In this document: positions 1 to 64,000 of the stretch, piece by piece
Numbering within the stretch: position 1 is the first letter of the stretch
How the letters are laid out: every line of letters begins with the position of its first letter
Assembly (NCBI GenBank): GCA_001600635.1
Contig: BCKL01000003.1
Span: 1,220,928 to 1,284,927 of the forward strand
Length of the DNA stretch: 64,000 bases
Source of the DNA: Leucosporidium creatinivorum
Taxonomy: Eukaryota > Basidiomycota > Microbotryomycetes > Leucosporidiales > Leucosporidiaceae
Direction of reading: 5' to 3'
Translations under genes and position numbers: made by a program
The notes under the pieces: generated by a model
What the model was told of the DNA's origin: nothing
Database searches by the model: none
Seen by the model: only the letters and a program-made list of their open reading frames with translations

Positions 1-101
1 TGCGAGACGGGCTCGGCGATGGGAGAAGAAAGGGAAAAACCCGCCGGACTCGGAAGTCTCGCGGCGCGGGGGGAGAGAGGATGTAGGAGAGTAAAGCTCA
101 C

Positions 102-261
102 TGAGTGCGATTGAACTCCTGCGCCAATTCCCTCGTGCCTCCTCCAAAGGCGAAGCCGATCGCTGCTTCGACAGCTCGCTGGGTATGGAGGTCGAATGTC
201 GGGCCAACACACTCGGTACTGACTCGGAGCTTTCCAGGGATCAACGAGGGAGGTACCACAC
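102..261 (-). CDS. Internal exon of an unidentified minus-strand gene running off the left edge
   Basis: On the minus strand an open exon reads with natural amino-acid composition (it includes GPTFDLHTQRAVEAA and GGGTRELAQEFNRTQ) and stops at a good splice donor, GTGAGC, whose first base lies at 101. The next exon would lie beyond base 1. The upper boundary is uncertain: an in-frame stop lies just upstream, and the best acceptor I can see is TATGAG at about 262. I do not recognise the family. The gene is oriented out of the window, so its promoter and first exons should lie within 262-1100, but I could not find a convincing start. Not identified; the exon call rests only on frame, composition and donor. 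Confidence 0.35.
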
Positions 262-304
262 CTCATACTGCGGTCATGGACGAGGACAGGAAGCACCTGA
301 GCCT

Positions 305-424
305 TCGTCAGAGTGTCGAAGTCCGATGTGCGGTTCTGTACTGAGTTAGAGGGTGTCTAGGTCGTCGTCAGAGTGTCGAAGTCCGATGTGCGGTTCTGTA
401 CTGCGGTAGAGGGTGTCTAGGTCG
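305..424. repeat. 60-bp direct tandem duplication (two copies)
   Basis: Bases 305-364 and 365-424 are near-identical 60-bp units, head to tail. I count two internal differences (CTGAGTTAGA versus CTGCGGTAGA) plus one at the edge. The unit length is a multiple of three. On the minus strand both copies carry a segment that could encode STEPHIGLRHSD. One copy reads through where the other has a stop and a CTAACTCAG splice-like sequence. It lies just upstream of the unidentified minus-strand exon. Confidence 0.9.
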
Positions 425-1117
425 GTCAGATGATATCAAGTACACCCTCGGATGTATATGCGTTGCTTGGAGAGGGCTCCGAAGCGAGCAGACGAGTGGA
501 AAACCCGATCTCGGTTGAGGCAGCTCGGCGAAGGCGACTAGCTCTCTTGCTTCAACTGTGCCGCATCTTCTTCGCCTCCTCGTCTGCAGCTGACGGTATC
601 AATCATGACGGCTCACTACAAAGCCTTTCCTACTCTCGTACAGCTCTCTCCGCTTCCCCGCCTTTTCCTCAGCACCCCTCCGCGGACGTCGTCTCTCCTC
701 TCCCTTCCCTCGTTTCGCAGTTTCGCTTCGTCGAAGTGTTGCCTCTGCTCGTTTATTCAAGCGTTACTGCAGCAGGGAAAGGCCGTCTAGCTCGAGCCAG
801 CATCTCCAGGTCAGTGCTCTCGGCTGAGTTGGCGAGAGGCAGACGAGCAGGGCGGGAGCGAAACCGGCGCGCAAGGGAGACGCAGAGGACTCGGGAGGAT
901 GGGGTGACGGAGTCGGGAGCGGAAGGGTGGACTAGAGTTAGGATGCGGGAGAGCGAGGTCGAGACATACTAGCAGGCGCGGCGGTCGTAGGGAGGGAGGC
1001 GCGAGTGGACGACAGCGACCACCGAGTCATCCTCGAGGACACGAGCTGATTGCTTTTTGCGGTACAGCTTTCGACCAAGAGCTGCGAGAAGTCATACACC
1101 GCTCTGCCGCCTCGTCA
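425..1117. other. Gene-free stretch (nothing recognised)
   Basis: About 690 bases upstream of the four-helix membrane protein gene. A plus-strand open frame covers 430-972, but its Arg/Ser-rich translation has the character of GC-rich non-coding DNA and matches no family I know. The stretch probably holds the upstream region of the membrane protein gene and the 5' part or promoter of the minus-strand gene at the left edge. Confidence 0.4.
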
Positions 1118-2775
1118 ATGACCACCAGGGGAACTTACGTCGCCGTCAATGGAGTCGAGTTCGACTTTCGGCCACGCCGAGCAGCCAAGATCTCCCTCGT
1201 CGTCTGCACCATCACCTCGTTCGTTGCGCTGGTGTATCTTGTGAGGGTGAGTATTCTCCTCAGCATACCTGAAGCTCTCAAGTATGACCCGCTGACAATC
1301 TCGGCGATGCTTCGATCTCAGGCCGGAGTCTGCTGGGTTGAGTTCAGCACCGGAGAAGTCGTCGTACTCGCCTTCACTGCGATCGGATGGTCTATGTTCT
1401 CGATTTCGTGCTTGGTGACCATCTACGCTCGGTGAGCGTAACTCGATCTCGAGAGATCCGCCCAGCTCGGCGCTCACCCAACTCTTGCGCTCAGATCGCT
1501 ACCGCCCACCGAGACTTGGCTATGGGAAGCGACAAAGAGAGTGATAGCATGTTTATCGGTGAGCGCTCCTCCTTTCCGACACTTGACCTCGATGCTGAGG
1601 TTGGTCCCTCCTTCGCCGCTCGGCAAATGCAGCTGCTTTGGTTCGCCACGTTCTGTCTCTGCGTCACCCTGACGAGCCGAGTGTTCTATCACGCCCTGAG
1701 ATGGTATGTGCACAGTCTCAATGGCGTCGCAGCCGAGTCGACCTCTCGCTCACTCGGCTGACCTGCTTTTGGATTCCCCAGCTCTCCCTCCTCTGGCGAC
1801 TGCACCGAGCTCTCTCATCGCATCGCCGTCGAGGTTTACGCAAGCAGCGGGGTCTCTCTGGCAGTCGCTTTCGCTACCACCATCTTCCTCTCCATCGACC
1901 TTCACCGCCATCGCTGGCTCGGGCTCTTTCCCGCGCCGAGGCCTCTCGAGGAAGAGGAAGGATGGCCCAGTCGACCGCTGCTGGGGACGCGCCGCAGTCA
2001 GCAACAGGCTCAGCGCCGAAGTAGGAGAAGGCCGTATCAGCCTGTCTTCGCTTACAGCGATGAAGAGGACAGTCAGTTGCCTCTCGAGGACTCGCAGTCG
2101 CCGCCATCGACTCGGACCGGCATCTATCCTCCTTCGACTTCAACCCTGTACCCTCCGAGCCGTGTCTCACCCTCCTACTTCACTCGCGCAAGAACAGGCC
2201 TACCTCTCCCGCCCTCCTTTGCGCCTCAGGACCCTTCCGAACCCGCCCCTTCCTTCTTCGCCGAGCCCTCGATTCTTCGACAGTCCTCGCAGCTCCCTCC
2301 ACCTCCTCGTTACTCGGCGCTCAACGGAAGTGGAAACCTTGACGTCGGGACCTTCTTCTCGCCTGGCAAGCACCACTCTTCGTCTCGCCGTCACCACAGC
2401 TCGACAAGCGACGACACGGCACCGTCGACTCGAACGTCGGGCACCTCTCGCTCAACAGAGACTGAGACGGAGGAGGATACAGACGACGAAGCGGCAAGAA
2501 TCAAGGCGGAGGAGAAGAAGGCTCGTCGTCGTCGTCGAGCGGCTCGGCGCAAGAAGGAGGCGGGGGAAAAGGATGGCGGTTCGAGTCACCACCACCACCA
2601 CCACCATCAGAACCCCTCTTCCTCAAGTCACGATGACAAGCGGTATAAGAGCAAGCGCACGGCGGCTTCGAAGAACGCTACCGCGTCAGGCGCTCAGTCG
2701 GCGATGAACTCGGCGTTGCTGAGCAGCGGTGGCGGTGGTGGTGGCGACGCAGGTGGTGGGGCCAGCGCGTCGTAG
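1118..2775 (+). CDS. Predicted four-transmembrane protein with a long charged cytoplasmic tail
   Basis: Five exons give a 464-residue product in an unbroken frame: 1118-1240, 1322-1431, 1495-1558, 1600-1703, 1782-2775. Four hydrophobic segments are visible: KISLVVCTITSFVALVYL, then VVVLAFTAIGWSMF, then LLWFATFCLCVTL, then GVSLAVAFATTIFL. A cysteine-containing loop lies between helices 3 and 4. The remaining roughly 300 residues are low-complexity and probably cytosolic: Pro/Ser-rich, then an acidic run, an Arg/Lys-rich run, a histidine tract near 2589 and a glycine-rich end. The topology recalls MARVEL or SUR7-type fungal plasma-membrane proteins, but I see no diagnostic motif, so function is not assigned. 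Intron 3 would be only 41 bases, and the first donor is GTGAGG at 1241, chosen over GTGAGT at 1246 because only the former keeps frame. Confidence 0.7.
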
Positions 2776-3922
2776 AGCGGCAGTATAGTGTAGTCGATGT
2801 TATGCTCGCCTGTTGCGCCGAGCCTTTTTCTTGAACAGCGAGCGCCGAGTTCGAGAGCCGAGATGCGAGCTTCGCGACGAGCTATCTGTCGATGCACCTC
2901 TCTTGAGTCTCTCCAAGCATAAACATATGGTGTAGTAGGACGACAACATGTTGCACAGCACCCAATCCATCCACTGGATTCCCTGCTACAGAAAAAAATC
3001 CCTGCATCCGCCAAAGGTCCCTCCAGCGCCTCGGCAACCTTACTCCAGCAGCTCAGCCAGCACCGAGCGTGTAAGAGTAGGTCGAAGAGGGTGGAGATGG
3101 TGTAGATGAATGTCGGAGCCTCGACTCGTCCCGCCCCCGTCGCTTCCCACAGTCAAGGACGGTCGCCAGCGCGAGCGCAAAGCGTCCAGTCTCGTGCAGG
3201 ATTGACCGGGGGTCCAGGGGGAGCATCGCTTTCGCGCACCTTGAGCGGGTGAAGGTCCTGTCGACTTCTGGCAAACGGGAACGGCTCCAGGGAACGTCTC
3301 GAGCCAAAGCTGAGAATCCAAGGGGCAACCTGAACGGGAGGAAGGAGGCGGTTAGCGGCTGCAGCAGAGCAGAGGCGGCTAGTAGACCTACTTATGTGTT
3401 CGCCATGAAAAGGAGCAGCCCCGAGAGGCGCTCCTTCCACACTAATAGCGAAAGAAGAAAGCCGGGCGAAATCTTGCGGGAAGGGGCCAGGGTCTCGCGG
3501 GCGGCTTTCAGGGGCCAAGCGCTAGGCGACAGCCTCTTGTTCCCTATCGTCTGCGCATCTGGCTGCTCGTGCGCTGCTGTACGAGCTCATCCAAGCAAGA
3601 AATGTCGATTGCCCATCGCTTGCGAAGGTGCAGAAAGAGGAGGACCGAGCGCTCGCTCCCGGACCTCTGCCTTCGCAACAGACTACAGAGCGAGCCTGCC
3701 TGCAGGACAAGACTACACCGTGCAAATCGAGCTGCATTCTGCTGCAGCCAGCTACTTCCGGGCCGCCGCGCGGGTGCACAGCGAGCGCTCAGACTTCACT
3801 TCGACCTTCGCCCCGGCTCGAGCTCGGCGCAGGCTTACGAGGTCTCTCTCTCCTGTCTAGGACTACGTCCAGCGAGCAAGGCAGTTTTACTTCAACGCAG
3901 AGATTATCGAGGTGTGCAAGGA
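2776..3922. other. Gene-free stretch with a possible minus-strand intron
   Basis: About 1.1 kb between the membrane protein gene and ATR. No recognisable protein. On the minus strand, 3391 down to 3330 looks like a well-formed 62-base intron: GTAGGT donor, GCTAACC branch-like motif, and a pyrimidine-rich acceptor ending CCCGTTCAG. The flanking sequence is open in more than one frame and I cannot choose among them. A short minus-strand gene or a spliced non-coding RNA is possible. The upstream region of ATR must also lie here. Confidence 0.35.
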
Positions 3923-6900
3923 ATGTCGGCGAAGGGGTTCCTCCTGGGACCGCTCGACTCGACCCTCTCGGCGAGCGGCTCCAAGTCAGCTCTCCCTCCC
4001 TCTCTCCCTAACTTTGACTCGCTTCTTCGCCAACTCGGCGCTCACACGATCAGGATGCCGCCTATAGCGGGTCCTTCGACGCAGCTGCTGCCCCCAGCTA
4101 CCTATGCTCTCCTACACGATCTCGCGCCGGCTCACTCACGCGTCTTCCCCGTTCAACTCGCGCCCATTCGCCCCGACACTAACGACGATGACTCGGCAGA
4201 GGGCAAGAAGGAGATGGTAGAGAAGGCTGCTCTGCTACGAGTAGTCTTGGGAGGCTGGATGGAAGGCTTAGGGACAGAAGAGGCCAAGAACGGCTGTCAT
4301 GGTGAGTAGCAGCGATTCGGGGGCTAACAACGACACTGGAGCTGACTTCTGCACCTTGATAGCTTCCAACACCACGTCCGAGATGATCACCGGCCTCTCG
4401 TCGTCCATCGGAGGGCCACTACAGTACCTCCAAGCCAAACCGCGCGTCCTCCTCTTTCGCACCAGCTCGGCGGCCGACGACACGGCCAACGCGCTCAAGA
4501 AGATCCCGCCCACGCTACCAATGGGTACAGCCCTCGATCCTGCCGCGCTGGGAGCCGGAGAGGACGACCTCGCCACCTTTCTCCTAACGCGTATCCTTCG
4601 AGCGGCCGCTTCGCTCCAAGCAGCTCATCTCGCTTCGCCAGCACCAAGGGCGGATGGGCTGCAGAGCCTCCACACACGAATTTGGAAGGAGCGAGCTGCC
4701 TTGCTCACGCAGCTCGAGGAGCTGCTCGCGACGATGGTGGGGGTCCTCGCCGAGTCGGGGGTTCGACTAGAATGGCAGGGAGGCGATGGCGAGGTGCAGG
4801 GTGGCTTGGGAAAGGCTCGAGAGATGACCAACGAGATGATCAAGCTCGTACGAGGTGAGCTGAGCATCACTACAGCCCAGCATGCGCTTGCTGAACCTCC
4901 CTCCCTCATCAGGTCTGCTCCCTTCACCACATGCGCCAACACCTCACTACCCTCGCACCCTTCACCTCTGCCAATCGACACGATCGCACGGTACCAACGA
5001 TGTCGATCCCTTCGACAGCACTCGCCCCTCCATCATTCTTCGCAGCTCGGTCCACGCCCGCGCCCTCTTCCTCACCACTCTCCGCATCCTCCGCAAGGTC
5101 ACGACTACCTCCCCTTTTCTCGCCGACTTTTCTCCCCGAGTCACCGACCTCATCTTCGACGGCTGGCCGAACGGCTCCGCTGCCGTCAAGGGCAAGCAGC
5201 GCGCCGAGGACAGCGAGCTGAGGGCCGTCGCCGCCAGCCTCGAACTGGTCGCTACGACGCTCGAGCATCCCATCACCACCTTCTCGGGCCAGGGAGTCAA
5301 GCTACTTGCCGCTCGGACGACAGAGGCACTCCACGGAAGGCTCGCCTCGCTTGGGCACGACTCGCCAGACGAGGTCGCCGAAGCTACGGCCGACTCGGCG
5401 CTGGCGAGGATCTTCGGTCGACTCTGGAGGACGCTCAAGGCAGGAGAGAACGCCGAAGGAGGATCCGAGCAGCTGGCGCATGTTCTTGCTGCCTCGCTAG
5501 CTGAGAGCGGAGATCGACTCGTCGAGTGTCTCTTGCATCAAGCCTTCTCCCCAGAGCTTCGAGTAAGTGCAACAGTGGCGCGAGGAGAAGCTTATCGCTG
5601 ACTGCTATCGCACAGCTCGCCTGCCTTTTCGCGATCGCCTTCCCCCTCGCCTCGACTCCACCTCCAGCGAATCTCGCCCTTGTCGTCCCTGCGGCTCCGC
5701 CAGCAACAACCGCTCCCGCCGATCTTCTCTCCCCAAACGCCCTACAGGCACTCGCCTCCTACACCTCTCACCACCATTCGGTGCCTCTCACCCTTTCATC
5801 GACCAGCACCCACCTCGAGGCCTCCGCCGAACTCGCCTGGACTCGCCTTTGCGCCGACGTCGACTCTGCCAGCAATGGCGGAGGCGCCGATACCTCGAGC
5901 CGCAAGCGCAAGCGAGACGAGGATGTGCCACAGCACCCGTCGAGCGATGTGATGGACGTCGATGGTATGCCTATGCCGACGGCGACGAGGAGGAAAAAGG
6001 CGCCGTGGAGGGAAGCGGTCGTCCGAGTGCTCAAGCTGGCGTCGGTGGGAGAGGAATTGCATCTGGAGACGGAAGGAGTGGAGAAGATCATCGCTCGGCT
6101 CGCCCAGTACGTGCTATCTCGGCGTTCGCCGTCCTCGCGCGAGCTCTGCTGACCTCCATGACTTGTCGCAGAGGACTGCCCACCGCCTCGATCGACCACG
6201 CTCTCAGCGCGCTAAAGACCATCGGACTCCTCAGTTGCGCTCGCGACGGCTCCCTCTCCTTCACCCCTCCGTCAACCGATTCAACCTCAGCTCCCGAGCC
6301 GACTTGCTGGATCTGCGACGCCGGGGCGGGGACCACGGCCGACGATTCGAATCGCACGGGAGGTACCAGGGTCTTCACAGACGCCCCCGTCAATGCCATG
6401 AAGACCGTCGCCAAGGCGCTGCTCGACTCGGACACCAATCCCAAGATCCGCCTCGCCTTCCTGAAGGCCCTTCCCCGGCTACTGAGGCATTCGAGGGCGG
6501 CGGCTGGCGCGCTGTCGCTAAACGGAAGAGAAGAGCTTGTGACGCTAGTACTAGCTGAAGCGGACGCTTCGACGAGAACGCTCAGGATGGCCGCTGGGTG
6601 AGCCTGCCGTCGTTAGCTCGCTGCTCACACCAAGCTAACGTCGCTCCTCTTGCAGGAACGTCATCTCGGCCATCGCACACTCTCATCAAGAGAACGATCC
6701 GTCTGCCTCCTTCGTCACCAACCTCTTCATGGAGCTCGATCGCAAGCTCGGCGAGGGACGACCTGCCATCGTCGAGACGACGCTCAATACGGTCGGCAAG
6801 ATCGCTAGGTGAGCGCCTTGAATTCGAGCAGTGCGCTACCAGCAGTCTAACTTTGCGTTACATCAGGCTCTCGACGCCGCAAGGTCTGCTCGAATGCACT

Positions 6901-9900
6901 TGCCTCGAGCGCTTCGTCTCGCGACTCGGCCACTCCAACACCTTCCTCAAGAGCGTGGCGAGGACTCAGGTGAGTTATGTCTTTCCTCAGAGAGCTACAG
7001 CTCCTGACACATTTCCGATACAGCTCGAACAAGTCGCCGCTCACCGCGAGATCAAGACCTACGCCCTCATCCAGCCTCACTTCGCCGCCATCAGCCCTCT
7101 CCTCATCAGCTCCAGGCCGACTGCGCCCGCCATCCTCGCCGCCGCGCTCGACTGCTTCCACCAATCGCACGAGTCGCTCCTCCGTATCACCCGCGAGTAC
7201 ACCCTCCCGACCATTGTCGCGCAAGAGCAGAAGCAGATGCTCGAGCAGGTCGCCGCCGCCTCGGCGCAGACCGTGCCCGTCATGCTCACTCATGGACCCT
7301 CGGCGGCGGCGGTGCTCGCCTACCTCTTCATGCGACCGGACATCGACGTCACCAACCGAGGCCTCAAGTTCTTCATGGCCGAGGTCAACTCGCTCGGCAA
7401 CACCTTGCGACTCGGCCAAGTCCTTGGCTCGGTCAAGGTTCCGCTCGTCTACAAGCTTGCCCTCGAGCTCGGCGATGAGGATCCGGTCATCTCGGCCCAG
7501 GTGAGCTTCCTGTTGTCGCTAGCCCCCGGCTGCATATGCTGAGCCCTCCTTGTCGCGCAGGCCGAACGAGCGCTCAAGATGGTTCAGCGACACTCGGAGG
7601 GACTCAGCAGCAAGTCCAAGGTCGAGCTCGGCACCGTTCTCAAGGACAGCATCGTCGGCATTCTCTCGCACATGAACCGAGGCCTCAACGAGTCTTCCAC
7701 CCACCGCCCTCTCCGCGATAAGCAGCGCATCATTCGCAGTCTCGAAGCCGTCACCCTTCGCGTCGGACCCGCTATCGCTGGTTTCTCGCCTCAGGTGAGC
7801 CTCGGGAGACCGATGCATCGTCGCCGTAGGGCTCGCGATTGACCTCTTCACCTCGTGCAGATCATGGCAACCCTCCAGAGCGCCCTCGACGTCGAGGGTT
7901 TGCGCGGCGTCACCATCAGCGCCTTCAAGGCCTTCATCGAGTCCCTCAAGTTCGCCGAAATCGGGCCCTTCATCGGACCCACCACCGCTACCTTCGTTCG
8001 CCTCTGGCCCGACTTTACGCCCGAGGAGCGCAAGGTGGCGGGCAAGATGATCGACTACATCGTCCAGAACCTCGACGGCCTCAACAAGTTCGTGCAAGAG
8101 ATTGCCGACCTCAGCAACATCCCCGAGCTCAGCAGCGCCAACGCCGCCCTCGTCGAGATTCGCAAGGGATGGTCGTTCAACAAGAAATCGCGGTACCTGC
8201 AGGAGCGCATCGCCAGCGAGAACGACGTCGTGACACTGCAGGCGCTCAAGGAGCTCAAGTCGCTCATGGCCGGCAACCGCCCTCGGCTGCAGGAGCTCGC
8301 CGCCGGCGACTCGTTCAACAGGACGGTTGGCTCGCTCGTCAAGCACCTCTTCGACGCTGCCGTTCGCGATGGACCGGAGAACCGCCAGATCCGCAACATG
8401 GCGTTCGAGTGCATTGGCATCCTCGGCGCCCTCGACCCCGACCGCTTCGAGCTCCCTCCCGCCAGCCCGCCCTTCATCGTCCTCCAGAACTTTGCCGACC
8501 ACGACGAATCGATCCAGTTCGCTCTGCATCTCATCGACAACCTCCTTATCGGCGCCTACCGCAGCACCAACGACACGAAGCATCAAGAGTTCCTCGCCTA
8601 CGCCATCCAGGAGCTTCTCAGCTTCTGTGGCTTCACCGCCGACCTCGTCCTCCCCTCTTCTTCCTCCAAGGCCAAGGTCGACCAAGCGACACGCGACCGC
8701 TGGAATCGGCTCCCCAAGAACGTCCTCGAGACTTGCGGACCTCTCCTCGGCGGATCGTTCTCCTTCAAGGAGAAGAGCATGCCTCGCGAAGCAGAGTACC
8801 CCATTTACTCCTCGACTTCCTCGTACCGCGACTGGATCCGCATCTTCGCCAACGACCTCATCCTCAAGCTCCAAGGTCAGGCCGTCAAGCGCATCTTCGG
8901 CGCCTTCCCTCCCGTCCTTCACCTCGAGGATATCGCGGTCGCTCGACACCTTCTTCCTCATCTCGTCCTCAACGCGCTCATCTCGGGCACCGAGGCCGAC
9001 CGCGAGCGAGTTCGGATCGAGATGGAGACGGTCCTCACCGACCAGGTCTCGCCGACCCATCAGCTCTCCGAGAACAGTCGCATTCTCAGTGCTCAGGTAA
9101 GCGCTAGCTCCATCCTCTCTCTGTCGCGACGAGCGATGCTGATCCTCGCTTTCCCCATAGACCGTCTTCGACCTCATGGATCACCTCAGTCGATGGATCA
9201 CCCTCGCTCGCAAGCGGCAGCAAGAAAGCAAGAGTCGCAGCAAGAAGGTCAAGGGCAAGTCGACGGTCGAGAAGGACTTTGAGGCGGCGCTTCTCAACGT
9301 CGAAGGCATCCTGCAGGACATCCCTCACATCCTCGTCGGCCAAGCCGCCCTCACCTGCAAGGCCTACGCTCGCTCGCTCCTCAACTTCGAATCGCACATC
9401 GTCGCTCAGCGGGCGCAAAAGGCCAACGTCGGCGACGAGAAGCTGCAGGAGTACTACGAGAACCTCCACGAGTGCTACGCCGACCTGGACGAGCCCGACG
9501 GCATGGAGGGCATCTCGACCAAGATCATCTCGCCGAGCGTGCTGCACCAGATTCGCGAGCACGAGTCTACCGGTCGCTGGACGTCGGCGCAGAGCTGCTG
9601 GGAGGTCAAGCTGCAGCAGAAGCCTGACGAGCCTTCTAACCATGTCGGCCTCCTGCGCTGTCTTCGCAACCTCGGGCATTACGGTGAGCGTGATGTGTTG
9701 CTATTGTACCTGCAGTAACTGACTCGGACCGCTCGTACAGACTCGATGCGGACGCATATCATCGGTATCCTCCACAGTCGAGGCGACGAGACCGACTGGG
9801 ACCGCATCCTCGCGCCCTTCAACATCGAGGCCTCGCTCTTCATCGGCGACTGGGACGCCGTGGAGGACGCTCTTCGTATCCCCGACATTGAAGGCGCCGA

Positions 9901-12900
9901 GGTGTCGTTCGGCAAGGTCATCAGCGCCATGAAGGAGGGCAACGCCGAGCTCCTCAGCCAAGCCTTCTTCGAGGCTCGCGAGCAGCTCGGTGGACCCATC
10001 GTCGCCGCGGGCAAGGAGTCGTACCGGCGCGTCTACGACTCAGTCATCCATCTTCACATCCTCCAAGAGCTCGAGGCCATCCACATCGCCCGAGACCTGC
10101 AGCCCGAGGTGCTGTCGCCGCAACTCGTCAAGAGCCTCAACCTTCGTCTCGCTTCGACCTCCCCGTCTTTCCGCGCCCGCGAGCCCATTCTCAACATGCG
10201 CCGTACGGCTCTTCGGATCGGGTACGCAGCCTTCGCTCGACTCCCCGAACTTGACGCTGACCTGCCTTCCACCTTGGCAGAGTCACCGAGTCCGCTCGCG
10301 ACGAGATTGCCGAGCTCTGGCTCGAGACCTCCAAGATTGCTCGCAAAGCTGGTCACTCGCAAACCGCCTACAGCGCCATTCTTCAAGCTCGAGACCTCAA
10401 CGCCGAGTTCGTCTTCCTCCAGAGCGCCAAGCTCCTCATGGCGACCGATCAGCCGTACAAGGCGCTGCAAGATCTCGACAACGCTCTTCGCTCCAAGATC
10501 CCGCCCAACTTTGGTCGCGAGGACTTTGTGGACCGCGCGAGCCAACCCATCGTCGTCAAGGACGCTCCTACCGGCCCTCTCGCTAAGGTGAGCGCACGCT
10601 TCACTTCTCCCTTCTCCCTTGCCGATGCTGACCATCTTTCCCGACGATAGGCCTCGCTTCGACGCGCTCGATGGATGGTGGAAGCAGGACGACTCGACCA
10701 CAACGAGGCCATCATCATGTTCAGCGAGGCTGCGAAGCTGGCGCCAGAGTAAGCTCCCTCTTCTTTCTCGAACCTCATCGTACTCTAGCTGATCCCGTCG
10801 CTTTACTCTTGTCGCAGCTGGGAGAGCCCTCACTACTACCTCGGTCGCTACTGCGACGAGCAGTACAAGTCTCTCAGTCAGACACTGGCGAAGAGGTCGA
10901 GGGCGCCGGGCGCCGAGTGAGCCGCCTCATCGCTACCGAACGTTCCGCATTCGCTGACCTCTCTCTCTCCCCCGCTAGCGAATTGAACTTCATGCACCAA
11001 ACAGTCAAGCACTTCGCCACGGCTCTCACTCACGGCACCAAGTTCATCTACCAAGCGATGCCGCGCATGCTCACGCTTTGGCTCGAGTTCGGCGAGAACC
11101 CTCGAGTACTCGAGATCTACAAGCAGCGCCAGAAGGAGGGGTGCGTCGTGTCCCTTTTCAGCGTGCGAACCGAGTCGCTGATGTTCTGCTTTCCTTCAGC
11201 GCGACCACCCTGACCGTCGGCGAGGACTACGATGTCTGGCGCTGCTTTGATGCCATCAACCGAGCCGTCCATCGTTCGATCAAGGATCTTCCGCCTTACC
11301 AGGTTTGTCTCCTCGGCCTTCTAGCCTCGAACTCGCCGCGTCTGACGCCTGCTTTCTCTCGCAGTGGCTTACCGTCCTGCCCCAACTCGTCTCGAGGATC
11401 CTACACCCCAACGGCAAGCTTTCGGAGCGCCTCAAGAGCATCCTGCTCAAAGTCCTCCAGCACTATCCCCACCATGGCTTCTGGGCGATGGCCTCCGGCG
11501 CCAAGTCCAACGGAACGAAGCGCTCGGCGGCCAACATGGACGTCTTCGAGAAGGCCAAGGTGAGCTCGCCTCGCTGTGCGTAGTAGATCAGTCACTGACC
11601 AGCTTCCTACCGCAGTCTCAATTCAAGAAGGGCGACCGCAGTGGCACCGACACGCCTCGTCTCATCGACCAAGGCCTCCGCCTCGTCGACGAACTCCTCG
11701 CGCTGTGCAATCACCACATCACCAAGACCGACAGCATCAGCCTCAAGAAGATCTTCCCTCGCCTCGCTGACAGCATCCCCGACGAGCTCTACATTCCCCT
11801 GCAGAGCTCGCTCACCGTCTCGCTTCCCTCCGATGCTTCCCACTTTGCGACTCACAAGCCCTTTCCCGACCGGCTCGTCAGCTTCCAGAGTGGGTCAAGA
11901 CCTTTTAATGCGACTGCTCTGCTACTCGCTAACTTGCTCTCATCTCCCAGAGTTCGACGACACGATCGTGATCATGACCTCGCTTCAACGCCCTCGCAAG
12001 ATCACCGTCTGGGGCAGCGATGGCAACCAGTACTCGTTCCTCTGCAAGCCGAAGGACGATTTACGCAAGGACGCTCGTTTGATGGAGTTCAACTCGATGA
12101 TCATCAAGCTGCTGAGGAAGGACGGCGACGCTCGTAATCGCCGACTCGGTGCGCCATAATCACTTCGCTCGCTCGCGCTCTGCCCGTTGCTTGTGCTGAC
12201 TACTACGCTCTCGACAGACATTCGTACCTACGCCGTCGTGCCCCTCAACGAGGACTGTGGACTCATCGAATGGGTTCCACATGTCGTCGTCCTCCGAGGC
12301 ATCCTCAACAAGTCTTACCAGGCTCGTGGCATCGCTCCCTGGGTGAGTACAGCATACCTCGAGCTCTTGAAGCTCTTCGCTGACCGGTGTCGACTTCTCA
12401 CAGGGTCCCGAGCTCAAGAGGGTGTTCGACACGATTCGCGACGATCCGAAGAAGACGGGCGACCGCTTCACCAACGAGGTGCTCAAGAGGTGAGCTTGCC
12501 CCATACCACAGGGATTCCAGCGTCGCTCACCCGTCTACATACATCCACAGCTACCCGCCCGTCTTCCACGAGTGGTTCCTTGAGAACTTCCCGGAGCCTT
12601 CGGCGTGGCTTCGAGCTCGTCTAGCCTACTCTCGTACCGCTGCCGTCATCTCTATGGTCGGCTTCGTCCTTGGGTATGTCCAGCTCTCGTTTCGCCCCCC
12701 TCGTCGAGCTTCCGGGCTGTCTCGCTGACATCGCCTGCCCCTCGCTTTCGCAGACTCGGCGACCGTCACTGCGAGAACATCCTCCTCGACGGCACCACCG
12801 GCGACACGGTTCACGTCGACTTCAACTGTCTCTTCGACCGAGGTCGTACCTTCGATGTGGCCGAGCAAGTCCCCTTCCGCTTGACGCACAACATCATCGA

Positions 12901-13538
12901 CGGCATGGGCGTGAGCGGAGTCGAGGGTGAGCTTCTACCGCTCTCTGTAGCGACTGCTGGACTTCGAGAGCTGACGAGATCTCGTTCACTTACAACAGGC
13001 GTCTACCGTCGAGCTGCCGAGATCACTCTGCGCATCTTGCGCGACAACAAGGACTCGCTCATGTCGGTGCTCGAGACGTTCATGCACGACCCGCTTGTCG
13101 AATGGGTGCCGTCGGTCAGCAAGAGGGTGCGTGGTGCACTATCGACGTCTCGGCGAGATCGTTTCGCCTCCAGCTTGATCCGAAGCTGACCTTGCCTCAT
13201 CTCATCTCCGCTCCTTCTCACTGCCACAGGACCCCAAGCCCGCTTCGGAGAACAAGACCTCCGAGCACGTCAAGTCGAAAGCCAAGACGTCCCTCACGCC
13301 CATCAGCAACAAGCTCTCGGGTCTGCAAGTCACCTCGGCGCCGGCTTCGCTCGGCGCGAAAGAGGTGGGAGTGGGCGAGCAGGTCGAGAGGCTCATTAGG
13401 GAGGCTAGGGATCCCAAGAACCTGGGGAGCATGTATGTAGGATGGTGAGTCGTCTTTCTCACCTCTGGCGTCGGCTTGGGTCGAAGAGCGGGAGCTGATT
13501 TCTCGATGCCTCGGTGATGCAGGTGCGCGTGGTTCTGA
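3923..13538 (+). CDS. ATR: ATR/Mec1/Rad3-type DNA-damage checkpoint kinase (PIKK)
   Basis: This serine/threonine kinase is recruited with its ATRIP/Ddc2 partner to RPA-coated single-stranded DNA and signals replication stress. I trace about 26 introns. With them removed the protein is roughly 2,600 residues, normal for the family. The N-terminal two-thirds is helical-repeat sequence; a FAT region lies at about 9750-11600. The PI3K-like catalytic domain lies at 11950-13130, with the catalytic loop [12 protein letters not shown] (near 12755), the HVDFN metal-binding motif, and the ATR-type segment PFRLTHN leading to FMHDPLVEW. The FATC end reads MYVGWCAWF. Its last coding exon is only 16 bases (13523-13538), splitting the Trp codon. 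The start at 3923 is the first ATG in the frame leading into the first good donor at 4302; an upstream start cannot be excluded. The subfamily is ATR rather than TOR, ATM or DNA-PK, judging by the catalytic loop and the MYVGW end. Confidence 0.95.
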
Positions 13539-14510
13539 ACGAGACGGGTTTTATCAAGCAGTATCAGAGTTCGATTCCAGAGATTGTTGTGCATCATTGC
13601 ATTTCCCGCAGAACCAGCCGATTTTCTCCACTTGTCAAAGTCGACAGCAGCGAAACAAGCATCGCCGAGCAGCGCATCTCCGAAGGGCATTGAAGCAGAT
13701 TTGTGCGGCGGCGAAATGCTTGGATCGGTGCTCGTTCAATCTGACTAACTTGTACCGCTGGGCTCTGGTGCACTGCAGCTCGAAACCCTCGACTGGCGGC
13801 GAGACTAGCCATCGAGCTCTTTCGATTCGGCGGCCTCTTGAGGGGGCGACGCGCGCTGTATGGAACGCGGTCTGGAGAAGCGTGTAGCTCTGATGGCAAG
13901 TCCTGAATGTAAATGGAACCTTTTTAGCACGCTCTGTAGTGCTACAGAAATGTCAGCGCACAGCCAGCGCGACTCAGACTTGGGCGCGCCGCGAGTGACC
14001 AGCTCTTGCTCCCTCCCATCACTCGGCTCGTCTCTCTCTCTCTCCGACCAACTCGTTCACTTCCTGTTTGAAGCTGTACAGCGCGACTGCTAGCCTATCA
14101 CTCCTACTCGCCTACACCTTCTTCGCCCTCACCTCTCCAGCACACACGACCTCACCCACCTCTCGACGTCTCAATAGCAGCAGGTCAGCATCCTCTTCAA
14201 TCTCGCTCGGCTCAGCTGTAGCAGCTTCAAAAGAGGTTCAAAAGAGCTGCACAGGAGGAGGAAGAGGTGGAACGAGCTGTAGGACAGCATGAGACGAGGC
14301 CAAACAAGTCGAGCAAGCAGCACCACCAGCGTGTGCTGGCTCTCACTGGAGCTGGAGCCATTCGCCACTCAGCTTCAGCCAGGTGACCTCAGCCATTTCT
14401 GACTTCGCTCTTCTCCCTCCTCTACCTTCCTACAGAACTTTCAACTCGTCAGCGACCGCGTCGCTTCCTCCTCCCTCTCCCTTTGATCACGCCTCGGCCA
14501 ACTCCCAGCC
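13539..14510. other. Gene-free stretch (nothing recognised)
   Basis: About 970 bases between the ATR stop and the GATA-like gene. It should hold the ATR 3' region and the promoter of the downstream gene. A pyrimidine-rich TCTCTCTCTC tract at about 14031-14041 may be a promoter or leader element. No protein or RNA gene recognised. Confidence 0.4.
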
Positions 14511-17500
14511 ATGGCTTCCATCCCTCGTCCACCATCTTCGCATGGCTTGTCGCTTCCTCGACCAGCAGCTGGAAGCCAACAGCAGCAGCAGCAGCTCCCA
14601 GCTGGCACTTCGCCCGTCGCGTCCGAACCCCAGGCACCTTCTCTCACCTCTGAGCGCTCCTCACGAGCACCGGGAGAGCAGCAGCAGCCTCGGAGGACCA
14701 AGAAGAAGAAGCAGGGAAGGGGCCGCATGATGATGGGTGAGCTCCAGTTCCCGTTTCGAGGTTCCAAGTTGGATCATCGGCGCTCGAGAGAGACGCGAAG
14801 CGCTGACTTGCTATTGTTTGCTTCTTGCTGCACCTCAACAGTCAAAGTCTTCTACTCACTATCATCACCACGATTTGGTGGAGGAGCAGCACCGTCACCG
14901 ACGCCCACCACGCCCGCCGTCGCCACCCCCTCTTCCAACTTCCTCTCCGTCCTCGACCCGGTTCATGGCAGCGCAGCGCCCTCACCGAGTCCTGAACCCG
15001 AACGACCGTCACAGCAGAGCTATACATGTCTCGCTCGCTTGTCGGCGCCCGTGTGGGTGCAGCTCATGGGCAGCAAGCCGGTCGGGGGTGATGAGGAGCG
15101 CACCGAGTATGGCAAGCTCACGCTCAAGACCTGTCTAAGCGCCATCTGCATCTCGAGGTGAGTCTAGGGGCTCGGTGTGGAGGAAAGTGAACTGGTAGCT
15201 GACGCGCCTCGTCGTCTCCAGGCCCGAGCTCGTGACCGACCCGAGCAAGGACTACGCCGTCTCGGCGGTTGACCCTTACGAGTCTTCTCTGCAACCTTCC
15301 TCCTCTCATACATCAACATCCGCCGCATCGCTACCGAACGCTGGATCGGGTGGACAGGGATTGATGGAGGGCAAAGGCATGCTCTCGTGGAACTTGGCCG
15401 AGAAGCGCGAGGGAACGACTTGGGTCTGCGGCAGGGTCAGCGTCGATGAGAGGGAGTTGGAGAGCAGGAGGAGGAAACGCAGAAAGACGGAGCACGGTGC
15501 GATGGCATCTGCAGAGGAGGAGGAGGAGGACAGCGACGATGAGACTGTCAAGGAGACGCTTGAGGTGTGGCTGCAGCTCGTCGAGGTGAGTCCTCGCTAC
15601 AGGTAGCCTACTCTTGGGGTCTCATGCTAACTTGTGACCCTCCTACAGCGCCCCTCGTTCACCCAAACTCAGTTCCTCACCTCCCTCCGCTCCTTCGCCA
15701 ACCCCGCCCAACCTCACGACTCCTCCGACCGCGCCTCCTCCCCACCTCGCCGTCGCGACTCTAGCCAGCACCAACAGGCACACCCTTCCTCCGCCCAACC
15801 TCGCTCATCCCACCTCGGCGATCCCGTCAAGCGCAAGCGACCACGAGAGTCGGCCGAGCACGTCTTGCCCGTCTCGCTCCCGCCCGTCGTTCCCGCACCC
15901 TCATCAGCAGCAGCGTCGGCAACCCCCTTTCTCGCTCCCGTCGCTTCCACTTCAGCACTCCCCTCGGCGCCTACCGCCGCCCAGCTGCAGGATCCTCGTA
16001 TCCTCGCGCTTCTCGTTCAACTCATCCCCTCCCTCGCCGCTTCCGTCCCTGCCGCGAGCGCACAACCTCTCGCACTCGACTCGGAGCAGGCACAGGCCCT
16101 TCTTCCCGCCATCCGCACCCTCGCCGAGTACTACGGCGCTCAACTCCCTCCCGCCCTCGCCTCCTCCGTCAACCCCAACTCGGCTCAGGCGCTCCTGGGC
16201 CAGGCGCTCGCCCAGCAGTCGACATCCGCTCTCGACAAGGGCAAGGGCAAGGCGGGACCCAAGGCGTCCAAGCGCGTGGAGCAGTTCACTCCCATCGACG
16301 CGCCCGAGACGAGCGACAAGTCGAACCCTATCGACAAGAGCGCGTGCTCCAACTGCAAGAGGAAGAAGAGCACCAAGTGGAGGGAGGCGTTCGACGAGGA
16401 GGGAACTCGCGTAACCGTCTGCAACGGTGAGTGTTCGGTCAGTGCGGGAGCGATCAGAGGACGGCTCCCTGACGTCCGCTTCTCTTCAACCCACTCTCCT
16501 GCAGCATGCGGCGTCTTCTACAACAAGAATGGCTTCCACCGCAACAAGGTCGAGCGCGGCACCTCTCCTAATCGCGCCCCTTCCTCCTCCATCGGCGGAC
16601 CTTCGAACCTCAAGCCCGTCGGTCGTCCTCTCCAAGGCCGACTCACCGCCACCTGCGAGCAGGAGCTCAAAAAGATGAAGGGCAAGAAGGTCAAGAACAC
16701 CTCACCAGGATCGACCCATCGACCAGGCAAGCTCCCCCCACCCAGCCCAAGCAAGGTCGTCGGCCCTTCGCTTTCGCGCTCGCCTGGAACTGGAAGCTGG
16801 GCGGCGTGGGGTCATCGCGCCACCGTCCCCAGCCATACGATGACCTCTCCTGGTCGTTCGCCTCGCCGTGGAGGACGTGGAGGAGCAGGACTCTTCGGCA
16901 TGGCGGCAACTTCACCAGTGCGCGCCAACTCGAACGTCGGCACCGGCGCTGGATTGCGCAGCGGGTACGAGAGCGATGGAGATGGACGAGGGACCTCCTT
17001 CTCGTTCGGTGGAGCCGGTTCCATCTTCGGCGCAGGACCTCAGAGCCCATCGCCGAAGAGGAGGGGGCAGAGGCAGATGCCGGCCTACCTCCTCACCGCC
17101 AGCCCCGGAACCGCCCTCGACCGCATCTTAAACGACACCAACATCGACCTCAACTCGTTCGACGTCGAGATGCCCGACGCAGTGGAGGAGACGAGCGGCA
17201 GGTCGGGCTCGGGCTCGAGCGGCGAGGGACAGGCGAGGGAGGAGCCTTTGGCGCTCACGGAGGATGAGGAGGAGCAAGGTGCGGGAGGGCTCAGCCATGC
17301 GTTGAGCTTCTACCTCCGCGAGATGTCCCCCGATCTCAAAGAGAACGCCAAACCCACGGCGCTCAACTCGAATGAGATCAAGCAGGGCGCAGGCAGCATC
17401 TTTGACTCGGTGCTCGACCCCTCTCTGCACGGTGTAGAAGGCTCCACCTCGGTACTCGGAGTCAGCGGCAACCTCAGCGCCACCGATGCGCCCACCACCG

Positions 17501-18558
17501 ATCTCGACCCCTTCGAATCGGTCCTCTCCTCGCTCCGCCGCGACTTCAACACTCGCCTCTCCTCGAACGCCCTCACCGCTCCCTCCTCGCCCATTCCTTC
17601 CTCTCCCTGCGTTCAACCTCGCACGAGCTCGGCCACCCCTGGTTCCAAGGGCAAGGCTCCTCAGTCTTGTGGACGTCCAGCCCCCTCCATCCTCCACGGC
17701 TTCATCGACGGCCTCGTCCCTGCCCTCGCCATGGACCAAGTGGAGGGAGAGACGCCTGTCAGCGACTCGGATGCTTGGACTCCCGCCAGCCCCACCGACG
17801 TCGACGCCTTCCATTCGAATCCCTACGACCTCTCCCACCTCGACCCTCCTCGCGCCGCTAGCTCCGGCTCGGGCAAGCTCCTCATCCCCAACCGCGGCAC
17901 CTCCACCAGCAACTCGATCTTCCCTCTCAACCTCGTTGCCACCTCGGACGTCGCCAGCGAGTTCGATTTTGGCTCGCTTCCTCCTTCCTCGCCACCGCTT
18001 CTCCCCTCCGAGGCGTTCCCCACTCCCTCCGAGTTCGATTCGGGCATCACGCCTGACGAGGAGGGCTACCTCGCCAGCGAGGACGCCGACCAGACTATCA
18101 CTTTCAACGAGCACTCGCAAGGCCAAGGAGGAGCGACGACGGCGGAGCAGAAGGCCCTCTCCGCTCTCTTGAGCTCGCTCGGCGCTGGCGGCGGAGGAGC
18201 GGGAGCCGGAGCAGCCATGTTGGAGGGCCTGCTCGGCGGTCACGGCGGCGACAAGATTCAGCTCGATCGCTCCACCGTCAACAAGCTCCTTCAGATGATC
18301 TCCAACCGCCCCAGTCAAGCACCCTCTCCCTCCGGCACGAGCACCACGAGCAGCAAGCCCTCACCCGCCTACCTCGCTCCCCCCTCCGCTTCCAACTCGA
18401 CCGCCAACTCGCCCAACGACCAAGTCTCTCCAGCCCTCATTGGTGGAGCGGAGGAGCCTTTCGATCTCTTCAAGTCGTTCGAGGATGCGACGAAGAGGGC
18501 CGAGGGAGGGGAAGACGGGGGAGAAGCGATGTACGAAGCCATGTTCGCGGGTCTTTGA
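14511..18558 (+). CDS. GATA-like zinc-finger nuclear protein
   Basis: Five exons (14511-14736, 14842-15157, 15222-15585, 15649-16426, 16505-18558) give 1,245 residues. The single zinc finger near 16345-16545 reads CSNC, then STKWRE, then CNACGVFYNKNG, the signature of GATA-type fingers, so it probably binds DNA. The loop between the cysteine pairs is 21 residues instead of the usual 17-20, and an intron falls inside the second pair. The N-terminal 300 residues look folded (YTCLARLSAPVWVQLM; GKLTLKTCLSAICIS) and include a Lys/Arg-rich, nuclear-signal-like patch before an acidic run. Everything after the finger is Ser/Pro/Gly-rich and disordered, with acidic patches that could activate transcription. 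S. pombe Ams2 is a possible relative, but I cannot establish orthology. Start chosen at the first ATG of the frame that splices cleanly onto exon 2. Confidence 0.75.
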
Positions 18559-18969
18559 GAGAGCAGAAGTCTTGCTTAGCATCATAATTACGTAGCTGTA
18601 CCTTTCGTTGACTATCAGAACTTGCATATGCACTTCCATCTTCAGACAAGCGAGAGAGGCGCCGAGCGGGCGACTCCTTACTAGCTACTGCCAATAAGTG
18701 ATGGGGCATACGGCTGGAACAAAACGTTCTGAATGCCTGAGTATCCACCTGCAGCTCTACAGCTCGTTCTGAGCTACCTGAAGGCTCAAGAGAGCGGAGG
18801 CAGCTGTCGTGACGCTTCGCCGAGTGATGGCGATCCGAGCGTGGTCCGGGAAGGCAGGGCAGAGGGCTTGGAAGGTAGCTGAAGATGTATTCAGTAGCTT
18901 TGAGTATACACGAGCGCGAGCTGCACCCCGCCAGCACAGCGAGCCCCAGCGAGGAGGGCCACGGCCGAG

Positions 18970-18979
18970 TTTAAAAGGG
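18970..18979 (+). promoter_or_regulatory. TATA-like element
   Basis: TTTAAAAGGG lies about 80 bases upstream of the ATG of the small open frame at 19056, a plausible spacing for a TATA box. It is the main reason for not dismissing that frame. Such A/T runs are rare in this GC-rich DNA. Confidence 0.3.
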
Positions 18980-19055
18980 TTCGCTTCGCCTCCTTCCTTT
19001 CTTTCTCTCCTGCCACATCCTTCTGGAGTGGTCGTTGCGTGCGGCATCCTCAAGC

Positions 19056-19298
19056 ATGGTGCTCTCGCTCTTGCGAGTGTCGGCCTCTGCAAAAGGCTCT
19101 ACCACTGGATCAAGGCCCGACTCTTCCTCGCGTGAAGTGCTCGTCGACCTCCAACGTCTCTCAGCGAAGGATCGCAGAGCAGTGCTCCTCCTTCCGGGGG
19201 TTCTGGGAGTATTTCACTCGCGATCCTGGGACGACCGCTTAAGCCTCCCAACAGCTCTCGCAGCTTGCTCCTCGCTGAGCAAGCTCGAACTGAGGTAG
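19056..19298 (+). CDS. Small hypothetical protein, 80 residues
   Basis: An ATG-initiated frame of 80 residues with fairly natural composition (REVLVDLQRLSAKDRRAVLL and SLPTALAACSSLSKLELR) follows a TATA-like element. The leucine spacing at the end is faintly reminiscent of leucine-rich repeats, which is not enough for a call. It may be a remnant, because stretches of similar character (SLRNEEREQVLLKRRREARY near 19410-19475) follow in another frame after a stop. No intron is needed. Function unknown; it could equally be chance open frame. Confidence 0.25.
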   Translation: MVLSLLRVSASAKGSTTGSRPDSSSREVLVDLQRLSAKDRRAVLLLPGVLGVFHSRSWDDRLSLPTALAACSSLSKLELR

Positions 19299-20922
19299 AA
19301 GCGCCCGAGGAGCTCGCTGCCATATGCTCCACCTTAGCGATGGGAAGACCGCTATAGCCTTCCCAATCAACTCTAGCCCATCCTAGTGGTGGTGTTCTAC
19401 AGGCTGCTGCTCGTCAGCAGTCTTCGCAACGAGGAGCGCGAGCAAGTGCTCCTCAAGCGTCGACGGGAGGCGCGCTACAAGTCCCCCCATGCAGCTTCCC
19501 AGGTGGCGCGTGCCTTCTGATGCTCGGATAATCGACTGAGGATATGCAGGTGAGTAGCATATCGCCTTGGCGTCGCTGCTGGAGAAACTGGTCGGGAGGG
19601 AGGGGGAGAAGCGGAAAGGAAGCTCGAGGTGCAGCTGGCGAAGCTGGGAAGGAGTGCGCAGAGCAAAAGCTGCAGAATCAATCTAAAGCTTAGCTCATCC
19701 TACTTGCAAAGCCCGAGCTGACCTTTCTCTCGCCTGAAGGCGCTCCTCGTCGACGAATCGCTCACGCCCAAGCTCGGCGCTCGGCTTCGGATTCCCAGGC
19801 AAGTCGTCTCGTTCCTTGCCGGGCGCTTCCTCCCAGCTACCCGCTACACTAGATGTCTGAAGTTGAAGTAGAGTCGACCTTCAGACTGGGCTTCGAGAGC
19901 TATGGGGTGTGGGCAAGCGAAGGCCGAGATCTGCTTTCGCCGAGTCTCGGACTGGTGGCCAACGGACGCTTCGCCAGGCGACACGAGCAGGCGGGGAACG
20001 CAGTAGTCGAAGCTAGCGGACGCACACTCGCTACTGGGTTATTGTAGAGCTGCACGGACTGCGGGCGAGGGTCTGACAGAACCAGGCTTGACGAGCGGCT
20101 TCGCCGAGCTCGTCGACTCGTCTCGTGGTCTCGTTTCGAGCGTATATAGAGTCGAGTATTGTTTCCACCAGCACGCCCAAAGATCTACAACAAAGCTCTA
20201 GCAGCTCCTGGAGATGAGGAAGGTCCCGCACGGCCTTTATGAGGGAGAAGGAGCAACGAGTAGATCGGAGGTGTGCGGGGGAACAGGGTATCATAAGAGG
20301 GTATTGAGAGCGTGGGGCAAGAGTCGACCTCTCCGAGTCTATATGGCTTGTTGGCGGAGGTCTAACGGCGGCGAGCTACTCGTTTACTGCGCCTTGGACT
20401 TCTCAACGGCCTCGATGGCGACCTTCTCGGCGCTTGCAGCGACCTTCTTGACGGCGCCAGGTGGTGAGGCGGCTGGGCGAAGCAGGGGCTGAGATGTGGA
20501 CAGCGAGGCAGTCGATAGATGGCATGGTACAGAGGTGAGGTCGAATGGAAAGGCGAAACGAGAGAGAGGGCGAAGCCGGGGCACCGGAGGAGGATGAGGA
20601 GGGAGACCAAGGGAATTTCAAGGCTTTCCTTGCTTAGATAGCTCGCTGGCAAGCTCTCGTGGGATTGCTCTTATTGTAGCTAGCTGGAGTCAGTCTCTCA
20701 TTCTCTCATTCGCTAGCAAAGGTCGTCTAGCAGCTGATGCTTCGAAGTTGAAACTCTCTGATCGCACTTCCGAGCAAGTATATGCGCCGAAACAAAGCCT
20801 CGGCGGCGCTACAAGTCCTTCGCACGGTCATGAACGCTTGAACGAGGTTGAAGTGGTGTATTGCCAATCGTGTGAAAGCTTTTGATCGCCTTCCGAGCTG
20901 TATGGGATGAGTAAAAGGAGGT

Positions 20923-22419
20923 CTACGCCTTTGCGCGTCTCCGCGTCTCTTGGTAAGTTTTGCGATAGAACGCCTGTAGATCAATGCAAAGGTCAGGGAT
21001 CAAGTCTGCCGCCGCACTGAGCTGTCAGAACTCACGATGAAGAGGAAGAGGTAGGAGGTGAGGAGAGCGCAACCCATGAAGGCGGCCGACTCGGTTCCCG
21101 AGCAAGAGCCGTAAGTGGGCATGTAGGGGAAGTAGGTGGAGGCAAAGTACGAGTAGGCTGTATTGGTTCTCGATCAGCGACTGTTGCTATACGGGAGCGC
21201 GAGAGGGAAAGCTCACAAGCAAAGTAGACGACGAAGAGGTCAATCACAAACTGGGTGATCTGGAGGGTGGTGAGGTACTTCTTCCACCAGATCTTGTATC
21301 CAGCAGCGGTCATGAAGTAGTAGTAGTACCTGTCGAGGGCCGAAGAGGCAGCGTCAGCATCGCTCGGCGCATCGCGCTCGCCGAACTCACATCAGGACGT
21401 GGACGGTAAGGTTGGCAACAATAGGGACCCAGGAGACGGAGGTGCGTCCGTTGAGCTGAGTGTAGCAAAGAGCGGCGGTAGCGGTGTGGTGGAAGACGTG
21501 GAGGAATTGGAGGGGCTTCTTCTTGACGACGAGGAAGACCGTGTCGGCGAGCTCCCAGTCTGTACGATTAAGCAAATGTGTCAGTCTCGCGAGGCTGATT
21601 CGAGTCTTCGCAATGCTTCGTGCTCACACTTGAACTGTTGAAGGAAGCAGAATCAGCATTTGGTCGAGCGAACGTGACCGCGACGAGGCGAGGAGAGCAG
21701 CTCACGTAGTAGTTGATGATGTAGTAGGTCTCGAGCCTGGAAGTCCAGGCTCCATTGTTGCAGATGGCGTAGAAGATTCCCTGCTCGTAGATGATGGGAA
21801 CAATCTGCAGCGAGGGACAAAGAAAGGGAGAAGTCTCCGTTGAGCGGCGCGTCGTGGCTGCTGGGTCTCAAGGTCAAGCTCACCTCCTCAACCATCAAGG
21901 CGAGCACGATGCCGGATCCAGCCGAGAGGAGGAAGTTGTGCAGCATGAACAGAGGCTTGAACCCTGCAGGACCGAGCAGCGAAAGGTCAGCAACCAAATC
22001 AAAGACACCGAGGCCACGGTGTTGCAGTTGGATAGTCGAGGAACGCGCTGGGGAGCTCAACATGTAGTTAAACAGCCCTGTAGAGCTCTCGACTGTGCTG
22101 TACGGCGCTACCAGCACGCCCCTAGCCCTCTCATCTGGCTCTGCCGTCGCGTCGCAGGCGCGCACGGTCCCAATCGCTCTCCTGCCTCATCTACAGCACC
22201 ACAGCTTGGGAGGAGCGACTCACGGAAGGCCTTCCTGTCAGACATGAGGTACTGGCCACCGAAGATGACGGCGAGGTAGACGGCGAGCGCCGAGACGACC
22301 TCTTTGTTGGTCGAGAAAGGCGACTCTCCGGGCACCCACTTCGCTACAGAAGCGGGCAGAGAAGGGAGGGGCAGGGCCGAGATAGCACGATAGACGGGTC
22401 CAGGGGCGGAGGAGACCAT
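20923..22419 (-). CDS. ELO-family very-long-chain fatty acid elongase
   Basis: This ER membrane enzyme catalyses the condensing step (3-ketoacyl-CoA synthase) of fatty-acid elongation. Eight exons, read downward from 22419: 22419-22224, 21963-21884, 21804-21706, 21634-21628, 21559-21391, 21329-21217, 21157-21036, 20973-20923, giving 278 residues, typical for the family. Hallmarks: the [13 protein letters not shown] active-site box (HxxHH), [10 protein letters not shown] just before it, the [12 protein letters not shown] box, and several membrane segments. The C-terminus is basic ([13 protein letters not shown]) and could act in ER retention. Exon 4 is only 7 bases and supplies FKY between INYY and WELADTVF; without it the conserved block and frame are lost. 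Substrate chain length cannot be judged. Confidence 0.93.
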
Positions 22420-22678
22420 GGCGAGCGAAGAGATGGTGAAGGCAAGTAGCGATAGGAAAGAGAGCCGTGCGGCAGCTCGATTCGATTTTGAGGCGGAGAG
22501 GGAGGTCGACTTTTGCTACGAGTAGCGCCAGCTCTGATCGGCTTGGGCGATAAGAATAACTGAATACTGCTAAGCAAAATTCTAGCTCCCTGGCGTGCGA
22601 TCTCCCTGCCATCCTCCCTCTCCCCCCGAAGCCGAGGTGACGAGGCGCTTACGAGCTACACCTGCAAGAGCGTACAGC

Positions 22679-25600
22679 TCAGATAGAGTCGAGCCATGTC
22701 CCAGGACTAGCGCTCAGGAGCTCGAGTGGGTCAAAGCCTGCGATTAAGCAGCGGGACGTCAGCGCCGAATCTACCTCTCGCCGACCCGAACCTTTCACCA
22801 CTCACCAGAGCCCAGGAAGACGCTCAAGAACTCCGGTGGGATGGACTCCTCTTGTAATCCGAATCCCTGGTCGAAGCGGTGAGCCCCGCGGTCTGAAGCC
22901 GTCGAGGTAGGCGAGTATTCGGCCGCCGAGTCGAAGGAGGGGAGCTGAAAGCTCAGCGGCGGGGAGAGGGTGAGCGGGTCGGCCATAGAGGTAGAGACGT
23001 CGTGTGTTGCTCCGTTGGTAATCTTCCTAGCGAAAGTAGTGAAGTCTCTCGATCCCTGATCGTGGTCCAGCGCCTCGCTCTTCCGCTTGCGCTTCGGCGG
23101 TGCAGGGGGGTCTTGCGAGTTGGAGCCGGGGGAAGACGAGTTGACGACTAGACGTGACTCTTCGGCGAGAAGGTTCTCGATCAGGGCGATACCTCGAGCG
23201 GCGATGGGGGAGCTGGACGCCATGTTTCGGAGCGAAACAAGCGCTGCCTGCACCTCCATCCGCTCGGCGTCGAGGGTGGACTGAGGTGAGCCTCGCTGGA
23301 AGAGATCGAGGCAGACGACGCTGGCTGCAGCGCTGACACTGCAGAGGGAAGGGATGAGCTAAGCTCTGACTCGTGGCCACCATTGCAAGCGTACTGATAC
23401 TGCGTCGAGGAAGGAAATCAGCTTCGAAGTCGAGCGGGAGGGCGAAGGGAGCGGCTCACTGGTACAGTCCACATACGCACGTCGCCAGCTTTGGCCCCCT
23501 CTCGGAGGATGGTACGAGAAGCATCGAGAGCACGCTTGCGAGACGTTTCGAAGTGAGGGTCGCGGAAAGCTCGATGAAGGAAGGGCCGGTGGAGTGTCTG
23601 TAGGCGCGTCTGTCAGTTTGGCTCGCAAGCGATGAGAGAGGCAAATAGTAAGGAGAGGCTCACCAACACCTTGTGAGCGCTGGAGATGGCGAAGGTCGTC
23701 CTCACCCACGCCGAGCATTGCGCCGGCGGCATTCCCTCGCTCGGTCCTCCTTCTCGCATCCACGCGGGGATCTCGTCGATTAGCTGGGAGGAGGACAGAC
23801 TTGTTAGCGAACTACTCTGTAGCTTAGCACGACACGTAAGGACTCACTGCCTGCATCTGAGCATCGAGTTTGAGAACGTAGGCGTGGGAGTGCAAAGTCG
23901 GGTGCTGGTCGACGTGCGAGTAGACGAGTTGGATGATTCTCGCGAAGCCGATCCATATGAGCGTGTTCGACGCCACCGTGTACTCCGAAGGCGGTCGATT
24001 GGTGTAGACGCCGGTGAGAAGGTCCTCGTCGCGAGCGTTGGCAGGCAGCGGCGAGGTGACTTGAGTTGGCTGGACGGCTGCACATGAAGAGTAGGATCAG
24101 CAACAAACACAGAAGAGTATCAATGCGGCTACTGACCCGTCGTGCGTCGATACGGAATGGAGAACCTGTTGCGACGGCGGTCAGCGAGCTTCCTCGTCTC
24201 GGCGCTGGCCAGCTCAGGCAGTCAAAGCTCACCAGTCTTGAGCTGCAAGTGCCCAGAAGACCCGCTTTTGCATCTCGTAGGTGACGAGGCTCTTGGCGCG
24301 ATCTTGAGGCGAAGCGCCGGCGACCGAGGCCTCCCATGCTTCCTCGTTGTCGAGTCGATGAAGCCCGAGATCTTGAGCGATGGAGATACCGCTGCGAGTG
24401 GAACGGAGGTCAGATCTGAGGTCGCTTGCTGGGGCAGCAGGGCCAAATGCAGCTCACACGGTGAGGAGGGTGGGGAAGAGGTTCGACAGGCCATCACCGC
24501 CGTCCTGGCCCGTGATGACGAGGATGGCAATCGTCTGCACCGAGAGTAATTGATGCGACTCGAGAAAGTTTGCGCGGTAGAGACAGGCGAGCGAGGCTTG
24601 CTGGTGGGTCTTGGAGAGCGTCTTGGCCTCGTCTGCGAACGCCGAGCAAGGTGAGCAGCACTCGGCGGAGCGAGAGGAAAAGGCCACTCACCTTCACTCA
24701 GCCCATACGTCCCCAGCGCACTCATTTGATCCCTCGTCATATGCTTGACTCCCGAGGAGAGCTGAGCGAAGAAGAGAGCGAGCCATGCCGGGTTGACGAG
24801 GTCGACCCTATTGTCGCCGAGGGACCAGAACTCGGCGAGTTCTGCCTCGAACGTAGGCGCATGACAGCAACCGTGGTACCAGCCTGTCCAGTCGAGAGCA
24901 TGGCGTAGGATGGCCTGAGTTTCGGCGTACGGGGGAATGACGCCCGCGAGGGAGGAGGTGGTCGGGAAGAGGGACGTAGGATTGGGCGGAAGGGAGGAAG
25001 AGTCGTAGAGGAGGGTTGATGGTTGAGTGGAAGGTGCGGAGAGACCAGCAAAGGAGGTCTACAGAGTGCAAGAGTGAGCTTTCTCCCATTGAGGCATCGC
25101 CGAGATCGACTTACCGAGCTCGACGTCTCGCTAAATTGGGGCACCGAAGCCGGTCCTGCCAGCGAGCGATTCCTCCCCAACGCCATGAACTCCAACGACA
25201 AGCTCGCCGCGACTTCCTCCTCCCTCAGAGCCTCCTGACCGACCGAATCGTCCCTCTGTCCTGCCTCGCTCGTCGCAGTGCTCGCAAGGAGAGGTTGCAA
25301 CGACGTCGGGAGATCGACCATGATATCGTGGCCTCGTTTGGACTCCAGCTTGAGCGAGTGGTTGCTGTAACCGGCGTGCAGAGGTGGGAGTGCGAAGCTC
25401 GGTGCAGCAGCGCCGGCTGGGGAGGAGGTCGACGAGCTTGAGGCGAAGAGCGATTGATGGTTCGGCGGAGAGTATTGAGCACTCGGCTGTAGATCCGCAC
25501 GGCTCTTGAGCTTGCTGAAGGCCTGTACGAGAAGCGCCTCGAGACCATTAATCTGCGCTCTCATCCCTTCGATGCTACCGCGCATGGTTTCCACCTCTTG

Positions 25601-26003
25601 CAGCGCAGTGTAGGCGAGTAGGTCGATATCGTCGCCAGCTGCTGCTGCTGGCTCGGTTCTGTAGGTGCAATAGCGAGCTCCAGCAGTTATCGGGCCCTCC
25701 TCCGCTCGCAAAGCCGACTCACTGAGCTTCAGCCTCGCCGTTCCTACGAATGTGAGGAGGGACACGACACAAATGACCCTTGCCTCTCCGTGTGCAATTC
25801 TGACATGGCACCTGCTTGTCGCTGAAAGATGCGTAATCAGCGAGCCGCTATCGCCAGCTCCTCACCTTCTTTCCCGCTAACCAGCGCGTTTTCTGTAGGC
25901 CGGAAAGCGTGAGCAAGGCTAGATGGATAGGTAGAGAGCTACTCACCCTACGACTGCACTCGCTGCAGGACATGCTCGGGCGCTGGGATTCCTTGGCCTG
26001 CAT
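22679..26003 (-). CDS. Zn2Cys6 fungal transcription factor
   Basis: A binuclear zinc cluster opens the protein: CSECSRRKTRCD, then VPCQNCTRRGKGHLC, the fungal six-cysteine DNA-binding motif. It is assembled from three exons: 26003-25947, an 11-base microexon 25892-25882, and 25821-25723. A helical segment (LLAYTALQEVETMRGSIEG) follows and may be a dimerisation coiled coil. A Ser/Pro-rich linker leads into the middle-homology region, with WYHGCCHAPTFEAEL near 24865 and helices up to about 23400. This is the usual layout of Gal4-class regulators. The last exon encodes the end GFDPLELLSASPGTWLDSI (stop at 22679). Start 26003 is the upstream in-frame ATG; 25973, ten codons in, is the alternative. 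Target genes are unknown. Confidence 0.88.
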
Positions 26004-26398
26004 CCGGAGTCGCGGTTCGTCGAGGACGATGGGAGGTGTTAAGGTGTATAGAATCGAAAGGGCGATTCGCTGTCGAGTATAACAGAAGCTGGCGATAGAA
26101 GGAGACGAGCGATCCGAGCAGAAGGAGCGAGAGATCAGGCCATTGGTTTCTCGCCGGCCGAGCGGAGGGCTTCCGCCAGCCGAATCTCGGAAGAGAGATG
26201 CTTTGTTGGTGAGACTGCGTTACAGGACCTCTTCTATCAAGGGGTGCCACGGGGGGGTATTGGGTGTGTGTGTGTGTGTGTGTGAGGGAGGAGGAAAAGA
26301 AGGCGAGAGCGTGCGTGCAATGGGAAAGCTCGGCGCCAAGGGAGGAAAGGGGAGGATAACGAAGGTAAGCAGACGACGGAGGGGGGGAGGCGAGACCA
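26004..26398. promoter_or_regulatory. Upstream region of the Zn2Cys6 gene and 3' flank of transportin
   Basis: The stretch separates two minus-strand genes, so it should contain the regulator's promoter and the transportin 3' untranslated region. It contains a (GT)n microsatellite and purine-rich runs. No gene recognised. Confidence 0.4.
26264..26284. repeat. (GT)n dinucleotide microsatellite
   Basis: An uninterrupted GT run of about 21 bases lies between the Zn2Cys6 gene and the 3' end of transportin. It can form Z-DNA and is likely to vary in length between strains. Confidence 0.95.
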
Positions 26399-29300
26399 CT
26401 AGATGGGGTATCGCTCCCGTAGACGAGCGACGATGGGGGGTGGCAGGTGCGAGAGCTGAGCTTCCCATGCTGGTCCCTCGGACATGTTCTTGAAGGCGAC
26501 GAGGATCTGCGAAAGCGCCGAAGGGTCAGCTGCGGTCAAGCGAGGGAATGAAACGAACAACGCACCGTCTTGAACATCTCGTTGAGTGTTTCTGAAGGCC
26601 GTTGCCAGCGAGCGATGGCGTTGAGGAAGTAGCCGAAGGACTGTCGACCAGAGCGAGGGGTCAGCACCGAGCCGGCGAGAGAAAGCAAAGGAGCATCAAC
26701 GTACAGCCGAGATACCATTAGGGTTGATTTGGATCGCCGAGCAGATACCGCGGAAGGCCGAGTCCTTCTCCTCGTTGTCCTTGATGTCTGCGAGGGCTTG
26801 GCACCTGCGAAGGAGAGAAAGAAGGTCGTCAGCGCTCGCTCCTCCACGACATCAGCTCAGCAGAGAGCACGACTCACCAAGCGCTGACAAACACCTGAAG
26901 ATGAGGCGCGACAACCGCCGGGCAGACGATAGCTAACCGCCCAATCGTGACCGCCGAGTTCTCCGTCAAGCTCCTCGCGGCCTTGGTACTCAACAGCACG
27001 GGCACGATCCTCTCCATCAGCGGCTGCACCCACTGCTCCATCTCGGCCCCCGCCTGCAGGGCAATCTCTCCAGCCGCCCACGCCGCATTGTTGCAGACGC
27101 TGACCTCGGCCGGTCGGGGCTCGACTTCAATGTGCGAGATGAGCCCCGGCATGAATTGAGGGAGGACGGGCTTGAGGATCGGGAAGCACGAGATGGCCGT
27201 GTCGCCGAGGAGGGCGTAGGAGGATTGCCGGACGGGAGCGTCGGGGTGCTGTTTGAGCGAGCAGGAGAGGTCAGCGAGCGCCGAGCGGCAGTTGGAGAGC
27301 GTCAGGACACACCTGAAGGCAGAGGGCGAGGAGGGTAAGGACTGGAGGATCGCTCGACTGATACAGCTGGGTGATGGTAGTGTTGAGTCCCTGGGTCAAG
27401 CCCGAGAGCAAGTCCAGCGAGACGATGAGGAACGTCTTGTCGGGCTCCTCGACCTGGGCGGGGTTGGCGCGGTAGTTCTGGAAGTCGATGAGCGACTGCT
27501 TGACAATCGAGATGCAGCGCTCAAAGACCGGCTGAGCGTAGTTGACAAAGCCTTGGCCGATGGCGATGACGACCGAGGAGAGACACTGCGAGGTAGGGAG
27601 GGTCAGCTGGACCGATTCGGCGAGCGCCAGAGCCGACTCACCTCGAGAAGGGGGATCAAATCCGGGTCCTGATCGCTCAACGATCCCCACCTCGCAATCA
27701 ATGGCGGCATGAGCACATCAATGAGAGGAGGGTTGTTGAGTGCCGGTCCGACCGCATCGGCGAGGGTCCCAATCGCGTCGTAGAGGATGAGCAGGTTCTT
27801 CTGCTGGTACTTGTTGAACGCAAAGACGAGGTTGCCGAGGATCGAGCCGAGGAAGGGCTCCAACTCGCTGCCGGCTTCCTCCTCGAGCGTGGCGAAGGCC
27901 GAGCAGCCGGCCTCTTGCACGCGCTTGTTGTTGTCGAGGCACATCTTGAGGAGCTGTGGAGATGAAGAGAAGCGTGAGCTTTTGTTCCGTCGGAAGAAGT
28001 GAAGAGCGAGAGCCACGTACGCCCTCCATGGCGGGAACGAAGAACTGCTGCTTGTGCTCGGGCGTCGCGTCCTCCTTAATGGTCCAGCTCGAGTAACGGC
28101 CTATTGTCCAGCAGGTAATGGAGCGGACGAGAGGCTGTAGGTGTCGACTGGGAGGTCAGCGAGAGCTCCGACGCGAGGAGAAGAGCGCAAGAGACTCGCC
28201 TTGGGGTCGTTGAGCGAGTTGATGAGGAAGCCCATGAGGACGGGGAGGTGAGGCTCGATGCCGGTGATGCACCCTGTTCAACATAAATAAATCAGCTCCC
28301 TATATCTCATCTCTGCAGCTCTGAAACAACTCACCCTCGGCGATAGCACCCAGCGCGAGAATTCCGCTCTCGCGATCGAGCCAGTCGGCCGAGAAGAGCT
28401 TCTCCTTGAGATACGGCAGCAGGACCTCCATCATCTCCGTCTCGAACGCCACGGCCATGACGTCCAACGCGGCGGCACTGCACTTGCGCAGGTTCCACTC
28501 GGTGTAGGCCTCGTCGTCGTCGTCCTCGTCGTCGTATTCCTCCTCATCGCTCTCCTCGCCATCTTCTCCATCCGCACGCGATTTGCCTCCTGCGCCGGCG
28601 GCGCCAGCGGCGCCGGTGGCGTCTGCATCCTCGGCGCGCTCGTTGGTGTGGGTCTTGGACGAGAGGAGATGGGGCTTAATATCCTCTGCTCGGTCGGGCA
28701 CGGCGGCGTCATCGACGTCGGTATCGAGGATGATGATGTCGTCCTCCGAGTAGATCATACTCTGCAGCAGCACGGGGATGACCTTGGGCAAGAAGGGCCG
28801 CAGCTGGTCCACCAACTCTGGGTCCTCGGCGAAGGTGAGCCAGAACTCGCAGGCCTCGAGGGCGACCTCCTCGTCGTCCTCCGAGGCTTGGGTGGAGAAG
28901 AGCATAAAGTCGACGACGGAGGGGAGGTGCGGGATGAGCACGTCCGGCCGGGTCGCCAGGAGTTGGACCAACGCCTGGCAGACGATCTTGCGCACGTCGC
29001 TCGAGTCGTCGGAAGCGTGCTTGAAGAGGGCGACCATGAAGGGCTCGAGGTGGAGGGTGAGGGCGTTGTTGTCGGAAGAGATGAACTGGATCGTGCACGA
29101 GAGGGCGTGCGCGCGGATCTTGGGGAAGGGCGAGTCGATATGGGCGAGAAACTTGGGAATCATAAAGTCGAGGGGACGGGTGCCGCCGACTTCCATGAGC
29201 TCGAGCTTCTTGGGGATGTCTTGACAGAGCTTGTCGAGCGCGCTGAAGGCTCCCTGTTGTAGTAGTGTAACAGCGAGTTGTCAGCTTTCTTTCCCCTTTC

Positions 29301-29913
29301 CGCTGCCCGCACTAAAGCGTCTTGAGCCGTGCTCCGGCGGGAGAGCTCGTTTCCGCCTCTGTAGCTCGTTCTACTCACCTCCTGGGCATGCTGATCCTGA
29401 CTATCGACCAACTCGATCAACTGGCTCAAGGCCTCTGGCCAAGTCGCGGGTCCCAACTCGACGAGCAAGGTATCAATGACGGTCGAGACGGTGTTGCGAA
29501 TCATGGCGATGGAATCTCCAATGGCGAGGAAGATGTTTTGCTTGACGTAGTCGATGACCTCGGAGGGGAAGGCGTCCAAGCGGAGTCGAATGTTGTTCTT
29601 GAGTAGTAGCCCGGCCATGGAGCGGACGGTGGCATCCTCCCCGGGCAGTTGAGTGAGAATGTAGGTGAGGTACGAGTTGTAGTCGGGGATCTTGTTGAAC
29701 GATTCTAGGCGCTGTAAGTAGGTGCAGCAGAGTCAGCTTGAAGCCGAGCTGAGAGGAGGAGAGGACGAGCTGAGAGTGCGTGTAGCTCTCTCTGAGCTGC
29801 TCTCGACTAACCTCGTTGATAGACTCTTGGATCTTGGTGTCGGGTGAGCCCGAGTTACGGAGGCATTGGAGCAACTCTTCAAGCCCTTGCGGCTGAGGCT
29901 GCCATCCTGACAT
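26399..29913 (-). CDS. KAP104: Transportin / karyopherin beta-2 (Kap104-like)
   Basis: This importin-beta-type receptor carries PY-NLS cargoes such as hnRNP-like proteins into the nucleus and releases them on Ran-GTP binding. A series of exons encodes HEAT repeats from the start ([17 protein letters not shown]) to the end ([14 protein letters not shown]). Recognisable blocks are [65 protein letters not shown] and [15 protein letters not shown], in the order found in transportin-1. A very acidic insert (28500-28570, Glu/Asp-rich) sits just before EWNLRKCS, where the family has the H8 loop that Ran-GTP uses to eject cargo. Length, roughly 900 residues, is normal. Start at 29913 is the ATG before the conserved QPQ-GLEELL opening. 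Confidence 0.95.
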
Positions 29914-30262
29914 GGCGCAGAGGACGAGCTGGGCTGGGAGAGCTGAGTCGCTCGAAAGGGAGACGTTCGAGGTAGAGGCGCAGGAGCTAGCTGGGAGAGG
30001 GAGAGATGTAGTGCTGTAGCTGAGGGAGTGGTGCTCGAGCTGCTGTAGCCTGTCCAGTCGAGTCGGTCGAGAAGGAGGTCGAGAGGAGAGCAGCAGGGAG
30101 AGGGAGCGAGCACTACTCGGGCGGGAGGCAGAAAAACTACGCGGGGTAAGGACAGAGCTGCCTTCTTTGTCCCAGCGCTCTCATACAGCTCTACAGAGAC
30201 AGGATCTAGTCCTCATTACACCGAATTGTATCTCGATACACCTCTCCCCGCGAGCTGCACCA
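29914..30262. promoter_or_regulatory. Transportin upstream region / Pelota 3' flank
   Basis: About 350 bases between two minus-strand genes. It must contain the transportin promoter and the Pelota 3' untranslated region. No separate gene seen. Confidence 0.4.
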
Positions 30263-32400
30263 TCACGCCAACTCTTGAGGCTCCACACCCTTCTCCTCCG
30301 CTTCCTGTCGCTCCTCCTCCAAGACATCCTCAATGTCCAGTGGGAAGGTCAGCAGAGCGGCGATTCCCGTCAGTTGATTCAGCTCTGCGGTGCCGGTGAG
30401 CGAGCGAGGTGAGTGGAGGTGGGTTTGAAGAGGGAAAGGAGATGGGTCAGCTCGGCGCCGAGCGAAAGGGAGTGGAGAAGACGAGGAGAGAGGGAAGCAA
30501 AGGAATTCACGCTGTCCCGACTCGTGCATACTAGAGAAGATGAGCACCTCCCCACCATACGCCTTGACGTCCTCCACCAACTTGACGAACTGTTTCCTTC
30601 GTTGGACGCTCGGCGATCTGTTTTCGAGCTCAGCTCGGCCTAGAGAGAGAGAGAGAGAGGAGGGAGAAAGAAAAACAAGGACGCACCGGAAGATCTCATC
30701 CGAAATCAACAGCTTGCCGATAGCGCCCCGCTCGGCCGCTTTCAGGACGTGCGATTCGCCGTACCAGGCTCGGAGCGGGTTCTCTTCGAGCATTTTGAAG
30801 AATCTGTGGGAGCGAGGTGCGAGTTCGGGCGAAGGGTGAGCAGGGAGTACGAAGAAGGAGAGAGAGGAGGAGAGGAATAACGACCCACTTGTCCAACATG
30901 ATGCCCTCTTGAGCGAACTTGGTGTCCTTGAGTTGTGAGGAGATCTGCTCGGCGGAGAAAGGAGTGGAAGTGGGGAGGGGAGGAGAAGGCGTGAAGGTCA
31001 GCTCGAGTTCGCTCGTCTGGGCTCCACTCAATCGCGCTCGTTGAGAACAAAGCGACGCCCCTCCTGGAAACTCACCTCGGGGCTCGACAAGATCTGCGCG
31101 AGGGAATGCACATGATGACTCGGCGAGTGCAGCAACAGGAACTTGCTCTTGGCCTGTAGGATCGTTTTGTTTCCCGTGCGCTGTGCGTCGCATCACGTCA
31201 CGGCCGGAGGTCAGTTCAAGAGCTCAGATATATCAATCCAGCGCCGAGCCGAGCGCCCAAAAACTCACCACCGCCTCGTCCATGATGAACTGATACACGG
31301 CATCCTTGGTGAAGCCCGGACTGGCGATGATGAGGACTTTGAGCTGCTCAAAGTCAAAGTGCCGCAGCACGGCCGCGTAGACTTGTTGGTTGAAGCGCGA
31401 GTGGGCCTGTTCGAGCGAAGAGCGAAAGGAGCCGAGTCAGCAGAGCGCGAGGGGGAGGGGGAGGAGGGAGAGGGGTGAGCGAGGAAAAAGAGAAGGGAGG
31501 ATGGGGCAAACGGCAGCAGAACACACCTTGTCTGCACCCAAAGCCGTGGTCCCGCCTTTCCGTTTCCTCGGCGTCGGCACGTCGATCCGCTGGCGAATGA
31601 TGGTCGTGTGATTCGTGATGACACAGATGTTGGCGAGCCCTGTCGAGAGTTAATTGGGTTAGCTTTTTCTCTTCATCAGCCCAGGGAAGAGCTACATCGC
31701 TCACCCTCCCCACACACGATAGCTCCCACTTCAGCGCCCCTCCCCGGTTCGGTGACCTCCCTGATCCTCTCTCGGGCAATACTATCCCACTCGCCCTCCT
31801 GCTTGATGATGGTGAAGTCCCTGCCCACCTCCAGATCGAGGGTATGAAAAGCACCCTTCTTGACGTGCAGGTTCTCGGACGAGACTTTGCCCGAGACGTG
31901 TAACGTGGCTGTCCCCGCTGTGGAGGAGGCGGCGCCGGTCGTGGGAGCTGTAGTGAGGGTTTCGGTGGGGGTGGTAGAGCCTGAGGGATTAGTGGTGGTG
32001 GTGGAAGCGGAGGAGGAGGGCAGCTCGGATTGAGCGAGCGCCGAGTAGAGCACTTTGGAGACGATGATGGTGAGTTTGAGGTGGACGCGGTGGGAGGAGG
32101 TTGAGCCAGTGGAAGATTCGGTGGTTACTCGGCTGTTGTTAGTGTCGTAGGAGATGAGCGAGGAGAGCGGAGAGAGAGCAAGGAGGAGATGGCTAAACGC
32201 ACCGGACTGCTGAGCCTCGTAGTTCGTCGCCCTGTGGTTGGAGAGTAGTGTCAGATACAGAAGAGGAAGATGAGCTGTACCCTGCTGTAACATACCTCCT
32301 GGATCAAGTTGTAAGCGTGCCACATGTCTTCATCCTCTTGAGGGCGCAAGGTGACGTATCCGCTGCCATCCCGTTCAATGTGTTGCTTCACTAGTAGCAT
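30263..32400 (-). CDS. DOM34: Pelota/Dom34, ribosome-rescue factor
   Basis: Dom34/Pelota binds the empty A site of stalled ribosomes with the GTPase Hbs1 and promotes subunit splitting in no-go and non-stop mRNA decay. The first exon encodes [20 protein letters not shown], the diagnostic Pelota opening with the Sm-like domain. The central domain shows [13 protein letters not shown] and later [20 protein letters not shown]. The C-terminal domain shows [19 protein letters not shown], then [18 protein letters not shown], then [19 protein letters not shown] and [11 protein letters not shown]. As in the family there is no GGQ motif, which separates it from release factor eRF1. A Ser/Thr/Gly-rich insert, near 31910-32030, interrupts the first domain and is longer than I would expect. 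Multiple introns; stop at 30263. Confidence 0.95.
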
Positions 32401-32542
32401 GTCTAGTAGTAAGCTATGAGTAGTGTTGTACTAGAGTCGAGTTGAGAAGAGTAGCGAGCGAGCGGTCAAAGGGAGAGGTCGACGCGGTCGCCATTTCTTA
32501 CTCCGCTCCTTACCTTTGGCAATTCTCACTCTACTACTAGAA
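32401..32542. promoter_or_regulatory. Divergent promoter region, Pelota and ORC2
   Basis: The start codons of the minus-strand Pelota gene (32400) and the plus-strand ORC2 gene (32543) are only 142 bases apart, so both must share this segment for initiation. No TATA box is obvious. Confidence 0.6.
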
Positions 32543-34576
32543 ATGGCGCCTGCAGCTAAACGAGCTCGACTACACACTGGATCCTCTTCTCCTACTAAAG
32601 GATCCTCCTCTTCACCAATCAAAGGAGCAGCTCGTCGCCCTCTAGGATCCAAACTACCCCCTTCCCCTCTCAAACGCGCTTCCCTCCCTTCTTCTTCTTC
32701 TGCTACGGCTGGTCAACCAGCAGATGTATCAGACGACGAAGAAGAGGACCCTTTAGCTCATCCTGTACCTCGTCAACGCCCAACTCGACCAGCTCAGCAA
32801 CAGCAACCCGACGCGTCCACCTCCACCTCCAACTCGTTCATCACCTCCTCAACAGGAGACGCCTACCTCTTGGCCTCGGCCTCCCCTTGCAAATCTTCCG
32901 ACCACTTGTTCTCCTCCCTCCTCCCCCAAGGTCCCTTCACCCTCGATTCCTACGACTCCGCTCTCGCCCAGCACGACTCTCTCCCCTCCCTCGACTCTCA
33001 ACGCGCAGCTCTACACCTCAATAGTACCACCTACCACTCGAAATACTTTGATAAATGGTGTTGGGAACTAGACCACGGGTTCAACCTGCTCTTGCATGGC
33101 TTTGGGAGTAAGAAGGAGCTGCTCGATCGCTTCGCCGACAAGGCTAGGACAAAGGGTGAGGTGGTGGTGGTCAATGGGTTTGATATGCAGTGTGGCTTGG
33201 GAGATGTCGTCGCTGTGATGGAGGAGATTGTTAAAGGGTGGGAGAGGCAAGATGAGAGGAGCAAGGGTGGTTCGGCTTCGGGTTCGGCTTCGGCGAGGGC
33301 TAGTCCGAGGAAGGGAGGGGCGAGTCCGAAGAAGGGTGGAGCAAGTCCGACGAAGAAAGGGAAGGGCAAAGGGAAAGCTCCCACCGCCGCCGCCGCCGCC
33401 GACGACGACGACGAGGGAGACGACGACCTCCCCACCAGCACCACAGCCTCTCGCTCCCTCCCCGTCCTCCCGCCCTCCCTCTCCGCCCTTGAATCCCGCA
33501 TCCGCCGACTCCTCCACTCTCTCACTCAGCACCAATCCGGCCCCTCCCCACGACCACCCATCTACCTCCTCCTCCACTCGCTCGACGGGCCCACCCTCCG
33601 CCTCCCCAAGACGCTCTCCCTCCTCGCCCTCCTCGCCGCTCAACCGGGGATCCACCTCGTCGCAAGTGTGGATCATCTCCGCGCGGCGATGCTCTTCCCC
33701 AGTAGTTTGGTCACGACGAGGCCCGAGGCGGGGATGCGGCCTTATGTACCTCGTACCAAGCTCGGAGGAGCAGCAGGGGCAGGAGGGGGGAGCAGCGCCG
33801 AGTCGACCCCCCCCGCAGCGACTCCCGCCCCTCAGGAGGAGGAGGAGCCAGAACAGCCAACGACCAACTACCACCTCCGGACCTTCACCTTCCTTCCTTA
33901 CCACGTGCCCACTCTGCAACCCTACAGCCTCGAAACCTCGCACGCCTCGACCCTCTCGCATCTCCTCCCCTCGTCAATCTTCCCCTCCCTCACCTCGTCC
34001 ACCGATCGCTCCTCGGAATCCCTCAAGCAGAGCGTGGGACACGTGTTGGATAGTGTGACGGAGCGGGCCAAGAGAGTGTTTGAGGCGCTGGGGAGGTTGA
34101 TGGTCGAGGAGAGTGGCGAGGATGCGAGTGCGTGGATCGGACTCAAGGGAGCAGGGGGCCAGCCGGCGCCCGGGTGTGCCGTTAGTTTGGAGGTGTGAGT
34201 TGGTCGGGTCTTCCTCTCGCTCTCCCTCTCCTCGCCTTTCCAACGCAACGCCGAGCTCTCGCTGACCCTGGCCTCCCCTCTTCCTCCCCCTCTCTCCCTC
34301 TCCCTCCTCCCCCTCCCTCCTCCCTCTCCCCAAACAACACACAGCTTCAAAAACCACTGCACGGACCGCCTCCTCGCAGCACACAACGACCAAGTGGACG
34401 CCCTCCTCTCCGAGTTCCGAGATCATGGCGTCGTGAGGGGGTCGTTGGTTGCGCCTGTTCGGCATGCGGAGGATGGGGAGGAGGAGGAGGGAGATGGAGG
34501 GGGTGGGGAGGAGTGGGTGTGGATCCCGCTCGAGAAGGGAGGGTTGGAGGAGGTGTTGGAGGGGATGGTGGAGTAG
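32543..34576 (+). CDS. ORC2: Origin recognition complex subunit 2
   Basis: ORC2 is part of the six-subunit complex that marks replication origins and loads MCM helicase. Two exons (32543-34194 and 34345-34576) give 627 residues. The N-terminal 120 residues are disordered and basic/acidic. The ORC2 core begins with TYHSKYFDKWCWELDHGFNL, followed by the family-typical LLLHGFGSKKELLDRFA, then GEVVVVNGFDMQCGLGDVV, and PPIYLLLHSLDGPTLR with a later IHLVASVDHLRA. A C-terminal winged-helix segment includes HNDQVDALLSEFRDHGVV. An Ala/Gly/Lys-rich insert (about 33255-33440) interrupts the AAA-like core. As usual for ORC2, the canonical Walker A lysine motif is absent. The start is the first ATG of the frame. 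Confidence 0.93.
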
Positions 34577-36065
34577 GCTTGGAGGGAGGGGGGGTCGAGA
34601 AGGGAAGGGAAGAGGTTGAGCTTTGAAACTGACCTGAGTAAATCTCTACTCCTCGCGACGACAGAGGGGTGCACAGCGAACGCATCTTCTCCCCTCCTGC
34701 TTCAAAGCCGAGATCCCGCCCCACTGCCTCGCTCTCCGAGTCGCCTTGAGCTGCTCGGCTCGGCGCTCGTCCACCCGCTCGGCCGTCCCGATTAGCGGCT
34801 CTCGCTGCTGCTGGTCTTGTCAATCGTATTAGGAAAGATTTCACTGCAAAGCTCTCTACAGTGGGGAAGCGAATGGAGCTACTCGTGCACGCGCTGTGGG
34901 AGTTTGTTAGGGGTGGAGACCCCCGGATTCGCAGCGGGGGCTCGCCGAGGAGGGTGCAGAGGCAGAGTCGGGGGGTCATGAGGACGTGAGACTATAGCTA
35001 GTGATGTTGGAAAGCTATGGACTTGAGGTGGTCCCGGGGAGGAGAGAAACTGAGCGGAGAGCTTGGACGGAGTGGGAGACCAGGAGGAGAGGCGGGTCGG
35101 CAATGTAGCAGAGCTTCGAGTGCAAGGGGTCGTGGGGTTGGAGGCCGGTGGGCTGATAAATCAAGTCACTGTCAGCTAGTCTCTCTTCACGGTGATGCAT
35201 GGCCGTGTTTACGACTCACGACAATTGCAAGACCTCGCGCTCATCTCGAGGAGCAAGGGAAGCAGCTCTTCCATCCTCTCTACCAGTCGGAGGAAGCGGT
35301 CCATGATAGCAGCGAGCTCCTTGATCTCCGCCTTGAGCTCCACCCAGCACCTCTCGTGTCTGCTCAGCAGCTCCTCACCCCGGGCCGTCCCCTGCCCGGC
35401 CCGCCGAGCTAGCTAGGATCTTTGCTGGCGTGGCTACGGTGTCGGAGAGGACTCGGTAGTCTTTGACTGGTCCGTTGCAGCAGATTCCAGAGTGCCGGAT
35501 GATGAGCGAGCCCTCGGAGGTGCCAAGGGTGTCGTGGAAGGGAGCGGCGTCGTCCATCCTTGAGCTCCACGCTCGGCGATCAGGGAGAAAAGCGGGGTGG
35601 GCTGTAGATGGTCTGTGAAGGAAGTATGAGGATTGATACGAAAGGCAGTCAGCTACAAGACCCGGTAGCAGCGCTGCTGGGGACGCGAAGCACAGAGCGA
35701 GCTCTCGAAGCTCGGAGGCGACCAGCCTCGCGAGGCGCCCGCGTGTACGAGGCTGCCCGGGAGCTGGGTGTTGACGAGCCGCATGGTAGAGGGTCGACTA
35801 ACTCTCCTTTCAGATCCGAGTCTTTCCCGCTCGTTGGGAAGAAGGAGCCAGGGAGAAGGAGAAGAGCAAGCCTCGCAAGCGCTGGAGCCCTTGCAGCGGT
35901 CTGACGCACCCGGGAAGCAGGACCTCGCGCGCGCTCTCTCCTGTCCGCGCACTATCCTCCTCCCGTACGAAATACAAGAAACCGAGAATCATTGCGCTCC
36001 TCCCCCCTTCCCTCCCCTCCCTATGCTCCTCCTCCTCTCGCTCTCTCCTTCTACACTAAGCCAGC
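34577..36065. other. Mostly gene-free stretch
   Basis: About 1.5 kb between ORC2 and the 3' end of RPB8. The only plausible coding is the doubtful minus-strand coiled-coil gene at 35015-35557. The rest, including Arg/Ser-rich open frames on both strands at 35600-35950, matches nothing I know. Confidence 0.4.
35015..35557 (-). CDS. Doubtful small coiled-coil protein, possibly frameshifted
   Basis: A minus-strand ATG at 35557 opens a 60-residue frame (HDTLGTSEGSLIIRHSGICC, ending GDGPG). In the next frame, overlapping its end, lies a strongly helical segment: EELLSRHERCWVELKAEIKE, followed by MDRFLRLVERMEELLPLLL, which ends at a good donor GTGAGT at about 35207. An intron with CTGAC and an acceptor TTTATCAG leads to a further short exon ending at 35015. 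The helical heptads look like a genuine protein, perhaps a subunit of a small coiled-coil complex, but I do not recognise it. No splice pair of reasonable size joins the first frame to the helical one. Either the first exon lies elsewhere, or a one-base frameshift or assembly error is present. Confidence 0.35.
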
Positions 36066-37174
36066 CTACCGCCTCAACAGCAAGTAAACGTACTCCCCAA
36101 CAGTCACGCCATCGACATGCCTATAGCTCCCACTAAGGGCCATGAGCAGCCCGCCGAAGGAGGCATAGGCGGTCACGCGCTCGGCCGTGTCTTCGTCGAA
36201 TTTGTAGACCTGTGGCGTGGACAGGGTGGCGAGCATGATGGCGAGGGGAGAAGAGGAGGATAGGGAAAAGGAGGTGAGGTGTGGGTGCATGAGGACGAGG
36301 AGTGGGTGATGGCGAGGGAGGAGCCGAAGGAGGGGAGAAGGACGGCGGAGGGGGCAAGTCGAAGAAAGAGGGGGCACGGCCGGTGTGAGAAGGGAGATGT
36401 CGGTCGGCGGAGCATTGGCGGACGGAGGGCGAGCGAAGTAGGCCAGAAGGAAGGAGGGAGTGGACGAGCGAGCAGTCAGCGCCGAGATTCCCTCCTCCTG
36501 CCTCCTCAAGCACAATCACTCACCTTGCCATACATGACATACTCCCACTCATCGGCCATACTCCCCTCAATTCCCGCCCTCCATCCTCCCTCTCCCTCCT
36601 TCTCTCCCTCTGGTAGCAGACTGGAAGCGAGCGCGAAAGAGAAGGTCGTTCCCGGAGTGATGGGGAGAAGGTCGGTGTTGATCTGTGGTGTAGCACAGGT
36701 ATTGCGAGGGATTGCAGGTGATGGGATCTAGGTCAGCAGGAGGTGGCCGGCGTCAGGCGGGGGAGAGAGAGCTCACGTCGAGAGTCATGTCCATGTCGTG
36801 GTTTGCTGACTTGGCGGTGATGCGCGAGACTGTGGGTGAACGGGAAGCGTTAGCTACTGTTGAGATGCAGCTGTACAGCCCGAAAGATCTGACCTCGGTC
36901 GAACTTCTTGCCATCTGCGCGAACGAGCGAGGAGGGAGAGAAACAACATGAGCTCGAGCTGTAAGACAGCAGCTAGGGAGCTGTAGGCAGCGAGCACCTA
37001 CCGCGATCCACATCTTTTGTGGTGAAGAGATCAGAGAAGAGGACCGAGGACGAGGCGGAGGTGGCAGCCCTGCAGCAGCGAAAGCGAGCAGGGGGAGAGA
37101 AACGAGAGGGTGAGCCGAGCTGTAAGATGGGTCGAGCCAAAGCAGGGGCCGCTAGCCGATAGGATGACCTACAT
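36066..37174 (-). CDS. RPB8: RPB8 (RPABC3), shared subunit of RNA polymerases I, II and III
   Basis: Rpb8 is a small OB-fold-like subunit common to all three nuclear RNA polymerases. Coding exons, read downward: AT of the start codon at 37174-37173, then 37069-37002, 36914-36894 (21 bases), 36829-36777, 36682-36524 and 36209-36066. They sum to exactly 148 residues, against about 150 in animals. Recognisable blocks are LFSDLFTTKDVDRDGKKFDR, VSRITAKSANHDMDMTLD, the WEYVMYGKVYKFDED junction and AYASFGGLLMALSG, ending VYLLLRR. The start codon appears split: exon 1 ends in AT before donor GTAGGT and exon 2 begins with G. No other ATG gives a proper N-terminus. Confidence 0.93.
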
Positions 37175-37303
37175 TTTAGTGAGGTGAAGAACGCTGAAGC
37201 GGAAACGAGCGAAAGGAGCGGAGCGAAACCCTCGAGCGAGCGAGAAACGCAGGTCGACTTCCCGCCGTATCGAGCTCGTGTTCAAGTCTACACCGCTACA
37301 GCC
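37175..37303. promoter_or_regulatory. Divergent promoter region, RPB8 and mitochondrial membrane protein
   Basis: Only 129 bases separate the RPB8 start codon on the minus strand from the ATG at 37304 on the plus strand, so the two genes must share regulatory DNA. No TATA box seen. Confidence 0.6.
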
Positions 37304-38007
37304 ATGTTCGCCTCCAGAATGAGACCAGCTGCAAGGGTACAGCAACGCTCTCTCGCCCGCTCAGCTTCCACCACCAGCTCCAGCTCTGGAGGCAGCTCGT
37401 CTGTTCCCCCTCCTCGCCCTTCCTACTTCTCGCGCCAGACGCTGTACCCTTTCCTCCTCCTCTCCACCATCACTTCCCTCGCATTGAATCTCTCTCACTC
37501 GCGCTCCCAACGTCAGCAAGAAACCGCTCAACTCTCGGCTCAGATCACCGTCCTGGAAGCCGTGGTGGCTCGGCTACAGCGGGCGAGCTGGAGTCAGTTG
37601 ACCGAGGAGGATAAGGAGACGGTGGAGAGAGAATTGGAGCTGGTGGGACTCGGGAGGGGCAAAGGCAAAGCTAAGCTTGAGCATGATGAGGTCGGCGAGA
37701 CGAGCTGGGGAGAGGTGCTGTTTGGCAAGAAGGGCAAAGCGTACGAGCCGGAGAACGATGATACAGATTGGGAGAAGGGTGAGCCGCGTCTACCTCCAAG
37801 CTGTGCTGTAGCCTCGCTGATCACTCTCCGCCCACAGTCTTCAAGGTTGCCGACGCCGCCGAGGTCACGAAGCAGACGGCTGGCCCATCCGCCGCACCAG
37901 AAGAGGTCGTATCAACGCCAACGCCATCCGCACCAGCACCAGCACCAGCACCCAGAGCCGCCCCCAAGCCTCGACCAGCTTCGGCGCAGAGTGGAATCTA
38001 CCTTTGA
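37304..38007 (+). CDS. Small predicted mitochondrial single-pass membrane protein
   Basis: Two exons (37304-37778, 37838-38007) give 214 residues. The N-terminus is rich in Arg, Ser and Ala without acidic residues (MFASRMRPAARVQQRSLARS), a typical mitochondrial presequence. One hydrophobic segment follows (YPFLLLSTITSLALNL), then a predicted coiled coil (QQETAQLSAQITVLEAVVAR), a charged region with EVLFGKKGKAYEPE, and an Ala/Pro-rich end (SAPAPAPAPRAAPKP). The design, presequence-helix-coil, is shared by many small fungal inner-membrane proteins. I do not recognise the exact family. The second exon reads differently if the intron is retained, so the C-terminal 56 residues depend on this splice. 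Confidence 0.75.
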
Positions 38008-38338
38008 AGGGCTCAGCCTTCATCCCCATCACTTCTCGCGTTTCGGCGAGCCTCATTATCTTCCGATGAGCTGGACAGTACAGCTGCACACTCCGGAGTG
38101 TCCTGACAAGGCGCGCAGGATCTCTCGGCGCCGAGCACCGAGGCTCCTCTTTCGGCGATGAAGTCGAGAGCGGTGCAGAAACGACTTTCAGCCTCTACTC
38201 ATTCATTCAACTCATTCTGCACGGCCTTGCAGCGCCATCTTCAGTCCATTGCGGGGTCTTACCACCTCGCTGGTCGTCTCGCTAAACGGGCTTTCGCTCC
38301 CCCCCCTCCGCTCGTTCGCTGCTTCTGCTCCTGCTTCA
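38008..38338. promoter_or_regulatory. Upstream region of the GT1 glycosyltransferase gene
   Basis: About 330 bases between two plus-strand genes. The glycosyltransferase frame stays open upstream of its ATG to about 38249 but without an ATG, so I treat this as non-coding leader and promoter. Confidence 0.4.
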
Positions 38339-41300
38339 ATGTCCTCCCGAGATCATAGTCCTACTGCAGGCCCCTCGCGACTACCCGCCTCGACGCCTGC
38401 TCACATGCAACCCCAAGATCAAGAGCCGCACGAAGAGGCGTCCGATGCGCCTCCGCCGTACTCGGTGGACTACTCGACCTTTCGCTCTTCAGGTGAGTCC
38501 GAGCTCTAATCTACTCTGTTTCACTGCTGAGCCTCGACCTACAGGCTCGGCACTAGCCACCACCGCCTCCGTTTCGCCCGAGGACGGTCGCATCCACCTC
38601 TCGCTGCTCAAGAAGTTCTCCCTACCCAAGCTACCGGAGAGGACGACCTCACTTCCCGAGTATGGCGTCGACCCTGATGGCACGGTCCCGCCGCTCAATA
38701 TCGTCATCTTCGTCGTCGGCTCGCGAGGTGAGTCGCTTCGGAGGGCCTGAAGCTCTTTCGGAGGTTGACCTCCGTTCGATCTCTTGAGCAAAGCTAACAA
38801 GATCTCCTACCGAACAGGCGACGTCCAGCCCTTCATCCCCCTCGCCCACGGCCTGCAGAAGAAGGGTCACCGAGTTCGGCTCGGCACTCACGCTACGTTC
38901 GAGAAGTTCGTGCTGGAGCAGGGCATCGAGTTCTTCAACATCGGTGGAGATCCAACAGAGCTCATGTCGTACATGGTGAGTCACTGTGTCGTAGTCTGAA
39001 GTCGGCACGCTCGCTGATGGGCTCGGCGATGGCAGGTCAAGAACCCTGGCCTTTTGCCTGGCTTTGACTCGCTGAGGAAGGGCGACATCCCCAAAAAGCG
39101 GAAGATGATGCGCGAGGTGAGCTAATCCAATCGGATCATACGCTCTCGCTAATCTCGGCTCTGCAGATTCTCAACGGCTGTTGGAAGGCTTGCTACGAGC
39201 CCGACGCCATCTCGGGAAAGCCTTTCGCAGCAGATGCCATCATCGCCAACCCACCGAGCTTTGCTCACATCCACTGCGCAGAGGCATTGAGTGAGTTTCG
39301 AGTCCTGCTTCGCAGCTCCGTGGAGTTGCTGACTGTCGCCCTGCTCTCCTCGTAGGCATCCCACTTCACATCGTCTTCAGTTTGTAGCTACCCCTCCTTC
39401 ACTGCAGCTCAATCACTGACCTTCCCACTCCACAGCCATGCCGTGGATCTCAACTCAGGCCTTCCCTCACCCCCTCGTCAACATCTCTTCCACCAACGCC
39501 GAACCCGGCATCTCCAACTTCCTCTCCTACTCGCTCGTTGACCTCCTCACCTGGCAAGGACTAGGAGACATCATCAACTCCTTCCGCACCTCCACGCTCG
39601 GCCTTCGAGCCCTCGGCGTTCGCTCGGGCGCGCTCATACTGGAGAGGCTGAGGATCCCTACGGCCTTCTGTTGGAGCTCGGCGTTGATCCCCAAGCCGGC
39701 GGATTGGGGCAAGGAGGTGGATGTGACAGGGTTCACTTTCCTCGAGTCAGGTCCGAGCTTCGAGCCGCCGAAGGATCTGGTTGAGTTTCTGGAGGCGGGA
39801 GAGGCGCCCGTTTACATTGGGTGAGTTGCGAGGTCGTCGCGTGTTGCACGGCGGGCTCTGAGGAGCAGAGGGAGCTGACCTATTCCTCTGCCTTTCCCCC
39901 TTTCCACCTCCTGCTCACTTCTGCGCCTCCTCCGCGCTCGTCTCCTTCGCACTCCCATTTCCACTTCCCTTCGCATCGTTCCTTGCTCACAGATTCGGCT
40001 CCGTCCCCGTCACCGACCCGGTCGCCATGACCAAGATCCTCTTCTCGGCCGTCGCCGCCTCGGGCGTTCGCGCTCTCATCTCCATCGGCTGGGGCAAGCT
40101 CGGCGAGGGTGTCGAGGTCCCAGCAGGCGTCTTCCTCGTCGGGAACGTTCCTCATGATTGGCTCTTCAAGCGAATAAAAGCTGTTGTGCATCATGGAGGA
40201 GCAGGGACGACCGCTATCGCCGTGAAGGAGGGCAAGCCGAGTTTGGTTGGTGAGTTTGAGGTTTCGCAGTGAGAGAGGTAGAGTGAGCGTACATCGAGCT
40301 CAGGCTGACCGTTCTCCACCCTCATACAGTGCCCTTCTTCGGCGACCAGCCATTCTGGGGCGAGATGGTGTTCAAGGCCGGCGCTGGACCACAGCCGTAA
40401 GCGTAGCTCAACTCATTCTCGGCCCGCCTTGACGCTCTCAAACTCACCTCAAGCTCATCCACAGAATCCCCCACAAGCAGCTCACCATCGAGAACCTCAC
40501 GGCGGCTCTCGAGCGACTCGTTCAACCCGAGACCCTCAGAGCAGCTCAACATCTCGGCGAAACGATTCGCGAGGAGGATGGCGTTCGAAATGGGGTCGAG
40601 TCGTTCGAGAAGCATCTTCCTCTCCTCAACATGCGGTGGGCTGACTCCTCGACTTCCTCGCTGCTCTCGCTAATCTCGTCTAACTTAATCAGCTGCGACC
40701 TCGATTCGGCGCGAGCTGCCTCGTGGTGGTGCCCGTCGCAATACCTTCGTCTCTCGCCCTTCGCAGCTCAAGTACTCGCAGATGCGCACAAGCTTGACGT
40801 CGACGAGCTTCGTCCTCATCGTGAGCTTTCTCTCGCTTCCTCAGCATCGCCGAGCTGACGTCCGGTCTCCTCAACAGGCGTCAAGAGCTACCAAACTCGT
40901 GCCGAGTACACCGACCCTCTCAGCGGAACCGCATTCGTCTGCCTGCGCATCATCATGGACTACACCTCTTCGTACGGCGAGATGCTCGTCAACCCCGTCA
41001 AAGGGATCCAGCAGAACGTGACCGCCATTCCGCTCGGGATGGCCAATATCGTCGGCAGCATTTCCGAGGGTACTCGGAATCTACCCAAGAGCTACGGAAG
41101 TACCGTGAGGAGGACCGGCGAGATCACGGGATGGAAATCTGGGCTGAAGTCGGCTGGGCGAGGTTTCTACTTTGGCGTTCAAGATGGCTTGACCGGTCTC
41201 GTTACGGAGCCTATCAGAGGAGGAAGGGAAGAGGTGAGCTTTTCCGTTTCTCCCTACGCCTCACAGCTCGCTGATACAGCTCCGTGCAATCTCGCAGGGC

Positions 41301-41819
41301 AGTCTCGGCGCTCTCAAAGGCATCGGTCGCGGCGTCGGCAATTTGATTCTCAAGCCTGCTGCTGGAAGTGAGTGATCTCTTCCGATGCTCTAGCTTTCAG
41401 ACGCTGACTCCCGTCCCCCTCTCAAAGGTCTCGGACTCGTCGAGCACTCGGCGGTCGGCGCATGGACTTCGATCTCGAAGCGTTTCGGACCTCAAGTTGA
41501 GCGGCTCAGCAAGCAGGCTTCCAGCCGCGAGTGGCAAGGTATCACCGCCGTCGAGTCATCCTCGGTGGAGGAACGGCAAGCGATTCTCGACCGCTGGGAG
41601 GTGCTCGTCTCGCAGAGGAAGGAGCGCAAGGCGCAAATGAAGCGAGATGTATCGAGATGGTATCGCGGGATGGAGCAGGCGGGCATGGGGGAGTTGAAGG
41701 ACAACATCATCGGCGATCTGAGGAAGGGAGGCTTCAATGAAGTGGAAGAGGCGAGCACCGAGGTTTCGACTTCGCAGGCCGAGGGCTTGGTTGAGGAGGC
41801 GCAGAAGCGGAGGGCATGA
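38339..41819 (+). CDS. GT1 glycosyltransferase (sterol-glucosyltransferase-like) with VPS13-like C-terminus
   Basis: The enzyme should transfer a sugar from a UDP donor to a lipid acceptor, probably a sterol. About ten introns; product roughly 900 residues. The N-terminal Rossmann domain opens with [20 protein letters not shown] and [16 protein letters not shown], as in sterol 3-beta-glucosyltransferases. The donor-binding domain has PVYIGFGSVPV, the signature [11 protein letters not shown] (about 40186) and [13 protein letters not shown]. Unlike yeast Atg26 there is no visible PH or GRAM domain in front. The C-terminal 300 residues carry repeated Gly/Pro-spaced amphipathic segments ([13 protein letters not shown], then [18 protein letters not shown]) that resemble the lipid-droplet-binding end of VPS13, followed by a helical basic tail. 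Start 38339 is the first ATG of the frame. Acceptor identity is inferred. Confidence 0.87.
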
Positions 41820-42038
41820 GGTTCTGTAGTCACTTCTGTATCTCTTTATATGGTCCGCTGCTGGCCACGAGAGCGAGGCGAGCTCGTGCTCGGAAGCCCC
41901 TCCGCTACTCTGCAGACCGCTCGCTTCTCCCGAGTCTTCTCGAGCGGTTCGGAGACGAGGCCTCGGCGCCGACCTGATCGCCTCAAGCTCAACTTAAAAG
42001 TCGACTTCAATACGTCCATCAGAGCCCAATAGACACTA

Positions 42039-43352
42039 CTACCTGAGCCCAGCCAGCATCCGCCACCCTCGAGCAGCACACGCCTTCCTAGCCTCACCTA
42101 CAACTCCGTGCCCAAACTCATCCTGGTCGGCGATGTACTGTGTCGCCAGCATCACCTCCTCTTCCGTATGTTCCTCGAACTTGACATCGTACGTCTTCCA
42201 CAGCTCCTCGTTCATCTCGTCCAGGAGTTGAGGGAGATTGGCACAGTCCTGTTCGCCGAGCGTACTGGGAGCGTCGAGACGAATGAGGTTGGGACAGGCG
42301 GATGGGTCGGCGATGAAGTCGAGGATGTAGGAGGGAGAGAGGAGGAAGTTGCGGAGGTCGAGGAGGCGGAGGGAGGTGGGAAGGGAGTGCAGTAGTCGCA
42401 GAGCGCCGAGCTCGTCGCAGAAGGCTAGCTCGGCCGGCGTCGGTCTGGTCCGGAGTCGGTAGACTGAGTGAAGGTGGAGAGAGGTGAGGGATAGAGGCAG
42501 AGATGAAAGAGTCGACAAGATGTCGGCGAGGGTGCCGCCCATGGAGTGGTGGCACTCGAGGTGCAGGGACTCGAGGTTTGCGAATGGCGAGAGGTCGAAG
42601 GGCACGCCGGAGGAAAGGATATGCAGAGACCGGAGGCTGGAGTGCGAGGTGCGGAGGATGGTGTCGAAATCCCGGGCATCGGCCGAGCGATTGGTGAAAG
42701 AGCGAAGTCGAAAGCGAGGAGGACGAGTGGAGAAGAGGGCGTTGCCGAAGTAGCGGGACCCGTGGTTCACGAGATGTAGCTCCTCAAGGTCGAGCTGGAA
42801 GATGCTCGACATTAATGTACCGTCGGGTGCTGCCCGCACGCTGTTTGTGTGCAGGATGCGGATGTTGCTTCCCAACGAGAGCGCCGCTGCAAGAGCGTCA
42901 ATCCCGGATCCTCCCTCCGAGAAGTGGGAGAGCTCCACCTCCGATATGCTGGGAGACGCCACCAGTACCTCCTTCGCCAGTTCCGCGCCTTCCTCTCCCA
43001 CTGTGCTCCCATAGCCCCCGCCAGCGAGGAGGAGAACTTTCACGAAGCGGGCCAGTTCTGGAGACGTGCGAAGAGTGGCGGCGAGGAGGAGCGTTTCTCG
43101 ATACGCATCACTGTCTCGGGTCTGCTCCTCATCTTCGGACGACCTTGTGTCCACTGGCTGTCGGGGCCGCGGTCGTTCGGAGAGAGAGAGCTTGACGACT
43201 CGGTAGAGCTGGCGTTGAGCGAAGGGGAGGAAGGATTTGGAGACGAGGCAGAGGTTGGCCATTGTTCCTAGGTCGCGTTTGTGGAGCGTCTCGGCTTCCG
43301 CGACCTTGGTGAAGATGTCGGCGATGAGCTCGGCGGGGAGGGAGGGGACCAT
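42039..43352 (-). CDS. F-box protein with leucine-rich-repeat-like body
   Basis: A single-exon frame of 437 residues. The N-terminus, SLPAELIADIFTKVAEAE followed by LCLVSKSFLPFAQRQLYR, is a clear F-box, which docks Skp1 in SCF ubiquitin ligases. The body has leucine-rich-repeat rhythm (SISEVELSHFSE, LEELHLVNHGSRYF, LRSLHILSSGV, NLESLHLECHHS, LTSLHLHSVYRL, SLRLLDLRNFLL) that would form the substrate-binding surface. Such F-box/LRR proteins are numerous and fast-evolving in basidiomycetes, so no specific substrate can be named. The start at 43352 sits right at the F-box; the frame remains open to an ATG at 43448, adding 32 residues, but a possible acceptor CCCCCACAG lies between the two, so I prefer the inner start. 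Confidence 0.82.
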   Translation of the reverse strand: MVPSLPAELIADIFTKVAEAETLHKRDLGTMANLCLVSKSFLPFAQRQLYRVVKLSLSERPRPRQPVDTRSSEDEEQTRDSDAYRETLLLAATLRTSPELARFVKVLLLAGGGYGSTVGEEGAELAKEVLVASPSISEVELSHFSEGGSGIDALAAALSLGSNIRILHTNSVRAAPDGTLMSSIFQLDLEELHLVNHGSRYFGNALFSTRPPRFRLRSFTNRSADARDFDTILRTSHSSLRSLHILSSGVPFDLSPFANLESLHLECHHSMGGTLADILSTLSSLPLSLTSLHLHSVYRLRTRPTPAELAFCDELGALRLLHSLPTSLRLLDLRNFLLSPSYILDFIADPSACPNLIRLDAPSTLGEQDCANLPQLLDEMNEELWKTYDVKFEEHTEEEVMLATQYIADQDEFGHGVVGEARKACAARGWRMLAGLR

Positions 43353-43969
43353 TTTTAGAGCGGGAGAGTGTGCAGAGGGGGGCGGTAGCTGTGGGGGAGT
43401 AGAGCAGTCAGCTTTCTTGTCTTTCGAGCGAACGTCTGACGGCAGCACACCGAGACGAGAGCGGTAGCGGGTTGCGGGCCAGGCGAAGAGCTACAAAGGA
43501 GGATCAACTGCCGCCGAGAGGTCTGCGAGAAGCCCGGGTAGATCAGTGAGATGTTCAAGGTAGTTTCCTCAGAGCAACGAGCTCACCTTGCAGCTGCTTT
43601 AGACCAGGGAACAGCAGCAAACGGCGAGTTGGGCGAGCGACGAGCCAGCGAGCTGTTGGAAGAGCGAGCGAAGGGTCGGGCGGCTGGCTGAGTAGTGTAT
43701 CCGAGTAGTCGATCCTCCAATCGTGCTGTGCTGCCTGGAACGTGATGGCGAGTTTCTAGACGATGCGGCAGGACGACAAGAAGTGAATCCACAGCTCGCT
43801 TCTCATCCTCCTACATTTTGCTCGCATCCCACTTCGCCCGACTCGAATCGACTACAACCCTGAATCCGACCTCCCCGAGCCCTCAAAGCACACCCTACCA
43901 ACCTACAGCGCCCTTCAACGGGCTCCCGTCCGTCTCATCTCTCGCGGCCACCGCTTCAGCAGCCCCAGG
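43353..43969. promoter_or_regulatory. Divergent intergenic region, F-box gene and NTF2-like gene
   Basis: About 620 bases between divergent genes. From about 43797, after an acceptor-like AATCCACAG, the plus strand is open in frame with the downstream gene and reads like protein (DYNPESDLPEPSKHTLPTYS). It may be an extra 5' exon, but I see no ATG or donor upstream that fits. Confidence 0.4.
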
Positions 43970-45401
43970 ATGCCTTTCGACGGCGGGTCAATGACCCCTT
44001 CACCTCGTTCAAGAAGAGCAAATCGCCCTTTACCCTTCATTACGATGCCCCCTCCTACTTCCTTCTCCCAACTCTCCCTCGCCGACTCGAGCTGCCATTC
44101 AAGACCGCCTTCCCCGGGCCACTGGGCGAAAGCCATCAATCAGGTCCAGAGCGTGCTGTACGGAGGTAAAGGGACCAAGGACGACATCTCCTTCACCGTC
44201 AGCGAGCTGTACGACGTTAATGCGAGTGAGTACTCTCGGAGTTCGCCGTGTCAGAGACGCATCGAGCTGATCGGTTCGGTCTTGCAGCTTTCGAGAACCC
44301 GCTCACGTTGGCCAAGGGAAGCAAGGCCATTAGCGAGATGTTTGCGCTACTGAGCTTGGTGCCAGGCTCGATGCACTCCGAGTCAGGGGAGATAGCAGAA
44401 GCGAGCGGCTATAGTGAGTGGCTCGTTCGCCGCCGCCGACCTGCCTCCTCGTAGAACAAGAGCTAACCTGCTGATGAACAGACTCGCTTCACACGGCTTT
44501 CCTGCAACACACCCTCCACATCGCCCTCCTCCCCTTCCTCGACCCTGAGTACGAACCCTCGCCCGAGATGGATTCGGAGCATTCGCCGACGCAACGACCG
44601 CCAAACGCCCTGCGCCGAGCCGTCTCCTTCTTCTCCCTCCCATCGACTCCATACTCTCAGCGCTCTCCACAAGGAGGCTTCGTCGACCCCAACGCCCCTC
44701 CCGCCCTCTACTCCCGTACTCACCCTTCCTCCTCGGCGCACTGGCCCATCTCCAACCTCATCTCGTCGCTCATGCCCCGCAACCTCGCCCTCTCGCTCAC
44801 GACCGTACATCTCAAGCTCACCACTCGCCTCGTCTTCAACGAGCACGGCAAAATCATCCTGCACGAGGACACCTGGGGCGTCAAGGAGGTCATCGAGGGA
44901 GTCTTCCCCATCGCCAGTCACCTCTACTCCATCAACCGGCAGGGAGTCGGCCTCGTCGCTGGTCTCGCTTCCCGAGTCCTCCTCGGTAGCGGTCAGCCTA
45001 CCAGCTGGCGTAGGGATGAGGAAGCAGCATGGAAGCCGGACAAGCACGTCGAGGGGGTGCCGGGCACCGACACGCCCGTTACAGATGGGCAGGAGGAGAA
45101 CCATGGACCCAGTCACCAAGGACTACAGCGCCTGGATCGGGCGCTCGTAGACTTCGACTCGAGGAGGCAGGCGAGCGAGCCGGAGCCAGACTCGGCGCTC
45201 TATGCTCATGCGCCGGGGTCGCCTCAGAGTACGAGGAAGAGTAGCGTTTCGGGTGGACAGGGTGGGGTAGGGAGTCGGAGGTCGAGTGCGCTAGGGATCG
45301 ATTTAGGAGACTCGACGGTGGATGGAGGAAGCGAGTCGGCGCCGCTGGGGAGCAGTGTGAGCTCGGAGTTGAGCGTCGACAAGGGCGAGGAGAGCGCTTA
45401 G
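43970..45401 (+). CDS. Conserved fungal protein with SigF/NTF2-like fold
   Basis: Three exons (43970-44225, 44288-44413, 44482-45401) give 433 residues. The first half shows the pattern of an NTF2/SnoaL-like cone: DISFTVSELYDVNATFENPL, GSKAISEMFALLSLVPG, HTAFLQHTLHIALLPFL, and later LTTVHLKLTTRLVFNEHGKI with LHEDTWGVKEVIEGVFPIA. Fungal proteins with this series are annotated as SigF-like NTF2-like domain proteins of unknown function. A roughly 90-residue Ser/Pro-rich insert splits the fold. After LVAGLASRVLLG the tail is Ser/Gly/Glu-rich and disordered. No catalytic residues can be argued. The real N-terminus may lie upstream, because the frame is open back to about 43797. Confidence 0.7.
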
Positions 45402-45633
45402 CTTCCGAGCTGTAGTGCTGTAGAATAGATTAGTGACTTTATTTGCTTGTAACCTCTCGCAGCTAGTCGTTTTCCCTTTCTCCTACTCGTAGTGATGCGA
45501 AGACACCCCTCTCGAATTGACCAAGTCCGCTCGCCGCTCCAGGCTCTGCCTCGACCAAACCGCTCGCAACCTCTTCGCTTCGAATCAACCGCCCTCTTCG
45601 CTCTCATATAACTCTACATCTCACTACTAGCAC

Positions 45634-46966
45634 ATGGAGTCCCTCGGGCGACTCGGTGACAAGCTACCAGGAGCAGAAGCCGAGGAGAAAGAACTGCAGG
45701 CGTCGTTCAGGTCTGCCGCTCTCGCCATCACTGGCCTGTTCAAGCAGGGCAAGAAAGCTACCAACAAAGGTGAGTCTACTACAGCTCATCTGTGCTCCCC
45801 GGCCTGTCTCGAACGAGGTACAGAGTGGCGCATGGGACGCCTCCGAGTTGACGCAACGCTCGCAAGAGTCACGCGAGTGAGAGCGCTGAGCTGACCACTA
45901 GCCTCGTACACAACAGCCTACATCGCAGGCAAGCGTGAAGCACTACAGGATGTCCTCGAGTTCCTTCAGACGAGCCTCGACCACCCGTCCCAGCCGGCGC
46001 AGGGCCCGCTCAACGTCGCCCGCTTGATTGATTACATCTGCGTGAGTTCCTCCCGCTCTCGGCTAAGCAGCAGGGGGCATCGAGACTGATCCTATCGACC
46101 TACAGGCTCGACAAGAGACGCTCAAGGCCGAGGAGGAAGGCGAGGACGAGGACGACAGCAACGCGGGGGCTCCCAACGCGTCGACCTCGGCGGCCTCTCG
46201 CTCAGCAGCAGTTCGGCCTCCTTCTCCCATTACTCGCCAGAGCTTCCCTTCACCTACACGACCTCCCGCTCCTTCCGCCGCGCCATTAATCGCTCGCCCC
46301 GCCTCGGCGCTCAACTACTCGCAACACCAGCAACAGCCTATCGCTTCCACCTCCTCCTCGGCGCCTTCCTCGCCCGCCTTCACCCGGCTTTCACCTTCCT
46401 CGTTCGCTAGGCCTCTACCACTACCCTCACACGCTCCCTTCCCTTTCACCGCCCCTTCCTCGCCCCTCGCCAGCTCCTCCTCCGCTCACGGCGGCCATAA
46501 CACCCCTCTCGCACTCAGCAACTCTAGCACCGGAGGACTCGCCGCTAGTCCGTTGACGCGGAGTCAAGCGAGGCAGCATCGTTCAGGTGGTGCTAGGAAG
46601 TCGAGGGGAGGCAACGGATCGGCTGCGTCAAGGGAGAGGGGAGAGAGGGGCAGCGCCGAGGGTGCCGTTGTGGTGGATGCCAGTGGCGCGGCTGGAGCGG
46701 CGGATGGGTCGCTCAGTGGGAGTATGAAGCGGAGGTGGGCCAATGTTGCCTTGTCGGAGGTTTCCCTCGGTCAGGATGGCGAGGGCGGAGCGAGCGAGAG
46801 TGACGAGGAGGAAGGAGCGGAGGGTCAAACGGGCGGTCAAGACGGCGTGGAGAATGGGGAGGAGGGTGCTCGCATCGGAGAGGACTCGATGGAGATGGAG
46901 ATGGATGGATGGAATGGGCTGGGAGAGCGGCCGAGTAAGAGGGTCGCCAGGACGAGCTTGAGGTAG
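45634..46966 (+). CDS. HAPSTR1/TAPR1-like stress-response regulator (tentative)
   Basis: Three exons (45634-45769, 45917-46041, 46106-46966) give 373 residues. The first 95 residues are helical and folded: FRSAALAITGLFKQGKKATN then AYIAGKREALQDVLEFLQTS. This recalls the conserved core of the eukaryotic C16orf72/HAPSTR1 family (TAPR1-like domain), in which helices around a tyrosine/glycine-containing turn mediate dimerisation. The remaining 280 residues are Ser/Pro/Ala-rich, then acidic, ending in a basic RPSKRVARTSLR that could be a nuclear signal. In animals HAPSTR1 binds the ubiquitin ligase HUWE1. Whether that holds here is unknown; the match is from memory of the helix pattern only. Confidence 0.6.
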
Positions 46967-47455
46967 AGCGGGAGCAGGCTCGGCGCTCTGAGCGGTCGAT
47001 ATGTGTTAGCCTGGAGGTGGATGTGTAGTCGTAGCGTTGTCCAGAGATTTCGCATGATGTGCTTGTAACAGCTCCTACCTCGTTTAACATCGCAGAAGTC
47101 CCTTGCCGTGATCGCGAATGGGAGAGCCGAGCCTTCGGTCGAGAAACGAGCTGACGGCTGACAGACTTCTGCTCGATCTGTTTCTGCCTCAATTCGTGAG
47201 GCGTTTGGTTCCGTGCAGTCAGCGATACGTGTCCAGCTCTCGAGCCTTGTTCTTGCCCTCGCGATGAAACGGCTAGTGGGTTGCGAGATTGCAGTAGTAA
47301 AGGACGGGCGATAACGAAGGAGGGCACTAGAGCGGGGAGATATAAGGAACGACGGGTGTACTAAGCTGATGAAGGGAGGGCGAGTGGACTGAGGGCGAGC
47401 AGACCGTCAGCGAGCAGCTCGGCGCAGAGAGAGCAGAGAAGGCACACCTCGGAGG
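46967..47455. other. Convergent 3' intergenic region
   Basis: About 490 bases between the 3' ends of the TAPR1-like and FYVE-RING genes. Minus-strand open frames here give Arg/Ser/Pro-rich peptides without recognisable features. Nothing else seen. Confidence 0.4.
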
Positions 47456-50400
47456 TTAGGGTAGGATGTCACGACTGGCGTGGAAGGGGCAGCTCTTGCC
47501 GCGGTCTAGCCAAGATTTGATGCAGCCCTGCAGATGAGAGGAAGGTGAGCGAAAGCTCGACCACGACCAAGCGGCGAGACGGACCTGGTGAAAGTAGCAG
47601 AGGCAAGGCAGGCGAGCGAGCTTGTCGTTGATCACAAACTCCTCAAAGCAAATGCGACATTCCTCCGAGACTGTCCGACGTGAAGAAGAGTCAGCTCGAG
47701 CTCCTACCGAGCCGAGGGACGAACGACGAAGCTCACCCAAAGGACCAGGCGGAAGCTTGAAGACGAGATACCTCCCACCTTGCACGATCGATCCACCTCC
47801 CGTCTCCAAACAGTCCTTGACGTGCTCTTCCTGCTCATCCCGGCCTCCTAGCCCACCGAGATGAGTCCCGCAGACCGGACAGTCGGTGAGGTCGCTCACG
47901 TCCGATGCGCCCGCCTCGCTCGGACTGGCGCTCCCAACGCTGGACGAGCCCGAGGGGAAGAAGGATCCAGCGGTGAGGATCGAAGCACCGCCGCCTGGTG
48001 TAGACGTGGAGGAGGTAGCGAGGCCGGCGGGAAGGGAGAGAGCGGCGTGGCAGGTGTCGCAAGTTCGGTAGCGAAGCGAGTCCCATGGATCCTCAGTGGC
48101 GTGGGCACCGGGCTCATGGACGACGGTGGAGGGTTCGAGTCGGTGTGTGTGGGTCGAGCATGAGTTGCAGACGATTTGGCCGCAGCTGAGGAGGAAATGA
48201 AGGTCAGTTCTCCGCCCAAGAGGGGCGAGCGATGAAAGACGTACCGACGGCAATGATGCTTCCTGATGAAGAAAGTGAACTTGCGCTGGCATCGCCGACA
48301 CTCGTTGGCGAGCTCGTCGGCCTCCCACACAGCCGCTGTTGCTGGGCTCGGCGAGCTCCCGCCGACCTTGACAGCTCGACTGTGGTGGATCTGCGAGGTC
48401 TCGTGCGTTGGGACACGGAAGTCAGGAGCTTGCGAGAGCTGGGGGGTGAGGTCGGGGTAGGAAGAGCTGGTGGCGGCGTTGGGAGGCTGGGAGAAATAGT
48501 CCGAGGTCGAGCCGCCGCTCACCGAGCGAGATGATTGGCGAGAGGTGATACTGGCAGGGCAGTTGGTGATTGTAGTGAAGATGGAGCGAGCGTCGTCATC
48601 GTCTGGGTCGGCGTCGCGGCCGCTGTAGATGAACTCGTCGTCCGAGTCTACGAAAACGAGGAGGTCAGTTCGGGAGCCAAGCAAGTCGACGCCGAGATGG
48701 CAAACTCACCATCTTCCTCATCCTCGGGTCCTAGCTCGGTACGCATGAGAGCGAGCTGGTGAAGGAAAGCCTCGAGCTCTCCCTCAGCCTTCCTCCTCGT
48801 CTCGGCGTTCTCATCGCTTAAGATGCCGGCCCTCAACTCGTCCGCCGCGCGCTCTAGCCTCGCCGCCGCTTTCCTCAGCTCGGCTCGATCCAAGTCGGGC
48901 TCCTCTTCGCCCTCAGCGAGCACCGTCTTTCCCGAGCGGATGCTGGCACGATCCGATGATGAGGAGGCGGGTGGGGCGTGGATGCCGGCGAGGAACTGAG
49001 CACGAGCGCGATAGTCCTCTGTCGCTGGAGGAGCTGCTGGCGAATGAGTGGCGTCCTTTGACCTCGAATCGTTGACCTCGACCTCGTCGTCCTGCTTGCG
49101 CTCGCCGAAACCCCAGCTGGGGATGTCGAGTCGACGCCGCATGACCCTGACCCATCGTCTCCTCCGCACCCATTTCTGTCCTCCGAAACTCATCCCGCTA
49201 TCGCCCTCGAGCACTCTCCGCAGGTCCGCCGGAGGTTCGGACGACCATTCCTCGGCGGGCGCGTCGAACGAGGTAGCGTATGACCATCCATCGACGGGAG
49301 ATGAGGAAGGATCGGTGAGGTCGACGCTCCAGTCGGAGAGCCAGAACCAGGCTGCCTCGCCCTGGGGTACAGGCGCCGAGTTGGATGGCTCGCGAGGGCT
49401 AGCGAGCGGGGTTGCGTCGCCCGAGGTCGAGGCGAGGACGGCCGAGAGAGACGAGGTAGCACTCGAACGACGCGAGCCGCCTTGAGGACGCTTTCCCTCG
49501 GCGATTGAGGCGCTCTTGCCTCGTCCACGACCTGGTCGGCCAGCGCTACGGACCTCCCGCTGCTCGGGGAGGATCACCTCCGACTCCTTGCCAACGATGG
49601 GCAATCCGATCTCGCTGCGGAAGACGGGGAGGTCGGACGAGTCGTCGGCTTGGAGACCTGGGATGGTGGGCATGGTTAAGGCGGTGCGGTTGTCGTTTCG
49701 ACTGAGAGCTTTCGAGCTCCACCGAGGGGCTTGGCCGGCGGCGAGGGTTCCGAGGGAAGAGAGCTTCTTGAGAGTCGGACGAGCAAGACGAGTGTTCTCG
49801 TGAAGGACGACGGGGTGGGTGGAGTGGAGGAGGAGGGGATTGTAGGGCGATTGAGGGGTGCCGTCCGGCGTCGTGCTGGTCCAGACGGAGGCTTCGTATT
49901 GAGCGAGGACGGTGCAGATGTTGACCTCGAAGACGGCAGCGGCGAGGTCGTAGGCCGTCTCGCCCCAGGCGTTGCGAAGCAGAGGGTCGGCGCCTCGTTT
50001 GGTGAGGTAGTGAACAATGGGAAGTTGACCCTTTGATGCACCGTTCACTGCAGATGAAGTTGAGTCAGCTGAGCGTCTCAAGGTTTGTAGTGAAACGCGA
50101 CGTACTGAGAGCCGTGTAGCCGTGCTTGGAGCGCAGGTCGACTTGAGCGCCGGCCTCGACGAGCAGGCGAGCAATGTCGAGCCAGCCGCGAGATGCTGCG
50201 TTGTGGAGGGGCTGTGGAGATGGTACATTAGCGCAATTCAGCGCGAAGAGGATCGGCCAAGCTCACTGTCCAACCGTCTCCATCAGCAACATCGACCGCG
50301 ACGCCCGCGTCGACGAGGAAGCGGCAGACGTTGAGATGTCCTCGGTGGGAGGCCTTGTGCAGAGGTGTCTGATGAGAGAGCCGTCAGATAGTGCTTCTTT

Positions 50401-51581
50401 TTCGTGAGATGACACTGCACGGCTCACCTCGCCCTCAGCGTCCTCTAAGCCGGTCATCGCACCAGCTTTCTCGGCGAGCCACTCGACGACCTGCGAGTTG
50501 TCAGCCGGAGTCCGCTACGCATACCGACCACCGGAACTCACCTCGACATGTCCTCGACCAGCGGCGAGGTGTAGCGGAGTCAGTCCACTCGAGCTGAGCG
50601 TTCGGTTGGCGAGCGTGAAGACCGAAGGCGCCTCGTCGCTGCCATCGCCTCCGCTGAGCAGCGCTTGCAGTCGGTACAGGTCGCCGGTGATGCAGGCATC
50701 GGTGATGAGCGACTTGAGAACGGCTGGATCGTATCCATTGGCGCCGACGCTGCCCGTCGCCGTGTTCGTCTCGCGTGACTGCGAAAGCCGGTGATGAGGA
50801 GTCCGGGCGGAGGGAGTGGTCGAAAGGTCGGGAGATGTAGGAGGTTCGGAGGCGTTGAAGTGGGCGAAGGGTGAAGCATCACGAGGGGTGACCGAAGTGC
50901 CGTACTGGAGGGGATGACCGAGGTTGCCTTCCTGGCCCTCTCTGATGGCGGATGTGGAGGAAGAGCGCTCCCGCGAGAGGGACGAGGCCGTCCGTGGCAT
51001 AGTAATGGGTGCTGTAGGCGAGGCGAAGGGGAAGGTGAACGGCGCAGCTTCGGCGTTGAGCTTCAGAGCGCTGGAGCGCGGTGCTTTGGCGGTGGGCTCT
51101 GAAGAGTTGGATGGCGCTTGCTCCTCTGGTAGCTCAGCTGTAGCATCTTCCTTCGGTTCTTCTGCAGCCGCTTCTGCTGCCTCTGGCGCTGGAGGCTGCT
51201 CATCCTGGCGCTCGTGCCCGCTCGACGCGCTCGACCACATGTCGGATTCGAAAGGCTGGGCGAAAAGGTCTTGTCGGGCTGCAGGCTGAGTAGCCCACGA
51301 TGAGCTCGAGTGCTTGAGTGTAGGTTTGAGCTCTGGCGAGGTCGAGGCGAATCCAGATAGCGGATGTGAGAGCGGATCGCTGCGTATGCTGTGGTGAGCT
51401 GTGCTCTTACGTTGAGTGGCAGGAGGAAGCTCACCTCGCCATACTCGTCTCTGTAGCTCAGCTGCAAGCGAGTTGGAACCCGAAGCTGGAGGCGAAGGGA
51501 GAGCCGTTCGGCGCTTTGAGCTCTCCAAGTCGACGAGTCCAAGCTCAACCGGGCTTGACCTCCTACCAATCGCTCGCTCAT
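47456..51581 (-). CDS. Ankyrin-DysF-FYVE-RING protein, predicted endosomal E3 ubiquitin ligase
   Basis: One minus-strand gene of about ten exons, roughly 1,200 residues. Order: a Ser/Pro-rich N-terminus; four ankyrin repeats (SSGLTPLHLAAGRGHVE, ETPLHKASHRGHLNVCRFL, GWTPLHNAASRGWLDIARLL, LPIVHYLTKRGADPLLRN); a DysF/Pex24-type segment (WFWLSDWSVDLTD, then QKWVRRRRWVRVMRR); a helical linker; a FYVE finger with all three signatures (WEAD, RKHHCRRCG, YRTCDTC), which predicts PI3P binding on endosomes; and a C-terminal ZNRF-type RING (CRICFEEF, LPCLCYFHQGCIKSW, SCPFH), which predicts E3 activity. FYVE+RING recalls yeast Pib1. The N-terminus is unsettled: the best ATG is 51581 but needs a 44-base or a shifted intron to enter the main frame. 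An intron at about 48707 joins the acidic linker in frame, which argues that this is one gene. Confidence 0.85.
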
Positions 51582-51674
51582 TCTTATCGACTACATCTAA
51601 CTCTCAGCGATCCGCTTCAGTGCTCTTACCTGCTCCACCTCAGCTCTTCAACCGACCCCGCACCCACTCGCTCG
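51582..51674. promoter_or_regulatory. Short divergent promoter region
   Basis: If the FYVE-RING gene starts at 51581, only 93 bases separate it from the PLP-enzyme ATG at 51675, implying a shared promoter with overlapping leaders. The exact length depends on the unsettled FYVE-RING start. Confidence 0.45.
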
Positions 51675-53626
51675 ATGGCACCTTCACCTCCCAAAGCCGG
51701 GTTTGCTACAAGAGCGACTCATGGGGATGAGCAGTACATCTCTGGCCCCGAGGTTGCTCCCAACATCTCGTACGTATCCTACAGCTCATCCTGAGGGGCA
51801 CGGCTGACCCAAGCCGACCTCCGGCTTGCGCCATCCTTCTCTGTACACCTCGTCGCCGCATTACACTGTGCTCCTCCCCTACAGACTAAGCACTACCTTT
51901 CGACACCCGAGCCCGGATGAGATTGCTGCGCAGAAGCCTGGGCATTACTCCTCCGAGTGGGATCCTTCGGAGCCGTCTCGCGATATCTACTCTCGGTGAG
52001 TGAGCTCTTCAACTTTCCACGACCCATTGTTGGCTGAACCTTGCATTTTACAACAGCTACACCCAGCCGACGCTTACTCGAAGCGAGAAGGTCCTCTCCG
52101 AGCTGATTGGGAATCCGACCCTCCTCTACCCCTCGGGCATCGCTGCTGCCTTCGCCATCCTCCTCCTGGTCCGGCCGGACGTGATTGCCGTCACTGGAGG
52201 GTATCATGGCTGCCACGCTTCGTTCGAGGTCTATCGGCAGATGAGGGGAGTCGAGAACGTCGTGAGTGATGGCTCGGCGCTCGCATCGTTCCGAACTCAA
52301 GCCCAGACTGACCTTTCTCACTCTCAGAACATCGTCCAACTTGACGACGAGTACTCTCAGGATACAGGAAAGCTACTCGTCTGGCTAGAGACCCCGCTGA
52401 ACCCGACCGGCGAGGTTCGGTCGATCGAGCAGTGTGAGTTGGCCTGAGGCTGAGGCTGAGCGAGTTGAATGGTCTTTCCTCGCTGACCATGACGCTCTAC
52501 AGACTCGAACAGGGCGCATGCTGTCGGAGGAGTCGTCGCTGTCGACTCTACCTTCGCCCCTCCCCCCATTCAGGTGAGCTCGGCGATTCTCTGACCCTCG
52601 GTTTCAGCTGCTGGCTCCCTTCAGTCGCTAGTAGCTTCTCACTCTCATCGGCCGCTAACGACTTCACTCACAGGACCCTTTCAAATGGGGCGCCGACCTC
52701 GTCATGCACTCGGCCACAAAGTATTTCGGGGGTCGTGAGTCCAGTTTCCGCCAGCAACCCTCGCCCGAGCTCACCTCCCCATCCGCAGATTCGGATGCGC
52801 TGAGTGGGACTGTGAGCGTTCGCGACAAGACGCAGTGGCTCCAACTGTGGCATAACAGGACGTACACTGGAACCAATCCCGGCTCGAGTGGGTTGACGGT
52901 TCCGCCAAGCTCGGCCGAAGCTGACTCCTTCTCCCGCTCTTGAATAGTGGAATCATGGCTCATCCTCCGATCCCTTCGCACGCTCCCTCTTCGCATAACG
53001 CGCCAAGTCACCAACGCGACCGCCCTCGCCCAATGGCTGGCTTCACTCACCCGTGCCGCTCCCGGCTCGACTCTGGATGGCATCGCCGGCGTTGTCAACG
53101 AGGTCTGGCATGGTACGCTGCAGAAGAATGCTAGTTCTCTCATTGGAGAAGGCAAGCAGATGTCGATGGGTAGCGCTTGCTTTGCCTTCACGACCACGAA
53201 GCCGCTCTACGCCGAATACCTCGGTCATCAGCTCAAGCTGTTTGTGGTGAGTTGGCGCCGTCTCTCCGGGCGTAGGGCAGTCGCTGACGATTTCTACTAT
53301 GATCTAGCCTGCCACCTCACTTGGAGGCGTGGAGAGCCTCATTGAGCAGCGCTCCATCTCAGACCCAGGAGCTGACCCTCGCTTGCGTGAGTTCTCCTTC
53401 CTCTTCATCAGCTGTCTGCTCTCGGCTGACTCTAATCACTCCCAGTGCGACTCTCTATCGGCCTCGAGGACTTTGAGGATCTGAAGGCGGATCTCATCGC
53501 CGGCTTTGCCAAGGTTATCGAGGTGAGATCTCGGCGAGGGCCTTTCCTTTTCTCCTAGTCGAAGTCGACGCTGACGCCTTCGCTTCGCTACACCAGATTG
53601 AGCAAGGCAAGGTCAGCAAGCTATAG
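51675..53626 (+). CDS. Cys/Met-metabolism PLP-dependent enzyme (cystathionine gamma-synthase/beta-lyase family)
   Basis: A cytosolic transsulfuration-type enzyme. Multiple short introns. The fold-type I hallmarks are present in order: YSRYTQPTLTRSEKVLSELI, LLYPSGIAAAFAILLLVRPD, GGYHGCHASFEVYRQM (phosphate-side loop), LETPLNPTGEVRSIEQ, VVAVDSTFAPPPIQDPF, and the PLP-lysine motif DLVMHSATKYFGGHSD with the lysine codon near 52719. Later come the SLGGVESLIEQRS and LRLSIGLEDFEDLKADL signatures. The GHSD motif is assembled across an intron. The sequence departs from the most common CGS/CBL type (ETPLNPTGEV rather than ESPTNPLLKI) and looks closer to the fungal YHR112C-type group, so the exact substrate is uncertain. 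Confidence 0.88.
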
Positions 53627-54031
53627 ATATGTATTGCAGCTGCACTAGAAGAGAAAGTAAAGAAGCCGGTTCCGTATCGTCGGGAGAGCGATCGAGCTTC
53701 GGGAAGCTGAGACAACTTGAGGAGCTTCGCAGCGAGAGAGCAAGACCTGGAGAGCTGTAGGTAGTCAGGAAAGCTGCGTGATACTACTGCACTGTTCTCT
53801 TACCGTGGTCGAGCGCTTAACCGGCGTTCCCGCTTTCGAAGGCGAGAATAGACGATCTTGAAGTGGAAACGGCGCCGACCGTATGGAGACTGCGCTCGCC
53901 CCAATTGGTGCTGCGACGTTGCGAGGAGAGCTGCACGCTTGTACTGCTACCACATCTTGCCGACACGGGGATCAGACGCTTTACAGTGTGCAGCTGCTCT
54001 CGAGCAGGTCGTGCTTCGAGAAGAAGACACC
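53627..54031. other. Intergenic region upstream of the velvet gene
   Basis: About 400 bases between two plus-strand genes. It should hold the 3' region of the PLP-enzyme gene and the velvet promoter. No separate gene recognised. Confidence 0.4.
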
Positions 54032-55329
54032 ATGGACCACCCTGATGGCATCGCAGAGGTGCTGGCCTCTCTCGCTGGACCTCCCGTCGACAGCGACTTT
54101 GAGCTCGAAATCGTTCAGCAGCCTATTCGAGCTCGCATGTGTGGTCTAGGTGACAGAGTGAGTGAAGGCGATGCATGCAGCTAGGGATAACAAGAGCTGA
54201 CATCCTCGGCGCCGAAGGATCGAAGGCCGATTACGCCTCCCCTCATCGTCAAGCTCATCTGCAAGGACCCTCATACGGGAGAGATTCTTCCAGTCGAGTA
54301 CGTTGCGTGTCTTCAAGCTCGCCTACCGAAGCTGAGCCCTCGTCTCTCCTCAGCGACCTCGACACTTCCTTCCTCATCGTCGCAGCCGACTTGCGCACTC
54401 CCGAGCTCGAGGACGCCAATATTGTCCGCACCGCACCATCATGGGACTTCCACAATACATCTGCAGCACCCTCAAGTGCTGCAAGCTCCAGCGCTTCCTC
54501 CGTTCGGTCGCCATCATTCGACCCCTCGCCGCGGTTCGCAGAACGCCATCTCTCGCCGCAGTACTCGGAGGAGTCGCCCGCACCGCCTTCTCCTCGAAAA
54601 CACTCGCGCGATGAACCCCTCCCTACACCTCCCACCACCAACGATCTCGAAGCCGCCGAGTTCTCGCCTCGGCCGACCCATGGCGCTCCTCCTCCGCCGA
54701 CGTCTCCATCCGTTCCCCTGTCGCCCAATCGCCCACCATCACCTAAGCTGCCTCCCTTTATCCTCCACACCAAGACCGAGACCCTCAATGAGACTTCAGC
54801 GCCGCCATCGAAGCGCCGCCGAGCTTCGGACACCAGCGCCGAGTCGCAAGCGTTCATCCCTTACGCCAACGAGGCGCAGGGCCTGCAAAACAAAGAGCAC
54901 GCTCCTGCTGTACCAAATCTTATCGGCGCTTTACACACGAACGCCTACAAGCTGAACGACGAGGATGGGAAGTCGGGCATCTTCTTCGTCTTGCCAGACC
55001 TCTCCGTTCGAACCGAGGGACATTTTCGTCTTCGCCTGAGGCTACTCTCGATTGGATAGTGAGTCGACCGACCTATTCTTTTGTGCACTAGAGCTGACTG
55101 GCCTCTGTTAAGCAGTCGAGGGAGCCGAACCGTTGGAGAAACCGGCGTAATGGCTTCGACCGAGTCTCAACCTTTCGCAGTCAGCTCGGCGAAGAAGTTT
55201 GAGGGTATGATGGATCCCACCAGCCTTTCCAAGTGTTTCGCGAAGCAGGGGGTCAGGATTGCCACTCGGAAGGTGGCGAGGTCGAAAGGGAAGGCATCAA
55301 GTGGAGGGAGCCCCGAGGGTCATGATTAG
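54032..55329 (+). CDS. Velvet-domain transcription regulator (VosA/VelB-like)
   Basis: Velvet proteins are fungal DNA-binding regulators with an NF-kB-like fold that control development, spores and secondary metabolism. The domain is split: the N-terminal half reads VQQPIRARMCGLGDR joined to DRRPITPPLIVKLICKD, followed by DTSFLIVAADLRTPE. The C-terminal half reads NLIGALHTNAYKLNDEDGKS, then FFVLPDLSVRTEGHFRLR and, after an intron, QPFAVSSAKKFEGMMD with LSKCFAKQGVRIATRK. Between them sits a long (about 150-residue) Ser/Pro/Arg-rich insert, a feature I associate with VosA/VelB-type proteins. The C-terminus is Lys/Gly-rich. Start 54032 is the ATG just ahead of the conserved block. Which velvet class it belongs to cannot be settled by eye. 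Confidence 0.92.
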
Positions 55330-55941
55330 ACGTGGGCGAGCTCGGGAAACAGTAGTAGTGGGCTGTGATTGCTGTTAAGTGTTGTTGTGCGATATAGCCG
55401 TGCTGTCAAGAACTTTTTGTCATCGGAGACTGGGGAGTCGAGAGCTTGAGACTCCCAGCGCCGAGGCTCGGCGATGGACTGCCTGGCGCTGAGCACGAGA
55501 GATGCGGCGAGTTGAGACCTGCGGCTGCTCTGTACTGATATTAAAGCTGTCTCTGCATCCACTGTGCGTGCATCTGATGACTGGATCGCGGTGCAGACTG
55601 AGCTCGGCGCCGACGATAGGGGCCGACCAAAGTTCCCCCGCATCAACATCTGCGTGCGTCCCGGATTCGATAACCAAGGCTTTCGAGTTCTGCTGCAGCG
55701 CAATCAAGAGCTCGCTTTGCACCATTACCGAGCCGGCAGCGTCAGCAAGAAGTGGGGGAGGACTCGAGAAAGCTCGACTTCGTCTCTTGCCTTCGTTCGC
55801 CTCGCTGCTCGTATTCTGCTCTATTCTACTGCACTCCAAGCACAGCTCAAAGCTTTTGCTCGACCGCCATACAGCCTGTAAGCTTTCGAATGGATGGCGC
55901 AACGCGAGCGACGAGCTGACGAGCTCGCCCTGCAGTTCACA
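55330..55941. other. Intergenic region upstream of the reductase
   Basis: About 610 bases. A plus-strand frame open from 55502 runs through it and later coincides with the reductase exon 2 frame, but its Cys/Ser/Leu-rich translation has no family features. The reductase itself starts cleanly at 55942, so I treat this as promoter and leader. Confidence 0.4.
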
Positions 55942-57458
55942 ATGCCCAACACGACCCTGCTCTACAACAAGCTGCCCGAAGGTCGGTCTGAGCTCTCTCA
56001 CTGCTCTGTGTAAGCTTACTGACGTTTCCTCTCTCTTCCTCGCAACCTCGAATCCTCGTCGTGTCGGCATTACTTCCGCAACCCCTCCTCTTCGCTCCTC
56101 GCCGGCTCCTCTTTGCACCTCTACAGGCATCCCTATCGCTGGTGAAACTCTGAAGAGGGTCGTAGACGACAGCTTCGACCCCGAGACGGTTCAGCTCAAC
56201 GGCGGAGTGCTCGTACAGTCCAAGGCGCTGTCCCTCGACCCCTACCAGCGTGGCCGACTTCGCGATCCCAGCATTCCCAGCTACTCCCCTGCCTACGAGG
56301 TGGGCAAAGCTTTCCGAGGCTACGCTGTCGGCGTGGTCCTGCGCTCGGACTCGGCGAAGTTCGAACCTGGGCAGATTCTCTCGGGCTCGTGGGACTTCTC
56401 CGAGGTGAGTCATCCTATCGAATAGCTATCCCTCGTCTCTTGAGGTCGACTGACTCCCGTACCGCTGCAGTATGTCGTGCTCACCGAGGAGGAGGCTTCG
56501 GCGACCATCGTTCTCGAGAACAAAGAGAAGCTGCCGTTCACTACTCTCGTGGGCGCGGTCGGGATGTCAGGTGAGCTATCACTTGAGATGCTTCTCTAAG
56601 CTCCAATCAAATGCTCACACTCTCTCAAACCTCGTTCTCCTCTGCCCACCATCACCATCACCGACGCGACCTTCACAGGCAAGACGGCTTACTGGTCTTT
56701 CTACAACATCGGGAAGCCCAAGAAAGGAGAGGCCATCTTCATCTCAGCTGCTGCTGGAGCCGTAGGACAGATTGTTGGTCAGCTCGCGAAGAGGGAAGGC
56801 CTCAAGGTTATCGGCTCGGCTGGATCCGACGACAAGGTCAAATTCATCAAGGAGGAGCTCGGATTTGACGTCGCCTTTAACTGTGCGTACTCTGTCAACC
56901 TTCCCGCTGGACCTGCACTCATGCTGCACGCTCCAACAGACAAGAAGGAGTCGACCGCCGAGATTCTCAAGGAGCACCCTTTCGACATCTACTTCGACAA
57001 CGTCGGCGGAGAGACGCTCGATCTCGCTTTGCAAAACATTCGTCCCTTTGGCCGAATCATTGCGTGTGGAGCTGTGTCTCGTCAGTTCTGCGCTTTCTCG
57101 AGCCATCGCCGAGAGTCGCTCGCTCACCCTCCTCGCTCGCCAGAGTACAACCTCCGGCCCGAAGAGCGCTACGGCGTTAAGAACACATTCCTCGTCATCG
57201 GGAAACAGCTCACCTACCGTGGCTTCATCATCAGTGGCAAGGATCTGGGCAACTTCTTCACTGAGGTCCCCAAGTGGGTGGCTTCGGGCGAGATCAAGTA
57301 AGCGTATTGCACAGCCTCCGTCGTACTCTCTTCTGACTTGTGGTTCATTACTTTACAGAATCCGAGAGCATGTCACGAGTGGGATCGACAACGGTGAAGC
57401 CTTCGTTGCTATGCTCTTGGGCGATAGCTCCGGGAAGGCGGTCATCAGCCTTGCGTAG
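55942..57458 (+). CDS. NADP-dependent alkenal/2-alkenone double-bond reductase (MDR superfamily, PTGR-like)
   Basis: A zinc-independent medium-chain reductase that would reduce the carbon-carbon double bond of enals and enones with NADPH, a detoxification activity. Exon 1 encodes MPNTTLLYNKLPEG; the body shows QSKALSLDPYQRGRLRD (substrate-binding PYxRGR-like motif), GYAVGVVLRSDSAKFEPGQ, VGAVGMSGKTAYWSF, the nucleotide-binding loop ISAAAGAVGQIVGQLAKREG, SAGSDDKVKFIKEELGFD, FDIYFDNVGGETLDLAL, and RPFGRIIACGAVSQYN across an intron. The C-terminus has TYRGFIISGKDL and DNGEAFVAMLLGDSSGKAVI. No catalytic-zinc ligand set is seen, which separates it from alcohol dehydrogenases. About five introns; length near 340 residues fits the family. 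Confidence 0.92.
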
Positions 57459-57657
57459 TCTTCTCTGTGTACCCGACTCGTTCTCGCAATAGCAGTCAAA
57501 ATCCTCAGTACACGCACCGAGGCAGCCAGGGGAGCATGAATAGCCTGCCGAGCGAGCGAAAGGCAACCTCGGTGCTCCTTGAGCAACTCTCCTGCTCCCT
57601 TTACATGAAAGTTCGGATGCGACGTCAATATGAGCATGTTGCTAAGCTATCAAACGT

Positions 57658-60600
57658 CTACAGTGGGGTGACCAGCTCCTCTTTCCTCCCCTGCCAACCC
57701 CTCAGCGCCTCAAACGCTCTCGGATACTCCTCCTGCAGCTCTCCAACAAACTTGCCCGCCTCCTCCTTCCCGATCGCCTTCCTCTCCGTCCCATCTCCTG
57801 CCCTACGCCCTTCTCCTGCCATCAACACCTCCAGCGCCTGCTCCAACTCGCGCAGCAGCGAAGCGTGCGCGAACCAATACGTCCGTCGCCGGACTGCTTG
57901 AGCGCTGCCGACAGTCTCGAGGAATCCCTTGTCGGCACCTTCGCTCTCTGGCGCTGCGGGAGGCGACTGGAGGAGCTGCTCGATGCGGATCGGCTCCTTA
58001 CGATGGGCGTGGCGCTCGGGATGTCGGTGGTCGGCGAGGCGAGAAGGCGTCCTGGTCGGCGCGGCCATCATGGGAGAGCCAATCGTGGCGAAGCGACTGC
58101 TGAGCAGCTCGCTCTTGGCCGTCACGTCCTCGTCGGCGACCGCTGCCTCGCTCCTTCCCTTGGCGACCTCGGGATCCCTGAGGATGTTGTGGATGATCCA
58201 GCACGCCCGCTCGAGCTGATGGTCCTTGACGAGGTGACGAGCCAAGGCGTTCCAGTTGGCGGCGTCGAAGGAGAAGCCCTGGCGAGCGAGATTGGTCCAG
58301 GTTTCGTGGACGGCCTCTCGGAGGCCAGCGCGGTCAAACGAGTCGATGAGGATGTTGAGGGGGAGGCGAAGGTCGTGTGAGTGCGAAGGGTTGATGGTGA
58401 CGGATTGCAGAGCGGTGGAAGGCGAGGAGTGGGCGACTCTTGAGGGTGAAGGTGAGGAGGCGCCTGAGGAGATGGCGGCGTCGAGCCAGCGAGTAGAGAG
58501 CGGGCCTGTCGAGTCGGCTTTGCGAGCGAACGCGTTGAGGAGGGAGTGATGGAGCCCGCGCCAGACGGTCCCGACGTTCCTCGCCGCCTCTTCGGGGTCG
58601 TCTCCTCGACGGTAGGCGTCCATCAGAGTCGTGTAGAGCTCTATCGAGGGGCGAGCTCCGTTGTCGAGGATCAACTGGAAGGTCGCGAGCGCTACTTCGG
58701 CTTCTCCTCGCTTGGCGTGGTGCTTGAGGATGGGAGCAAAGACGTTGAGCAGCTCGTCGCCGCGAGCGAGGTGGCGGTCGAGTCGAACGGATTGACGACG
58801 CCGGACAGCGTCGAGAGGCGAGTTGCTGAGGAAGCGGAGGGCGAACTCGGAGGCCTTCCTAGCGCCGTAGACGGTCCTTTCCTCCAGGAAGCAGCCGACG
58901 ATGACGCCGTAGGTGATGGAAGTGGGCTCGATGCCTCGACGGCGCATCTCGCCGAGGCAAGCGCGCGCCTTGACGAGCTCCCCAGCGTTGAGGTAGCCGC
59001 TGATGAGAGTCGAGAACAGGAAGACGTCGGGTTTGATGTGCTTCATGGAGACGGGGAGGGCGCTCGCGTCGGAGGAGGCGTCGATGAGAGCGAAGAGCTC
59101 CTCGGCGACGTCCATGAGACCAGCGGCGCAGACCGACTGCATGACGAGGGTGTAGCTGGTCGCGCTGGGGCGGTAGCCTCGGTCGAGTGCTTGACGGAAG
59201 AGGGCGAGGACGGTGGAGACGGGCGTGGCGGTGAGGATGGCAGCCTTGAGCGCAACGTTGACCGAAGCGGTGTCGGGTCGTAGAAGTGTATCGTTGCTCT
59301 TCTCGAGGAGTGAGTAGACCTTGACGGTGCGCATCCAGTCGCCGAGCTCGACGTAGGTGTTCATCAGAGTCGTCCACACGCGTTGGGTTGGTGCGACTCC
59401 GGCCTTCTTCATGGCGACGACGACCTCCTCGGCAGTATCGATGTCTCGAAGGTTGCAGTGGGCGGTGACGAGAGCGTTGTAGCTGTCCGAGTTGGGGACG
59501 GAACCGAGCTCGCCGCGCGCTAGCCGGCGGAAGAGCTCGTAGGTGGCATCGACGTTGTGGCGAGCGGCGTAGCCGTGGAGAAGCGAGTTGACGAGGTGAA
59601 CCGAGGGTTTGACCGACGCCTCGAGGAGTCGGTCGAGCTCCGCCGATGCCCCCTCGAGGTCGTCCCGCCGAACATAAGCCGAGACGAGCACTCCCGTCAA
59701 CCTTGCTCGTTCCTCCTTCGATATCGGTTCGGCGACAGCCGCATCGTATACGCTCCGCACTTCGTCGATCTTGCTCCAACGACTCGCCGCCCGCATCCGA
59801 CGACTCGCCATCTCGACCAAATCCCCTTCTCCCGCGCGTTGCAGCTGTGACTGAGTCGTCTCGAGCTGCCAACGCCGTCCTTGCTCTGCAGCAACGCGTG
59901 CTATCATGCGAAAGGCATGGACGAGGTGAGGCTGAAGGTCGGAAGGGAGGGACGAGGCGGCATCGCTGGTGGAGGCGGACGACGATGAGGACGGCGAGGG
60001 GAGGAGGGAGGTAGCGAGGCGATTGAGGTCGCTGGCGATGCGATTGGCGTCTTGGTAAAACTTGCCCTGCGCAAGGCCTTCGAGTAGGGTGGCCATCGTC
60101 TTCAGCTCGGTAGCGGGGGAGAGAGACGTCCGTAGTTGGCCTTGGAGGATTTGCCAGACTCGGAGAGCCTCGAGAGGCGAGCCGGCCGTTGCGAGCGAGC
60201 TGACGAGATGGGGGCCGATCCGACGATGATCAAACGAGTCGAAGGTGGTCATGGAAAGCCATGTCGAAGGCGAAGGCTGCAGGCGAGCGAGCACCTCGCC
60301 ATATCGACGCCGAAGGAGAGCCTGGAAGCCTGCCGAGGGCTTCGGCTGCGAGCTCGACACGCCCGACGACTGTAGCAAGTGTTGCTGCTGCCATCCGGAA
60401 ATAAAGTTGATGGCGTGTTCTGCGCCGTCCTTGCCTCGAAGCCATGACTCGAGGAGGAGGGAGAGGGTCGATTGGCGAATGGTCTCGACGCGACGAGTCT
60501 CCTCGGGCGAGGTAGTCGGTTGGAGGAAGAGGACGAAAAGGCGGTACAGGAAGGGGTCGGTGTCGATAAAAGGAAGAGAAGAGGGAGGGAGGTAGTCGAT

Positions 60601-61727
60601 GGGGCCGAGTCGGTCCTGCAGCGCTCGGGCGTCGATCCAAAGAGCCGGCTCGTGTCGGCCGTGTGACCCATCCTCCGCAACCGACATGGAGCGCAGCATC
60701 TGCTCCATGTACCATCCCGTTCGCCGCCGTAGCTGGGACCATCGAACGGCCTGCCCCGCTTCCTCCAAAGGATCCTCGGCGACTCGTCTCGAGCCCCTCG
60801 CCAGCCGCCCGAAACGCTGAATGAAGTCTCCCCGCTCCTTTGCGGAGAGTCCTTGCCCTCCGAACTCCATCAGGCGTCGTCCTTGTTGCCAGCGAGACTC
60901 GACTTCCTCCTCCAGGGCTTGCAGAGATGCGAGAGGGCGGGAACGATTGCGCCGGCTGCCGATGGAGGGTGCCAGCGAGCGACTACCCTTGACGTAGCTA
61001 CCGCGTCGGGTCTTGAAGTCCGTACGGATCTTCTCGAGGACGGCAGTGCGTTCTGAGTCGGTCAGAGGAGCTGTGTGCCCAAGGTAGGTCAGCGCCGAGA
61101 AATGGCTCAAGCGAGCCACGGCTACTCACGTAGCGCTTCGAGGGAAGGTGGATCCTCTGAGCCTTGTTCTGATAAACCCAGATGATTCCGTGGTGGGGCA
61201 GTGCTGGAGGAAGCGGATGGGGCGAGTGGGGGAGGTGGAGCTGGCGCAGCGGTTGCGAGCTCGTCTCGAAGCGGCTCGTGCAGCGGCGGTGGCGCGTCGT
61301 CTTCCTCCATGGTCTCCTGCAGTTCGTCTACTACTCTTCGGGGCGCCGCCGAAGTCGATACTGACCTGCACCTCAGGCAGGACTGCTTCGGTCGACCGCA
61401 AACGCACTTTGCGACAGGTTCGAAGCCTCTCCTCCATGATCCTGTGGCTGCAGATGCTGAAAGTGTGCTAGATCCGTCACGGCCGACGCGTGCTGAGGGT
61501 ATCGGCGGATTTGGTGGTCGTCGCGGAGGGGTTGCGCGCCCAGGAGGGAGCGAGCGGGAGAAGAAGCCAAATGCTGGGCAGAGAAAGTCGAGTAGGGGTT
61601 CGGCGGGGGTGACAACTGGTGCTGAGAGTGTGGTGTAGGCGTTCTGGCCGACAGCAGCCGCTGGCAGTGACGGTTTCCAGCTGCAGCTGCAGGCAGCGAA
61701 CGCAGGGCGTAACCGCGGTCGAGACAT
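57658..61727 (-). CDS. Long pentatricopeptide-repeat (PPR) protein, predicted mitochondrial
   Basis: PPR proteins bind organellar RNA and act in its processing, stability or translation. Two exons (61727-61130 and 61070-57658, 59-base intron) give 1,336 residues. The N-terminus is basic and hydroxylated (MSRPRLRPAFAACSCSW), as in mitochondrial presequences. At least seven helix-turn-helix repeats are visible in the middle and C-terminal parts, for example NSLLHGYAARHNVDATYELF, YNALVTAHCNLRDIDTAEEV, WTTLMNTYVELGDWMRTVKV, YTLVMQSVCAAGLMDVAEEL, FSTLISGYLNAGELVKARAC and YTTLMDAYRRGDDPEEAARN. I could not match it to a named fungal PPR factor. The minus-strand frame is uninterrupted for 3.4 kb, which makes the exon call secure. 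Confidence 0.9.
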
Positions 61728-62099
61728 CCTTCGTAGATCGACACACGCTCGCCTGTGCCATCAAGATCAGCATACAGAGCTTCAGCTGAGCTCTCGGTGA
61801 TCACGTACAGCGAAGCGAGGCCTGCTCGTTGAAGGAGGAGCTCGAAGAGACGACGAGAAAAGTAGCCGGCTGGAATCGACAGCAAGTCAGTACATGTACA
61901 GCTCGGAAACTGTCGGAGTGATATAGCAGCTCACAGCTGTACTCGGCTGGTCCTGGAGATCGTCTGGCGGTGAGGAAAAGTTGCGCGAGAAGTGGAGCTG
62001 AACGAACAGGTGCGAATCGCGTTCGGAGCGGCCTTGGACTCCGCCAACTCACGCGACTTTGACCTCCGACTCGCCGGGCAGCACAGTACAGCACGTGGG
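61728..62099. promoter_or_regulatory. Divergent intergenic region, PPR gene and Tim17-like gene
   Basis: About 370 bases between divergent genes for two predicted mitochondrial proteins, so the region may co-regulate them. The frame of the downstream gene stays open upstream of its ATG but without another ATG. No RNA gene seen. Confidence 0.45.
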
Positions 62100-62781
62100 A
62101 TGAGCTCTACCATCACTGACCCCGCCTCTGGTCTCCCTGGCGGCCTTCGCTCGGATTTGGTCCTCATCCCAATCGCCGCCAGCGCGTTTGGCTTCGTCTC
62201 GGGCCTTCTCACCTCGTCCAGGCTGGCTGCACGACAATTCCTCGCCGAGAATGCACATCGGTTGCCTACCACTGTTCAGGGGTAAGCCGGCTGCTTTCGC
62301 TGGCCTTGCGCGACCTTGCGCGCTTTCGCTCCCTTTGCTGACCTCCTCGCTTCGCTGTGACAGATGGTACTTCTACCAAAAGACCAAGAACTATCGCGTG
62401 ATGTACTCGGGTGTGCTCGGAGGCCTCAAGACGGGCGGGCGGATAGGAATCTGGACGGCCACCTTTGTCGGGCTCGAGGAGGGAATTGAAGCAGGTGTGA
62501 GGCGGTCACTTCCCGACTCTGCCGCCTCATACAGGACACGGTGGGCGAGTGGTGGACTGGCAGGACTGGGGCTCGCTACGGCTGCAGGGCAAATCTGTGA
62601 GGCCGACTCGACTCGGCGCTCGGCGAACGTTGCTCACTCTCGCTTTCCACCCGCAGACCGACTCTCTCGATACTCTGCACCACGGCGGATGTTGCTCGGA
62701 GCCTCGCTAGGCATCGTGGCCGGAGGATCGCATGATCTAAGGGATTGGATGAAGACCAAGCTGTCGCCGGCGAGGGATTGA
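62100..62781 (+). CDS. Tim17/Tim22/Tim23-family mitochondrial membrane protein
   Basis: Three exons (62100-62281, 62364-62596, 62657-62781) give 179 residues. Four glycine/alanine-rich membrane segments fit the Tim17-type bundle: IPIAASAFGFVSGLLTSSR, VMYSGVLGGLKTGGRIGIWT followed by ATFVGLEEGIEAG, WASGGLAGLGLATAAGQI, and MLLGASLGIVAGG. The GGxxTGGRxG-like run and FVGLEEGIE are family-typical (Tim17: FxxxExxL). The YFYQKTKNYRVM stretch ahead of helix 2 recalls the TIMMDC1/OCIA-adjacent side-branch of the family more than core Tim17, Tim22 or Tim23, so an assembly-factor role is as likely as protein import. The second intron is exactly 60 bases and in frame, so its retention would not break the protein. 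Divergent from the PPR gene. Confidence 0.7.
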
Positions 62782-63191
62782 AGGTTCGCCGAAGGTGGTT
62801 CGAGCGATGTGCAAGGGTCAGAGAGGAGGAAGTGTATACGAAGCGATGTAGACTGTACTCTGTATCGCTGTGACTTCAGTAGATGTACTCGCTTTCGAAG
62901 CTGGGCCTGAGCTTCGCCGAGAAAGGGGCGGCAGTCTTGCAGGCTTGCAGCGGAGAGAGCTTGTAGCTGTAGGTCTGGCACTACTCGGTCTCTCTCTCTC
63001 TTCTCTTTGCTACGAGGAGCCAAGCCCGACTTGGTCGAGGAGAGGGGGGCTTCGAAGTCCTCGCCCTTCGTCTCTCTCGCTCCTCCCTCATCTTGCTCTG
63101 CTCCGCGACTCGCTCGCTTGCTCACTGTAAGCTGTCTGCTGCTGTACAGGTGTCCTTGAAACTGTATCACTGACCTTCCTGCTCTTGTACA
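62782..63191. other. Intergenic region upstream of the RdRP
   Basis: About 410 bases, likely holding the 3' region of the Tim17-like gene and the RdRP promoter or 5' leader exons. Two acceptor-like sites with CTGTACAG and CTTGTACAG (about 63149 and 63192) suggest spliced leader exons. No other gene recognised. Confidence 0.35.
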
Positions 63192-64000
63192 GTGTCTCAC
63201 GAGGACGACAGCCTCTTGTCTCGCGCTCGAAGCTCAGACCGCCGGCGCCAGCACAACAAGGTCCGTGCTTTCGCGCGATGTAGGCGAGTAGAGCTGACAG
63301 CTCTCATATTACAGCACACAGGCTACTCCGGAACGAGAAGCTACGACTGCCCTCGCTCCCTTTCGTCTATCCTCCGACTCCCCTCGCCTCGTCGCCTCCG
63401 AGCCCTCCGTCGCGATGGAGGTCTTCGTCGACCAAGTCCCGTTCGCTGCTACGGAGCTCGACCTCATCGAATCCCTCGCCGGCATCGTCCACCTCTTTCC
63501 CGTTCGGCAACCTGGCGCGCCGCTCGCCAACTTCCGCCTACACCTCTTCGTCGTCGGCCCGAGAGGACGTCGTAGCAAGGCCGCTCGCGTAACCTTTGCC
63601 GACGTCGCAGTAGCTCAGCGACTCCTCAGTAACCACGGCTTCCCGCAACCTGGCCCGCTGGTTCGTCAGCAGCGGCTTCGTCTCAAGCCAAGCAACCGTG
63701 GCGCTCCTCCAGCCGAGCTCGTCAATCACCTCCGAACGACGCCCTTCGTCGACCCTCGCGAGGAGCGGAGACGACGGGAAGAGTTCGCTCAGCTGGACAC
63801 TCCCATCCCGGTGGCTTCGGTCGAGTTTGGCCGCCTCGAAGTCGACAAAGGTCAAGAGATTTTCTCCCCCGAGCTGCAGAGGATCTTCTCTGAGGGTTCC
63901 TGTACGGTCGATGGCGAGAGAAGGCGTATCATTCTCCAGTCCTGTCCTCTCAACACGGGCGAGCAGGTCATTACTATCGCTATACATCTCCACTCGGTCA
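63192..64000 (+). CDS. RNA-dependent RNA polymerase, N-terminal part (runs off the right edge)
   Basis: RdRPs make double-stranded RNA for Dicer in RNA interference and quelling. The frame is open from 63415 to the window end. It reads MEVFVDQVPFAATELDLIES, LHLFVVGPRGRRSKAARVTF, VAVAQRLLSNHGF, LRTTPFVDPREERRRREEF, and VASVEFGRLEVDKGQEIFS, which matches the opening of fungal RdRPs as I remember it: an RRM-like domain, then DPR.E and V.FG motifs. The catalytic DxDGD loop lies beyond the window, so activity cannot be judged. An upstream exon (about 63193-63259) joins in frame through an intron ending CACACAG at 63323, so the protein may start earlier than 63415; that would add a short Arg-rich N-terminus. 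Confidence 0.72.

What the first reader, a model, noticed from the sequence alone, without database searches (positions are those of the whole stretch)
47456..51581. Ankyrin + DysF + FYVE + ZNRF-type RING in one protein
Read directly: four ankyrin repeats, a WFWLSDW/RRRRWVRV DysF-type segment, a FYVE finger with all three signatures and a C-terminal RING of the LPCLCYFHQGC type. Yeast Pib1 has only FYVE+RING, and DysF domains are known from peroxisome/TECPR proteins. The combination predicts a PI3P-recruited E3 ligase with its own substrate-binding and membrane-damage modules, perhaps acting in endosome, vacuole or peroxisome quality control. I do not know of a characterised protein with this order.
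Basis: partly seen in the sequence, partly recalled or inferred. Interest (0 to 1): 0.72.

Follow-up and report, generated by a model that had tools for sequence, protein, structure and literature searches.

The report
Upa1-type endosomal mRNA-transport adaptor
The gene very probably encodes the fungal adaptor Upa1, which ties messenger RNAs to moving endosomes; a likely extra DysF-like segment is its only unreported part, so it is mostly a known kind of protein.

Summary
The domains are in one minus-strand gene: ankyrin repeats, FYVE and a ZNRF-type RING. The DysF segment is persuasive by motif but below every profile cut-off. The window protein also has a PAM2-like LNAEAAPF and, about 100 residues before FYVE, an acidic run ending DEFIYS; the Upa1 PAM2L2 peptide is quoted as DEFIYP (passage of PMC12518507). 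The same genome encodes a protein whose C-terminus matches U. maydis Rrm4 at E=1.5e-37, and Pab1. Best reading: a Upa1 orthologue, an endosome-mRNP adaptor rather than mainly a quality-control E3. Against: the published core EFxxP is absent (Pro is Ser), no second PAM2L was found, and direct comparison with U. maydis Upa1 was not possible. Unreported for Upa1 in the texts I searched: the DysF-like segment and a ZNRF-like zinc finger. Lipid-contact segments of TECPR1 and Pex30 DysF domains are not recognisable here, so a membrane-damage role is unsupported.

The parts
47456..51581 (-). Whole coding region. Exons of the 1176-aa model: 51442-51435, 51379-50542, 50490-50428, 50368-50267, 50211-50106, 50047-48710, 48647-48245, 48185-47585, 47527-47456. 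Alternative start at 51581; start codon and first intron not settled
51028..51060 (-). PAM2-like motif LNAEAAPFTFP (aa 110-120), predicted Pab1 contact
   Evidence: consensus xxLNxxAxEFxP from PMC4466420
49902..50712 (-). Ankyrin repeats, about aa 226-421, spread over five exons; four clear repeats plus weaker flanking ones
   Evidence: repeat boundaries by eye
49146..49349 (-). DysF-like segment, aa 606-673, WFWLSDW to RRRRWVR
   Evidence: sub-threshold by profile
48619..48639 (-). PAM2L2-like motif DEFIYSG (aa 822-828) after an acidic run; predicted Rrm4 MLLE3 contact
   Evidence: DEFIYP of Upa1 PAM2L2 from PMC12518507
48038..48327 (-). FYVE finger, aa 926-1002, across the intron 48244-48186
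   Evidence: E 2.8e-17
47804..47881 (-). Zinc-finger-like CPVCGTHL...EEHVKDCLE upstream of the RING, as in ZNRF1
   Evidence: by pattern; 0.8-bit stretch to 5ywr
47480..47665 (-). ZNRF-type RING, about aa 1127-1169, across the intron 47584-47528

Best explanation
The gene is the Upa1 orthologue of this fungus. Inferred mechanism: the FYVE finger binds PI3P on early endosomes; the acidic DEFIYS motif binds the MLLE3 domain of the fungus's own Rrm4 and so hangs messenger RNAs on moving endosomes; the LNAEAAPF motif binds Pab1; the ankyrin repeats hold an unknown partner; the zinc finger plus RING may ubiquitinate nearby proteins but is probably accessory, as in U. maydis. The DysF-like segment is an added or overlooked module with unknown ligand. 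Shown here: domains, motifs, collinearity with published Upa1 positions, and genes for an Rrm4-type protein and Pab1 in the same genome. Inferred: every binding event, the localisation and the function.
For: Order PAM2, ankyrin, PAM2L2, FYVE, RING as in Upa1. Spacing: in Upa1 PAM2L2 is at 948-958, FYVE and RING within 1048-1287, RING within 1241-1287; here 822-828, 926-1002, 1127-1169 of 1176. Motif DEFIYS against DEFIYP of Upa1 PAM2L2, with the Tyr described as critical; DEF[IV]Y in 0 of 20000 shuffles. Own-genome Rrm4-type gene: 7pze E 1.5e-37, 8s6o 5.6e-28, 8s6n 6e-28, best human PABP 1.1e-5. Pab1 MLLE found, nearest solved chain U. maydis-type Pab1 8s6u (species of the chain recalled from the paper titles).
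Against: No U. maydis Upa1 sequence was available, so orthology is by architecture and motifs. The published PAM2L core EFxxP is absent: Pro is Ser here. A second PAM2L was not found. The PAM2-like motif has PF where the consensus has EF and its Pro is one place late; LN..A..F turns up in 0.7% of shuffles, and the patterns were chosen after seeing the sequence. In the Rrm4-type gene only one RRM is above cut-off, a second is at E 0.12 and the first exon gave no Pfam match.
Confidence: 0.88

Rival explanations
1. One reading: a PI3P-recruited E3 ligase for endosome, vacuole or peroxisome quality control, with ankyrin repeats as substrate module and DysF as membrane-damage module, unrelated to mRNA transport.
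For: FYVE and RING are real; Pib1 and Rififylin have FYVE plus RING. TECPR1 DysF senses exposed sphingomyelin and Pex30 DysF binds phosphatidic acid.
Against: PAM2L2-like motif in the Upa1 position and an Rrm4-type gene in the genome. In Upa1 the RING was dispensable. The residues that contact lipid in TECPR1 and Pex30 lie before the first stack Trp, where the window has a Ser/Pro-rich stretch without Trp (by eye).
Confidence: 0.08
2. Two separate genes or transcripts: ankyrin-DysF, and FYVE-RING.
For: No RNA evidence was available; retaining the intron 48709-48648 ends the frame at aa 839.
Against: That intron has GTGAGT, TAG and CTGAC; published Upa1 has both halves in one protein with PAM2L2 between them.
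Confidence: 0.04

Closest known systems
Ustilago maydis Upa1 (UMAG_12183)
   Same: PAM2, ankyrin repeats, PAM2L2 before FYVE, FYVE, C-terminal RING, in that order and with similar spacing
   Different: DEFIYS instead of DEFIYP; no second PAM2L found; DysF-like segment not mentioned for Upa1 (0 occurrences of dysf in PMC4466420; 0 of dysferlin in the 13 listed papers)
Yeast Pib1 and mammalian Rififylin
   Same: FYVE plus C-terminal RING
   Different: No PAM2, PAM2L or ankyrin repeats, as stated in PMC4466420
ZNRF1
   Same: RING with PCLC and final CPxH, 5ywr E 1.2e-12; a zinc finger upstream
   Different: No FYVE or ankyrin repeats (recalled)
TECPR1 and Pex30 DysF domains
   Same: 7 of 8 Trp/Arg stack positions against TECPR1
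   Different: No recognisable lipid-contact segment before the first strand; below profile cut-offs

Membership tests
Upa1 | Ankyrin repeats, FYVE and C-terminal RING in one protein | tested here: met
   on a splice model without RNA support
Upa1 | At least one PAM2L (acidic run, EFxxP, Tyr) for Rrm4 | tested here: inconclusive
   DDSDDEFIYSG at the PAM2L2 place has acidic run, EF and Tyr but Ser for Pro; EF..P has no match in the protein
Upa1 | PAM2 motif for Pab1 | tested here: inconclusive
   LNAEAAPFTFP fits LNxxAxxF, with two departures from xxLNxxAxEFxP
Upa1 | Rrm4 with MLLE3 in the same organism | tested here: met
   E 1.5e-37 to 7pze; only one RRM above cut-off
Upa1 | Endosome shuttling and Rrm4 binding | not testable with these tools
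   needs cell and binding experiments
DysF domain | Curated profile match | tested here: not met
   Pex24p at 8.8 to 13.5 bits against 26.8; SMART models not available here
DysF domain | Trp/Arg stack of two long end strands | tested here: inconclusive
ZNRF-type RING | RING with final CPxH and ZNRF1 as nearest solved structure | tested here: met

The most novel reading that the evidence does not exclude
In this lineage Upa1 carries a true DysF domain between the ankyrin repeats and PAM2L2, so the endosomal mRNA-transport adaptor reads a second membrane or protein signal beside PI3P, for example phosphatidic acid at organelle contacts, and couples mRNA transport to the state of the endosome.
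Probability: 0.25. Interest if true: 0.6.

Novelty: new variant of a known kind. Interest (0 to 1): 0.4.

Why it matters
It ties an odd-looking domain mix to a known mRNA-transport machine, shows Upa1-type, Rrm4-type and Pab1 genes together in one genome, and points to two modules (DysF-like, ZNRF-like finger) to look for in other Upa1 proteins. If the DysF is real, the adaptor may sense more than PI3P.

Tried and rejected
Rejected: a wholly uncharacterised architecture (Upa1 precedent). Rejected: absence of Rrm4. The MLLE family search found only Pab1. Of 41 RRM matches, 37 lie in the 30 longer regions that I fetched; the other 4 are the Pab1 gene, held at 3 kb. A small MLLE profile gave one weak hit, 10.2 bits, on the C8 gene, which led to the Rrm4 match. 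The output was cut, so I read only part of it; names that I gave other RRM genes were by eye.

Led nowhere: DNA pattern for DEF[IV]Y[SP], 0 hits, which could not match the window since its Ser codon is AGC; DysF piece against PDB sequences, 13 hits at E<=10, none a DysF protein; fold and Foldseek of the DysF piece; NCBIfam, only MzaA at 19.2 bits against cut-off 800; the DysF piece finds only itself in the genome. DUF6907 at 18.2 bits against 26 was set aside as sub-threshold.

Literature: FYVE + DysF + ankyrin + RING as whole words gave 1 paper, unrelated by title and abstract; at least two of Upa1, Rrm4, dysferlin gave 14 papers, 13 listed, none of these with dysferlin; ankyrin repeats + FYVE + RING domain + Pib1 gave only PMC4466420. 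Passages seen: PMC4466420, PMC9249222, PMC12518507, PMC12101078, PMC12101077, PMC10476172; passages and section 10 of PMC12852828. The 2019 paper on conservation of core components is not held. No paper was read whole.

Full report
Observation. Minus-strand translation and splice reconstruction give one protein ending at 47456: 1176 or 1179 aa from ATG 51442, 1219 or 1222 aa from ATG 51581. Of the seven introns after the first, six have a GTRNG donor and a CTRAY branch site; the seventh, inside the RING, has neither, and its retention would add 19 residues without a stop. The first intron has no such site. Upstream, an open stretch without ATG (the ORF that begins at 51603) could not be placed, so the N-terminus is unsettled. 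Pfam finds ankyrin repeats, FYVE and RING above cut-off.

What it is. Upa1 of U. maydis has PAM2, two PAM2L, five ankyrin repeats, FYVE and RING (PMC4466420). It binds Rrm4 through PAM2L, Pab1 through PAM2 and endosomes through FYVE; its RING was dispensable under the tested conditions. PAM2L motifs have an acidic run and FxxP (PMC9249222) and a critical Tyr (PMC12852828). The PAM2L2 peptide in PDB 8S6O is quoted as DEFIYP (PMC12518507). The window protein has EDEEDDSDDEFIYSG about 100 residues before FYVE, as in Upa1 (948-958, with FYVE and RING within 1048-1287). DEF[IV]Y occurs in 0 and LN..A..F in 0.7% of 20000 shuffles; the patterns were chosen after seeing the sequence, so the figures are illustrative. 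Against: EF..P, the published PAM2L core, has no match in the protein, and no second PAM2L was recognised.

The partner test. The window's genome is held, 27.7 Mb in 63 contigs. The MLLE family search finds only Pab1. Of 41 RRM matches, 37 lie in 30 longer regions that I fetched and 4 are Pab1. The gene at C8:541500-546500, minus strand (L064), has one RRM at E 3.3e-20, a second stretch at E 0.12 and a first exon without a match. Its C-terminal part, exons joined by eye, matches U. maydis Rrm4 7pze at E 1.5e-37 over chain residues 159-370, which by numbering should be MLLE2 and MLLE3 (inference), and the MLLE3 chains 8s6o and 8s6n at 5.6e-28 and 6e-28, including about 45 residues before the MLLE core; the best human PABP chain is at 1.1e-5. 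An Rrm4 partner is what the Upa1 reading predicts, and one is there.

Uniqueness. Five other FYVE places exist besides the window's two exon matches, and 34 zf-RING_2 matches at E<=0.001; none of the 34 is within 5 kb of those five. Intron-split RINGs, the window's own among them, escape that search, so this is not proof.

RING. The nearest solved relative is ZNRF1, sharing PCLC and the final CPxH; a Cys/His finger precedes it as in ZNRF1, by pattern only (0.8 bits in the same call).

Verdict. Ankyrin, FYVE and RING confirmed, DysF likely but unproven, functional reading displaced by Upa1. Interest 0.4: mostly known, with an unreported module. That DysF is unreported for Upa1 is a keyword result in an open library; U. 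maydis Upa1 may have one unnoticed. That the organism is a basidiomycete is inference and was not tested.

Noticed in passing
L064 (G000:C8:541500-546500, minus strand): Rrm4-type gene in the window's genome: one clear RRM and a C-terminal part matching U. maydis Rrm4 at E 1.5e-37; unannotated here.
   Followed up: partly
window 51380-51603 (-): Open reading frame without ATG that runs into the second exon; with two rival start codons (51442, 51581) the N-terminus cannot be fixed without RNA data.
   Followed up: partly
window 51675 onward (+): A divergent gene seems to start here (MAPSPPKAG...), looking by eye like a cystathionine gamma-synthase type enzyme, leaving about 95 to 235 bases of shared promoter.
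   Followed up: no
window 47528-47584 (-): The intron inside the RING is in frame (57 bases) with an unusual GTCCGT donor and no CTRAY site; retention would put 19 residues into the RING, a possible splice switch.
   Followed up: partly
L009 and L010 (G000:C31 and C21): Two other loci matching Pex24p, probably Pex30-type peroxins with DysF segments; L009 has a WKWL...VDEEGWQY...TRRRAWVR pattern.
   Followed up: partly
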